Below, in pieces: positions 1 to 39,137 of a stretch of DNA of 39,137 nucleotides; position 1 is the first letter of the stretch; every line of letters begins with the position of its first letter. The stretch covers positions 1 to 39,137 of the forward strand of contig JAGNBF010000074.1 of the NCBI GenBank assembly GCA_018004935.1. The letters are read 5' to 3'. The DNA is from Chloroflexota bacterium (GTDB lineage: Bacteria; Chloroflexota; Anaerolineae; Promineifilales; Promineifilaceae). The position numbers were made by a program, and so were the translations under genes. The notes beneath the pieces were generated by a model. It had not been told where the DNA came from and did no database searches. It saw only the letters and a list, made by a program, of their open reading frames with translations.

Positions 1-374
1 CCTACGCCACCCAGCCCGGTAATCGTGGCCATCTGCCCAATCGCCGCCGTGTCCCCGGTCTGGAGCACCTGCGCCAACTGCTGTAACTCCCGCTCCCGCC
101 CCACAAAGTGCGGGTTCAACCCCATCAGCATCCGCGAGCCGGGGGGCAGGCTGGCCGGTTTGGGGATGTCGTCGAGGGGGAGTTGCAACGGTGAGAACCC
201 CGGTTTGGCGATCAACCGTTGTCTCTCACCGGTCTGACCGATCAGTACCGTAGCGCCAGCCTCCGCCTGCACAGTAATCAGATCGCGTCCGGCAATGTGA
301 TGAACATCCAGTTTCTCTTGGGCGGTGAGATCACCGATGTGGACAGCGGCGGGGGGGGAAGGGGTAGATGGCAT
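1..374 (-). CDS. STAND/NB-ARC-type ATPase, N-terminal part (partial, runs off window)
   Basis: The minus strand is open from an ATG at 374 to the window edge, about 124 codons. The first 80 residues carry no known catalytic motif and include the segment HIGDLTAQEKLDVHHIAGRD, perhaps a small adaptor or effector-associated domain. The sequence then reads NPHFVGREREL, followed by ITGLGGVG at the edge. VGRE...GLGGVGKT is the standard entry to a STAND/NB-ARC nucleotide-binding domain, with the Walker A lysine just outside the window. Proteins of this kind are usually long, end in TPR or WD40 sensor repeats, and act in signalling or anti-phage defence. The remaining domains cannot be seen, so the role is unknown. 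No clear Shine-Dalgarno precedes the ATG. Confidence 0.75.
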   Translation of the reverse strand, partial: MPSTPSPPAAVHIGDLTAQEKLDVHHIAGRDLITVQAEAGATVLIGQTGERQRLIAKPGFSPLQLPLDDIPKPASLPPGSRMLMGLNPHFVGRERELQQLAQVLQTGDTAAIGQMATITGLGGV

Positions 375-401
375 AGGCAAATCTATCGCATTTACGTGGG
401 A

Positions 402-492
402 CGATTACTTACTTGAGTTTAGAGTTCAGAGCCAGATCTAGCGGGTTTTCCCGAGTAATTTCCTCTCGCTCTCTCCTCTTGCTCTAAGCTCC
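402..492 (-). repeat. TAGAGC/GAGAGC-rich interspersed repeat, copy 1
   Basis: Read on the minus strand, this stretch has GCTTAGAGC at one end, GAGGAAATTACTC in the middle and CTCTGAACTCTAAACTC at the other end. The same order of blocks recurs at 4382-4462 and 14029-14113. Ends are approximate. Confidence 0.6.
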
Positions 493-494
493 AG

Positions 495-584
495 TTACTT
501 AGTGAGCGTCTGAAAATAAATTGGGTGGCGCGGTCAGGAGACTGGCCCCAGCAAATTTAAAAGTTATTTGCGAGCGAACTCTTA
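495..584 (-). repeat. TIR repeat with GGTCAGGAGACC-type core, degenerate copy
   Basis: The outer part TTACTTAGTGAGCGTCTGAA and the core GCGCGGTCAGGAGACTGG match, in reverse orientation, the better copies at 20951-21030 and 37524-37609. The other terminal repeat is badly eroded. Confidence 0.5.
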
Positions 585-591
585 GAAAATG

Positions 592-675
592 GGAGCTTTG
601 GTAATTCAGGGGGTTGACACCATCTGTACGGGTTGGCCTTGTGGTTGCCCGTACCCCGCGAAATCCCGAAGACCC
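592..675. repeat. MITE-like element, family 1, copy 1 (8-bp target duplication)
   Basis: The element runs from GGAGCTTTGGTAATTCAGG to ATCCCGAAGACCC and includes the family block GGGGTTGACACCATCTGTA. It is flanked by the direct repeat AGAAAATG at 584-591 and 676-683, which looks like an 8-bp target-site duplication. It carries no open frame. Confidence 0.7.
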
Positions 676-779
676 AGAAAATGTTACATGGCTAACGGGC
701 ATAATCTGACATTTTTCGCCTTGTCGCCGTGTCGCTTTATCGCCGTGTCGGGTATAGATTAAACTTGTTGTCCGTATCG

Positions 780-1547
780 TTAGCCCCAGGTGTGGGTAAA
801 CCAGGCGGCGACCGCGGCCGCGACCGGTTCCGGGTGTTCCAGGGCAACCATGTGCCCGGCTCCGGTAAAGGGGCACAATGTGGCCTGGGGAATGTTTCGG
901 GCCAGGTATTCCATTTGCGGCAATGGGGTGAGTTTATCTACCGTTCCGGCGATTACCAGCGTCGGAACGGCAATCTGGTGCAGGCGGGAACGCACATCAA
1001 AGGCATGGCAGGCGGCAAAGTCGGCATAAACGACTTCGGGGGTTGTGGAGATCAGTTCCTGGTAACTCAGTTCAATCTGGGTGTCGGGGGTGCCTTTGGG
1101 CCATTCTAACCGGGCCACCAGACGCATCGCGGCCGCGAATTCGGGCAGGATGTGGTGAAGAATCGCATCACCGACAGGCAACGCGGCCGCGGTTCCCACC
1201 AGCAGAAGTCCGGTTAACCAATCTGGTTGGCGCAAACCGAGTGTCTGGGCGACGGCTCCCCCCATCGAAATGCCTCCCACTACCACCTGGGGCAGGTTTA
1301 GGGTGGTGACAAATTCGCTTACCACATCGGCATAGGCGTCAATGGTGGAGCGACCAGGGGCCGGGGAACGGCCATGACCGGGGAGATCGAGGGTGTACGC
1401 GGCCGCGAAGGGGGCCAAACGTAGGGTTGTGGGCCAGCTAAAATGTGTGCCGCCAGCCCCATGCACCAGCACCAGGGCAGGACCTTCGGCCGGGCGGCGG
1501 TTGTAAGTGTAGTAAACGCGGGACGAAGAAAGAGCGATGAAGGGCAT
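780..1547 (-). CDS. Alpha/beta hydrolase
   Basis: This is a 255-residue alpha/beta-hydrolase-fold protein, probably cytoplasmic. It shows the oxyanion segment VLVHGAGGTHFSW (residues about 26-38), LDLPGHGRS, the nucleophile elbow GGISMGG with Ser94, an acid in AGTVDKLTPL (Asp204) and the catalytic His in GAGHMV (His232), so the triad is complete. The open frame extends 95 codons further upstream, but that extension is the intergenic repeat at 1658-1780 read through. The start MPFIALSSSRVYYTY is therefore preferred. The substrate (ester, lactone or C-C bond) cannot be told from sequence. It stands alone, with repeats on both sides. Four GCGGCCGC octamers lie inside it, mostly read as Ala-Ala-Ala. 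Confidence 0.85.
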   Translation of the reverse strand: MPFIALSSSRVYYTYNRRPAEGPALVLVHGAGGTHFSWPTTLRLAPFAAAYTLDLPGHGRSPAPGRSTIDAYADVVSEFVTTLNLPQVVVGGISMGGAVAQTLGLRQPDWLTGLLLVGTAAALPVGDAILHHILPEFAAAMRLVARLEWPKGTPDTQIELSYQELISTTPEVVYADFAACHAFDVRSRLHQIAVPTLVIAGTVDKLTPLPQMEYLARNIPQATLCPFTGAGHMVALEHPEPVAAAVAAWFTHTWG

Positions 1548-1855
1548 GATAGGGTATGAAAAAGGTGTGGGTAAAGCCAAATAAACTGAGAGTAACGCTG
1601 GAGAAACCAGGTTTTTAGAGTGTCTAAAGTGAATATCCGTCAGGAAAAAAACCTGGTGGTTCTTCGGGATTTCAGGGGGTTGACACCATCTGTAGGGCAA
1701 TCCTTGTGGTTGCCCTCGGCGGGGCAGGCACAAGGCCAGCCCCACCATGTAGCCACACCCCGCGAAATTCCGAAAGAACCAACCTGGTTTCAGTTGGGAA
1801 CGGTTACGTGGCGGGTCTCCTGACCGAGCCACCCACGTTATTTTTGGACGATGGC
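1548..1855. other. Intergenic region with two repeats
   Basis: No gene is seen. The region holds the MITE-like copy at 1658-1780 and a TIR-repeat copy at about 1793-1859 that touches the stop codon of the next gene. Confidence 0.6.
1658..1780. repeat. MITE-like element, family 1, copy 2 (8-bp target duplication)
   Basis: The ends are inverted: GGTTCTTCGGGATTTC on the left and CGAAATTCCGAAAGAACC on the right. The family block GGGGGTTGACACCATCTGTA lies near the left end. The flanks carry the same octamer AACCTGGT at 1650-1657 and 1781-1788, a clean target duplication. No transposase is encoded, so movement would need an enzyme elsewhere. Confidence 0.8.
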
Positions 1856-1859
1856 TTAC
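1793..1859 (+). repeat. TIR repeat with GGTCTCCTGACC core, copy
   Basis: The core GGGTCTCCTGACCGAGCCAC and right end CGTTATTTTTGGACGATGGC match the copies at 20951 and 37524. The left end is degenerate. Confidence 0.55.
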
Positions 1860-2677
1860 CGGTTTTGCACAAAGCTAAAATAGACAAGGTTCTGGTTACA
1901 ACTGGCGGCCGTATTAACCCGGTACACCTGGGAAACAGGGGTGCCGTTTACCGATTCCAGTTGCAGGTTATAGCTTCGTACCACCGGCTGATCATATACA
2001 AATTGTTCCCAACCAGAGGGGCCATAGGCGGGGGCACTGCCCACTAAAATCCGGGCATCAATGCCACTATCCCAAATATGCACCACATAACTTCCCGCCG
2101 CGACAGGATTCCCGGCAACATCAAATGCATCCCCGGCAACCCCTAACCAGCTACAACCCGCGCTATTGGCATTTTGCAGGTATTGGGGGCTGACCTCATC
2201 CTTCGTAAAGAGGAAAGCCGAAGGGGTATTGGAAGCGGTGGGGGTGGGGCCAGCGGTGGGGGTTTCCGTAGGGGTGGGGGTAGATGTAGGGGTATTGGTG
2301 AGGGCGGGTAGAGAGGGTGTGGCGGAGGGAACCGTGGTTGGCCGCCGGGTGTAGGTTGGTTGTACCACCACACCAGACTCAACCATGGTGGGCACGGGTG
2401 TCCAGGTGGCCGCCAGCCCAGAAGCGATAGCGGGGGGTAAGGTAGGTGTCTCTGTGGGGATCACTACTATTTCCACCAGCGTGGGCAGAGGTTCCGGGGT
2501 TACATCAGACTCACCCTGCACCATTTCGCGCACAGTGGCAGGAATGAGTTCAGGCAGGGCGACGACGGTGAGGATGCCGATAACCAGGAGAACGGCCGCC
2601 CCCAGGACAAAGATCGTCAGCACATTAAAAATGTTGATTCCACAACCTCGGCGAGAAGAACGAGTTGATCGGGACAT
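1856..2677 (-). CDS. Membrane-anchored protein with Thr/Pro-rich linker
   Basis: This 273-residue protein has a short basic N-terminus (SRSTRSSRR) and then one hydrophobic segment at about residues 15-42, which acts as a signal anchor. A long Thr/Pro/Ser-rich low-complexity linker follows (about residues 58-150, with TPTSTPTPTETPT). A compact C-terminal domain of about 115 residues contains two cysteines (GCSWLGV and SCNQN). The C-terminal domain is probably outside the cell, with the linker spanning the envelope. Thr/Pro linkers of this type are common in Chloroflexota surface proteins. I do not recognise the C-terminal domain; ligand or partner binding is only a guess. The linker DNA gives several spurious open frames on both strands. 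Confidence 0.7.
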   Translation of the reverse strand: MSRSTRSSRRGCGINIFNVLTIFVLGAAVLLVIGILTVVALPELIPATVREMVQGESDVTPEPLPTLVEIVVIPTETPTLPPAIASGLAATWTPVPTMVESGVVVQPTYTRRPTTVPSATPSLPALTNTPTSTPTPTETPTAGPTPTASNTPSAFLFTKDEVSPQYLQNANSAGCSWLGVAGDAFDVAGNPVAAGSYVVHIWDSGIDARILVGSAPAYGPSGWEQFVYDQPVVRSYNLQLESVNGTPVSQVYRVNTAASCNQNLVYFSFVQNR

Positions 2678-2822
2678 GAAAACCCTTTGCGGCCCTGGTT
2701 ATTTATTTGTATCTATACAGGTGGGGTGTGGCTCTGCCTGAGTTTGTCGAAGGCGGAGCCGGGCTTCGAGAAGCACAGCCCTCGCGGACGTGTATAGTTA
2801 CATTTGTTTAACCAATAACCCA

Positions 2823-3857
2823 TCACTCCAATAATATAATTATGTTGGCTTGTTCACGTTGTTGTTGCAACCAGGTGGTAAAGGTTTGTTCTAAGAGCAG
2901 GTTTCGTTGATTACTGTCTAGCGGCCGCGTTTCATCACGGTCTATGAGTTGTACCAGATAGTAACTAACCTGCCCATCGGCTCCAGTGACCGTAATAAGG
3001 TCGCTCATCTGGTTCGGTTCTGCCAGGGCAAAAGCCGCTTCTTCAATTTCAGGAATAAGGAGCGTACCTCGGGGAAAGTAATCGAGATCACCACCATTAG
3101 CCGCCGTTTCCGCATCAATAGAATATAGCTGGATCAGCGTGACAAAATCGCCCCCATTTTGCATCTGATTCAGGATGTCTTGGGCAATAGCCAGATCGGT
3201 CACATGGAGATAACGAGCGCGGACATGGGGGGCGGTGTAGGGTACGGTGGCGGTAATCTGTTCAGCGACCAGTCCGGCTAACATTTCCTGGCGCACCCAT
3301 TCACGGAATGTCTCTTCATTAAACCCATTGGCGGCTAACCAGTCGGTGTAGCCAGTGGTGCCCCCTGTTTCGTTGGCAACCTGCTGGGCTTCGCTAAGGC
3401 GTGCCTCTAACATTTCCGGGGTGACGGTCAGGTTGAGATCCGCGGCCGCGAGTTCAATGAGCGTCCGGTTAATCAAAATATCCAGGACCATATTCTGATA
3501 CAGCGCCGTATCTTCACCGGGGGGTGTAAAGCGGATCAGTTCGGTGCTAAATGTTTCCAATAAGATGGGCTGACCATTGACGGTGGCCGCCAGCGGTAAG
3601 GGGGTAGGGGTGGCGGGTGCCACGGTGGGTGGCTCGGTGGGTAAGGGTTCGGTGAGGGCGGGGGGATTAATGGCCGTAGCAATAGGGGTGAGCGCGGCCG
3701 CATCAGCCGTGACCCCGACAGCGACCGTCGGGGTGGGGGTTTCATTGCCCCCACAGGCAGTTAATCCGAACAACACCAACCACACCCAGAGCCAATAACC
3801 CTGGTTCAAGTGCGTGCACGATAAATATGTGTGTTGATTTGTATGTTTGCGTGACAT
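2823..3857 (-). CDS. PpiC/SurA-type peptidyl-prolyl cis-trans isomerase lipoprotein
   Basis: A 344-residue lipoprotein isomerase. The start MSRKHTNQHTY is followed by a hydrophobic stretch and the lipobox LTAC, so the mature protein begins at that Cys and is lipid-anchored outside the membrane. A Thr/Pro linker follows, then a SurA_N-like helical region (NGQPILLETFSTELIRF onward). Last comes a parvulin domain containing RARYLHV, FVTLIQLYSID and NGGDLDYFPRG, features of the PpiC family that folds or chaperones exported proteins. The frame stays open to an ATG at 3965, which overlaps the stop of the upstream small gene as ATGA. That start would bury the signal peptide 36 residues in, and a good promoter sits just before 3857, so the shorter form is favoured. 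Confidence 0.82.
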   Translation of the reverse strand: MSRKHTNQHTYLSCTHLNQGYWLWVWLVLFGLTACGGNETPTPTVAVGVTADAAALTPIATAINPPALTEPLPTEPPTVAPATPTPLPLAATVNGQPILLETFSTELIRFTPPGEDTALYQNMVLDILINRTLIELAAADLNLTVTPEMLEARLSEAQQVANETGGTTGYTDWLAANGFNEETFREWVRQEMLAGLVAEQITATVPYTAPHVRARYLHVTDLAIAQDILNQMQNGGDFVTLIQLYSIDAETAANGGDLDYFPRGTLLIPEIEEAAFALAEPNQMSDLITVTGADGQVSYYLVQLIDRDETRPLDSNQRNLLLEQTFTTWLQQQREQANIIILLE

Positions 3858-3869
3858 AAAGTTAAAGAA

Positions 3870-3897
3870 ATTATAACGCCCCCCCTTCATCTCGCAA
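3870..3897 (-). promoter_or_regulatory. Sigma70-type promoter before the PpiC lipoprotein gene
   Basis: On the minus strand, TTGCGA (-35, 3897-3892) and a perfect TATAAT (-10, 3875-3870) are separated by 16 bases. The predicted transcript would begin only a few bases before the ATG at 3857, giving a very short or absent leader. The spacer contains a run of seven G. Confidence 0.6.
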
Positions 3898-3961
3898 GGA
3901 AACAAAAAGGAAAGGCCAATTATTCTCGTTGGCTTAACGCGTTTTCCTGGTGCGGAAGCGG

Positions 3962-4141
3962 TCATGAGAGAAAGTTAAGCAGGAAGATAGCCCCGACAAC
4001 AAATAAGATGAGAGCACAACCCACCTGAAACGCCGTTTTCGTGAGCTTGAAGAGGAAACGCAGGACTCCCAGGGCTACCAGAAGCACAACCGCAATAACC
4101 ACCAGGCGCAGGATTTCACCAGATACCAATTCGCCACCCAT
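3962..4141 (-). CDS. Small two-helix membrane protein, 59 aa
   Basis: A 59-codon frame from ATG 4141 to TGA 3962 is preceded by a strong Shine-Dalgarno, AAAGGAG, six bases before the ATG. The product has two hydrophobic helices, about residues 11-31 (LRLVVIAVVLLVALGVLRFL) and 38-58 (FQVGCALILFVVGAIFLLNF), joined by a short basic loop (KLTKT). It is an integral membrane protein with no recognisable family. Its stop overlaps an in-frame ATG of the downstream prolyl isomerase frame, so the two may be co-transcribed, although the isomerase also has its own promoter. The ribosome binding site and clean hydrophobic pattern make it a real gene despite its size. Confidence 0.7.
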   Translation of the reverse strand: MGGELVSGEILRLVVIAVVLLVALGVLRFLFKLTKTAFQVGCALILFVVGAIFLLNFLS

Positions 4142-4259
4142 GTTATTCTCCTTTGTAACGATACACGACTTTGAGGGCTGAGGTTGTCGAACCCGGCTCC
4201 GCCTGCGACATACTCAGGCATCACCGTACACTACCTGTATGAATTGACGATTAAATATC

Positions 4260-4369
4260 GGTTCTTTGGGAATTCAGGGGGTTGACACCAGATGTAGGGG
4301 CTGGCCTTGTGCCTGCCCCGTGTGGGGCAACCACAAGGGTTGCCCGTACCCCACGAAATCCTGAAGACC
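4260..4369. repeat. MITE-like element, family 1, copy 3
   Basis: It starts GGTTCTTTGGGAATTCAGGG and ends CACGAAATCCTGAAGACC. The centre has its own inverted repeat (TGCCCCGTGTGGGGCA). A clean target duplication is not visible at these ends, though ACGATTA occurs a few bases outside both sides (4247-4253 and 4374-4380). Confidence 0.7.
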
Positions 4370-4381
4370 CCGAACGATTAC

Positions 4382-4462
4382 GACTGGCGTTTAGAGCGAG
4401 AGGAGAGAGCGAGAGGAAATTACTCTGGCAAACCCTCTGGCTCTGAACTCTAAACTCAAGTT
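4382..4462 (+). repeat. TAGAGC/GAGAGC-rich interspersed repeat, copy 2
   Basis: GTTTAGAGCGAGAGGAGAG at the left and GGCTCTGAACTCTAAAC at the right form imperfect inverted ends around GAGGAAATTACTC. It is related to 402-492 and 14029-14113. Confidence 0.6.
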
Positions 4463-4509
4463 ACGAATGCTTTACCGAGTAAATTTCTTGTACAGTCAGC
4501 AAGAAAATA

Positions 4510-4735
4510 GTTACACAGAGAACACAGAGGTAAAGACACAGAGATTCACAGAGAAAATCCAGGCTTTTCTTAAAACTCTCTCAACATTGGCGTTTTTCGT
4601 TTTCACCAGAGAAAGCACAGCCTGGAAAGGCTGTGCTACGCCCAGAGGTCGTGTACAAATTCGCCCGAGTCGAAAACTCCGTGAATCTCTGTTCCTTCTC
4701 TGTGCCCTCTGTGTCCTTCTTTTTGTTCTGGCTTG
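4510..4735. repeat. ACACAGAG / CTCTGTGT inverted repeat
   Basis: The left arm contains ACACAGAGAACACAGAGG and the right arm TCTCTGTGCCCTCTGTGTCC, which are complementary. This kind of CACAGAG palindrome is seen between genes in many bacteria. The open frames it creates on both strands are by-products. Confidence 0.6.
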
Positions 4736-4750
4736 TCCAGGTTAGGGTTT

Positions 4751-7573
4751 TTAGGCATCGTTTCTTTCCCGGTTTAGCCAGCGGTGGGTAAGCTCGCCGA
4801 TGCGATTGCACCGTTGGCGAATGATGGTGCAGTCGGGTAGGGCTTGCAGGAATAACTCGCCGTACCGCTTGGTCATCAGCCGTTTGTCCAGCACAATCAC
4901 CACCCCCTCGTCGTCCTGCCGCCGGTTGAGGCGACCAAACCCCTGGCGGAAGCGCAAAATGGCTTCAGGGATGGAATATTCCATGAAAGAATTTTCAAAG
5001 GTTTCGGAGCGGGCGGCGAAGATGGGGTCGGAGGGCACGTCGAAGGGTAGTTTGGCGATGACGACAGCCTGTAACGCTTCGCCGGGTACGTCTACCCCTT
5101 CCCAGAATGATTTTGTGCCCAGGAGTACCGCCTGTGTGCCTGGCTGTTTGAACCGATCCAGGAGTTGCTGGCGTGAGGCTCCTTCCATTTGGGCCAGCAG
5201 GGTGATGCCCACTTCGGCCAGTGGTCCTTCGATGGCTTTGGCGGTTTGGGTGAGCTGGCTGTAGGCGGTGAAGAGGACCATGGTGCGGCCGCGTAAGGCC
5301 CCCGCCACTTCCAATATCGCCTCCTCAACATACCGCTGGTAGCCCGGCTGATTCGGCTCCGGGATGTCTGACACCAGATAAACCAGGGTGTTGTTCTTGT
5401 AATCGAAGGGGGAGCCGACGGCCAATTCGTAAGCGTCGTGGGCATGGAGGCGGCCGCGAACATAATCAAAGTTGTTGGTGCGGCCATCGTTCCCGGCGGT
5501 GCGTAAGGTGGCCGAGGTCATAATAACGGTGTTTTTGGCACTAAAGATGTGCTCTTCCACCAGTGGCCCAATGTGCAGGGGGGCAGAATGGAAGGAGATG
5601 CGATCCCGGTTCCATTCGATCCAATAAATCATCTCCGGACGGGCTTCCACCAGAATATCGTGCAGGTTGAGCCGGTTTTCTTCCATAGAACGGAGCAAGG
5701 TAGCGAGCATGGCGTACAGATTGTCGCCATCGTCCAGGTCATGCGCTTCCATGATGTTGCCCAACTGTTTGAGCAAATAGTTCAGCCCTTTGTTCAGGTC
5801 GGCCCAGGCTTTGTTGAGGTTGTCCCAGGTGAACTCGATTTCGCTGTAGTCGGGCTGGGTGCGGGTGGCAGGGATCAGGCGTAATTGTTCACCGAATTGG
5901 GTGCGGCCGCGGAACTGCCCTTTCAAAAAGAAGTCTACTGTTGTAAAGAACTCTTCCAGCCGCGACTGCACCGTGTCCCCTTGCACCCGCAACTTCATAA
6001 TGAGGCCATCCAACCCCACCTGAATCTCACGGGGAACCACCGCCGACGTCCGCGCCGGAACATCATTCAAAACCCCGGATTTGGGCTTGAGAATTTCGTC
6101 TAGCAGGGCATCCAACGTGCGCCGGTCGGTGCGGAAACTCAGCCCATCCGTCACCGCCGACTCCAGGTGATGGGCTTCATCTATCACCAGGTCGGTGAAT
6201 GGGGGCAGGATGTGGTTGTTGTTGGCCACATCGGAGAGGAGCAGGGAATGGTTGACGATGAGGATGTGGGCATTTTCCGCCCGCCGTTTGGTCAGGTGAA
6301 GCGGGCATTGTTCTTGCAGGCAATCTTCCGTCTTACAAACGCCGTTTTCACCACTGAGACGCGCCCAGGCCATCCGCTCCCCTGGCGTGCGCAGGCTGAT
6401 TTCGTTCACATCACCCGTTTCGCTGGTGGGGAGCCAGATGACGATTTTGGCATAAATGATCATCTCGTCGGCGCTGGTTGGCCCGCTGTGGCGCATCTGC
6501 TGGAAGAGGCGGGTGCAGAGGTAGTTGCCTCGCCCTTTACGCACCGAAGCCCGCAGTTCAAAGGGCAAAATGCGTTGCAGGGTGGGAATATCTTTGTTGA
6601 TGAGCTGATCTTGCAAATTGATGGTGGCGGTGGAGATGACAACGCGCCGCTCGTTTTGGGTGGCCCAAAAGGCCGAAGGGAGCAGGTAGGCCAGGCTTTT
6701 GCCCGTACCTGTCCCCGCTTCCACCAGGAGTTGTCCTGCTCGATTAAGGGTTTCGGCGACGGATACGAGCATGTCTATCTGCTGGGTACGTTGTTCAAAA
6801 TTGGGGAAGGCCCGGCTGATGTTGCCCCCAGGGCGTAACATCCCGGCGATAAGATCAGAGTCTATCTGCTGGGGCTGTTCCAGGGGGTTGAGGCTGTTGC
6901 CGTTGACGGCGGGCGGGCTGAACAGTTTGGGCAGGCGGCCTTTGCGTTTGGGCGGGTTGAAGAAGGCGTCTTGCCCTTTGATGGCCAGCACGTCCTCGAA
7001 GAAGGCGTTTTCGGGCCAGCCAATTTTGGCTCCGGCCTCGGTGATTTCGCGCAGGGTACTGAGGTCTAGTTGCAGAGCGCGGCCGCGTAAAGCAAAAAAC
7101 AACTCCACCGTCTGGCGCACATCGTCCAGGGCACGGTGAGTCTGTTTCCCGGCCGGGTTGGACAGGTTGAGGAAGTTGACCAACGCTTCCAGCCCATATC
7201 GCCCTGCTTCCGGGATGAGGATGGAGGCCAGGGTAATCGTGTCTATGCGGTGCTGATGCAGGCCAAACCCTTCCGCTTCCAGAAAACTCATGTCAAAACT
7301 GACATTGTGGCCCACAATAATGCGGTCGGACAGGGCGGAGCGGATTTTCTGGCGCACCGAAAAAAGCGAGGGCGCACCAATCATCATCCGGTCGTCAATA
7401 CCGGTGAGGCGGGTAATTTCTGGGGGGATGGGTTTGCCGGGGTTGATGAGGGTTTGGACTTCTTCCAAAATATCATCGCCGCGAAAGACAATAGCGGCGA
7501 ACTCAATCATGCTTTCCCGGTTCGGATCGAAGCCGGTGGTTTCGATGTCTAGGGCGACGTAGGTGTTAGACAT
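4751..7573 (-). CDS. dinG: DinG-family ATP-dependent DNA helicase with N-terminal DEDDh exonuclease
   Basis: A 940-residue fusion. Residues 1-165 are a DnaQ-like DEDDh 3'-5' exonuclease: ALDIETTGFD (Asp9, Glu11), GHNVSFDMSF, and HRALDDV near 147-152. The rest is an XPD/DinG-type superfamily-2 helicase. It has Walker A AGTGTGKS (286-293), the DEAH box (465-468), cysteines Cys353, Cys413, Cys418 and Cys423 placed for a 4Fe-4S cluster, and a C-terminal motif VI region (FRQGFGRLNRR). Such proteins unwind 5'-tailed DNA in replication and repair. The gene is monocistronic, with repeats downstream and a 218-base spacer upstream. Four GCGGCCGC octamers lie inside it, read as Arg-Gly-Arg in most cases. 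The start at 7573 gives the normal exonuclease N-terminus. Confidence 0.92.
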   Translation of the reverse strand: MSNTYVALDIETTGFDPNRESMIEFAAIVFRGDDILEEVQTLINPGKPIPPEITRLTGIDDRMMIGAPSLFSVRQKIRSALSDRIIVGHNVSFDMSFLEAEGFGLHQHRIDTITLASILIPEAGRYGLEALVNFLNLSNPAGKQTHRALDDVRQTVELFFALRGRALQLDLSTLREITEAGAKIGWPENAFFEDVLAIKGQDAFFNPPKRKGRLPKLFSPPAVNGNSLNPLEQPQQIDSDLIAGMLRPGGNISRAFPNFEQRTQQIDMLVSVAETLNRAGQLLVEAGTGTGKSLAYLLPSAFWATQNERRVVISTATINLQDQLINKDIPTLQRILPFELRASVRKGRGNYLCTRLFQQMRHSGPTSADEMIIYAKIVIWLPTSETGDVNEISLRTPGERMAWARLSGENGVCKTEDCLQEQCPLHLTKRRAENAHILIVNHSLLLSDVANNNHILPPFTDLVIDEAHHLESAVTDGLSFRTDRRTLDALLDEILKPKSGVLNDVPARTSAVVPREIQVGLDGLIMKLRVQGDTVQSRLEEFFTTVDFFLKGQFRGRTQFGEQLRLIPATRTQPDYSEIEFTWDNLNKAWADLNKGLNYLLKQLGNIMEAHDLDDGDNLYAMLATLLRSMEENRLNLHDILVEARPEMIYWIEWNRDRISFHSAPLHIGPLVEEHIFSAKNTVIMTSATLRTAGNDGRTNNFDYVRGRLHAHDAYELAVGSPFDYKNNTLVYLVSDIPEPNQPGYQRYVEEAILEVAGALRGRTMVLFTAYSQLTQTAKAIEGPLAEVGITLLAQMEGASRQQLLDRFKQPGTQAVLLGTKSFWEGVDVPGEALQAVVIAKLPFDVPSDPIFAARSETFENSFMEYSIPEAILRFRQGFGRLNRRQDDEGVVIVLDKRLMTKRYGELFLQALPDCTIIRQRCNRIGELTHRWLNRERNDA

Positions 7574-7658
7574 AGGCAGGTTCCGTGGTGCGTGGTGCGT
7601 GTAGCATCAGGTTATTGGGGGGAGATTATAGCTGAAAATGGGGGCGAGGCGTGGGATT

Positions 7659-7666
7659 GCGGCCGC
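7659..7666. repeat. GCGGCCGC octamer in an intergenic spacer
   Basis: This is the only one of the 56 octamers that lies neither in a gene nor in a gene remnant. It sits between the dinG-like gene and the broken ATPase locus. Confidence 0.9.
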
Positions 7667-7693
7667 GATATTTGAAGCACGTTTGTTACTTGC

Positions 7694-7744
7694 AGTCATA
7701 TACTTTCGAGTATACTAATCACGTGTAGCCTACTCGAAAGTAGC
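7694..7744. promoter_or_regulatory. Inverted repeat, possible operator before the ATPase remnant
   Basis: ACTTTCGAGTA and its exact reverse complement TACTCGAAAGT occur about 20 bases apart. Each half is itself nearly palindromic (TATACTTTCGAGTATA and CTACTCGAAAGTAG). The arrangement suits a dimeric repressor or a small hairpin. It lies 50-100 bases before the first codon of the broken ATPase gene. Confidence 0.35.
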
Positions 7745-7791
7745 TTAATCTCAATCAGACCCATTAGCTTTTTGACTAAACAGGTGCAGGA

Positions 7792-8207
7792 ATGATCCGA
7801 CGGATACGTGTCCAAGGGTACAAATCATTAAAAGATGTGGAAATGGAGTTGCGGCCGCTCACTTAGCCATTCTCAGCCCAATAGCTCTAGCTAAGACAAC
7901 AGTATTGGGTTATGAGGAGCCAGAAAATGGTGTGCATCCACGCCGGTTGAAGTTAATTGCTGATTTATTACACCATGCGGCTGAAGCAAATGAGCATTTG
8001 CAAATCTTAATTAACACCCATTCCCCGGTGTTGCCAGAATATTTTGACCCGCAGTCGCTGATTGTTTGCCGCAAGGAAGGTCGAGAAAGCAAATTCATTC
8101 CTTTCTCCCATTTTCAAATGAATGACCGGAACTGCCTGCTTATAAATGTGAACGCGGCCGCTACAAAACAGCGATGCGTCAGGCCATGTCTACTTATTCG
8201 CCCTTAG
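7792..8207 (+). pseudogene. AAA (OLD/RecF-like) ATPase remnant with internal deletion
   Basis: Two pieces of one ATPase gene remain. Piece 1 (7792-7866) reads MIRRIRVQGYKSLKDVEMEL, then RPLT and a stop: the usual first strand of an SMC/OLD-like ATPase just before Walker A. Piece 2 is in another frame from 7851 and reads AAAHLAILSPIALAKTTVLG, then YEEPENGVHPRRL and INTHSPVLPE, the Walker B and H-loop region. Walker A and the whole middle are missing. The switch from one frame to the other occurs at a GCGGCCGC octamer (7851-7858), which is the natural LRPL codons of piece 1 and an Ala-Ala-Ala start for piece 2. The gene cannot make an active ATPase. Confidence 0.75.
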
Positions 8208-8338
8208 GGGGGGTTGAATTCGGGGCGGAGATTGCTGAGGCAATGGATTTATATCAGGCAACTCAAGCCGATAGTTCTCTAAAACATTTTCTTGACCAAC
8301 TGCAACAGGCCTTCAGTTCATTCTATCCTCTACCTTAA
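8126..8338 (+). pseudogene. C-terminal remnant of a second gene, possibly DUF4276-like
   Basis: A frame from about 8126 reads PELPAYKCERGRYKTAMRQA, then AMSTYSPLGGVEFGAEIAEA and HFLDQLQQAF, to a TAA at 8336-8338. It has no start codon and overlaps the end of the ATPase remnant in another frame, so it is the tail of a separate gene whose 5' part was lost. AAA ATPases of this type are often followed by a small DUF4276 partner, and the ending fits loosely, but I cannot confirm the family. A GCGGCCGC octamer at 8154 codes Arg-Gly-Arg here. Confidence 0.45.
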
Positions 8339-8694
8339 TTGGCCTTCGTTAATTGTTCTCGTGCCGCTTTGGGCAGGCTTTTGACGACGAGGGTGTAAGC
8401 GTGGTCAATGAGTGCCCAGATTTCTTCAACGGGTAGGGAACCATCCAACGTGATGGTGTTCCAATGTTTTTTATTGAGATGATAACCCGGTCGAACGGCA
8501 GGGAACTGGTCACGCAGGGCCAGAGCATAGTCAGGGTCACATTTGAGGCTGATTTCCAGGGGTGAAGCAGGCCAGGCGACCAGGGCAAACATTTTACCTG
8601 CCACTTTGTAGACAAACACATCTGGGCCGAAGGGGATTTCTTCGCTGGTGGCCGGTTTTTGGGTGAGGTAGGCACGGAGGGGTTCGAGTTCCAT
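8335..8694 (-). CDS. MmcQ/YjbR family protein
   Basis: A 119-residue protein of the MmcQ/YjbR (CyaY-like fold) family. Typical blocks are FVYKVAGKMFALVAW (about residues 27-41), ISLKCDPDYALALRDQFPAV, GYHLNKKHWNTITLDGSLP and LIDHAYTLVVKSLPK near the C-terminus. Length is normal for the family. Members are described as DNA-binding because of their fold, but their cellular role is poorly known. It is the last gene of a minus-strand run that includes the HAS-barrel and nurA genes, though a short spacer with GGGCGTG tandem repeats (about 8698-8716) separates it. Its stop overlaps the converging remnant by a few bases. Confidence 0.88.
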   Translation of the reverse strand: MELEPLRAYLTQKPATSEEIPFGPDVFVYKVAGKMFALVAWPASPLEISLKCDPDYALALRDQFPAVRPGYHLNKKHWNTITLDGSLPVEEIWALIDHAYTLVVKSLPKAAREQLTKAN

Positions 8695-8748
8695 AAGGCG
8701 TGGGGCGTGGGGCGTGGAAATGATAAGACAAAGGACGCAACACGTTTC

Positions 8749-9387
8749 TTAGAAGAGTAAAGGGTCAGTGGTGATTTGTAAATCAGGCAGGGCGTCGCTG
8801 AGGGCTTCCAGGGTGGGAATGAGGATGTCGTAGTTGCTCCGCAGTTGCTCGATGACTTCCTGGATGACCTTCATGGCCCACACGGTATCGCGGCCGCGTA
8901 GTTCATACACATTCACAATATGCGCCGCCAGTAACTGGGTGGTGGGGATGCCGGACGCGGCCGCGCCCAAAATCAGCCGCATGTACCCCAACGAATCGGT
9001 AAACTGGCATACTTCGTCATTGTCTACACACAATTCTACGGGATCAAGGTTGAGTGGCGGCCGCGGCGGGAGTCCATGCCGGATGGTGCCATTACGCCGA
9101 TAGCCCACCGCCAACACCGCCATCTCAATGGGGCGCAGGCGGTTTTGCCGCTGATCTTCTACCACTTCGGCGGGGGGATCTTCCGCCAACACCAGCCTCT
9201 GCACCACCGGATCATCATCAATGTTGATCTGGTAAATCAGGCCGTACACCGCTTCCCGGCTATCTACCGGTTGCGCCTTCACCAACCCGCCAAAACCAGG
9301 AATCTGCAACTGAGCTACCCGGCACCCCGCCGCAAACCCCATCGTACTGGCCCGCAATACCCGTCCTATCTGTTCATTTTGCCGCAT
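8749..9387 (-). CDS. HAS-barrel domain protein (HerA N-terminus-like, no ATPase)
   Basis: A 212-residue protein. The N-terminal half looks like a HAS-barrel, the beta-barrel at the front of HerA helicases and F-type ATPases: QIGRVLRAST (about 5-14), GFGGLVKAQPV, AVYGLIYQI, then VLAEDPPAEV. The C-terminal half is mostly helical and has no Walker motif, so the HerA motor is absent. Its neighbour upstream is nurA, the usual partner of HerA, which supports a role in double-strand-break end processing, perhaps as an adaptor to a HerA-like motor encoded elsewhere. The ATG at 9387 is chosen because AGAGGA precedes it by seven bases. The longer GTG frame begins inside an AATTCGTG intergenic repeat. 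Confidence 0.7.
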   Translation of the reverse strand: MRQNEQIGRVLRASTMGFAAGCRVAQLQIPGFGGLVKAQPVDSREAVYGLIYQINIDDDPVVQRLVLAEDPPAEVVEDQRQNRLRPIEMAVLAVGYRRNGTIRHGLPPRPPLNLDPVELCVDNDEVCQFTDSLGYMRLILGAAASGIPTTQLLAAHIVNVYELRGRDTVWAMKVIQEVIEQLRSNYDILIPTLEALSDALPDLQITTDPLLF

Positions 9388-9423
9388 TGATTCGTCCTCT
9401 GAAAGTCTTGCCACGAATTTCAC

Positions 9424-9574
9424 GAATTAACACGAATTTTCTTCGCATTCTCGTTTCACACTCCGCGTGGAATGCTCGCGGCGACGCTTTGCATCGCATA
9501 GGACGCCGAGCGTCCCCAATGGTATTCCCACGCAGAGCGTAGGAATCAGTTCTTAACGCACCACGCACCACGTT
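9424..9574. repeat. Spacer with AATTCGTG and GTGCGTG short repeats
   Basis: The spacer between nurA and the HAS-barrel gene contains ACGAATT motifs repeated three times (about 9413-9440), an imperfect palindrome around GGACGCCGAGCGTCC (about 9501-9515), and CACGCACCACGCACCACG at its nurA end. No gene is seen. Confidence 0.5.
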
Positions 9575-10780
9575 TTACATCTCATGCCGCGTCTTGCCTG
9601 CCCGCGCAACGTCCTTCGTACTCTGTTTGTTCGTCTGGCTACTGCTGATGCCATATTTCTGCATCGTCAGAGCGATCCAGCTATCCAGATAATCCTGATC
9701 CTGTTTGCCCACCACGGCTACTTCGTCGGCGCGGGTGAGGATATAGGGGTAGTTGCCCAGGAGTATCTGGCATTGGTGGTAGATGAGGGCGTGTAGTTGG
9801 CTGATCACCGCCGGGTCTTGCGCCGCCCAGATGGGTACGTCCACACGGGCAATCTGTTTGTCGTTGTGGCGACCGGGGTTGAGGTAGAAGAAGCAGACCG
9901 CCTGCCCCGCCTGTTCAAACCGCTCGTTGCGGGTAGAAATATCCATAAACACAGGGCTACGCTCGCCCGGTTTGAGGATTTCGCTGTACAAATCCACGTC
10001 GGTCAGGGTTTGTTGCTGGCGGCTAAAGCGGCCGGTATCAAACTGGGGTGTACCGACTTTGAGCGATTCCAGCATGTTGAGGACGGAGATTTTGTTGGGG
10101 CGGTCAATGTAACCGGCCAAAATGCCGTTGCATCGTTGGATGTCGCGCATTTTTTCCAACCAGGTATCAATGGTGGTGTCATGTTCGGCGCTGTCCATAC
10201 TGCCGATGGGCCAGTAGAGCAGGCGTTGGTCGAGGATGGCGATGAGGGGCGCGGCCGCGAACCGATTCTCCCACACCGTCCTTGCCAATGTGCTGATTTC
10301 TGCCACATCCCGCTTGATGCTCACACTGGCCGGGGCATACTCCAGCAAATTTTCATTCAGGTCATCACTGGGGTAACGGATCAGAGGGATGGTGAGGGCT
10401 TCGGGGGCCTGGCCGTGGCCGTGATGGTAAATCATCACCCCCACGTTGATGACGTAATACAAAAATGGGGCATGGCGATCCGGCATGATTTGCGAGCCAT
10501 CGGTGGCGAAGAGGGTGGCCTGGGGGGGGCATGGGGGCGGTGCAATGCCCCGATCAAGTGGCTCGCGCTCGTCTACGGGCAGGGCTGCCCAGAAAATCTT
10601 TTCCCCCACTTCGTGTTTTGCCCGTCGAACACAATCTCGCAGCGTTTCCCAATCAGTTCGATGCAAACGCATGGTTTCAATGGCCTCATTAAGTAAATCA
10701 TGTCTAAGTTTCTGGCGAGATCGGGCCATGCGTCCCATGCTGTCTATTTCCCGTGTTAATTTTTCAAATTCAAGTGCCAT
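9575..10780 (-). CDS. nurA: DNA double-strand-break repair nuclease NurA
   Basis: A 401-residue NurA nuclease. The N-terminal helical part (1-85) is followed by the RNase-H-like NurA core. Motif 1 is LFATDGSQIMP, with metal ligand Asp94. A second conserved Asp lies in LIAILDQRLLYW (Asp184). The later block SPVFMDISTRNERFEQ and the C-terminal ILTRADEVAVVGKQD fit the family, where a His/Asp-rich end completes the site. NurA is a single-strand endonuclease and 5'-3' exonuclease that works with the HerA translocase in resecting DNA ends. The gene begins 13 bases after the methylase stop, so the two are very likely co-transcribed. Family length is usually 330-420, so it looks complete. Confidence 0.88.
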   Translation of the reverse strand: MALEFEKLTREIDSMGRMARSRQKLRHDLLNEAIETMRLHRTDWETLRDCVRRAKHEVGEKIFWAALPVDEREPLDRGIAPPPCPPQATLFATDGSQIMPDRHAPFLYYVINVGVMIYHHGHGQAPEALTIPLIRYPSDDLNENLLEYAPASVSIKRDVAEISTLARTVWENRFAAAPLIAILDQRLLYWPIGSMDSAEHDTTIDTWLEKMRDIQRCNGILAGYIDRPNKISVLNMLESLKVGTPQFDTGRFSRQQQTLTDVDLYSEILKPGERSPVFMDISTRNERFEQAGQAVCFFYLNPGRHNDKQIARVDVPIWAAQDPAVISQLHALIYHQCQILLGNYPYILTRADEVAVVGKQDQDYLDSWIALTMQKYGISSSQTNKQSTKDVARAGKTRHEM

Positions 10781-10793
10781 TTTTGCTCATTTG

Positions 10794-12824
10794 TCAAGCC
10801 AGGGCTTGTGCCCAAACACGCGTCATCTCAGCTTCTTCAAAATTCTGCGTCAAAAGCCATCCCAGCAAAGTACTGCATTCCATACAGAACGAATAGCTGT
10901 CGCTTTTATCTATCAATTCTGGCATAAACCATTTTGACTCAAATACATGTTGGTCTGGAGCTAGAACTAAAATTGCGTCATGAACTAGAGAATTCTGATT
11001 GGCAATATGTACTGAACTTGGGTTTTCTGCATGAACAATGTAACGGTTGACCAAGTGGAATCCAGCCTGTTTCAATGCAACGGTTAAATTCGCCCATCCT
11101 TTTGGATTCCAATGATGAAAAGTAAAGATAAGACGCCCTTCGGGTTTTAACACTCGGTGACATTCCATAAAAATGTCGCTTAAAACTTTTGTGTACTGTC
11201 CATTCCCGTTTGTGTGTTGATCAATAGCCGCATTATTTAGATCATAATCCCAGATGATACCGGTTGGGACTAAATGACGTAGCCACACACGGAAAAAAGC
11301 GGCCAAATCACCATATTGAACACTGTCAAAGTAGGGGGGATCTGTTACAACAAAATCAACGCTATTGTCAGGCAGATCAAGACGGGCAGAAGATCCATGA
11401 ATCAGCATAAAACGTTTTTGTTGACCATTAAAATCTGTAAAACGGTGAACCTCTGTACCTGCATCCTCTTCACCTCGAATTGTAACTTGGGTCGCTTTGC
11501 CGTTTTGGATGCGGCGTTCTACAGGGTTTTGTGCCCATTTGCGGCCGCGTATAAGACGGCTATAAAACAGGTTTTGTAACGTTCCAGAGGTTTTTCCTCG
11601 GTAAACAGGGTTGTTCTCTAGTGCGGTGTAAGGGAAAGAATACGCATGATGGGCAAATGTATGTCTTATTGCGCCGGGGCGATTCTTAGCAACCCCTTTA
11701 TACCCACAAAGTAGGCTGTTAAATTCAACGGAAGTAGACACCAGAAGAGCCAGATTGAGATGCACAACAGGATCTGTATCGAGTTGGGTTAAATATTGAA
11801 TGGCTTTCCGTAGGTACAGCAATTGGCGACTGGAAAACAAATCAAGATAGTGCGGAATGCCTCTATTGATAAGACTTTGAGACTTTGCTCCAGGGGTAAT
11901 TAGAAAATCTTGTGTTTGAAAACCAGCACAGGAACGCTTTTGTTCTGCAAATTCAATCATAGCCAAATCTTCATCGCCTACAGCTCGGAAAAACAGACCA
12001 TGCTCCATACATTCGCCAACAGCAACAAGGGGCACATATCGCTGATAATAAGGAATAGTCAAATCGTCTTGATACTCCGTTCCGCAAATTGAACAAACTT
12101 TTACATCTTTCTCAAGCAATGGGATTTTCTGATGGATGGAAGACTTGCTGATAACTTGTTCATCCTGTAACACATTAAAACTATTTGCACACAGTTTAAT
12201 GGTTGTGCCATCACTGTTATGGCGCAGGGTATATGAATCTACAAAGATAGCTTCATGACAACTACAGCGACGACGTAAACCATACAGGAGAAACTGCGAC
12301 GTATAGGATTTATCACAGTCGGGGCACGTCACACGGTATAAATGGGCCAACTCACCATACAACTGTTCATAAAACCGTAAGTAAGCCGATTCTAGTTGTT
12401 TGATTGAAACTTCAGAAAGGGAAGCGCGTGCCTGTAAAACAGGAATGGGATCAATGTCGGCACCAATAACATTCGCACCAAGTCTTATCGCTTCATGCAG
12501 AGTAGTTCCCCCCCCCATCATCGGATCAAGAATTATTTTCCCTTCCAACCCTCCCGGTGTGTAATAATCTTGATGATTAGGCATGTCTACAAGGTGCTTA
12601 AGTATGAAACGAAATGTACTCCCACACCTTCTTGCCCACCACTTATGGAGATACGTGTTGGGTCGGTAAAGATTTTTGTTATATGACTCTAGTTGAGCCA
12701 TTTCATCCGCTAAAGCGGTGGTAAAATGGCTATCAATGGGGATGCCCAAATCCCGTCCATTAGATGACCCAGTAAAAAGGTACAGTTGCTGATCCGGTTC
12801 TTGAACTCGGTTAATCTCTTCCAT
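10794..12824 (-). CDS. Zn-ribbon DNA methyltransferase, COG1743/DUF1156 type
   Basis: A 676-residue DNA amino-methyltransferase. The N-terminal block YNKNLYRPNTYLHKWWARR (48-66) is typical of DUF1156/COG1743 proteins. AdoMet motif I is DPMMGGGTT (100-108), followed by GADIDPIP. Two cysteine pairs, CPDC (167-170) with CSC (187-189), and CSIC (244-247), suggest zinc ribbons for target recognition. The catalytic motif is TDPPY (494-498). DPPY is most common in N6-adenine enzymes but also occurs in some N4-cytosine enzymes. It follows the NotI-like endonuclease by 35 bases, with AAGGA before its ATG, and precedes nurA by 13 bases. The DNA is AT-richer than the neighbours and holds one GCGGCCGC octamer (11541), suggesting horizontal arrival. 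Confidence 0.85.
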   Translation of the reverse strand: MEEINRVQEPDQQLYLFTGSSNGRDLGIPIDSHFTTALADEMAQLESYNKNLYRPNTYLHKWWARRCGSTFRFILKHLVDMPNHQDYYTPGGLEGKIILDPMMGGGTTLHEAIRLGANVIGADIDPIPVLQARASLSEVSIKQLESAYLRFYEQLYGELAHLYRVTCPDCDKSYTSQFLLYGLRRRCSCHEAIFVDSYTLRHNSDGTTIKLCANSFNVLQDEQVISKSSIHQKIPLLEKDVKVCSICGTEYQDDLTIPYYQRYVPLVAVGECMEHGLFFRAVGDEDLAMIEFAEQKRSCAGFQTQDFLITPGAKSQSLINRGIPHYLDLFSSRQLLYLRKAIQYLTQLDTDPVVHLNLALLVSTSVEFNSLLCGYKGVAKNRPGAIRHTFAHHAYSFPYTALENNPVYRGKTSGTLQNLFYSRLIRGRKWAQNPVERRIQNGKATQVTIRGEEDAGTEVHRFTDFNGQQKRFMLIHGSSARLDLPDNSVDFVVTDPPYFDSVQYGDLAAFFRVWLRHLVPTGIIWDYDLNNAAIDQHTNGNGQYTKVLSDIFMECHRVLKPEGRLIFTFHHWNPKGWANLTVALKQAGFHLVNRYIVHAENPSSVHIANQNSLVHDAILVLAPDQHVFESKWFMPELIDKSDSYSFCMECSTLLGWLLTQNFEEAEMTRVWAQALA

Positions 12825-12859
12825 TTGATGAATCCTTGTTCCTCGTTTGAAACTCGTTT

Positions 12860-13663
12860 TTACAAACGGAATTTGATCGCGCTTTGTGCTTTTTGCTGTA
12901 GATTAGCCACAAATTTGTTTAGAGAGGGGATGTGGGGATTGCTGATAAAGGCTTCTTGTAACTTCTTTACAGTCGTTGACTCTATTCGAGAAGAATATAA
13001 AGAATACTGGTTTCCCTGTAGTGCCAGATCACAGACCAAAAATACTGTCGAACTTTCACTCCCCGGTGTGAGACTATTTTTTAACCCATACGAGATCAAG
13101 AGATGTTGATAAGCTGGCTCTTGTACTACCCAATACGCTTTGTGCCCCCACTGTTCCAACACTCTTCCCTTGTTCAGAATCTGAATGAAACAACGTTTCC
13201 ATACATTTGCCCAGTTAAGACCAAAATTGTAATGAGATACTTCCCCATCTGCCCAAAAATCAGCTACAGCCGTATTTAGAGCACCCGTGTTAGTCGTGTC
13301 AACTGTTTGAAACTCAACAATAACAAAATCTTCCACTTCATCACTTAAAGGCTTATGTTTCACCATGACATAATCAAACGATCCCAGGCTTTTGTCACCC
13401 GAGTGAACCTCAGAAAACACTAAAATATTATCTTTGGTTCCAAAATGGTTTGTAGCTATTTCTTCAAATATCAAACGTGATTGAAGAAAGCGATTAGGGC
13501 AAATTGCGACAACAGACTTACCATGTTCTACAGAACACGTAGCATTTGTTTTTGTACACCGCCCATGCATAAATGGACACTGACGTTCTATGTTTGATAC
13601 ACCTTTGGCAAAAGGGAAAAGATCAATTGCATAACCTAAAATTTCTGCCGGACGTTTAGTCAT
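12860..13663 (-). CDS. NotI-family type II restriction endonuclease
   Basis: A 267-residue protein that matches the architecture of R.NotI. Four cysteines, Cys29 (QCPF), Cys36, Cys43 and Cys55 (ICPNR), correspond to the metal (Fe) ligands of R.NotI, including the CPF...CPNR framing. The PD-(D/E)XK-variant active site is GSFDYVMVK (Asp97) followed by VIVEFQTVD (Glu117, Gln119), the unusual D...EXQ set of NotI. NWANVWKRCFIQILNK matches the NotI block with NVFKR. R.NotI (383 aa) is longer, with additional C-terminal sequence. Known function of the family: Mg-dependent cleavage of GC-rich sites, GCGGCCGC for NotI itself. AAGGT precedes the ATG by six bases. Recognition sequence is not provable from sequence. 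AT-rich and free of GCGGCCGC. Confidence 0.8.
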   Translation of the reverse strand: MTKRPAEILGYAIDLFPFAKGVSNIERQCPFMHGRCTKTNATCSVEHGKSVVAICPNRFLQSRLIFEEIATNHFGTKDNILVFSEVHSGDKSLGSFDYVMVKHKPLSDEVEDFVIVEFQTVDTTNTGALNTAVADFWADGEVSHYNFGLNWANVWKRCFIQILNKGRVLEQWGHKAYWVVQEPAYQHLLISYGLKNSLTPGSESSTVFLVCDLALQGNQYSLYSSRIESTTVKKLQEAFISNPHIPSLNKFVANLQQKAQSAIKFRL

Positions 13664-13754
13664 GGTGTACCTTGATAATCAAATAAAATTGCATGGGTGA
13701 ACAGTCCCAATCATACCAAATACTGAGTTATCTGTCCGCACAAATGTTCCGGTA

Positions 13755-13988
13755 TCATTTGATGACACAACTCTTCAGATCACCGGGAGCGTAATAGTCG
13801 CGGCCGCGATCCCCCTCTACCAATTGCTTCAAAATTGCCCGGAACGTCGTGCCACACCGCCGCGCCCACCATTTGTGCAGGTAGGTGTTGGGGCGGTACA
13901 AATTCTTGTTATACGACTCCAGCCGCGCCAGTTCATCGGCAAACTCCGTGTCGAAGGTGTGGTCAATGGGTAGGCGGGTGAGGGGCAT
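13755..13988 (-). pseudogene. Truncated N-terminus of a second COG1743/DUF1156 methylase
   Basis: Seventy-seven codons read PIDHTFDTEFADELARLESY, then NKNLYRPNTYLHKWWARRCG and FRAILKQLVEGDRGRDYYAP. These match residues 30-92 of the intact methylase at 10794-12824 closely, then stop just before AdoMet motif I should appear. It is GC-rich like the local genome and holds a GCGGCCGC octamer (13800, Arg-Gly-Arg), unlike the intact AT-richer copy. The simplest reading is that this is the stump of the resident methylase that once stood next to nurA, replaced by an incoming endonuclease-methylase pair. A translated stump is possible but would have no catalytic domain. Confidence 0.75.
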
Positions 13989-14028
13989 GGGGTGTATGGG
14001 TTATTGGTGTATTGGTGTATTGGTGTAT

Positions 14029-14113
14029 TGACGTTTAGAGCTAGAGCTAGAGCTAGAGGCAATTACTCTAGCTCTAACTCTAGCTCTAGCTTTCGCTCTC
14101 GCTCTGAACTCAG
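14029..14113 (+). repeat. TAGAGC-rich interspersed repeat, copy 3, with expanded hexamers
   Basis: GTTTAGAGCTAGAGCTAGAG on the left, GGCAATTACTCTAGC in the centre and CTCGCTCTGAACTC on the right. Compared with 402-492 and 4382-4462, the hexamer AGAGCT is expanded here on both arms, so the element can fold into a long AT/GC-mixed hairpin. Confidence 0.6.
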
Positions 14114-14114
14114 C

Positions 14115-14545
14115 TTGGCAAGGTAGGGAATGATAACTGCCCCACCATCGGCTTGCCAACAAAAAAGGGTGACAATCGCGTGTCACCCTTTCACCACGTT
14201 CCCCTCACCCTGCCCTCTCCCCCTGGAGAGGGTGTGCTCCCTTCTCCCAATGTGGGAGAAGGGCCGGGGATGAGGGTCAGCTTCTTACCTTTTGGCAAGG
14301 TAGGGAATAATAACTGCCCCACCATCGGCTTGCCAACAAAAAAGGGTGACAATCGCGTGTCACCCTTTCACCACGTTCCCCTCACCCTGCCCTCTCCCCC
14401 TGGAGAGGGTGTGCTCCCTTCTCCCAATGTGGGAGAAGGGCCGGGGATGAGGGTCAGCTTCTTACCTTTTGGCAAGGTAGGGAATAATAACTGCCCCACC
14501 ATCGGCTTGCCAACAAAAAAGGGTGACAATCGCGTGTCACCCTTT
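14115..14545. repeat. 177-base tandem repeat, two full copies and a partial third
   Basis: Units begin TTGGCAAGGTAGGGAA at 14115, 14292 and 14469, an exact period of 177. Each full unit holds the hairpin AAAGGGTGACA / TGTCACCCTTT with loop ATCGCG (14164-14191, 14341-14368, 14518-14545), then CCCTCTCCCC and GGAGAAGGG blocks. The hairpins, bordered by A and T runs, could terminate transcription in both directions. Confidence 0.85.
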
Positions 14546-14581
14546 TATCCGAAAGAATGGCTGTTTTACCTAAAAGGACAT

Positions 14582-14639
14582 AAACACGGATAGGAAAAAA
14601 CACGGCTGTATTTATCCGTGTTTCTTCCTATCCGTGTTT
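14582..14639 (-). terminator. Long hairpin after the last polysaccharide gene
   Basis: AAACACGGATAGGAAAAAAC continuing into ACGG pairs with the complementary arm at 14616-14639, 24 bases with one mismatch and a ten-base loop. It begins at the stop codon of the GT4 gene, so it can act as its transcript end, although the U-run is short. Confidence 0.45.
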
Positions 14640-15847
14640 TAATCTTTGTTTTGTCGGGTTGAGGCCCTAATGTACAACTCGTCAATAGGACGGCAGGCGG
14701 CGCGGTAGTCGTAAGTGTGGCGGATGAGTTCGCGGCCATTGCGCCCTAGTTCTTCGGCCAGTTCCCGATCCTCTAGCAGGCGTAACACCGCCTCGGCAAA
14801 TGCCTCTGGGGTATCAGCAATGAGCACATCCTTGCCGTGGGTGACGCCAATACCTTCACAGCCCAGCGTGGTTGTCACCAGCGGCATTCCTTGCGCCAGA
14901 GCGTTGAGGATTTTGACCCGCATCCCTCCACCGGCCCGCACTGGCACGATAAATGCCCCAGCTTTTTGGTAATACGGTTGGGTATCGTCCACGTAACCCG
15001 TCACGTTGATACGCGGCTCCCGTTGGCCCAGTTCAACCAGCTCCTGCGGTGGCCGTAAACCGACAACATCGAAGGTGGTTTGCGGCCGCGCCGCATGAAT
15101 AAGCGGCAACACCTCATCAATAAACCAGTTCACCGCATCAATATTGGGCGGCCAATACATCGTGCCAATGTGCAAAATGTGATCCGCATCCGGTTTGCGC
15201 TCAATCAACGGCAGTTCATCCAGGTCTACGGCAATCGGAATCACCGTCATCTCCGACTTTTGCCCCATCGCCTCTTCCAACGCCACCTTATCTTCCTGAC
15301 TCACCGCCAGAATCCCATCAAAATCGCGGCAAATCCGCCCCTCGTACTTTTTTAGCAGTCGCCAATCCCGGCTGTAAATCAGTTTTTGTGGCCCCAAACC
15401 CAGCGTGTCTGCCAGCCGTTGGTAGAGGAGCCAGAGGGCGTTGTGGGCGTCCACAATTTTGGCCGCGCCGGGGATGCGCTCGGCGTACTGGGCCATGTTC
15501 AACTGATCGGCGTGGGCAATGTCGAAGGGAGTTTCACGGCTCAGTTGCTCCAGCAGTTGCCGCATGTTGGCCCGGTCATCGCGCACCATGAGGAAGGGTT
15601 GGTTGGTCAACAGGCTTTTCAGCAAATAGCGCACATCGTCTACGGCCTTCCGCTCAATCGGCACGGTGTGCACGGCATGGCAGACTGTCTTCAAATGGGC
15701 AATTTCCGCCGACTGGTCGCCGCGCACAAAAGAGACGAGGGTGACTTCGTGGTGTTGGGCCAGATATTTGAGGACGTTCCAGGTTTTGACTTTGGGGCCG
15801 CTATCGGGTGGGTAGGGCAGGACTTGGGTGAGGAGAAGGATTTTCAT
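14639..15847 (-). CDS. Glycosyltransferase family 4 (GT-B)
   Basis: A 402-residue GT-B glycosyltransferase, cytoplasmic face of the membrane. The N-terminal domain starts MKILLLTQVLPYPPDSGPKV, the pattern of a sugar-transferase subgroup close to PEP-CTERM/exosortase-type GT4 enzymes. The C-terminal GT1-type domain begins around residue 220 (HIGTMYWPPNIDAVNWFIDE), and the donor-binding end is GGGMRVKILNALAQGMPLVT. Residues FDIAHADQLNMAQYA fit the acceptor-side loop. It resembles the gene at 19451-20641 (shared GGG.R.KIL..LA.G.P.VTT), so the two are probably paralogues adding different sugars. It is the last gene of the cluster. The donor sugar is unknown. Confidence 0.88.
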   Translation of the reverse strand: MKILLLTQVLPYPPDSGPKVKTWNVLKYLAQHHEVTLVSFVRGDQSAEIAHLKTVCHAVHTVPIERKAVDDVRYLLKSLLTNQPFLMVRDDRANMRQLLEQLSRETPFDIAHADQLNMAQYAERIPGAAKIVDAHNALWLLYQRLADTLGLGPQKLIYSRDWRLLKKYEGRICRDFDGILAVSQEDKVALEEAMGQKSEMTVIPIAVDLDELPLIERKPDADHILHIGTMYWPPNIDAVNWFIDEVLPLIHAARPQTTFDVVGLRPPQELVELGQREPRINVTGYVDDTQPYYQKAGAFIVPVRAGGGMRVKILNALAQGMPLVTTTLGCEGIGVTHGKDVLIADTPEAFAEAVLRLLEDRELAEELGRNGRELIRHTYDYRAACRPIDELYIRASTRQNKD

Positions 15848-15882
15848 GGGGTTCGAGTTTTGAGTTTCAAGTTTCAGAGCCT

Positions 15883-16140
15883 TTAATTTTCTAACAGGCT
15901 CGCTGGTTTCAGGATGCTAATTTGATAGATCCGCGCGTCTGCTATTTCAGCGTTGAGATAATCCGTCCGGTGGTTGATGATGGCGAGGTCATGGGCATTG
16001 ATTTGTTCGCGTCGGATTCTTGCCAAATACGCCCAGGCCGCTGTTTCCAGAAAGGCAGAGCGATTTGGGGCCGACTCAGGCCATAAAGCCAGCGCGTGAA
16101 GTAAATCTTCTGAGAGGGTGACGGTTGTTTTGATCTTCAT
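15883..16140 (-). CDS. Ribbon-helix-helix antitoxin-like protein (orphan)
   Basis: An 85-residue protein that begins MKIKTTVTLSEDLLHALALW, the beta-strand and first helix of a CopG/ParD ribbon-helix-helix DNA-binding domain, followed by NRSAFLETAAWAYLARIRRE (helix 2). The C-terminal third (AHDLAIINHRTDYLNAEIAD) would be the toxin-binding tail. No toxin gene follows: the next frame downstream is the GT4 gene. The ATG at 16140 lies just after the GT2 stop (16142-16144), and another ATG at 16152 overlaps it, so translation may be coupled. Either a solitary regulator or half of a toxin-antitoxin pair that lost its toxin. Confidence 0.7.
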   Translation of the reverse strand: MKIKTTVTLSEDLLHALALWPESAPNRSAFLETAAWAYLARIRREQINAHDLAIINHRTDYLNAEIADARIYQISILKPASLLEN

Positions 16141-16141
16141 C

Positions 16142-17053
16142 TCAGACCTCACGGAGTTTGGTAGCGAGATAGGAGAGAGAGACGACCTCGCGGCCGCGAC
16201 GTCCCCCCGTCACCAGTTTCAAAACACGGTGGGCCATGATTTTGACCAGGGTGAAGGTGTAAATTTGGAACTTGAGCAGGTTCGCGGCCGCGTCTCCATA
16301 ATGTTTGCGGAAAAACCGCACCCGTCCCTGATACAAATCCGCTTCCCGGCTGGTTTTACGACTGCCACTGCTCCCCCCGCCCAGGTGAATCACCTTCGCG
16401 CCAGGGTCATACCAGATTTCCCAGCCCGCTTTCTGGAATGTGTAACACCAATCCACCTCTTCCGCATACATAAAAAAGGCCGGATCAAAACCGCCCGCCT
16501 GCCGGTAAGCCTCCAAACGCACCAACATACACGCCCCTTCCACATAATCAACCTTCTGCTGGCCCTTCTCTTCTTCCGGGCCGTGGCTGGGGAAATAGTA
16601 ACCGTACAACTTCCGCCCCAACCCGGAGAGGATGAGAAATTCCCGCCACAGCGTGGGGAAACGAGTATGAGACGCCTGGAAGGAGCCATCTTTATTCAGC
16701 AGATGTGCCCCCACCATACCTACTTTCGGGTTGGCATCCGCCAGGGCCACCATCCGTTGCAAAAAACCAGGCGTTGCCAGAGCGTCGCTGTTGAACAGAA
16801 GCGCGTATCGCCCCTGCGCCACATCCATCCCCTGATTATTGGCCCGGCCAAACCCCACATTCTCCTGGTTGGCCATCAGCCGCACCTGCGGATATTGCTC
16901 TGCCAGCATCGCCTGACTGCCATCGGTGGAGCCATTGTCTACGACGATGTATTCCAGTTTTAACCCCTCGGCTGTCTGTATGAGCGAATCCAGACAATCA
17001 GCCAGGAGTTGGCGAGTATTCCAATTGATGATGATAACGGAAATGTCGGTCAT
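16142..17053 (-). CDS. Glycosyltransferase family 2 (rhamnosyltransferase-like)
   Basis: A 303-residue inverting GT-A enzyme. MTDISVIIINWNTRQLLADC is followed by LEYIVVDNGSTDGS (nucleotide binding), NVGFGRANNQGMDVAQGRYA, LLFNSDALATPG (the DXD-equivalent region, here NSD) and the C-terminal acceptor block FDPAFFMYAEEVDWCYTFQK with the ED-like catalytic pair. This pattern is shared with the WbbL/rhamnosyltransferase group that adds rhamnose to O-antigen or mycolyl-arabinogalactan linkers. Two GCGGCCGC octamers lie near its C-terminal coding end (16190, 16284). It precedes the orphan antitoxin gene and follows a repeat-filled spacer. Confidence 0.88.
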   Translation of the reverse strand: MTDISVIIINWNTRQLLADCLDSLIQTAEGLKLEYIVVDNGSTDGSQAMLAEQYPQVRLMANQENVGFGRANNQGMDVAQGRYALLFNSDALATPGFLQRMVALADANPKVGMVGAHLLNKDGSFQASHTRFPTLWREFLILSGLGRKLYGYYFPSHGPEEEKGQQKVDYVEGACMLVRLEAYRQAGGFDPAFFMYAEEVDWCYTFQKAGWEIWYDPGAKVIHLGGGSSGSRKTSREADLYQGRVRFFRKHYGDAAANLLKFQIYTFTLVKIMAHRVLKLVTGGRRGREVVSLSYLATKLREV

Positions 17054-17297
17054 GGCAGTGGGCAGTGAACAGTGAACAGTGAACAGTGAACAGTGAACAG
17101 TGGGCAGTGGGCAGTGGGCAGTGGGCAGTGGGCAGTGAAACTGCTGAAGAAAGGGGAGTTTTCACCGCCAAGACGCGAAGGACGCAAAGAATTACTCTGG
17201 ACTTCTTTTCTTCTTCGCACTCTTGGCGTCTTGGCGGTTCCTTTTTCAGTGGACTCAACAGTAAACAGTAAACAACCAGACTGTCTACTGTCTACTG
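17054..17297. repeat. Heptamer tandem repeats and GCCAAGACGC inverted repeat
   Basis: Between 17056 and 17140 the heptamers AGTGAAC (four) and AGTGGGC (five) are tandem, followed by CCGCCAAGACGCGAAGGACG and its inverse CTTGGCGTCTTGGCGG (about 17168-17240). More AGTAAAC/TACTGTC units follow to 17310. Open frames in this stretch are artefacts. Confidence 0.8.
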
Positions 17298-18767
17298 CTA
17301 CTGTTCACTGCCCACTTTCTTCTGTGTTTCCACAATATGATACAACGCCATCATCCCCCCTACGAACATCCAGGTGAAAATGGCATTGTCAAAGCCGGAG
17401 ATCGTTTGGTTGTAGGCAAAGGGCAAAACCCAATCGCCCAGCGTCATGCCCACCAGTGAGGCAATCAGCCCGGCCATCCCGGCATGGGCAAACGCCTCTT
17501 CAAAACCCCGTTGTCCGGCGAGTTGGCGTTTCAGGTGTGTACCCAAGCGGAGAAAGGTTGCCATCATCCAGATAAAACAGGCAAAACCAATGACACCGGT
17601 TTGGGCCAGAATATCAAAGTAGTTGTTGTGAGTGGAGCGGGCGTCTTGGGGGTGGTAGGTCATGTTGTACAAGGCATAACCGGCTGGCCCCATACCAAAC
17701 CAGGGATGGTCTACCACATGTTGTAAATTGAGCCGCCAGATGTCTAGCCGCTGTCCGCCACCTTCATCCAGGTTGGCCACAACAATTTCATCGTAAAAAT
17801 ATTGGTAGTTCACACCAACAAAAAGCAGGCCCATGAACGCCATGACGAAAAATAGTTGGCGGGAACGGGCGACGGTGAGGACAAAACAGGCTACGCCCAG
17901 AGGAACCCAGCCTGATAACCAAATACGATGCTGAATGAATGACCAATACAGCCACATGCCGAGCAACAGGAATAACATACCCCGTTTCCAGGGTGGTAAT
18001 TTTTCGTTGAACAGGGCCTGCCCATAGGCTAAGGCTCCCACCCAGGTAATGAACATGCCTCGCATCCCATTTTCGACTAATCGAATGGTAGGCAGGTTGA
18101 GTTCACTGGAAAACCAGGCCACACAGCTGATCCCTAAAGCGATCCAAGTCATTGAACGGAGCCAGGCAACATCATGGATTTTGTTGATGACAAAGATAAC
18201 CATAAAGGGAAGCAAGCTATTGACAAAGAGCGCGGCCGCTTGCACGATGGTGAAAGAGCCATAACGATAGATAAGCGGATCCTCCATCAATAGGCTCCAA
18301 CCAAAGGCGATAATACCCGTAATAATAAAAACGAGCGTGGGAAGATTGATAGGGGACGGTTTGAGAGAGAACCTTTTTTGCACCAGGAGCATATCTAGAA
18401 ACCAGAGGCCGCATAGCGCTGAGGCCATCACCAGACTCAGGACGAGTTTGCTTTCGGTGCCGGTGGGTAAGCTAAAGAAGTTGACCAGCCCCGCCAGGAG
18501 AAGGACAGCCAACAAACCGTACTCATGCTGACCAAAACGGTTAAGACCAATTATGAGAACGGTAGCGCCTATGGAACCAGCCAGAGCGAGCATTTGCAGG
18601 TTGGTGCTGTAGGGTTTCCAGGCGAGAACGGCTCCCAACCCCGCGGCCGCGGCCAGCACCCCTATCATAATGACGATACGCAACAAGACCATCTGCTGTT
18701 CTCGCCACACGTTTCCCCAATAGACGCGTTGTTTCATCAAAAAAACCATAGACAATTCCCGATTCAC
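17298..18767 (-). CDS. O-antigen ligase/polymerase family membrane protein
   Basis: A 489-residue polytopic inner-membrane protein with about 11-12 hydrophobic segments, e.g. near residues 30-50, 60-76, 85-105, 155-175 and 400-420. The large periplasmic loop contains HVVDHPWFGMGPAGYALYNM and then RSTHNNYFDILAQTGVIGF, the HPxxGxG...H(N)xxL signature of the Wzy_C/O-antigen-ligase superfamily. Such proteins join or polymerise lipid-linked glycan on the outer side of the membrane. The GTG at 18767 is favoured by a GGGGAG sequence eight bases ahead; ATG codons at 18749 and 18737 are alternatives. It begins four bases after the acetyltransferase stop, so the pair is coupled. Confidence 0.85.
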   Translation of the reverse strand: MNRELSMVFLMKQRVYWGNVWREQQMVLLRIVIMIGVLAAAAGLGAVLAWKPYSTNLQMLALAGSIGATVLIIGLNRFGQHEYGLLAVLLLAGLVNFFSLPTGTESKLVLSLVMASALCGLWFLDMLLVQKRFSLKPSPINLPTLVFIITGIIAFGWSLLMEDPLIYRYGSFTIVQAAALFVNSLLPFMVIFVINKIHDVAWLRSMTWIALGISCVAWFSSELNLPTIRLVENGMRGMFITWVGALAYGQALFNEKLPPWKRGMLFLLLGMWLYWSFIQHRIWLSGWVPLGVACFVLTVARSRQLFFVMAFMGLLFVGVNYQYFYDEIVVANLDEGGGQRLDIWRLNLQHVVDHPWFGMGPAGYALYNMTYHPQDARSTHNNYFDILAQTGVIGFACFIWMMATFLRLGTHLKRQLAGQRGFEEAFAHAGMAGLIASLVGMTLGDWVLPFAYNQTISGFDNAIFTWMFVGGMMALYHIVETQKKVGSEQ

Positions 18768-18771
18768 AGGA

Positions 18772-19314
18772 TTAACTCCCCTCGGTTGGCCGGGGTCTAA
18801 ATTGAGCGGGAACGCCCACCGCTACGGAGTCATCCGGGACATTTTTGGTCACAACAGCTCCGGCCCCAATGATAACATTATGCCCGATTTGGACGTTGCC
18901 GATCAGGGTGGCCCCCACCCCAATGCTCACATTGTCACCCAGGATGGGCACGCCGCCCGTCCCAGCGCCGACAGTAACGCCGTGAAGTATTGTTAAATTA
19001 CGCCCAGCCCTCATTGCCGGGTTAAGGACAATGGGGCCAAAGTGACCTACCCATAAACCTGGCCCGATTTCTACAGAGGGGGCAAGTTCCAGGCCACTAT
19101 ATAAACGCACCAGTGGATACAAGAGCCGTGTCATTAGCAAGAAGAGAAAAAATAATGGGTTGCGTTTTTTAAGCCACAAGTACCGAGACAGGCGATACCA
19201 CACCACACCAGCAAACGCCGGGTGACTATAGAGGGCCTTCGCACCCGCAATAAATTGTCCTTGAGATGGATGTGATTTATACCGTTCGATATCGCTTGCT
19301 AATGCACCAGCCAT
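18772..19314 (-). CDS. Hexapeptide-repeat (LbH) acetyltransferase, serine-acetyltransferase-like
   Basis: A 180-residue acyltransferase. The N-terminal part (1-75) is helical with a hydrophobic stretch (NPLFFLFLLMTRLLYPLVRL) that may touch the membrane. From about residue 80 left-handed beta-helix repeats follow: PSVEIGPGLWVGHFGPIVLN, ILHGVTVGAGTG, PILGDNVSIGVGATLIGNVQ, and the end VVTKNVPDDSVAVGVPAQF. The layout is that of serine O-acetyltransferase-like enzymes, and similar proteins in polysaccharide clusters O-acetylate sugars. Given its position upstream of the O-antigen ligase (four-base gap), a sugar O-acetylation role is more likely than cysteine synthesis. Confidence 0.82.
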   Translation of the reverse strand: MAGALASDIERYKSHPSQGQFIAGAKALYSHPAFAGVVWYRLSRYLWLKKRNPLFFLFLLMTRLLYPLVRLYSGLELAPSVEIGPGLWVGHFGPIVLNPAMRAGRNLTILHGVTVGAGTGGVPILGDNVSIGVGATLIGNVQIGHNVIIGAGAVVTKNVPDDSVAVGVPAQFRPRPTEGS

Positions 19315-19340
19315 TTATACCCCCGCAAAATATCGCAGGG

Positions 19341-19438
19341 TTTCGGGAAGTTAGGGATCCCCTTATGATTGCCCTCGACGGGGCAGACACAAAGCCAGTC
19401 CCTACATATAGCCATACCCCACGAATTCCCAAAGAGCC
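19341..19438. repeat. MITE-like element, family 1, degenerate copy
   Basis: It shares GATTGCCCTCGACGGGGCAG, GACACAAAGCCAGTCCC and the right end CACGAATTCCCAAAGAGCC with copy 2 (1658-1780), but its left end is eroded. No target duplication is visible. Confidence 0.6.
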
Positions 19439-19450
19439 AATATTGTTTGG

Positions 19451-20641
19451 TTAAGCCGCGGCCGCAACTCTATCCACAAATTCACATAGTTCTGCCCCGA
19501 TTTTCGGCCAATCATATTGATTCACCGAGAGTTGCCCTCGCTGGCTAAGCGCTGTGCGCAGGTTGGGATCACGCAAAAGCTGTAACACCGCGGCCGCGAA
19601 CTGTTTCGGTGTTTCAGCTACCAGCAAATCTCGCTCTGCCTTAAAATCTAACCCTTCCATCCCCTTACTCGTTGTCACGACAGGCGTGCCCAGGGCCAAC
19701 GATTCCAGGATTTTCAGCCGCGTGCCCCCACCCAACCGTAAGGGTATCACTGACAGCCAGCTTTGGGCCACCCGCGGCCGCACATCATCCAGATACCCCG
19801 TCAGCACTACCCCCTCACGCGGCGGCAACTGCTCCACCGGCACACCCTCCAACTTACCCGTGACATAAAAGGTCGCTTGCGGCCGCTCCGCCCGGATCAG
19901 CGGCCATATTTCGGCCAGGAAATAGGCAACCGCATCAAAATTGGCCTGATAGGTCATGGCCCCGGCATAAACCAGTGTGTCTGGTTGCACCGGGCCAAAA
20001 TTCTGCCGATGGGCCACCACATCTACACCATTGGGAATAAGAGCACCCTGACCTGTGTATTCAGGCACAATCGTGCGTACCCGTTGCAACTCACCAGGCG
20101 AAGCCGCCGAGTATCCGGCAAAATGAGGCAGGCTCTCACGCACATAATTTTGTAATTTCCACCAGGTCAGAGCATGGCGGGCTTTGCGCAGAGGGTTCCG
20201 TTCTTTGATAAATTGTTCGTGAATAGTAGTTAACTCGATTTCTTCAAACACCAGAGACACATCCGGCACATTCATCGCGTAAGGGATCATATCAATCTGA
20301 GAGGCGATAACACAATCATACCGGTTTTCTTTCGCCCACTGCTGAACCAGGGCTTGAAATTCGGGCTGGAAGGTGTCTATGACGGATCGCGGCCGCGACG
20401 AGAAAAAACCCATCATTGCTTTCACCCGAGTGGGCTGGAACGGCTGATAGGTAAACGCCTGAACACACCGGCAAAACTTCTGCAACGCCTCCGTCTGTTC
20501 CTCACTAACCGCACCGGGAGCAAAGGAGAGCAAATCTACCGTATGCTGGGCCGCCAGGTGTTTGAGCAAATTAAATACACGAATTTTCGCCCCATTGTCC
20601 GAGGGATAAGGATACCAACGGGAAAGGAATAAGATACGCAT
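19451..20641 (-). CDS. Glycosyltransferase family 4 (GT-B)
   Basis: A 396-residue GT4 enzyme with the same layout as the gene at 14639-15847: MRILFLSRWYPYPSDNGAKI (N-terminal Rossmann start), FDAVAYFLAEIWPLIRAERP (start of the donor domain) and LGGGTRLKILESLALGTPVV near residue 310, ending with VTTSKGMEGLDF. These are donor-nucleotide-binding features of retaining GT-B transferases. It stands between a family-1 repeat and a 416-base repeat-rich spacer, so it may have its own transcript. Five GCGGCCGC octamers occur in this single gene, the densest cluster among the glycosyltransferases, read as Ala-Ala-Ala and Arg-Pro. The donor is unknown. Confidence 0.87.
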   Translation of the reverse strand: MRILFLSRWYPYPSDNGAKIRVFNLLKHLAAQHTVDLLSFAPGAVSEEQTEALQKFCRCVQAFTYQPFQPTRVKAMMGFFSSRPRSVIDTFQPEFQALVQQWAKENRYDCVIASQIDMIPYAMNVPDVSLVFEEIELTTIHEQFIKERNPLRKARHALTWWKLQNYVRESLPHFAGYSAASPGELQRVRTIVPEYTGQGALIPNGVDVVAHRQNFGPVQPDTLVYAGAMTYQANFDAVAYFLAEIWPLIRAERPQATFYVTGKLEGVPVEQLPPREGVVLTGYLDDVRPRVAQSWLSVIPLRLGGGTRLKILESLALGTPVVTTSKGMEGLDFKAERDLLVAETPKQFAAAVLQLLRDPNLRTALSQRGQLSVNQYDWPKIGAELCEFVDRVAAAA

Positions 20642-20728
20642 AGGCCATTCGCTTCGGATGATATGTGGTTACTATCACACCGCTACATTATAAAAGGACG
20701 AAACCCGGAAAACGACGGGATCTGTGTT

Positions 20729-20909
20729 AGGGCGATTGCATACTCACCAGAATGAACCCATCCCCCTACCCCCCTTCCCGAAATCGGGAAGGGGGAACCC
20801 ACTCGGCGGGTAAAATCGGGGCTTCGCCCCGATTTTACCCGCCTTAAAAAACTCCCCGCCCCTGGGGGCGGGGTTGGGGGTGGGGGAAATCCGAATATGC
20901 AATCGCCCT
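20729..20909. repeat. Variable-hairpin element, copy A, with TIRs and 12-bp target duplication
   Basis: The ends are perfect inverted repeats, AGGGCGATTGCATA and TATGCAATCGCCCT. Both flanks carry GGGATCTGTGTT (20717-20728 and 20910-20921). Inside is the scaffold of C-rich and G-rich blocks (CCCATCCCCC ... CCCCGCCCCTGGGGGCGGGG). At its centre is a perfect 18-base stem, GGCGGGTAAAATCGGGGC at 20805-20822 pairing with 20826-20843 over a TTC loop. Confidence 0.85.
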
Positions 20910-20950
20910 GGGATCTGTGTTCCCAGGCTTCTCCCCTATGGCATACTATG

Positions 20951-21030
20951 TAATTGTCCAAGAATAACTTCCCGTTTTGCTGTGGCCGGTCTCCTGACCG
21001 CGCCACCCAAGTTATTTTTAGACGCTCACT
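20951..21030 (+). repeat. TIR repeat with CCGGTCTCCTGACCG core
   Basis: Ends: TAATTGTCCAAGAATAACTT on the left and AAGTTATTTTTAGACGCTCA on the right, roughly inverted. The core is TGGCCGGTCTCCTGACCGCG. It is nearly identical to 37524-37609. Confidence 0.75.
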
Positions 21031-21057
21031 GTGTCTGTACACCTTCACAGTAAAACC

Positions 21058-21984
21058 CTACGTCTTCCGCTTCCCCAGGCGGCCGCGCCAAAAATCCCCC
21101 ATCCCTTGCACCATCGCCTGGCGGGCCTCACGGTTCGTTTTGCGCTCCGCCTTGACACTCATACTGGCATACGTCCGCAAAATGCGATACCACGCCCGTA
21201 AACGCACGGTCGTGGGGGCTTCATGTTTATGGAGCATAAGCAGGTAGTTGCGCGTGTTGTAATAAGCCACATTGGGGCCGGGCCGGTAATTGATCTGCAC
21301 CCCCTTGTGCCACAATTTGGCCTGCGGAACGTGCATAATCTTCCACCCGGCCCGCCGGGTACGCACACACCACTCCGTCTCTTCCCAATAATAAAAGAAA
21401 TGTTCATCCAACATACCCAACTGTTCGATGACATCTCGCCGCACCATGATGGCACAGCCAGACACCCAGGCCACCGGATGGGGTTCGACAAATTGCCCTT
21501 TGTCGGGGTCGTTTTGCCCCTTGTGACCCGCCTGCCAATGGTGATCAATCCAGCCACCCGCCGACTGGATCACATCCGGGTTGTCGGCGTGGTAGACCAT
21601 CGGGCCGACGATGCCGATGCTGGGATCGCTTTCACCCACCGCCAGCAGATGATCCAGGCAGTCGGGGGCCTGAATGGTGTCCTCGTTGAGCACATACACC
21701 CAATCTGCGCCCTGAGCGATTGCGGCCGCGATACCAACATTGTTATTCCCGGCATACCCCTTGTTCTCCTTCAGGTGAATAATTTCCACTTTGGGGAACG
21801 CGGCCGCGATGGCTTCCACCGAGCCATCCGTCGAGGCATTATCCAGGACGATGATCGTGTGCCGTTTGTAGGTGCTATGGTGCAACGCTTCCAGGCAGGC
21901 CAATGTATCATCCCGCCGGTTGGTGTTCAGAATAACGGTGAAAATGTGAGCTTTGTGCATAGACAGAAAGTGAACAGTAGCCAA
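21058..21984 (-). CDS. Glycosyltransferase family 2
   Basis: A 308-residue GT-A enzyme: FTVILNTNRRDDTLACLEAL at the start, HTIIVLDNASTDGSVEAIAA, NKGYAGNNNVGIAAAIAQGA, YVLNEDTIQAPDCL (metal/donor site, NED), then the acceptor block MLDEHFFYYWEETEWCVRTR. It belongs to the same rhamnosyltransferase-like group as the gene at 16142-17053. Two GCGGCCGC octamers at 21722 and 21800 code Ala-Ala-Ala 78 bases apart, in GIAAAIAQ and EAIAAAFPK. The start MATVHFLSMHKAHIF may be shortened to MHKAHIF, which would match the family better; no strong ribosome binding site decides. Confidence 0.87.
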   Translation of the reverse strand: MATVHFLSMHKAHIFTVILNTNRRDDTLACLEALHHSTYKRHTIIVLDNASTDGSVEAIAAAFPKVEIIHLKENKGYAGNNNVGIAAAIAQGADWVYVLNEDTIQAPDCLDHLLAVGESDPSIGIVGPMVYHADNPDVIQSAGGWIDHHWQAGHKGQNDPDKGQFVEPHPVAWVSGCAIMVRRDVIEQLGMLDEHFFYYWEETEWCVRTRRAGWKIMHVPQAKLWHKGVQINYRPGPNVAYYNTRNYLLMLHKHEAPTTVRLRAWYRILRTYASMSVKAERKTNREARQAMVQGMGDFWRGRLGKRKT

Positions 21985-22018
21985 TAATCAGTCGTGAACA
22001 CTGGTTACTGGTTTCTGA

Positions 22019-22135
22019 TTACCCTCATCCCCTGCCCTTCCCCCCTCACAGGGAGAAGGGTGTCAATTCCCTCTCCCAGGGAAAAGGGTGTCAATTCCCT
22101 CTCCCAGGGGAGAGGGTTAGGGTGAGGGGTTACCT
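22019..22135 (-). repeat. CCCTCTCCC / GGGAGAGGG palindromic repeat
   Basis: ACCCTCATCCCCTGCCC and CCCTCTCCCAGGGGAGAGGG with a duplicated 36-base segment (GGGTGTCAATTCCCTCTCCC occurs twice). The same kind of sequence fills 34637-34917 and part of the 177-base tandem units. Confidence 0.65.
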
Positions 22136-22138
22136 TTT

Positions 22139-23260
22139 TTAACGCGTCAACCCTCGCGCCGCCAACTCTGCTGTGGCATCCGCTACCCGATCTTGGGCCG
22201 TCTGCTGGCTGACCCAGCCGATGAGTTCACGCACCCCATCCTCAAACCGCACTTTGGGGTCAAACCCCAACAGCTTCTGCGCCTTGCTGATGTCGGCAAA
22301 ACAGTGGCGGATGTCACCCGCACGGAATTTTGTGACAATTTGTGGCTCAATGTCTAGCCCCAACTCCCGGTTCAATGCCTGAGCCACACCCAACACCGAC
22401 GTTTGCCGTCCCGTGCCCAGGTTGATGGCCTGATAATCAGCCTCGCTCCGCTCCATGCCCAACACCAGCCCTTGCACGATGTCACTCACATGGATGAAGT
22501 CACGACTTTGCAGGCCATCTTCAAAAATGACCGGGGCGTGACGGTTAAGTAAGCGGCCGCTGAAAATAGCCGCCACCCCAGTGTAAGGGTTCGACAGGGC
22601 CTGACGTGGGCCGTATACGTTGAAGAAACGGAAGGCCACGGTGGGAATTTTGTAAGCAATACCCACCGACAAGCACATCTCTTCCTGATCCCGTTTGGAA
22701 ATGGCATAAATCGAGGTGGGCTGGAGCGGTTTATCCTCACCTGTGGGCAGAGGGGTCAACGCCACATCAGAATCACCCAAATAATGCTCCCACTGCCCCT
22801 GGCGCAGGCGAGCTTCGTCGCGGAGCATGGGGTACAGCACCTGTCCATCAGGGGCCTGATATGGCCCTTCGCCGTAGATGGACATGGACGAGGCGACGAT
22901 CACTTTTTGGATGCTGTGATCGCCTCGGCTGAGGATTTCCAGCAAGATGGCCGTACCCATGGTGTTGACTTCCATGTAGCGGACAATTTCGTACATGGAC
23001 TGTCCCACCCCGACTTCGGCGGCCAGATGGTACACAACGTCCATACCCGCCAGGGCTTTCAGCCACACATCCGGGTTCCGCACATCACCAATCATGCGCT
23101 CCACACCCGCTGGAACCCAGGTGGGCCAGGTGGCGTTTTCGCCATGCACCTGGGGAATCAGGGCGTCCAGGATGCGTACCTCATGGCCTTTAGCCAACAA
23201 CACATCTACCAAATGGGAGCCAATGAAACCAGCTCCCCCTGTTACTAAGATTTTTGACAT
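22139..23260 (-). CDS. NAD-dependent epimerase/dehydratase (extended SDR)
   Basis: A 373-residue nucleotide-sugar epimerase or dehydratase. The Rossmann motif is KILVTGGAGFIGSHLVDVLL, then YHLAAEVGVGQSMYE, VIVASSMSIYGEGPYQ, and the catalytic YAISKRDQEE (YXXXK), followed by VAFRFFNVYGPRQALSNPYT, the UDP-galactose 4-epimerase/GDP-mannose dehydratase-like block. It would supply an activated sugar to the surrounding transferases. The start ATG at 23260 is decided by AGGAGA seven bases ahead; the longer frame starts at a TTG that overlaps that ribosome binding site. Length is slightly above the usual 310-350 because of an insertion around residues 130-185. Confidence 0.88.
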   Translation of the reverse strand: MSKILVTGGAGFIGSHLVDVLLAKGHEVRILDALIPQVHGENATWPTWVPAGVERMIGDVRNPDVWLKALAGMDVVYHLAAEVGVGQSMYEIVRYMEVNTMGTAILLEILSRGDHSIQKVIVASSMSIYGEGPYQAPDGQVLYPMLRDEARLRQGQWEHYLGDSDVALTPLPTGEDKPLQPTSIYAISKRDQEEMCLSVGIAYKIPTVAFRFFNVYGPRQALSNPYTGVAAIFSGRLLNRHAPVIFEDGLQSRDFIHVSDIVQGLVLGMERSEADYQAINLGTGRQTSVLGVAQALNRELGLDIEPQIVTKFRAGDIRHCFADISKAQKLLGFDPKVRFEDGVRELIGWVSQQTAQDRVADATAELAARGLTR

Positions 23261-23292
23261 GAAGACTCTCCTCAATTGGAATATAGGAAGAA

Positions 23293-23330
23293 GTAAACAG
23301 TGAACAGTGAACAGTGAACAGTGAACAGTA
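23293..23330. repeat. AGTGAAC heptamer tandem repeat
   Basis: About five tandem AGTGAAC or AGTAAAC units, the same heptamer as at 17056-17140. A further set in the opposite sense (CACTGTTCACTA) lies at 23443-23472, just at the stop of the next gene. Confidence 0.8.
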
Positions 23331-23334
23331 GAGT

Positions 23335-23423
23335 TTATCGGTAATAACCTTCCGAAGGTTTATGTCAACTAACTGCTCAAAGGTACAAACCTTCGGAAGG
23401 TTTCCAAATGTTATTGCCGATAA
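23335..23423. repeat. Nested inverted repeat
   Basis: Outer arms TTATCGGTAATAA and TTATTGCCGATAA, inner arms AACCTTCCGAAGGTTT and AAACCTTCGGAAGGTT, each inner arm itself a palindrome around TTCCGAA or TTCGGAA. It lies between the epimerase and GT4 genes. Confidence 0.75.
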
Positions 23424-23455
23424 TGTCTAGTGAATAGTTTTTCCGGTACTGTTCA

Positions 23456-24595
23456 CTAGACACTGTTCACTACTTGTTCATAACAGGCCAGAATCCCCTC
23501 GGCGGTTCTGCGCCAGGAGAATTGGGCCGAGCGGGTATAACCAAGCTGACGCAGGCGTTCTTGTTCTGCCGGGTTGGTCAGTAGGGTTTGTAAATGGTGA
23601 GCCAGGGTGGCGTCGTCTTCGGCGTCCACAATAAGGCCCGCATTTCCGGCCACTTCGGGAATAGAACCCCGGTCGGAGCCGATGAAGGGCGCACCACAGG
23701 TCATGGCTTCCAAAATGGGCAGGCCAAACCCTTCGATCCAGGAAGGAAAGACGAAGGCCTGGGCATTGGAGAACAGGACGATCAAATCTTCCCGCGAGGG
23801 GCGGATGAGCAGGCGGGCGTGCCCTTCGGCCACGGCTTCGTGGATGACGGGCCAGGGGTCGGGGCGGCGGGAGAAGAAGACGATCTGGTATTGTTGGCGC
23901 AGGGCTTCGGGCAGGCGGCGCCAGGCGCGAATGATGACACCGGGGTTTTTGAGGCCATCGGCCAGGATGTAGGGGCGGGTGAGGTTATGACGTTGCTGGA
24001 CATCCTGATACGCGGCCGCGTCGTCTACCCGCCTCAAATCAGGTGTGGGCGCATGGTGGATAGCCGTAATTTTCTGCGGTGACAACCGGCCATACCGGGC
24101 AATCTGCTGGCGGGCATACTCCGAAACAGTCAGGAGCCAATCCGCCTGCCGTACTGCCCGCGTGGAGCAATAATGCAGGTAAGTCATCATCATCACCGTG
24201 CGGGCATTTTTGGGATGCCCTTTGATGATCTCCCACCAGGGCATAATGTTGATTTCGTCGTGCAAGGTGATGACGGATTTTGTGCCGGAGGGGGCAAAAC
24301 CATAGTTGGCCGGGAAATGGGCAATGTCCAGCTTATCCTGGGCCATTGCCTGCTTGAGGCCGCGCAAATCCAGTTGGAAGCTGGAGAGGCCGTTTTTGTA
24401 GGGTAGGGTGCGGACTGTGACCCAGCCGGGCAGGTTGGTCAGTTCAAATGGGGCTTTGTTATCGGCGTAGAGGAAAATCTGGTGATCGCGGGCCACATCC
24501 ACCAGGGCCGGTACGATATGTTGGACGTAGGTATGCACCCCGCCGACTAAACCGTGTGAGAGATAACGCACGTCAATGCCAATCCGCATTAGCAC
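23456..24595 (-). CDS. Glycosyltransferase family 4 (mannosyltransferase-like)
   Basis: A 379-residue GT-B enzyme. The N-terminal domain begins RIGIDVRYLSHGLVGGVHTY, with ITLHDEINIMPWWE and ADWLLTVSEYARQQIARYGR. The donor domain carries FSNAQAFVFPSWIEGFGLPI and EGFGLPILEAMTCGAP, the E-X7-E motif of retaining GT4 enzymes, then GSIPEVAGNAGLIVD. It is close in pattern to mannosyltransferases such as MtfB/WbdA-type proteins, but donor choice cannot be read. Its start overlaps the end of the upstream GT4 gene by seven bases, so the two are translationally coupled. Confidence 0.88.
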   Translation of the reverse strand: MLMRIGIDVRYLSHGLVGGVHTYVQHIVPALVDVARDHQIFLYADNKAPFELTNLPGWVTVRTLPYKNGLSSFQLDLRGLKQAMAQDKLDIAHFPANYGFAPSGTKSVITLHDEINIMPWWEIIKGHPKNARTVMMMTYLHYCSTRAVRQADWLLTVSEYARQQIARYGRLSPQKITAIHHAPTPDLRRVDDAAAYQDVQQRHNLTRPYILADGLKNPGVIIRAWRRLPEALRQQYQIVFFSRRPDPWPVIHEAVAEGHARLLIRPSREDLIVLFSNAQAFVFPSWIEGFGLPILEAMTCGAPFIGSDRGSIPEVAGNAGLIVDAEDDATLAHHLQTLLTNPAEQERLRQLGYTRSAQFSWRRTAEGILACYEQVVNSV

Positions 24596-25887
24596 ACCAC
24601 CCTTTGGTAAATGGCTTCCAATTCGTCAATTTCTTGGGCCACCGTTTTGACTGGTTGGATACCGGCTTGCAACTGACCCAGCAGGGCGGGTTCTTCAATG
24701 AGACGGCGTAACTGTTGGGCTAACGCGGCCGCGTTCCCCGCCTCAAACCGTAGCCCATCTTGCCCATGTGTCACCAGCTCCGCCATCCCGCCCAGGTCTG
24801 ACACGATGACCGGGGTGCGGTGGGCAAACGCTTCTACGATGACGTTGGGGCTGTTTTCGTACCAGAGCGACGGGACAACCAGCACATCAATGTTCTGTAA
24901 GACCCGGCCTACATCATGGGCCTGGTATAACCCGGCCAGATGGAGCCGGTTATCTTTTTGACTCAGGGCTTCCAGGCGGCGGGTGTAATCAGGGAAGGGG
25001 GTGATGTTGCCGTAGGCGTGGACGGTAAGGGGGAGAGAGGGGAGTTGCGATGCGGCCGCGAACAACACATCTACTCCCTTATGCGGCGCAATTTGCCCAA
25101 AATACCCTACCCGCAACCGCGTAGACGGGGTTTTCACCAGCAGAGACGCTTCAATCTCTGGCATATCAAACCCCTGCCGCGAAAACGTCAATTTCGATAG
25201 CGCAATCCCCGACTCCGCAAATACCCGTTCAAAAAAATGGGAACGGCAAATAATTGCCTCAGCCTGGTTTAAAGTTTGCTGTAAAAACGCCTGCCTTTCT
25301 GCCACCTGCTGAATACGATCCGTTTGTCGTCGCCAATAATGATCCATCAGACCGGGCAACCGTTGATCCAGCCAGCGATAACGGCGTTGTTCTTCGCCCA
25401 AACAGCGGGCACAAACAGACGCCTGAATCGGAAAAGTGGAAACATCGCCATTGCTCCGCAACATGGTGATGCGGGGGCAGAGAAACCAGAAATCCATCAG
25501 GCTGACAACCACGGGCAGGTTGTGTTTGTGAGCAACGGGGATGGTACTGCCAGAAAGCAGATAACCACTGATCAGATGAAAGAGATCGGGCTTTTGCTCG
25601 GCCAGATATTGATCCAGGTGTTGGGCGACCCATTGGTTATCATAGGCATAACGGAACATATCAGGCGCATCGGCCAGGTTAAAAAACAGTCGCCGCACGG
25701 GAATATCGTCGTAAACATCATCTTGCCACAACAACCGTTCCGGCGAAGGTTGGTCAATCCGTTCTACGCAGATCACCCGGATGTCGTGGCCGCGTTGCCG
25801 CAAACTTTGGGCCATGCGGTACGCTTCTTGCTCCGCTCCGGCGGTATAGGTGGGGGGGAAATGGTGTACACCAATAACGATTTTCAT
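24589..25887 (-). CDS. Glycosyltransferase family 4
   Basis: A 432-residue GT-B enzyme: MKIVIGVHHFPPTYTAGAEQ, a long N-terminal domain (1-225) with an unusual cysteine cluster (LMDFWFLCPRI and ASVCARCLGEEQRR), then RVGYFGQIAPHKGVDVLFAA and the donor site VVPSLWYENSPNVIVEAFAH with E-X7-E. CARCLGE-type insertions are known in GT4 enzymes of bacterial polysaccharide clusters and may bind zinc. It overlaps the flippase gene upstream by four bases and the next GT4 downstream by seven, forming a tightly packed three-gene unit. Confidence 0.88.
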   Translation of the reverse strand: MKIVIGVHHFPPTYTAGAEQEAYRMAQSLRQRGHDIRVICVERIDQPSPERLLWQDDVYDDIPVRRLFFNLADAPDMFRYAYDNQWVAQHLDQYLAEQKPDLFHLISGYLLSGSTIPVAHKHNLPVVVSLMDFWFLCPRITMLRSNGDVSTFPIQASVCARCLGEEQRRYRWLDQRLPGLMDHYWRRQTDRIQQVAERQAFLQQTLNQAEAIICRSHFFERVFAESGIALSKLTFSRQGFDMPEIEASLLVKTPSTRLRVGYFGQIAPHKGVDVLFAAASQLPSLPLTVHAYGNITPFPDYTRRLEALSQKDNRLHLAGLYQAHDVGRVLQNIDVLVVPSLWYENSPNVIVEAFAHRTPVIVSDLGGMAELVTHGQDGLRFEAGNAAALAQQLRRLIEEPALLGQLQAGIQPVKTVAQEIDELEAIYQRVVC

Positions 25888-27404
25888 GGGGTCGCCCGCA
25901 AACGCCGCAAACGTCCAGTAAATTTGGCCTGAAACCCTTTAATTACTTCCCATTCCCACTCATTAAACGGATGAAGCAAGAAAAGTGTGCCGCTGTAAAC
26001 GACAGCCCCAATGGGAATTAACATTAGCATGTTCCAATCACGCAGTAAAAAGATCACCAGCCCCATGAGTAATCCGGCGCTTACAGGCTTCATAATGGTA
26101 TTTTTGACATCAGTGAGGGGGAAGTCGGTGTGGAGCACCATGTAGAACATAACAAGCGCGGCCGCTTCCGTTGCCACCGTTGTGATCGCCGCCCCGACAT
26201 ACCCATAACGCGGAACCACATACAGATTGGCCGAAAGGTTAAGCAAAAAGGCAAAAAAGTAAACGCGGGCCGCCTTCTTTTCTTTATCTGATGCGGTCGT
26301 CAGGCTCCCACAAATCCAGCTCAAGCTAAGGAGCGGAATCGTCCAGATTAAGATCGCCAGTACGGGCACTGAGGGAAGATAACTCTCCCCATATAAAAGG
26401 CGGGTAATTGGCTCGGCCAGTACCGAAATCCCCACTCCAATGGGCATAGAAACAGTAGCCATAAACTTAATAACCGTATTAAAAGTCTGGTGAACACGCT
26501 CTTTAGACAGCCCAAAATGGCGAGACATTTGCGGTGTCAGGGGAGTAACAACAGCCATGGGAATAAAGAGAAACCGTTGTGTCAGGTTGTAAGCGGCTTT
26601 GTACCAACCGACTTCTTCTGGGGAGCGATTCAAGGACAGGATGACGGTGTCGAGATCAGTGGCGGCCATGATGGTAAAGGTGATGATGGCAAAGGGTAAA
26701 CTATGCCACAATATAGGCAACCATTCCCGGGGAGTCACATGAAATTTGAGTTTAGCCAGTTTTAAGCGGCGGATGTAACGAATGCCAATGATAGCGGAGA
26801 TAGGCAAGCCAATGTACGAAGCAACGATGAGACCATGAAAGGGGATACCGAGTACCAAAACAACGGTCCCGGCGAGAACAAAAAATAACTGGTTCACAGC
26901 GTTGAGGGTAGAACCATAATCCACACGTTCATGGGCCGTCAAGACAAGTTGCATGGGACCATAAAAGGCAAAAATAAAATAGCTTAAGCACAGAAGAAAG
27001 ATGCCCCACACCATAGTAGGTTCGTAATCGGCGATAAAGGCGGCACTAAGGGTGATGAAGAGGGTGGCGACAGCGGCAAGAATGAGGCGGACACAAGCAA
27101 CGTTCCAGAACATTTCGTCGGCGGTTTTGCGGCCGCGAGCAATCTCCCGCGTCACATATTGGGTCATGCCCAGGTCACCAATAATGGAAAAGATGGCGGC
27201 GTAGGCCAGGGCCGTGTTGTAGAGGCCGTACCGTTCATCCCCCAGGCGGCGCACCACAAACACATTAAAAATGAAGCTAAGGATGGAAACGATGGTACTA
27301 GAAGCCAGAAAATAGAGGGTGTTTTTGACCAGCGTCGCGGCCGCGCTTTGGGCACTTTCCAGGACAGGGGACGACGGAGTTGAAACTAAATTTTCATCTT
27401 GCAT
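25884..27404 (-). CDS. Oligosaccharide flippase (Wzx/MVF family)
   Basis: A 506-residue polytopic membrane protein with about 12-14 helices. The family start is TLVKNTLYFLASSTIVSILS, then VVRRLGDERYGLYNTALAYA, GDLGMTQYVTREIARG and later AATDLDTVILSLNRSPEEVG, all characteristic of polysaccharide-export flippases that move lipid-linked oligosaccharide across the inner membrane. It is the first gene of the polysaccharide run and overlaps the GT4 gene by four bases. No promoter is obvious in the 379 bases upstream. Three GCGGCCGC octamers code Ala-Ala-Ala or Arg-Gly-Arg, one (27337) in the N-terminal tail. Confidence 0.9.
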   Translation of the reverse strand: MQDENLVSTPSSPVLESAQSAAATLVKNTLYFLASSTIVSILSFIFNVFVVRRLGDERYGLYNTALAYAAIFSIIGDLGMTQYVTREIARGRKTADEMFWNVACVRLILAAVATLFITLSAAFIADYEPTMVWGIFLLCLSYFIFAFYGPMQLVLTAHERVDYGSTLNAVNQLFFVLAGTVVLVLGIPFHGLIVASYIGLPISAIIGIRYIRRLKLAKLKFHVTPREWLPILWHSLPFAIITFTIMAATDLDTVILSLNRSPEEVGWYKAAYNLTQRFLFIPMAVVTPLTPQMSRHFGLSKERVHQTFNTVIKFMATVSMPIGVGISVLAEPITRLLYGESYLPSVPVLAILIWTIPLLSLSWICGSLTTASDKEKKAARVYFFAFLLNLSANLYVVPRYGYVGAAITTVATEAAALVMFYMVLHTDFPLTDVKNTIMKPVSAGLLMGLVIFLLRDWNMLMLIPIGAVVYSGTLFLLHPFNEWEWEVIKGFQAKFTGRLRRLRATP

Positions 27405-27783
27405 ACATGACTCAATTGAAGGGTGCTAAAGGAGAGAGGTATCTATACTCGCCAAAAACTATACGCACAAAAAACTGACATCCTTGCCAACAGTGGCCCC
27501 ATCAAGGAATCTACCACAGCCAGTATCATGTGGGCAAAGGGCAAAAACCACATGACCGTCTCCATCTGCGTATTGTCGGTTTTTTAACTTACATGTGGGC
27601 TTACAGGGGGTAATGGGTAATGACCCACCGTCATTTCATGTTTAGTAATCATTCGTAGAACAGCCTTTCAGGCTGTTCACCCGCTCGAGAAAAGAAATAC
27701 CGGCAAACACCAGGAGCAAACCCAATTGAAAATTGCGGATAAATAGACGAAACCCCTAAAATTGGTTATAATAGTAACTATCT
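27405..27783. other. Intergenic region between flippase and tmRNA
   Basis: No gene. It contains two small hairpins (CATGTGG / CCACATG at about 27527-27553, and GAACAGCCT-TTC-AGGCTGTTC at 27658-27678) and the tmRNA promoter at its right end. Confidence 0.6.
27744..27772 (+). promoter_or_regulatory. Promoter of the tmRNA gene
   Basis: TAGACG (-35, 27744-27749) and a perfect TATAAT (-10, 27767-27772) are separated by 17 bases. The mature tmRNA starts 11 bases after the -10, so the transcript may begin at or next to the mature 5' end. Confidence 0.7.
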
Positions 27784-28186
27784 GGGGATGACAGGCTTCG
27801 ACGGGGAAGGTTGATCCTGGATGGCAAGCCGAGCACGCTTACACCCTCGTAAAACTGGAGCAACAATTAAGTGCTAACAACAACGCACGATACAACGCTC
27901 TCCCCCTCGCCGCCTAATCTCGGCTAAAGGGAAGCAAAGGCTCTGAAACGGGCCGCGTCTTCTATCAACGCTCATTGGCCGGAGATAGACAGGCGACACC
28001 AAGTCAATGTGCGCTTCGCCCACACCGATAGGCGTAGCTAAGCGGCTCTTTCGGGAGTCATCGGTTCGTCACCATGTGATCCCGGTCAGCAGGGGCTATG
28101 GGGATTAAAAGCAAATGAGCTGACTATGCTTGTAGAAGTTCAGCGGTCGAGTTTTTCGGACGCGGGTTCGATTCCCGCCATCTCCA
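27784..28186 (+). ncRNA. ssrA: Transfer-messenger RNA (tmRNA)
   Basis: A one-piece tmRNA that rescues stalled ribosomes. The 5' end GGGGATGACAGGCTTCGACG and the 3' end GGGTTCGATTCCCGCC are the conserved tRNA-like parts; GGGGATG pairs with CATCTCC to make the acceptor stem. The discriminator A is at 28186, and CCA is not encoded (CTA follows). The tag frame begins GCT at 27873 and reads ANNNARYNALPLAA before TAA at 27915-27917. The Ala-Asn start and the Leu-Ala-Ala end are those of known tags, which are recognised by ClpXP-type proteases. It has its own promoter and terminator and is the only intact plus-strand gene seen. Confidence 0.95.
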
Positions 28187-28190
28187 CTAA

Positions 28191-28223
28191 AAACGCCTGC
28201 GGTTAACCGCAGGCGTTTTTTTT
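28191..28223 (+). terminator. Intrinsic terminator of tmRNA
   Basis: A perfect stem AAACGCCTGCGG / CCGCAGGCGTTT with a TTAA loop is followed by eight T. A MITE-like element sits directly in the T-run. Confidence 0.9.
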
Positions 28224-28333
28224 GTTCTTTGGGAATTCAGGGGATTGACACCAACTGTAGGGGTTGATCTATTGCCTGCCCCGTGTGGGGCAACCACAAG
28301 GGTTGCCCGTACCTCACGAAACCCCAAAGAACC
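28223..28333. repeat. MITE-like element, family 1, inserted at the tmRNA terminator
   Basis: Ends are TGTTCTTTGGGAATTCAGGG and TCACGAAACCCCAAAGAACC. Both flanks carry GTTTTTTT (28215-28222 and 28334-28341), consistent with an 8-bp target duplication of the terminator T-run. The interior matches copy 3 (4260-4369) closely. Confidence 0.75.
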
Positions 28334-28351
28334 GTTTTTTTTGTCATATTC

Positions 28352-28452
28352 GTATCTTCTCAATGTTTCGAGGGAAACGTGGCCTGAGCCTGTCGAAGGC
28401 CGTTGGTTGAGCGTGTCTCAACCAACACCACCGCGCTTTATTGAGAAGATAC
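28352..28452. repeat. Element with 13-bp perfect terminal inverted repeats
   Basis: GTATCTTCTCAAT on the left and ATTGAGAAGATAC on the right are exact inverses. Inside are TTCGAGGGAAACGTGGCCTG and a hairpin GTTGGTTGAG / CTCAACCAAC. A related piece, without the right end, is at about 31562-31619 in inverse orientation. Confidence 0.75.
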
Positions 28453-28483
28453 CCGTATTCCCCCTTACCTCTTACTTACCCTG

Positions 28484-28834
28484 TTACTCGCGGCGAGTCA
28501 CCATGGGACCCATCGGGCGACCGCCCATGAGGTGCATGTGGAGATGGAATACCTCTTGCCCTCCATGCCGGTTGCAGTTAATCATAATCCGGTAGCCATC
28601 CTCGGCAATCCCTTCCTGGGCGGCGAGTTTCTTCGCCACCAATAACATCCGCCCGGCGATGCGTTCATCTTCTTCCGTCAGATCGTTAACTGTGGGGATT
28701 TCTTTGTTGGGGACGATGAGAATATGCACTGGGGCCTGGGGATTAATATCACGAAAGGCCGTCACGAGATCGTCCTTGTATAACACGGTAGCGGAAATTT
28801 CCTGGTTAATGATTCGGCTGAATATGGTAGGCAT
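28484..28834 (-). CDS. HIT family (histidine triad) nucleotide-binding protein
   Basis: A 116-residue HINT-branch hydrolase. It starts [20 protein letters not shown], continues [20 protein letters not shown], and ends with the triad [10 protein letters not shown] (His97, His99, His101), where the middle His is the nucleophile that attacks nucleoside phosphoramidates. Length and every block are standard for HinT/PKCI-type proteins, which are cytoplasmic dimers. AAGGA lies eight bases before the ATG. It follows the DUF3253 gene with a 51-base spacer and may share its transcript. Confidence 0.93.
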
Positions 28835-28885
28835 AGCTCTTATCCTTGGAGAACATTAAGGAAGGAAAATTAAATCGGTTACTGT

Positions 28886-29191
28886 TCACTCTTCTGCTGT
28901 GGGCGGGGCCAGGCGCAAGCGAATCAGTCCTTTGACCTCGCCTGGGTCGGCAACCTGACCTTTACGTAGGATGACGATTTGCCCGGCCTCGGCCATCTGA
29001 CGGGCAAAGAGGCGGATACGTTTGAGCAGGGTTTGCCATTTCTCGGGGTAGATGGCTTGAGCGACGGCTTCGGGGGTGGTGTAACCTTGTGGCCCCGCGG
29101 CCGCGCACTGTTCTAATATTGTGGTCTTCACTAAATCATCAGCGATCCGTCGTTTCTTCTGGGGTTGGTTGGGATCAGGCAGAGTGGGCAT
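28886..29191 (-). CDS. DUF3253 family protein
   Basis: A 101-residue protein with a basic N-terminus (QPQKKRRIADDLVKTTILEQ) and a winged-helix-like core: GYTTPEAVAQAIYPEKWQTL, LLKRIRLFARQMAEAGQIVI, then LRKGQVADPGEVKGLIRLRL. This matches the DUF3253 pattern, a small helix-turn-helix fold of unknown function whose ending (KGxxVDP...KGxIRLR) is conserved. Its ATG is separated by only one base from the crotonase stop, so it is translationally coupled to that gene. One GCGGCCGC octamer codes CAAAGP. Confidence 0.8.
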   Translation of the reverse strand: MPTLPDPNQPQKKRRIADDLVKTTILEQCAAAGPQGYTTPEAVAQAIYPEKWQTLLKRIRLFARQMAEAGQIVILRKGQVADPGEVKGLIRLRLAPPTAEE

Positions 29192-29192
29192 G

Positions 29193-29975
29193 TTAGCGTC
29201 CTTTGAATTGCGCCTCCCGGCGTTGAATGAATGACATCACCCCTTCCTGGGCATCCTCACTCTGCATAAGGGGGAGCAGGTCAGGCATCAGGCGGGCAAA
29301 AGCGGCCTGTTCGCCCTCATGACGAGCCAACCGGGATGAAGCTAGAGTAGCATATACCCCGAGTGGGGCCTGCATGGCAATGGTTTCGGCTAAGGTAAAC
29401 GCGGCCGCGACCTGCTCACCAGCCGGTACCACTTTCTGCACCAACCCCAGGCGATACGCTTCTTCAGCGTTGAACTCATCTCCTGTCAGCAAGTAGCGCA
29501 TAGCATTGCCCCAACCAATTTCCTGGACAAAACGTACCGTTGCCCCACCGACCGGATAAATACCCCGCTTGATTTCAATCTGGGCAAAACGGGTATCCTC
29601 AGCCGCTACCCGGATATCAGTCGCTAAGAGTAGCTCCAGCCCTACGGTCAGGCAAATGCCCTGAACGGCGATCACTACCGGTTTGCGCAATAGGCGTGTG
29701 ACATCCAGGCCAAAGGGATCTAATTCATCGTCGGCCAGGGTAAGGGGTTGGCCACCGGCAAAAACGGCCGCCCACTGGGGCAAATCTAGCCCCCCAGTAA
29801 AATGATCGCCGTGGGCAAACAGAACCCCACAGCGCAGGTCATTGTCACGTTGGAGTTGCCCATACGCGGCCGCGAGTTGGTGAAACATCTCAATATCAAA
29901 GGCATTGCGTTTATCTGGCCGGTTCAAACCCATCATGAGTATATGGCCGCGTTGTTCAAGCGTAATTTTTGTCAT
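29193..29975 (-). CDS. Enoyl-CoA hydratase/isomerase (crotonase) family protein
   Basis: A 260-residue crotonase-fold protein. It shows LNRPDKRNAFDIEMFHQLAA (acyl-CoA-binding start), HGDHFTGGLDLPQWAAVF (first oxyanion-hole region), QGICLTVGLELLLATDIRVA (second oxyanion-hole strand) and AQIEIKRGIYPVGGATVRFV. The usual hydratase Glu pair is not unambiguous, so the reaction may be isomerase or hydrolase-like rather than hydration. The C-terminal trimerisation helix region is normal. It precedes the DUF3253 gene with a one-base gap. Two GCGGCCGC octamers code Ala-Ala-Ala. Confidence 0.88.
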   Translation of the reverse strand: MTKITLEQRGHILMMGLNRPDKRNAFDIEMFHQLAAAYGQLQRDNDLRCGVLFAHGDHFTGGLDLPQWAAVFAGGQPLTLADDELDPFGLDVTRLLRKPVVIAVQGICLTVGLELLLATDIRVAAEDTRFAQIEIKRGIYPVGGATVRFVQEIGWGNAMRYLLTGDEFNAEEAYRLGLVQKVVPAGEQVAAAFTLAETIAMQAPLGVYATLASSRLARHEGEQAAFARLMPDLLPLMQSEDAQEGVMSFIQRREAQFKGR

Positions 29976-29999
29976 GGCGAAAACCCAGGCAACGTATAC

Positions 30000-30095
30000 T
30001 TAGTGAACATCTAAAAATAACTTCCCGATTTAGACCTGACAGGTTTTCGGAAACCTGTCAGGTCTGTGCGGAACTTATTTTTGGACGATTACTTA
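30000..30095. repeat. TIR repeat with a different core hairpin
   Basis: The outer arms TAGTGAACATCTAAAAATAA and TTATTTTTGGACGATTACTT are those of the family at 20951 and 37524, but the core is a perfect hairpin GACCTGACAGGTTT / AAACCTGTCAGGTC with a TCGG loop. It overlaps the stop codon of the SMP-30-like gene. Confidence 0.75.
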
Positions 30096-31055
30096 GCGCC
30101 AGTGCCGCATGGGCAAACCGGGCACAGGGGAATGAAACTTAACCAGATGGGGCATTGCCAATGATCCCAGGTAAACAGTCTGCAAATCAGGTCCGGCAAA
30201 GGTGACACTGGCTGGGAATTGTAATGTAGCACCGACACAGGCATACATATCCATCGGCTGTAAGGCACTGGCGTTAATCTTCTCCGTTGCGTTATTTAAC
30301 GCCCCTTCATTACGGTCTTCAAAGACCATATGGAAATCCCCATCTGGGGTGATGATACCCAGCCCATTGCTGATGACCGTTGTCACCCACAGATTACCGT
30401 CAGCATCAAAGGTGAAACCGTCTACGTAACGTCCCTCGCCTAAATGGCCGGGGGCAACCTCTTCTTGTGGCCCCAAAGAGCCATCCTCATTTACTTTATA
30501 ACGTACGATACGGCACATCATCGTTTCGGCGGCGTAGAGGTAGCTCTCATCAGCATTCAGGCGGATTTCGTTGGTGAAGTATAGGCCATCAGCAACAATG
30601 CGGGGGCCTTGCTCGTCCCAAAGGATGATATACCCATCGGGGCGGGGAGCGGCGCAGGCGACAAACCAGGGAATATCGCGACTGGAGATAGAAATCCACA
30701 AACGATCCTGACTGTCAATAAAAACGTAATTGGCCGAACCGAGGGGCCGTCCTTCGATTTCACTAAGGATGACTTCGTGGTTGCCCTGTCTATCCATTTT
30801 GTAAATATTTCCATTGCCAATGTGGGCAATGTAAAAATTACCCTCTTTATCCATTGCCAGACCATTGGTTTCGCCGGTTATGGTACCAATGGTCGTTTGG
30901 GTTCCATCTGGGTCAATACGGGTAACACTACCCCGGTTATCGGAACACCAGAGGGTGCCATCTTTTTCAGCAATGATACTTTCGGGGCGAGCCAAACCGC
31001 TATGAACAAATTCTAAATCAGATAGATCCAACATGAATGTTTTAACCGAACTCAT
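30093..31055 (-). CDS. SMP-30/gluconolactonase-like beta-propeller protein
   Basis: A 320-residue six-bladed beta-propeller of the SMP-30/LRE family. Blades show GLARPESIIAEKDGTLWCSD, GETNGLAMDKEGNFYIAHIG, SANYVFIDSQDRLWISISSR, LYFTNEIRLNADESYLYAAE and VDGFTFDADGNLWVTTVISN, i.e. the Glu, Asn and Asp positions that bind the metal in lactonases. The likely activity is sugar-lactone hydrolysis, but many members have no proven substrate. AAGGAGC five bases before the ATG at 31055 fixes the start. Its stop codon lies inside the TIR repeat at 30000-30095, so that element provides the last base pairs of the gene. No GCGGCCGC octamer is found in it. Confidence 0.85.
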   Translation of the reverse strand: MSSVKTFMLDLSDLEFVHSGLARPESIIAEKDGTLWCSDNRGSVTRIDPDGTQTTIGTITGETNGLAMDKEGNFYIAHIGNGNIYKMDRQGNHEVILSEIEGRPLGSANYVFIDSQDRLWISISSRDIPWFVACAAPRPDGYIILWDEQGPRIVADGLYFTNEIRLNADESYLYAAETMMCRIVRYKVNEDGSLGPQEEVAPGHLGEGRYVDGFTFDADGNLWVTTVISNGLGIITPDGDFHMVFEDRNEGALNNATEKINASALQPMDMYACVGATLQFPASVTFAGPDLQTVYLGSLAMPHLVKFHSPVPGLPMRHWR

Positions 31056-31653
31056 TATTTGCTCCTTGTGACAATGGGATGACTGTAGTTAGGCATTAAA
31101 ACTTATAACATAGGAGTTACGGGATCGCTCGAGCCGGTCTCCTGACCGTGCTCATCGTGGCGCGGTGAGGACACTGGTCACAGCGCGTAAGTCCTAAACA
31201 ACAGAATACAACTTGACCAGAGCATTTTTTTGCTTCAGCCGTTGATTATTATAGCTTTAAAAAAAAATAGTAACTATTCAGGGGAAGCGTTCAGTTACCC
31301 CGCCCGGCGGTCAAAAAGCCCAGGCCAGCGGCTTTGTAACCATAGTCGTTTATGACCGGGCAGGTCTGGCGGATGAAACTATACTTACCACGGTCATAAA
31401 GTGACATTTTGTTAGCGGCAACAGATTGGTAGGTTTGGACTGAAGACCCATCCCCCTTCGATCCCAGAGGGAAGGGGGAAGAAACCTACCGGCGCGGTTT
31501 GGCGAGCGGACGTTCGCCAAACCGCGCCGAAAGTAGTTCCCCGCCCCTGGGGGCGGGATTTGTCGAAACCAACCGCCTTCGATAGGCTCAGGCTACGTTT
31601 CCCTCGAAATATTGAGAAGTCACCTTTGTGGGTATAAATGGGCGCGGTAGGAG
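31056..31653. other. Intergenic region of about 600 bases, repeats only
   Basis: No gene. It holds a fragment with GGTCTCCTGACC (31134-31196), the variable-hairpin element copy B (31445-31558), and a partial element with CTTCGATAGGCTCAGGC (31562-31619). Confidence 0.6.
31445..31558 (+). repeat. Variable-hairpin element, copy B
   Basis: Scaffold GACCCATCCCCCTTCGATCC and CCCCGCCCCTGGGGGCGGGA as in copy A, but the central stem is GGCGCGGTTTGGCGAGCG (31491-31508) pairing with 31511-31528 over a two-base loop; one pair is G-T. No outer TIR or target duplication is visible. Confidence 0.8.
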
Positions 31654-34635
31654 TCAGACAACGGTGATGAGCGAGCCGGTTGGGCCTTTGCTTACCTCAA
31701 TACGGTTAGGAAAGGCATCCCTTAGCTCATCAATGTGGGTGATGATCAGGATACGGGTGAAATCTTGTTGAATGGTGTTAATGGCTTCGATAAGACGTTG
31801 CCGACCAGCGGGGTCTTGACTGCCAAAACCTTCGTCTATGACCAGGGTTTGCAGGCGTGCTCCGGAACGTTTGGCTAATAGTTGCGAAAGGGCCAAACGG
31901 AGGGCAAAGTTGACCCGGAACTGTTCTCCCCCGGAGTAGTTTTCGTAGGGTCGTTCTCCGGCACTATCTACGATGATGATGTCCAGGGTTTCACGAAGTG
32001 CTCCTTTACGGCTTTTGAGGGCTTTTTGGGTGTCAAAACTGATGCGCATGTCACCATTGGTGAGGCGGTCGAGGAGCATATTGGCGCGCTCTTCGATGTC
32101 GGGCAGGGCTTGTTCAATGAGAAGCGCCTGAACGCCTTCGCGGCCGCAAGCCTTTTCCAATGTTTTTAGCCGGTTGATAAGCAGACTTTGGGACTCTTTT
32201 GCTACCAATGTTGTTTGGCGTTGTGTTTCTCGTTCCACTAAAACGGCCAGACGGCTTTGCATTACTCCTACTTTGCGATCTGCCTGGGTTTTCTGTTCGC
32301 GCAACAGGTTGACCTCTTTCTCCAGGCGAAACAATTCGGCCTCACTCCCCTGCATGGTGGCGAGGGTATCTTGGGCCGCCTGATATTGTTGTTCTTGCTC
32401 CGCCAGGTGGGTTTCTTGTTCGCTGATTTGCCGTGTGCCTTCGGCCAGCGCTTCATCCAGAGGGTGTGCGGCCGCGGTTGCCTGTCCCAATTCCTGCTGA
32501 CGGGCAGGGGCATGGTTTAGAGCGGTGCGCTGTTGGCGGGTGGTGTCATGGGCCGTGGCGTCATAACCGATAGCGGCCGCGGCCGCGTGCAACTCCTGTA
32601 ACAACACCTGTGCTTCCTGAGCATATGCCCCAGCCAGCAAAGCCTGTTGTACCGCCCCCAATTCCCCCCGCCCTACCTGATGCCAGTCTGTCACCAACCG
32701 GTCAATTTCTCCCAACCGGGCATCTTCGCTGGCTATCTGCCGGGTGAGCGTCTGGCGCTCTTTTTCTAGCCGGGGTCTGGCCTGAACGACTTGTTCCAAC
32801 TGTTTTACTTGTTGGCGTGGTTCAGCTAAAGGCGACTCATCTGCTAATTGCTTTTCCAATTCAGTCAGACGGGCGGCTTCATCCGCTTCCCATTCTTGTA
32901 CCGCCTGGTCAATCTCTTGCAAACGGGCATCCGCAGTAGCCAGACGCTGTTGTTGGGTTTGCTGATCCCGTTCCAGTTTGTCACTTTGTTTGAGAATTTT
33001 GTCCAGATCCGCAATTTCCGCTTCTAGCGTTTTAAGTCGTTTCTGATTTTGGCTGTACTCCTGGCGACCAACCTCATTTTCGGCCGTTAATTCGGCCAGA
33101 ACCGTCTGACGATGGGTTTCACTGAGGGGCTGACCACAAAGTGGACATTCACTACCGGTTTCCTGGCCTAATTTTTCGATGCGTTCATTGTGCTTTTTCC
33201 CCTGTTCTTTGAGTCGTTCCTGCTGACCTTTTAGCGCATCTCGTTCGCCCAGAGCGAGGGAGTAGCGATTGCGTTGGCTGGTTAGAGCGGCTACCTGCGC
33301 CGAAAGTTCGATCAGGTAGGTTCCGGCTTCGGTCTGGTTTTTGCGGACGCCTTCACGTTCTTTGTTTAGGGTATGTATGCGTCGCTGGCGTGTTTGCAGT
33401 TGCCCTACCTCTTGAAGCCACAGTTTGCGTTCGTTTTCCTGGTTTTGCAGGTGGGTGCGAGCGGTCTGTAATGCTTTTTCTTGTTCGGTCAGGGTGACTA
33501 ATTCGGTTTCGACTTCGGTGAGGCGGAGATGCGCCTGAGTACGCTGACGTTGCACGGTTTCGCACTCTGATTGGGCATGTTGAACTCGTTGGGCCTGGGT
33601 TTCTAGCTCCGTCTGGCGTTGGCTCAGGCGGCTTTTTTCTCGTTCAATGGTGAGTTCATGCGGCCGCATCTCCCGTTGTCGGGCATGGTATGCCTCAGCT
33701 TTCATCTGCCAGCTTTGGATGGTGGCTTCGGCCTGTTCCCAGGCGGCGTAATCGGCCAGGATAGTAGCCGATTGGTCAAGGATGCGCTGATAAGATTGGC
33801 GTTGGTTTTGGCGTTGGTTTTGGGCACGGCGCAGATTGTCCAGGATTTGCCGGGTACGGGTCAGACCGGTGTGCAGGTTGGCAACCAGTTGTTTTTGTTG
33901 GCGGGCGGCCTCTTCGGCCCGGCGGAGCTGGCTGAGCAGGGATTCTTTATCACCCAGGCGTCCCTGAATATCGCTAAGTTCGGCCTGAGCCTGAATCAGT
34001 TCTGCTTCACGGCTGGTTTGCTGGCCTAACTCCTCTTCAATTTCGCGCAGGCGGCTTTCGAGCAGGAGCATTTGCCCTTCTTCGCGTTTGCGACGTTCGG
34101 TTACGGCTTCGCGGTAATTGTCCCATTGGCTTACGCCGAGGAGATCGGCCAGGATTTCTTTGCGTTTGTTGGGTGATTTGGTGGTGAATTCGTCGGCTTT
34201 GCCCTGGAGCAAAAAGCTGGCATTGGTGAAAATGTCGTAGTTGAGGCGTAGAAGTTTTTCGATGGCTTCCTGGGTTTCTCGGCTCCGGGCTTCACTGAGG
34301 GTTTTCCAGCCATTATCGGTTTGCAGTTGGAACTCCAGGGCCATAGATTTACCCAGTGGTTTGCGCCGCATGACCCGGTAAATATTGGTGTCCATTTGAA
34401 AAGTGAAGTGGACGGAGGCGGCATCACCACGTGCGGCCGCGATGCGGTTGATGACATCATCATCACTTTTACTCCGGCTTTGACCAAATAAAGCCCAGGT
34501 AATCCCATCCAGGATGGATGATTTGCCCGCCCCATTGAGGCCAGAGATACAAGCCAGATGCAGGCCCTCAAAGTTGAGGGTAGCCGTTTCGCGGTAGGAG
34601 AGAAAATTAGTAAGTTCTAGCTTCAAAGGAATCAT
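31654..34635 (-). CDS. sbcC: SbcC/Rad50-like SMC-family nuclease ATPase
   Basis: A 993-residue ABC-type ATPase that with SbcD (Mre11) processes DNA ends and hairpins. Walker A is SGLNGAGKSS (31-40), then the Q-loop region TNIYRVMRRK and FLLQGKADEFTTKSPNKRKE. Two long coiled coils (about 180-480 and 510-800) flank a zinc hook ECPLCGQPL (Cys497, Cys500). The C-terminal lobe has the signature YENYSGGEQFRVNFALRLAL and Walker B TLVIDEGFGSQD. Domain order and length are those of SbcC/Rad50. The SbcD partner is not in the window. Its minus-strand orientation and 288-base upstream spacer suggest a single-gene transcript. Six GCGGCCGC octamers lie inside, two of them overlapping at 32573-32586. Confidence 0.92.
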   Translation of the reverse strand: MIPLKLELTNFLSYRETATLNFEGLHLACISGLNGAGKSSILDGITWALFGQSRSKSDDDVINRIAAARGDAASVHFTFQMDTNIYRVMRRKPLGKSMALEFQLQTDNGWKTLSEARSRETQEAIEKLLRLNYDIFTNASFLLQGKADEFTTKSPNKRKEILADLLGVSQWDNYREAVTERRKREEGQMLLLESRLREIEEELGQQTSREAELIQAQAELSDIQGRLGDKESLLSQLRRAEEAARQQKQLVANLHTGLTRTRQILDNLRRAQNQRQNQRQSYQRILDQSATILADYAAWEQAEATIQSWQMKAEAYHARQREMRPHELTIEREKSRLSQRQTELETQAQRVQHAQSECETVQRQRTQAHLRLTEVETELVTLTEQEKALQTARTHLQNQENERKLWLQEVGQLQTRQRRIHTLNKEREGVRKNQTEAGTYLIELSAQVAALTSQRNRYSLALGERDALKGQQERLKEQGKKHNERIEKLGQETGSECPLCGQPLSETHRQTVLAELTAENEVGRQEYSQNQKRLKTLEAEIADLDKILKQSDKLERDQQTQQQRLATADARLQEIDQAVQEWEADEAARLTELEKQLADESPLAEPRQQVKQLEQVVQARPRLEKERQTLTRQIASEDARLGEIDRLVTDWHQVGRGELGAVQQALLAGAYAQEAQVLLQELHAAAAAIGYDATAHDTTRQQRTALNHAPARQQELGQATAAAHPLDEALAEGTRQISEQETHLAEQEQQYQAAQDTLATMQGSEAELFRLEKEVNLLREQKTQADRKVGVMQSRLAVLVERETQRQTTLVAKESQSLLINRLKTLEKACGREGVQALLIEQALPDIEERANMLLDRLTNGDMRISFDTQKALKSRKGALRETLDIIIVDSAGERPYENYSGGEQFRVNFALRLALSQLLAKRSGARLQTLVIDEGFGSQDPAGRQRLIEAINTIQQDFTRILIITHIDELRDAFPNRIEVSKGPTGSLITVV

Positions 34636-34657
34636 AATGACTGTTTGTATCTATTCA

Positions 34658-34917
34658 GGGGAGTTCGTTCCCTCTCCCCAAACGGGAGAGGGGAGTTCGT
34701 TCCCTCTCCTGGGGGAGAGGGTTAGGGTGAGGGCGGTACGGCTTACCCTCACCCCCGGCCCCTCTCCCCAAACGGGAGAGGGGAGTTCGTTCCCTCTCCT
34801 GAGGGAGAGGGGTAGGGTGAGGGCGGTACGGCTTACCCTCACCCCCGGCCCCTCTCCCCAAACGAGAGAGGGGAGTTCGTTCCCTCTCCTGGGGGAGAGG
34901 GTTAGGGTGAGGGCTTT
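34658..34917. repeat. 90-base tandem repeat of CCCTCTCCC/GGGAGAGGG units
   Basis: The block CCTCTCCCCAAACGGGAGAG recurs with period 90 (ends at 34680, 34770, 34860), each unit carrying GTTCGTTCCCTCTCCTG and GGGTGAGGGCGGTACGGCTT. The unit is self-complementary, so several alternative hairpins can form. It separates the sbcC start from the VanW-gene stop. Confidence 0.85.
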
Positions 34918-34924
34918 ATAGTTA

Positions 34925-36817
34925 CTATTGTTCATTTTCTTCTTCTGCTGGGGGAACGTAGAGGAAGCTATCTGGATACCCTTCTGTGTTGGGGCCGTAT
35001 TGGTAGACATTTTGCCAGGGGATGTAGTTGCTGACAAAAACATCTTCCAGGATGAGGTCGCCATTATAGTTGTACACCTCGCGGGTAATGGTGACGCGGG
35101 AGCCACCTACCGCCCAATCCACCTGTTCCACCGTACCTTCTGGGATTTCCGGGTTAAATTCATAAATGTCGGGGTTGGCCGGTGTTTCATTTTCGATGAA
35201 AGGTGTGCTCTTCACAATTGATCGGTCCATACTGGTGCTGTAGAACTTTACCGTGAGGGATTGGAACTGCTCGTTGTAATAATTTTCCATGAGCAGGTAA
35301 TGGGGGGTGTTGTTGATGAATTTGAAGTCCACGATGGGGGAGAAGACGGTTGCATCCATGCCTGCGCCTTCGCCGTCGTTGTAGTAACCTACTTGATAAC
35401 CATGTGCCCACCGTTCCACAATGGGGAACCCCGCCCAAAAGGCGGCCTGGAATACGGTGGTGCTGACCTGACAAACACCGCCCCCTACGCCTTTGATGGT
35501 GCGGCCGCCGACAATGATTAGGCCGGTTTCATATCCATCTTCGGCCGAAATGGGGCCGAGGTATTTGTTGAAGGAGAATTCTTCACCTGGAGCGATAACG
35601 ATGCCGTAGAAGTTCGCGGCCGCACGGGCAATATTATGTTTGCGGCTATCAGTTGAACCATAGAACCAGGTGGTACTCTCCGAAACCAGTTCGGTGATAC
35701 CCAATTCTTCACCAGTGGCATTAGAGTTAACCACCGGTACGATCTCTTCCAAAACAAAGGGGATAGAACGATTGGGGGTTGTGACCTGGGCCATGAACTG
35801 GGCAATAGTAGCTTCAATATCCAGGGTGCGGCCGCTGATATGCGGTTCGACCAAAACCAGTTGGCGTGTGCTGTCATTGAAATAAAAGCGGGCACTTACC
35901 GGCTCCCGGTATATGGCTTCTGTGTACTGGCTGAGCCAATGGCGCAAGGCGTTTTCATCTATGGTGACATGGTAACTGGCGGAGCCATTGTTGGTATCCT
36001 GCAAAGCGATACGCAACCAGCCGGTCAATTGCGTCACGTCAATCGTGAGGTTATCTAGATCTACTCCAGCCAATGGTTCTTGCAAATAAAAAGTCATGGG
36101 ACCGCTGATGATCTGTTCGATCTGGCGGGCGGCCTCGGCGGTATCCATTATCTGAGGGGAAAGCTGATGCACTAACAGTTCTAACTCAACATTACGCAGG
36201 TCTGCCAGGGGGTTGAGAAGCCGGGCGCGGGCGTCGTCCACATCCAGGATACGGCCAAACTGGGCTGGGGTGTAGTCTACTTCACTGCCGGTATAGAGCA
36301 GGGTGGCATCTTGGGAAGGTTGATTGATCTGAGCGGCCAGGCTATTAAGGACGGCATCTATCTTTGCTTCATCAAACACAACAACCGGAGCGATGGCTGT
36401 GCCGTAATACCAGGTCTGTAACTGGCTTTGTAGGCTGTTATCTTCACGACCAATGGCATACGCGGCCGCGACCGTTTGGGCTACATCAAAGGTAATACCT
36501 AACTCGGTTGGGGTAAATTCCCACTGTTCGGCACTGCCCGGAATGGTGAAGACAATGGCCTTTTCGCCGGGATAAGGGAATGCGGCCGCGAGCGCGGCCG
36601 CGGCTTCAGCCTCAGTCATCTGCCCTAACTCCTGCCCCCAAACCGTTACCCCGGTATAAATCTTGTTCTCATGCTGTAATTGGTAATTCGTCATTACCCC
36701 GGCCAATAGAACCGTAACAAGAACAAACGCGGTAATAGGAGGTAAGAGGAACCAGCTAATCTTATGGGCTAAAGAGCCAGATGTGGCTGGTTGGGACATC
36801 GTTTCAGTTGCTTGCAT
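34925..36817 (-). CDS. VanW-domain cell-envelope protein
   Basis: A 630-residue membrane-anchored protein. A hydrophobic segment (ISWFLLPPITAFVLVTVLLA, about residues 22-42) anchors it, and the rest is outside. Two related domains of about 110 residues follow (around 60-190 and 200-350; VTVWGQELGQMTEAEAAAAL marks the first), of the YoaR/peptidoglycan-binding-4 type. A C-terminal VanW domain runs from about 380 to 520: HNIARAAANFYGIVIAPGEE, then GGRTIKGVGGGVCQVSTTVF. A final G5-like strand region ends the protein. The family is named after a vancomycin-resistance cluster gene but its reaction is unknown; envelope or wall functions are likely. The ATG at 36817 has AAGGTG six bases ahead. Six GCGGCCGC octamers occur. 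Confidence 0.88.
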   Translation of the reverse strand: MQATETMSQPATSGSLAHKISWFLLPPITAFVLVTVLLAGVMTNYQLQHENKIYTGVTVWGQELGQMTEAEAAAALAAAFPYPGEKAIVFTIPGSAEQWEFTPTELGITFDVAQTVAAAYAIGREDNSLQSQLQTWYYGTAIAPVVVFDEAKIDAVLNSLAAQINQPSQDATLLYTGSEVDYTPAQFGRILDVDDARARLLNPLADLRNVELELLVHQLSPQIMDTAEAARQIEQIISGPMTFYLQEPLAGVDLDNLTIDVTQLTGWLRIALQDTNNGSASYHVTIDENALRHWLSQYTEAIYREPVSARFYFNDSTRQLVLVEPHISGRTLDIEATIAQFMAQVTTPNRSIPFVLEEIVPVVNSNATGEELGITELVSESTTWFYGSTDSRKHNIARAAANFYGIVIAPGEEFSFNKYLGPISAEDGYETGLIIVGGRTIKGVGGGVCQVSTTVFQAAFWAGFPIVERWAHGYQVGYYNDGEGAGMDATVFSPIVDFKFINNTPHYLLMENYYNEQFQSLTVKFYSTSMDRSIVKSTPFIENETPANPDIYEFNPEIPEGTVEQVDWAVGGSRVTITREVYNYNGDLILEDVFVSNYIPWQNVYQYGPNTEGYPDSFLYVPPAEEENEQ

Positions 36818-36906
36818 AAATAACACCTTGTTATGAGATGGGGTTTGGCGTTTTTTGTTTCCACCAGAGAATGCACAACCGGCAAAGGCTGTACTTGCGA
36901 TCTAAC

Positions 36907-37067
36907 AAAGGGTGTGTTTCAAATGAGTTGAATAATTAATTATTGAACTGTTGAATTGTTGAACTGTTAATGAAGCGGTAGACGCTCCTCTCGTTAATCA
37001 TTCAACAATTCACAAATTCACCGATTAATTATTTTCTTCCTCTCAACCGAAATGAAACACACCCTTT
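36907..37067. repeat. Element with 15-bp perfect terminal inverted repeats
   Basis: AAAGGGTGTGTTTCA on the left and TGAAACACACCCTTT on the right are exact inverses. The AT-rich interior has further nested inverted repeats (TTGAATTGTTGAACTGTTAA against TTAATCATTCAACAATTC). Only one copy is seen, and no target duplication is certain. Confidence 0.75.
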
Positions 37068-37090
37068 AACAAATTAATACCGGTATAGAG

Positions 37091-37223
37091 CTTCCCCCAC
37101 CCCTAACCCCACCCCCAGGGGCGGGGAACTTTTTCTCGTGTCATTTTTCGCGGGCGTCTGCCCGCGAAAAATGACACAAATGGGATTTTCTCCCTTCCCG
37201 CTGGGATCGCCGGGGGATGAGTC
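37091..37223 (-). repeat. Variable-hairpin element, copy C
   Basis: In inverse orientation it repeats the scaffold of copies A and B (CACCCCCAGGGGCGGGGAAC and CTCCCTTCCCGCTGGGATCG). Its central stem is another sequence: GTGTCATTTTTCGCGGGC (37138-37155) pairs perfectly with 37160-37177 over a GTCT loop. Confidence 0.8.
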
Positions 37224-37373
37224 TTTCAAAGTCGCGTTATAGGATGTGTTAGGCATAAACACCAGTCACAGTCCTGATTTGATCAGGCTCTTCGCTGGCT
37301 AATTATACCCACCCGGTCAAGGCAAAAAATTAACGTAGGCTCTGAAAATACCCCCCATCTATAACGACAACTT

Positions 37374-37484
37374 GGTTCTTGGGGATTTCGCGGGGCACGT
37401 GCAACCCTTGTGGTTGCCCTACACCAGGCAGGCATAAGGCCAGCCCATACATCTGGTGTCAACTCCCTGAATTCCCAAAGACTC
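37374..37484. repeat. MITE-like element, family 1, copy in inverse orientation
   Basis: Left end GGTTCTTGGGGATTTCGCGG, right end TGTCAACTCCCTGAATTCCC followed by AAAGACTC: the reverse of the other copies. No clear target duplication is seen. Confidence 0.7.
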
Positions 37485-37523
37485 AAGATTTTGGGGCGCG
37501 GTTCAAAAGTCGGCAAATGGGGC

Positions 37524-37609
37524 TTAGGAACTGTCTAAGAATAGCTTCCTGTTTTGCTGTGGCCGGTCTCCTGACCGCGCCACCCAAGTTATTTTTAGAC
37601 GCTTACTTA
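37524..37609 (+). repeat. TIR repeat with CCGGTCTCCTGACCG core
   Basis: TTAGGAACTGTCTAAGAATA on the left and TTATTTTTAGACGCTTACTT on the right, with core GTGGCCGGTCTCCTGACCGC. It is almost identical to 20951-21030 through the core. Confidence 0.75.
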
Positions 37610-37687
37610 GTAGGGGGTGTGGCACTCCCTTTGACCCACTGGAGAAAACGCCCCGCCCCAAGGCAGGGCGGAAGCAATGCGGTTGAC

Positions 37688-38959
37688 TTACTCCGCCTCA
37701 CCCCAAACTCGAAAAAACTCGTCCACAAAGTAGCTGGCAAACGTTGGATCATGGACAACAACAACATTTTCGTCATTGCTATCGTTGGCACTACCGGTGA
37801 AATTAAAGGAACCGAAAATAACGGTTTCCCGATCGAGAATGATGACTTTGTGGTGCATAATGCGCCGATTGCCATCTTGCCGAATTTCCACTGAGGCCAG
37901 ATTTTCTCCGCTCATGATGGTGTAATAGCTAAAATCTTGCTCTGAACCGGTTGTTTCGAAGACACCCTGCACCACCACACCCTGATCGGCGCGTTCTAGC
38001 ATGGCTTCGCCAACATCTTCATGAGTGAAAGAAAAGGCCATAAAGAGAATTTCATTTTGGGCCTGACGAATCAACTCACCAAGCAGAGGGGCAACTTTCG
38101 TTTCCGGGGCAAAGTAATTTTCAACCGACACACCATAGAGATCTAACTGTTCGGCGGGGGTATTTACTTCAGAACGAGGTCCAAAGCCACCGTCGTTGTA
38201 CATCTCGTCCATTTCGGTAGTGTAATTGGCCGCCAATTCGGGAGAGTCAAACCAGACGAGGTTGTTGTTGTTGCAGTAGATATCGTTGGGCATGTAGTTC
38301 ATGGACCCAACCCAGACGTATCGGTTATCAATGACGGTGAATTTATTGTGCATGAAGGCAGAACGATCATCTTCGATAACGCTGATACCATTGCGGCGCA
38401 GGCGGCGGATGCTGGCTTCTCCGATGTAGTCGGTGTCTACGACAACGCGCACGGGGATTCCCCGCTCTTCCAGACCGATCAGGGCTTCAACAATGGGTTC
38501 GGAATCGAGTTCAAACACGGCGATGTCCACACTTTCTTCGGCCAGGCTGATGGTTTCGGCGATGATGCTGTCCAACCCTTCGCCGCGCTCTTCTTCGGGG
38601 GGGCAATCGGCGTCGGTGAAGTAGATGTAGTACCAGTCGGCGTCTTCGCCCGTTTGCTCAAAGGGGATATTGGTGGCGGTGGCTCGTGGCGCACCTGGGG
38701 TGATAGGGGAACGGGGAGTTGTATTATTGTCGCCCCCGTTTCCGGTAAGGATGACACATCCCCCACCCAGGTAAAAGAAGATGATGCCGATGATGCTAAG
38801 CAGGCCGGTGCTATATCTTCTGGCGGGGCCTTTTATTGGGGAGAGGTTGGGAAGGGATGTCGCGGCCGCACGCCCAGATGAAGAACAGGATGTCACAGGT
38901 TTAAATTTGGCCGTACTTTTACCCGCAGAAGGCTGGCGGGATGGCGGTTTCTGGGTCAT
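37688..38959 (-). CDS. Phospholipase D-fold (HKD) protein, membrane-anchored
   Basis: A 423-residue protein with a Ser/Lys-rich N-terminus and one hydrophobic segment (LLSIIGIIFFYLGGGCVILT, about 53-72) that anchors it; the GGGC may be a lipobox. Two HKD motifs follow: MHNKFTVID (His204, Lys206, Asp211) then VGSMN, and MHHKVIILD (His369, Lys371, Asp376) then FGSFNFTGSAND. Two HKD motifs per chain make a complete active site for phosphodiester transfer. The substrate may be phospholipid (cardiolipin synthase-like) or nucleic acid (Nuc-like); the extracytoplasmic position and VGSMNY/FGSFNFT endings fit a nuclease/PLD such as those in exported defence or DNA-uptake factors, but this is open. GAGGAG lies five bases before the ATG. 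Confidence 0.87.
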   Translation of the reverse strand: MTQKPPSRQPSAGKSTAKFKPVTSCSSSGRAAATSLPNLSPIKGPARRYSTGLLSIIGIIFFYLGGGCVILTGNGGDNNTTPRSPITPGAPRATATNIPFEQTGEDADWYYIYFTDADCPPEEERGEGLDSIIAETISLAEESVDIAVFELDSEPIVEALIGLEERGIPVRVVVDTDYIGEASIRRLRRNGISVIEDDRSAFMHNKFTVIDNRYVWVGSMNYMPNDIYCNNNNLVWFDSPELAANYTTEMDEMYNDGGFGPRSEVNTPAEQLDLYGVSVENYFAPETKVAPLLGELIRQAQNEILFMAFSFTHEDVGEAMLERADQGVVVQGVFETTGSEQDFSYYTIMSGENLASVEIRQDGNRRIMHHKVIILDRETVIFGSFNFTGSANDSNDENVVVVHDPTFASYFVDEFFRVWGEAE

Positions 38960-38978
38960 GGGGTCTCCTCGTAGGAAC

Positions 38979-39137
38979 TCAGGCTGATTCAGGCTGGGGT
39001 TGGAGTTCAGGATCGTCGTTATCGTCGGGTGCGGCGGGTGTGTCGGGGGCGGGGGGTGTGGGGGGGGGGGTGGGGGGGGCGGGGGGGGCGGGGGGGTGGG
39101 GGGGGGCGTGTACCGGGGGGGGGGCTGCGACAGACGC
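38979..39137 (-). CDS. Pro-rich C-terminal end of an upstream gene (partial, low-quality DNA)
   Basis: On the minus strand an open frame from the edge ends TPAAPDDNDDPELQPQPESA and TGA at 38979-38981. It would be the C-terminus of a protein with a Pro-rich tail, 19 bases before the PLD-fold gene, consistent with an operon. From about 39055 to 39123 the DNA is almost only G with a few C, T or A, which gives poly-Pro but also looks like sequencing failure at a contig end. The reading frame there cannot be trusted. Confidence 0.4.
   Translation of the reverse strand, partial: ASVAAPPPVHAPPHPPAPPAPPTPPPTPPAPDTPAAPDDNDDPELQPQPESA

Follow-up and report, generated by a model that had tools for sequence, protein, structure and literature searches.

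A NotI-family endonuclease and its methylase at the nurA locus of a Chloroflexota bacterium, and a highly iterated palindrome in the same genome

Genes of the nurA string

The window, by which we mean the whole stretch of 39,137 bp analysed here (on contig C49 of a 7.98 Mb assembly), contains a string of four genes on the minus strand, which in the direction of transcription encode a NotI-family endonuclease, a 676-residue methylase, the nuclease NurA and a conserved protein of 212 residues (Table 1). The intergenic gaps along the string are 35 bp between endonuclease and methylase, 13 bp between methylase and nurA, and 187 bp between nurA and the gene for the 212-residue protein, the first two being just as a preliminary description of the locus had given them. 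Elsewhere in the window, a fragment at 7905-8207(+) resembles the C-terminal part of AAA_21/HEC-01A/MAD3-type ATPases and is a probable gene remnant, no upstream remainder having been seen, and positions 14115-14545 hold a 177-bp unit in 2.4 tandem copies, all of them carrying an inverted repeat, GGGTGACA...TGTCACCC.

Table 1. Features of the nurA string and its immediate surroundings.
Feature	Position	Strand	Characteristics
NotI-family endonuclease, 267 aa	12860..13663	-	PF12183; four Cys (29/36/43/55); D97...E117xQ119
Zn-ribbon (COG1743-like) DNA methyltransferase, 676 aa	10794..12824	-	DPMMGGGT; CxxC pairs; TDPPY
NurA nuclease, 401 aa	9575..10780	-	PF09376; DGS motif 94-96
Conserved 212-aa protein	8749..9387	-	In relatives, encoded between nurA and herA; HAS-barrel label unproven
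5' stub of 77 codons, putative displaced resident methylase	13757..13988	-	71% identity over 66 columns; GC3 ~0.8
Low-GC tract, probably imported	10600..13752	-	Edges approximate; GC 0.42; GC3 ~0.35 versus ~0.7 around
YjbR/MmcQ family gene	8335..8694	-	Downstream, at the spot where relatives have herA

The endonuclease scores 42.7 bits against PF12183 (curated cut-off 22), retains all four metal-binding cysteines (C29, C36, C43, C55) and carries the catalytic motif D97...E117-F-Q119 in alignment with NotI. A profile of the protein's relatives also matched the solved NotI structure 3bvq (E 1.3e-4), with both motif blocks aligned, which upholds the family assignment of the preliminary description; its predicted structure (model pLDDT 61) gave no Foldseek match in the PDB at E<=0.001. 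Compared with the NotI restriction-modification (R-M) system (PF12183; PDB 3bvq/3c25), the window pair has the same Cys-rich N-terminus, D...ExQ site and adjoining methylase, but the endonuclease belongs to a divergent subfamily that matches NotI at the profile level only, and its partner is a Zn-ribbon DPPY methylase. No other PF12183 match was found in the host genome. Such genes occur in 9 of the 98 genomes searched and, within the family, in 4 of 52, the host being the sole carrier of this particular subfamily in the sampled family.

Homologues 42-54% identical to the window endonuclease were retrieved from 11 loci of distant metagenome-assembled genomes, of which 10 include flanking sequence, several on short contigs. 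In all 10 the methylase directly precedes the endonuclease, overlapping it or lying a few bases away, and the two genes also adjoin one another in G085; the fourth cysteine is replaced by Ser in two of the homologues (L002 and L005). By family and by this conserved adjacency, the window genes are likely to constitute a type II R-M pair. Other NotI-family genes are paired with D12 methylases (G066, G089) or with an N6_N4 methylase (G014), and since the partners of the family vary in this way (D12, N6_N4 and C5 methylases), membership of it does not fix the recognition site. The expectation that nurA would recur as a neighbour of NotI homologues was not borne out beyond the host's own family: Blast gave no match to NurA in the 11 distant loci, and a Pfam scan of ten neighbours sampled from them found none.

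The window methylase matches PF01555 (E 4.7e-16), with motif I (DPMMGGGT) in its N-terminal part, CxxC pairs at residues 167, 244 and 647, and a motif IV, TDPPY, that is common to all relatives whose alignment covers that position. A DPPY motif usually, if not conclusively, denotes N6-adenine methylation, and the enzyme probably modifies adenine (m6A). The NurA assignment was likewise sound, PF09376 covering residues 89-357 with an E value of 1.4e-18 and the DGS motif being kept in relatives. The 212-residue protein, for which the ATG at 9387 is a likelier start than a GTG that would extend the reading frame to 9423, is conserved within the family at 54-69% identity. Its earlier designation as a HAS-barrel protein was not confirmed, since the window protein has no Pfam match and only 2 of 13 homologues touch PF09378, at a best E of 0.12. 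Comparison with HerA by hhalign gave a probability of 0.5%, and a single-sequence structure prediction (pLDDT 34) was unusable.

The nurA locus in relatives and an atypical tract in the host

Homologues of nurA are present in 53 of 59 relatives, and in most of the retrieved loci that are long enough to show it, the order is nurA, the gene for the 212-residue protein and then herA (PF01935). Within these genomes, all of which are drafts, the same methylase as in the window lies directly upstream of nurA without NotI in G001, G006, G007, G010, G013, G031 and G032, and its 3' part does so in G029; in other relatives the methylase is found away from nurA. The occurrence of this arrangement in multiple relatives, together with the rarity of NotI, identifies methylase-nurA-212-residue gene-herA, as judged from the genomes compared, as a recurrent locus of the family that mostly lacks NotI. 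In the host, herA does not adjoin nurA, as it does or nearly does in relatives, and a YjbR-family gene follows the 212-residue gene in its place. The reported absence of HerA therefore holds for the window and fails for the genome, where an intact HerA, 79% identical to that of a relative, is encoded on another contig (G000:C20:207-1904).

Two relatives carry a NotI-family gene of another subfamily, ~27% identical to that of the window. In G028, DUF84-NotI-methylase ends one contig and NurA-212-residue protein-HerA starts another, and because the order DUF84-methylase-NurA in G006 matches these contig ends, the G028 gene is probably at the same spot as the window endonuclease. In G029, one contig closes with NotI-methylase, and the contig that opens with NurA has another copy of the methylase attached to it; a position at the same locus is no more than possible. 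No overlap was found between the contig ends of either genome. The G028 gene (L080:15902-16885) has Lys in the position of the catalytic Glu, and its product is perhaps inactive.

Also relevant is the base composition of the string. From ~13,752 to ~10,600, that is, across NotI, the entire methylase and codons 1 to ~50-60 of nurA, GC3 is ~0.35, compared with ~0.72 in the remainder of nurA and ~0.8 in a stub of 77 codons that lies upstream of the tract. The stub is 71% identical to the intact window methylase over 66 columns, and the match gives out close to where that protein has 'GLEGK'. The low-GC3 tract and the adjacent stub suggest that NotI, the methylase and the start of nurA arrived together by recombination, and the location of the right-hand break inside nurA suggests that the donor already had methylase and nurA in that order. 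No donor genome was found for the tract. In a phylogenetic tree the methylase clusters with those methylases of the family that are linked to nurA, and not with the ones linked to NotI in Desulfobacterales and others, at a placing fork (support 85/97, drawn open) that is not strongly supported. The tract contains 1 copy of the octamer GCGGCCGC in its 3.15 kb, a scarcity that is uninformative, other low-GC stretches of the genome being equally poor in it.

Explanations of the co-location

The gene order, the protein families, the stub, the composition breaks at either end of the tract and the NotI-free methylase-nurA-212-residue gene-herA loci of relatives are all read directly from the DNA. 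On this basis the best reading is that an imported R-M pair was grafted onto a resident methylase-nurA-212-residue gene locus, to which we assign a probability of about 65%. The donor would have been a relative of lower GC in which the order NotI-methylase-nurA was already in place, and the incoming segment, ending in the start of nurA, would have recombined into the resident locus of the host, truncating and replacing the resident methylase and the beginning of the resident nurA. The endonuclease may then cut unmethylated DNA at a site protected by the (probably adenine-specific) methylase, and the degradation of the cut ends could fall to NurA, together with the HerA of contig C20. The four genes from NotI to the 212-residue protein are not a dedicated system. 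We put the chance that end degradation by HerA-NurA is the reason for the co-location at about one in three; the layout is accounted for equally well, without functional coupling, by recombination through homology in the methylase and nurA genes.

In its pure form, the latter explanation holds that the locus attracts recombining R-M cassettes through these homologous genes, restriction and NurA having no link, and we consider that it falls slightly short of an even chance. Both the methylase stub and the crossover inside nurA are in agreement with it, as is the frequency of resident methylases in relatives, here and elsewhere in their genomes; what it leaves unaccounted for is that NotI-family genes, although rare in the family, are at one locus in the window and probably in G028.

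Doubtful, in comparison, is a coupled defence module in which the endonuclease cuts, NurA and HerA destroy the DNA and the methylase marks self, the NotI types serving as interchangeable front ends. Such a module would account for the two divergent NotI subfamilies that occupy the position just before the methylase in the window, in G028 and possibly in G029, as well as in the putative donor. It would also agree with a report on the Thermococcus HerA-NurA, according to which both strands of dsDNA are degraded irrespective of how the ends are built; an antiviral role in place of resection has been proposed by its authors (PMC12977600). However, nurA, the 212-residue gene and herA are mostly kept without NotI, nurA was not found near the distant NotI homologues, herA is apart from nurA in the host genome, and the G028 enzyme has the catalytic substitution noted above. 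The coupling of a restriction enzyme to end processing put forward in the preliminary description thus survives to the extent that the gene order recurs (in the putative donor and probably in G028) and fails in that nurA mostly occurs without NotI. Of the two fates that it offered for the cut ends, destruction of foreign DNA fits a HerA-NurA acting on any end better than does a hand-over to resection.

The likeness to the HerA-NurA translocase-nuclease lies in the NurA-family nuclease of the string and in a HerA that is present in the host genome and beside nurA in relatives, whereas HerA on a separate contig in the host, the additional conserved 212-residue protein between the two and the methylase at the head of the locus are differences. 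HerA-Sir2 and HerA-DUF4297, anti-phage systems coupled to HerA (as cited in PMC12977600), share with it the combination of a HerA-family motor and a nuclease partner; the present set differs in having NurA as its nuclease and in occurring widely in the family, and a defence role for it is putative.

A highly iterated octamer

The window contains 56 copies of GCGGCCGC (for example at 814, 8890, 8957, 9057, 10251 and 13800) versus 1.0 expected from dinucleotide shuffles. Genome-wide there are 12,040 copies in 7.98 Mb, or 1 per 663 bp, versus 2 of the backwards pattern; the ratio of observed to expected counts (O/E) is 63 in a 387-kb sample, and among the palindromic octamers of a 671-kb sample it ranks first by a factor of ten, with 1033 copies versus 98 for the next. 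The spacing is nearly random, with a greater density in ORFs (1.69 versus 0.75 per kb). The 55 further genomes of the order that were compared, by counts of the extended motif, have no comparable excess; G005, G016 and G025 show a mild one (O/E 13-22, from small GC samples).

Most of what is known of highly iterated palindrome (HIP) elements comes from cyanobacteria. The elements of these organisms, such as HIP1, are palindromic octamers that occur at roughly 500-2500 per Mb (Elhai 2015, PMC4390886), and GCGGCCGC, a GC-rich palindromic octamer at ~1,500 per Mb with an O/E of 63 and a near-random spread, is a highly iterated palindrome by the same measures, its density being in this range and far above that of all other palindromic octamers. 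Its sequence is a different one that does not appear among the alternate HIPs given in the same study, and a search of the open-access literature yielded no description of GCGGCCGC as an iterated palindrome.

Prototype NotI cleaves GCGGCCGC, and the host is alone in the order in having the excess and alone in the sampled family in having this NotI subfamily, yet it is highly improbable that GCGGCCGC is the target of the window pair and that the pair is connected with the excess: the DPPY motif suggests m6A and the site lacks A/T, so that the pair is probably aimed elsewhere, the varied methylase partners of NotI-family enzymes imply varied specificity, the octamer is not in excess in the 11 genomes that carry this subfamily elsewhere, and relatives carrying the methylase show little or none (O/E 0.6-4.5). 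For the last two reasons, neither the NotI gene nor the local methylase was retained as a cause of the excess, and the pair is an unlikely one.

The candidate C5 methylases for GCGGCCGC in the host genome are those of contigs C180 and C76. At L112:10209-12420(-) (G000:C180), the gene of a C5-cytosine methylase overlaps that of a second NotI-like endonuclease, a divergent one (hhalign 98.8%); homologous pairs also occur in G041, G013 and G015, accompanied in G041 and G013 by a Vsr gene. At L105:9437-12442(+) (G000:C76), a ParB-like protein, a 325-residue protein without a Pfam family and an HhaI-like C5 methylase form a string that is possibly another R-M system. That methylation by one of the host's cytosine methylases, perhaps the C180 enzyme, drives the excess is a long shot. 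Vsr-type repair was rejected as a cause, no Vsr gene having been found in the host genome.

Several palindromes are avoided in the genome sample (GAGCTC, GCCGGC, GGGCCC, GTCGAC, CTGCAG, CAGCTG and GCGCGC, at ratios of 0.01-0.05), as is GCWGC (0.09), which suggests many past or present restriction pressures. The scarcity of GCAGCCGC one-off variants was set aside as a repair signature, since it is explained by the general avoidance of GCWGC.

With regard to the biology of the family, the locus would illustrate the docking of R-M cassettes onto resident methylases. If restriction cuts do pass to HerA-NurA, a widespread machine of uncertain bacterial role would have its ends supplied naturally and a function in defence that is open to testing. 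The iterated octamer, as a side observation, may outweigh the locus itself and is the most worth following: 12,040 copies beside relatives without an excess constitute an independent case for testing methylase models of HIP origin, and if the C180-type reading were true, an R-M lineage would have spread 12,000 copies of the site it recognises through the genome of its host.
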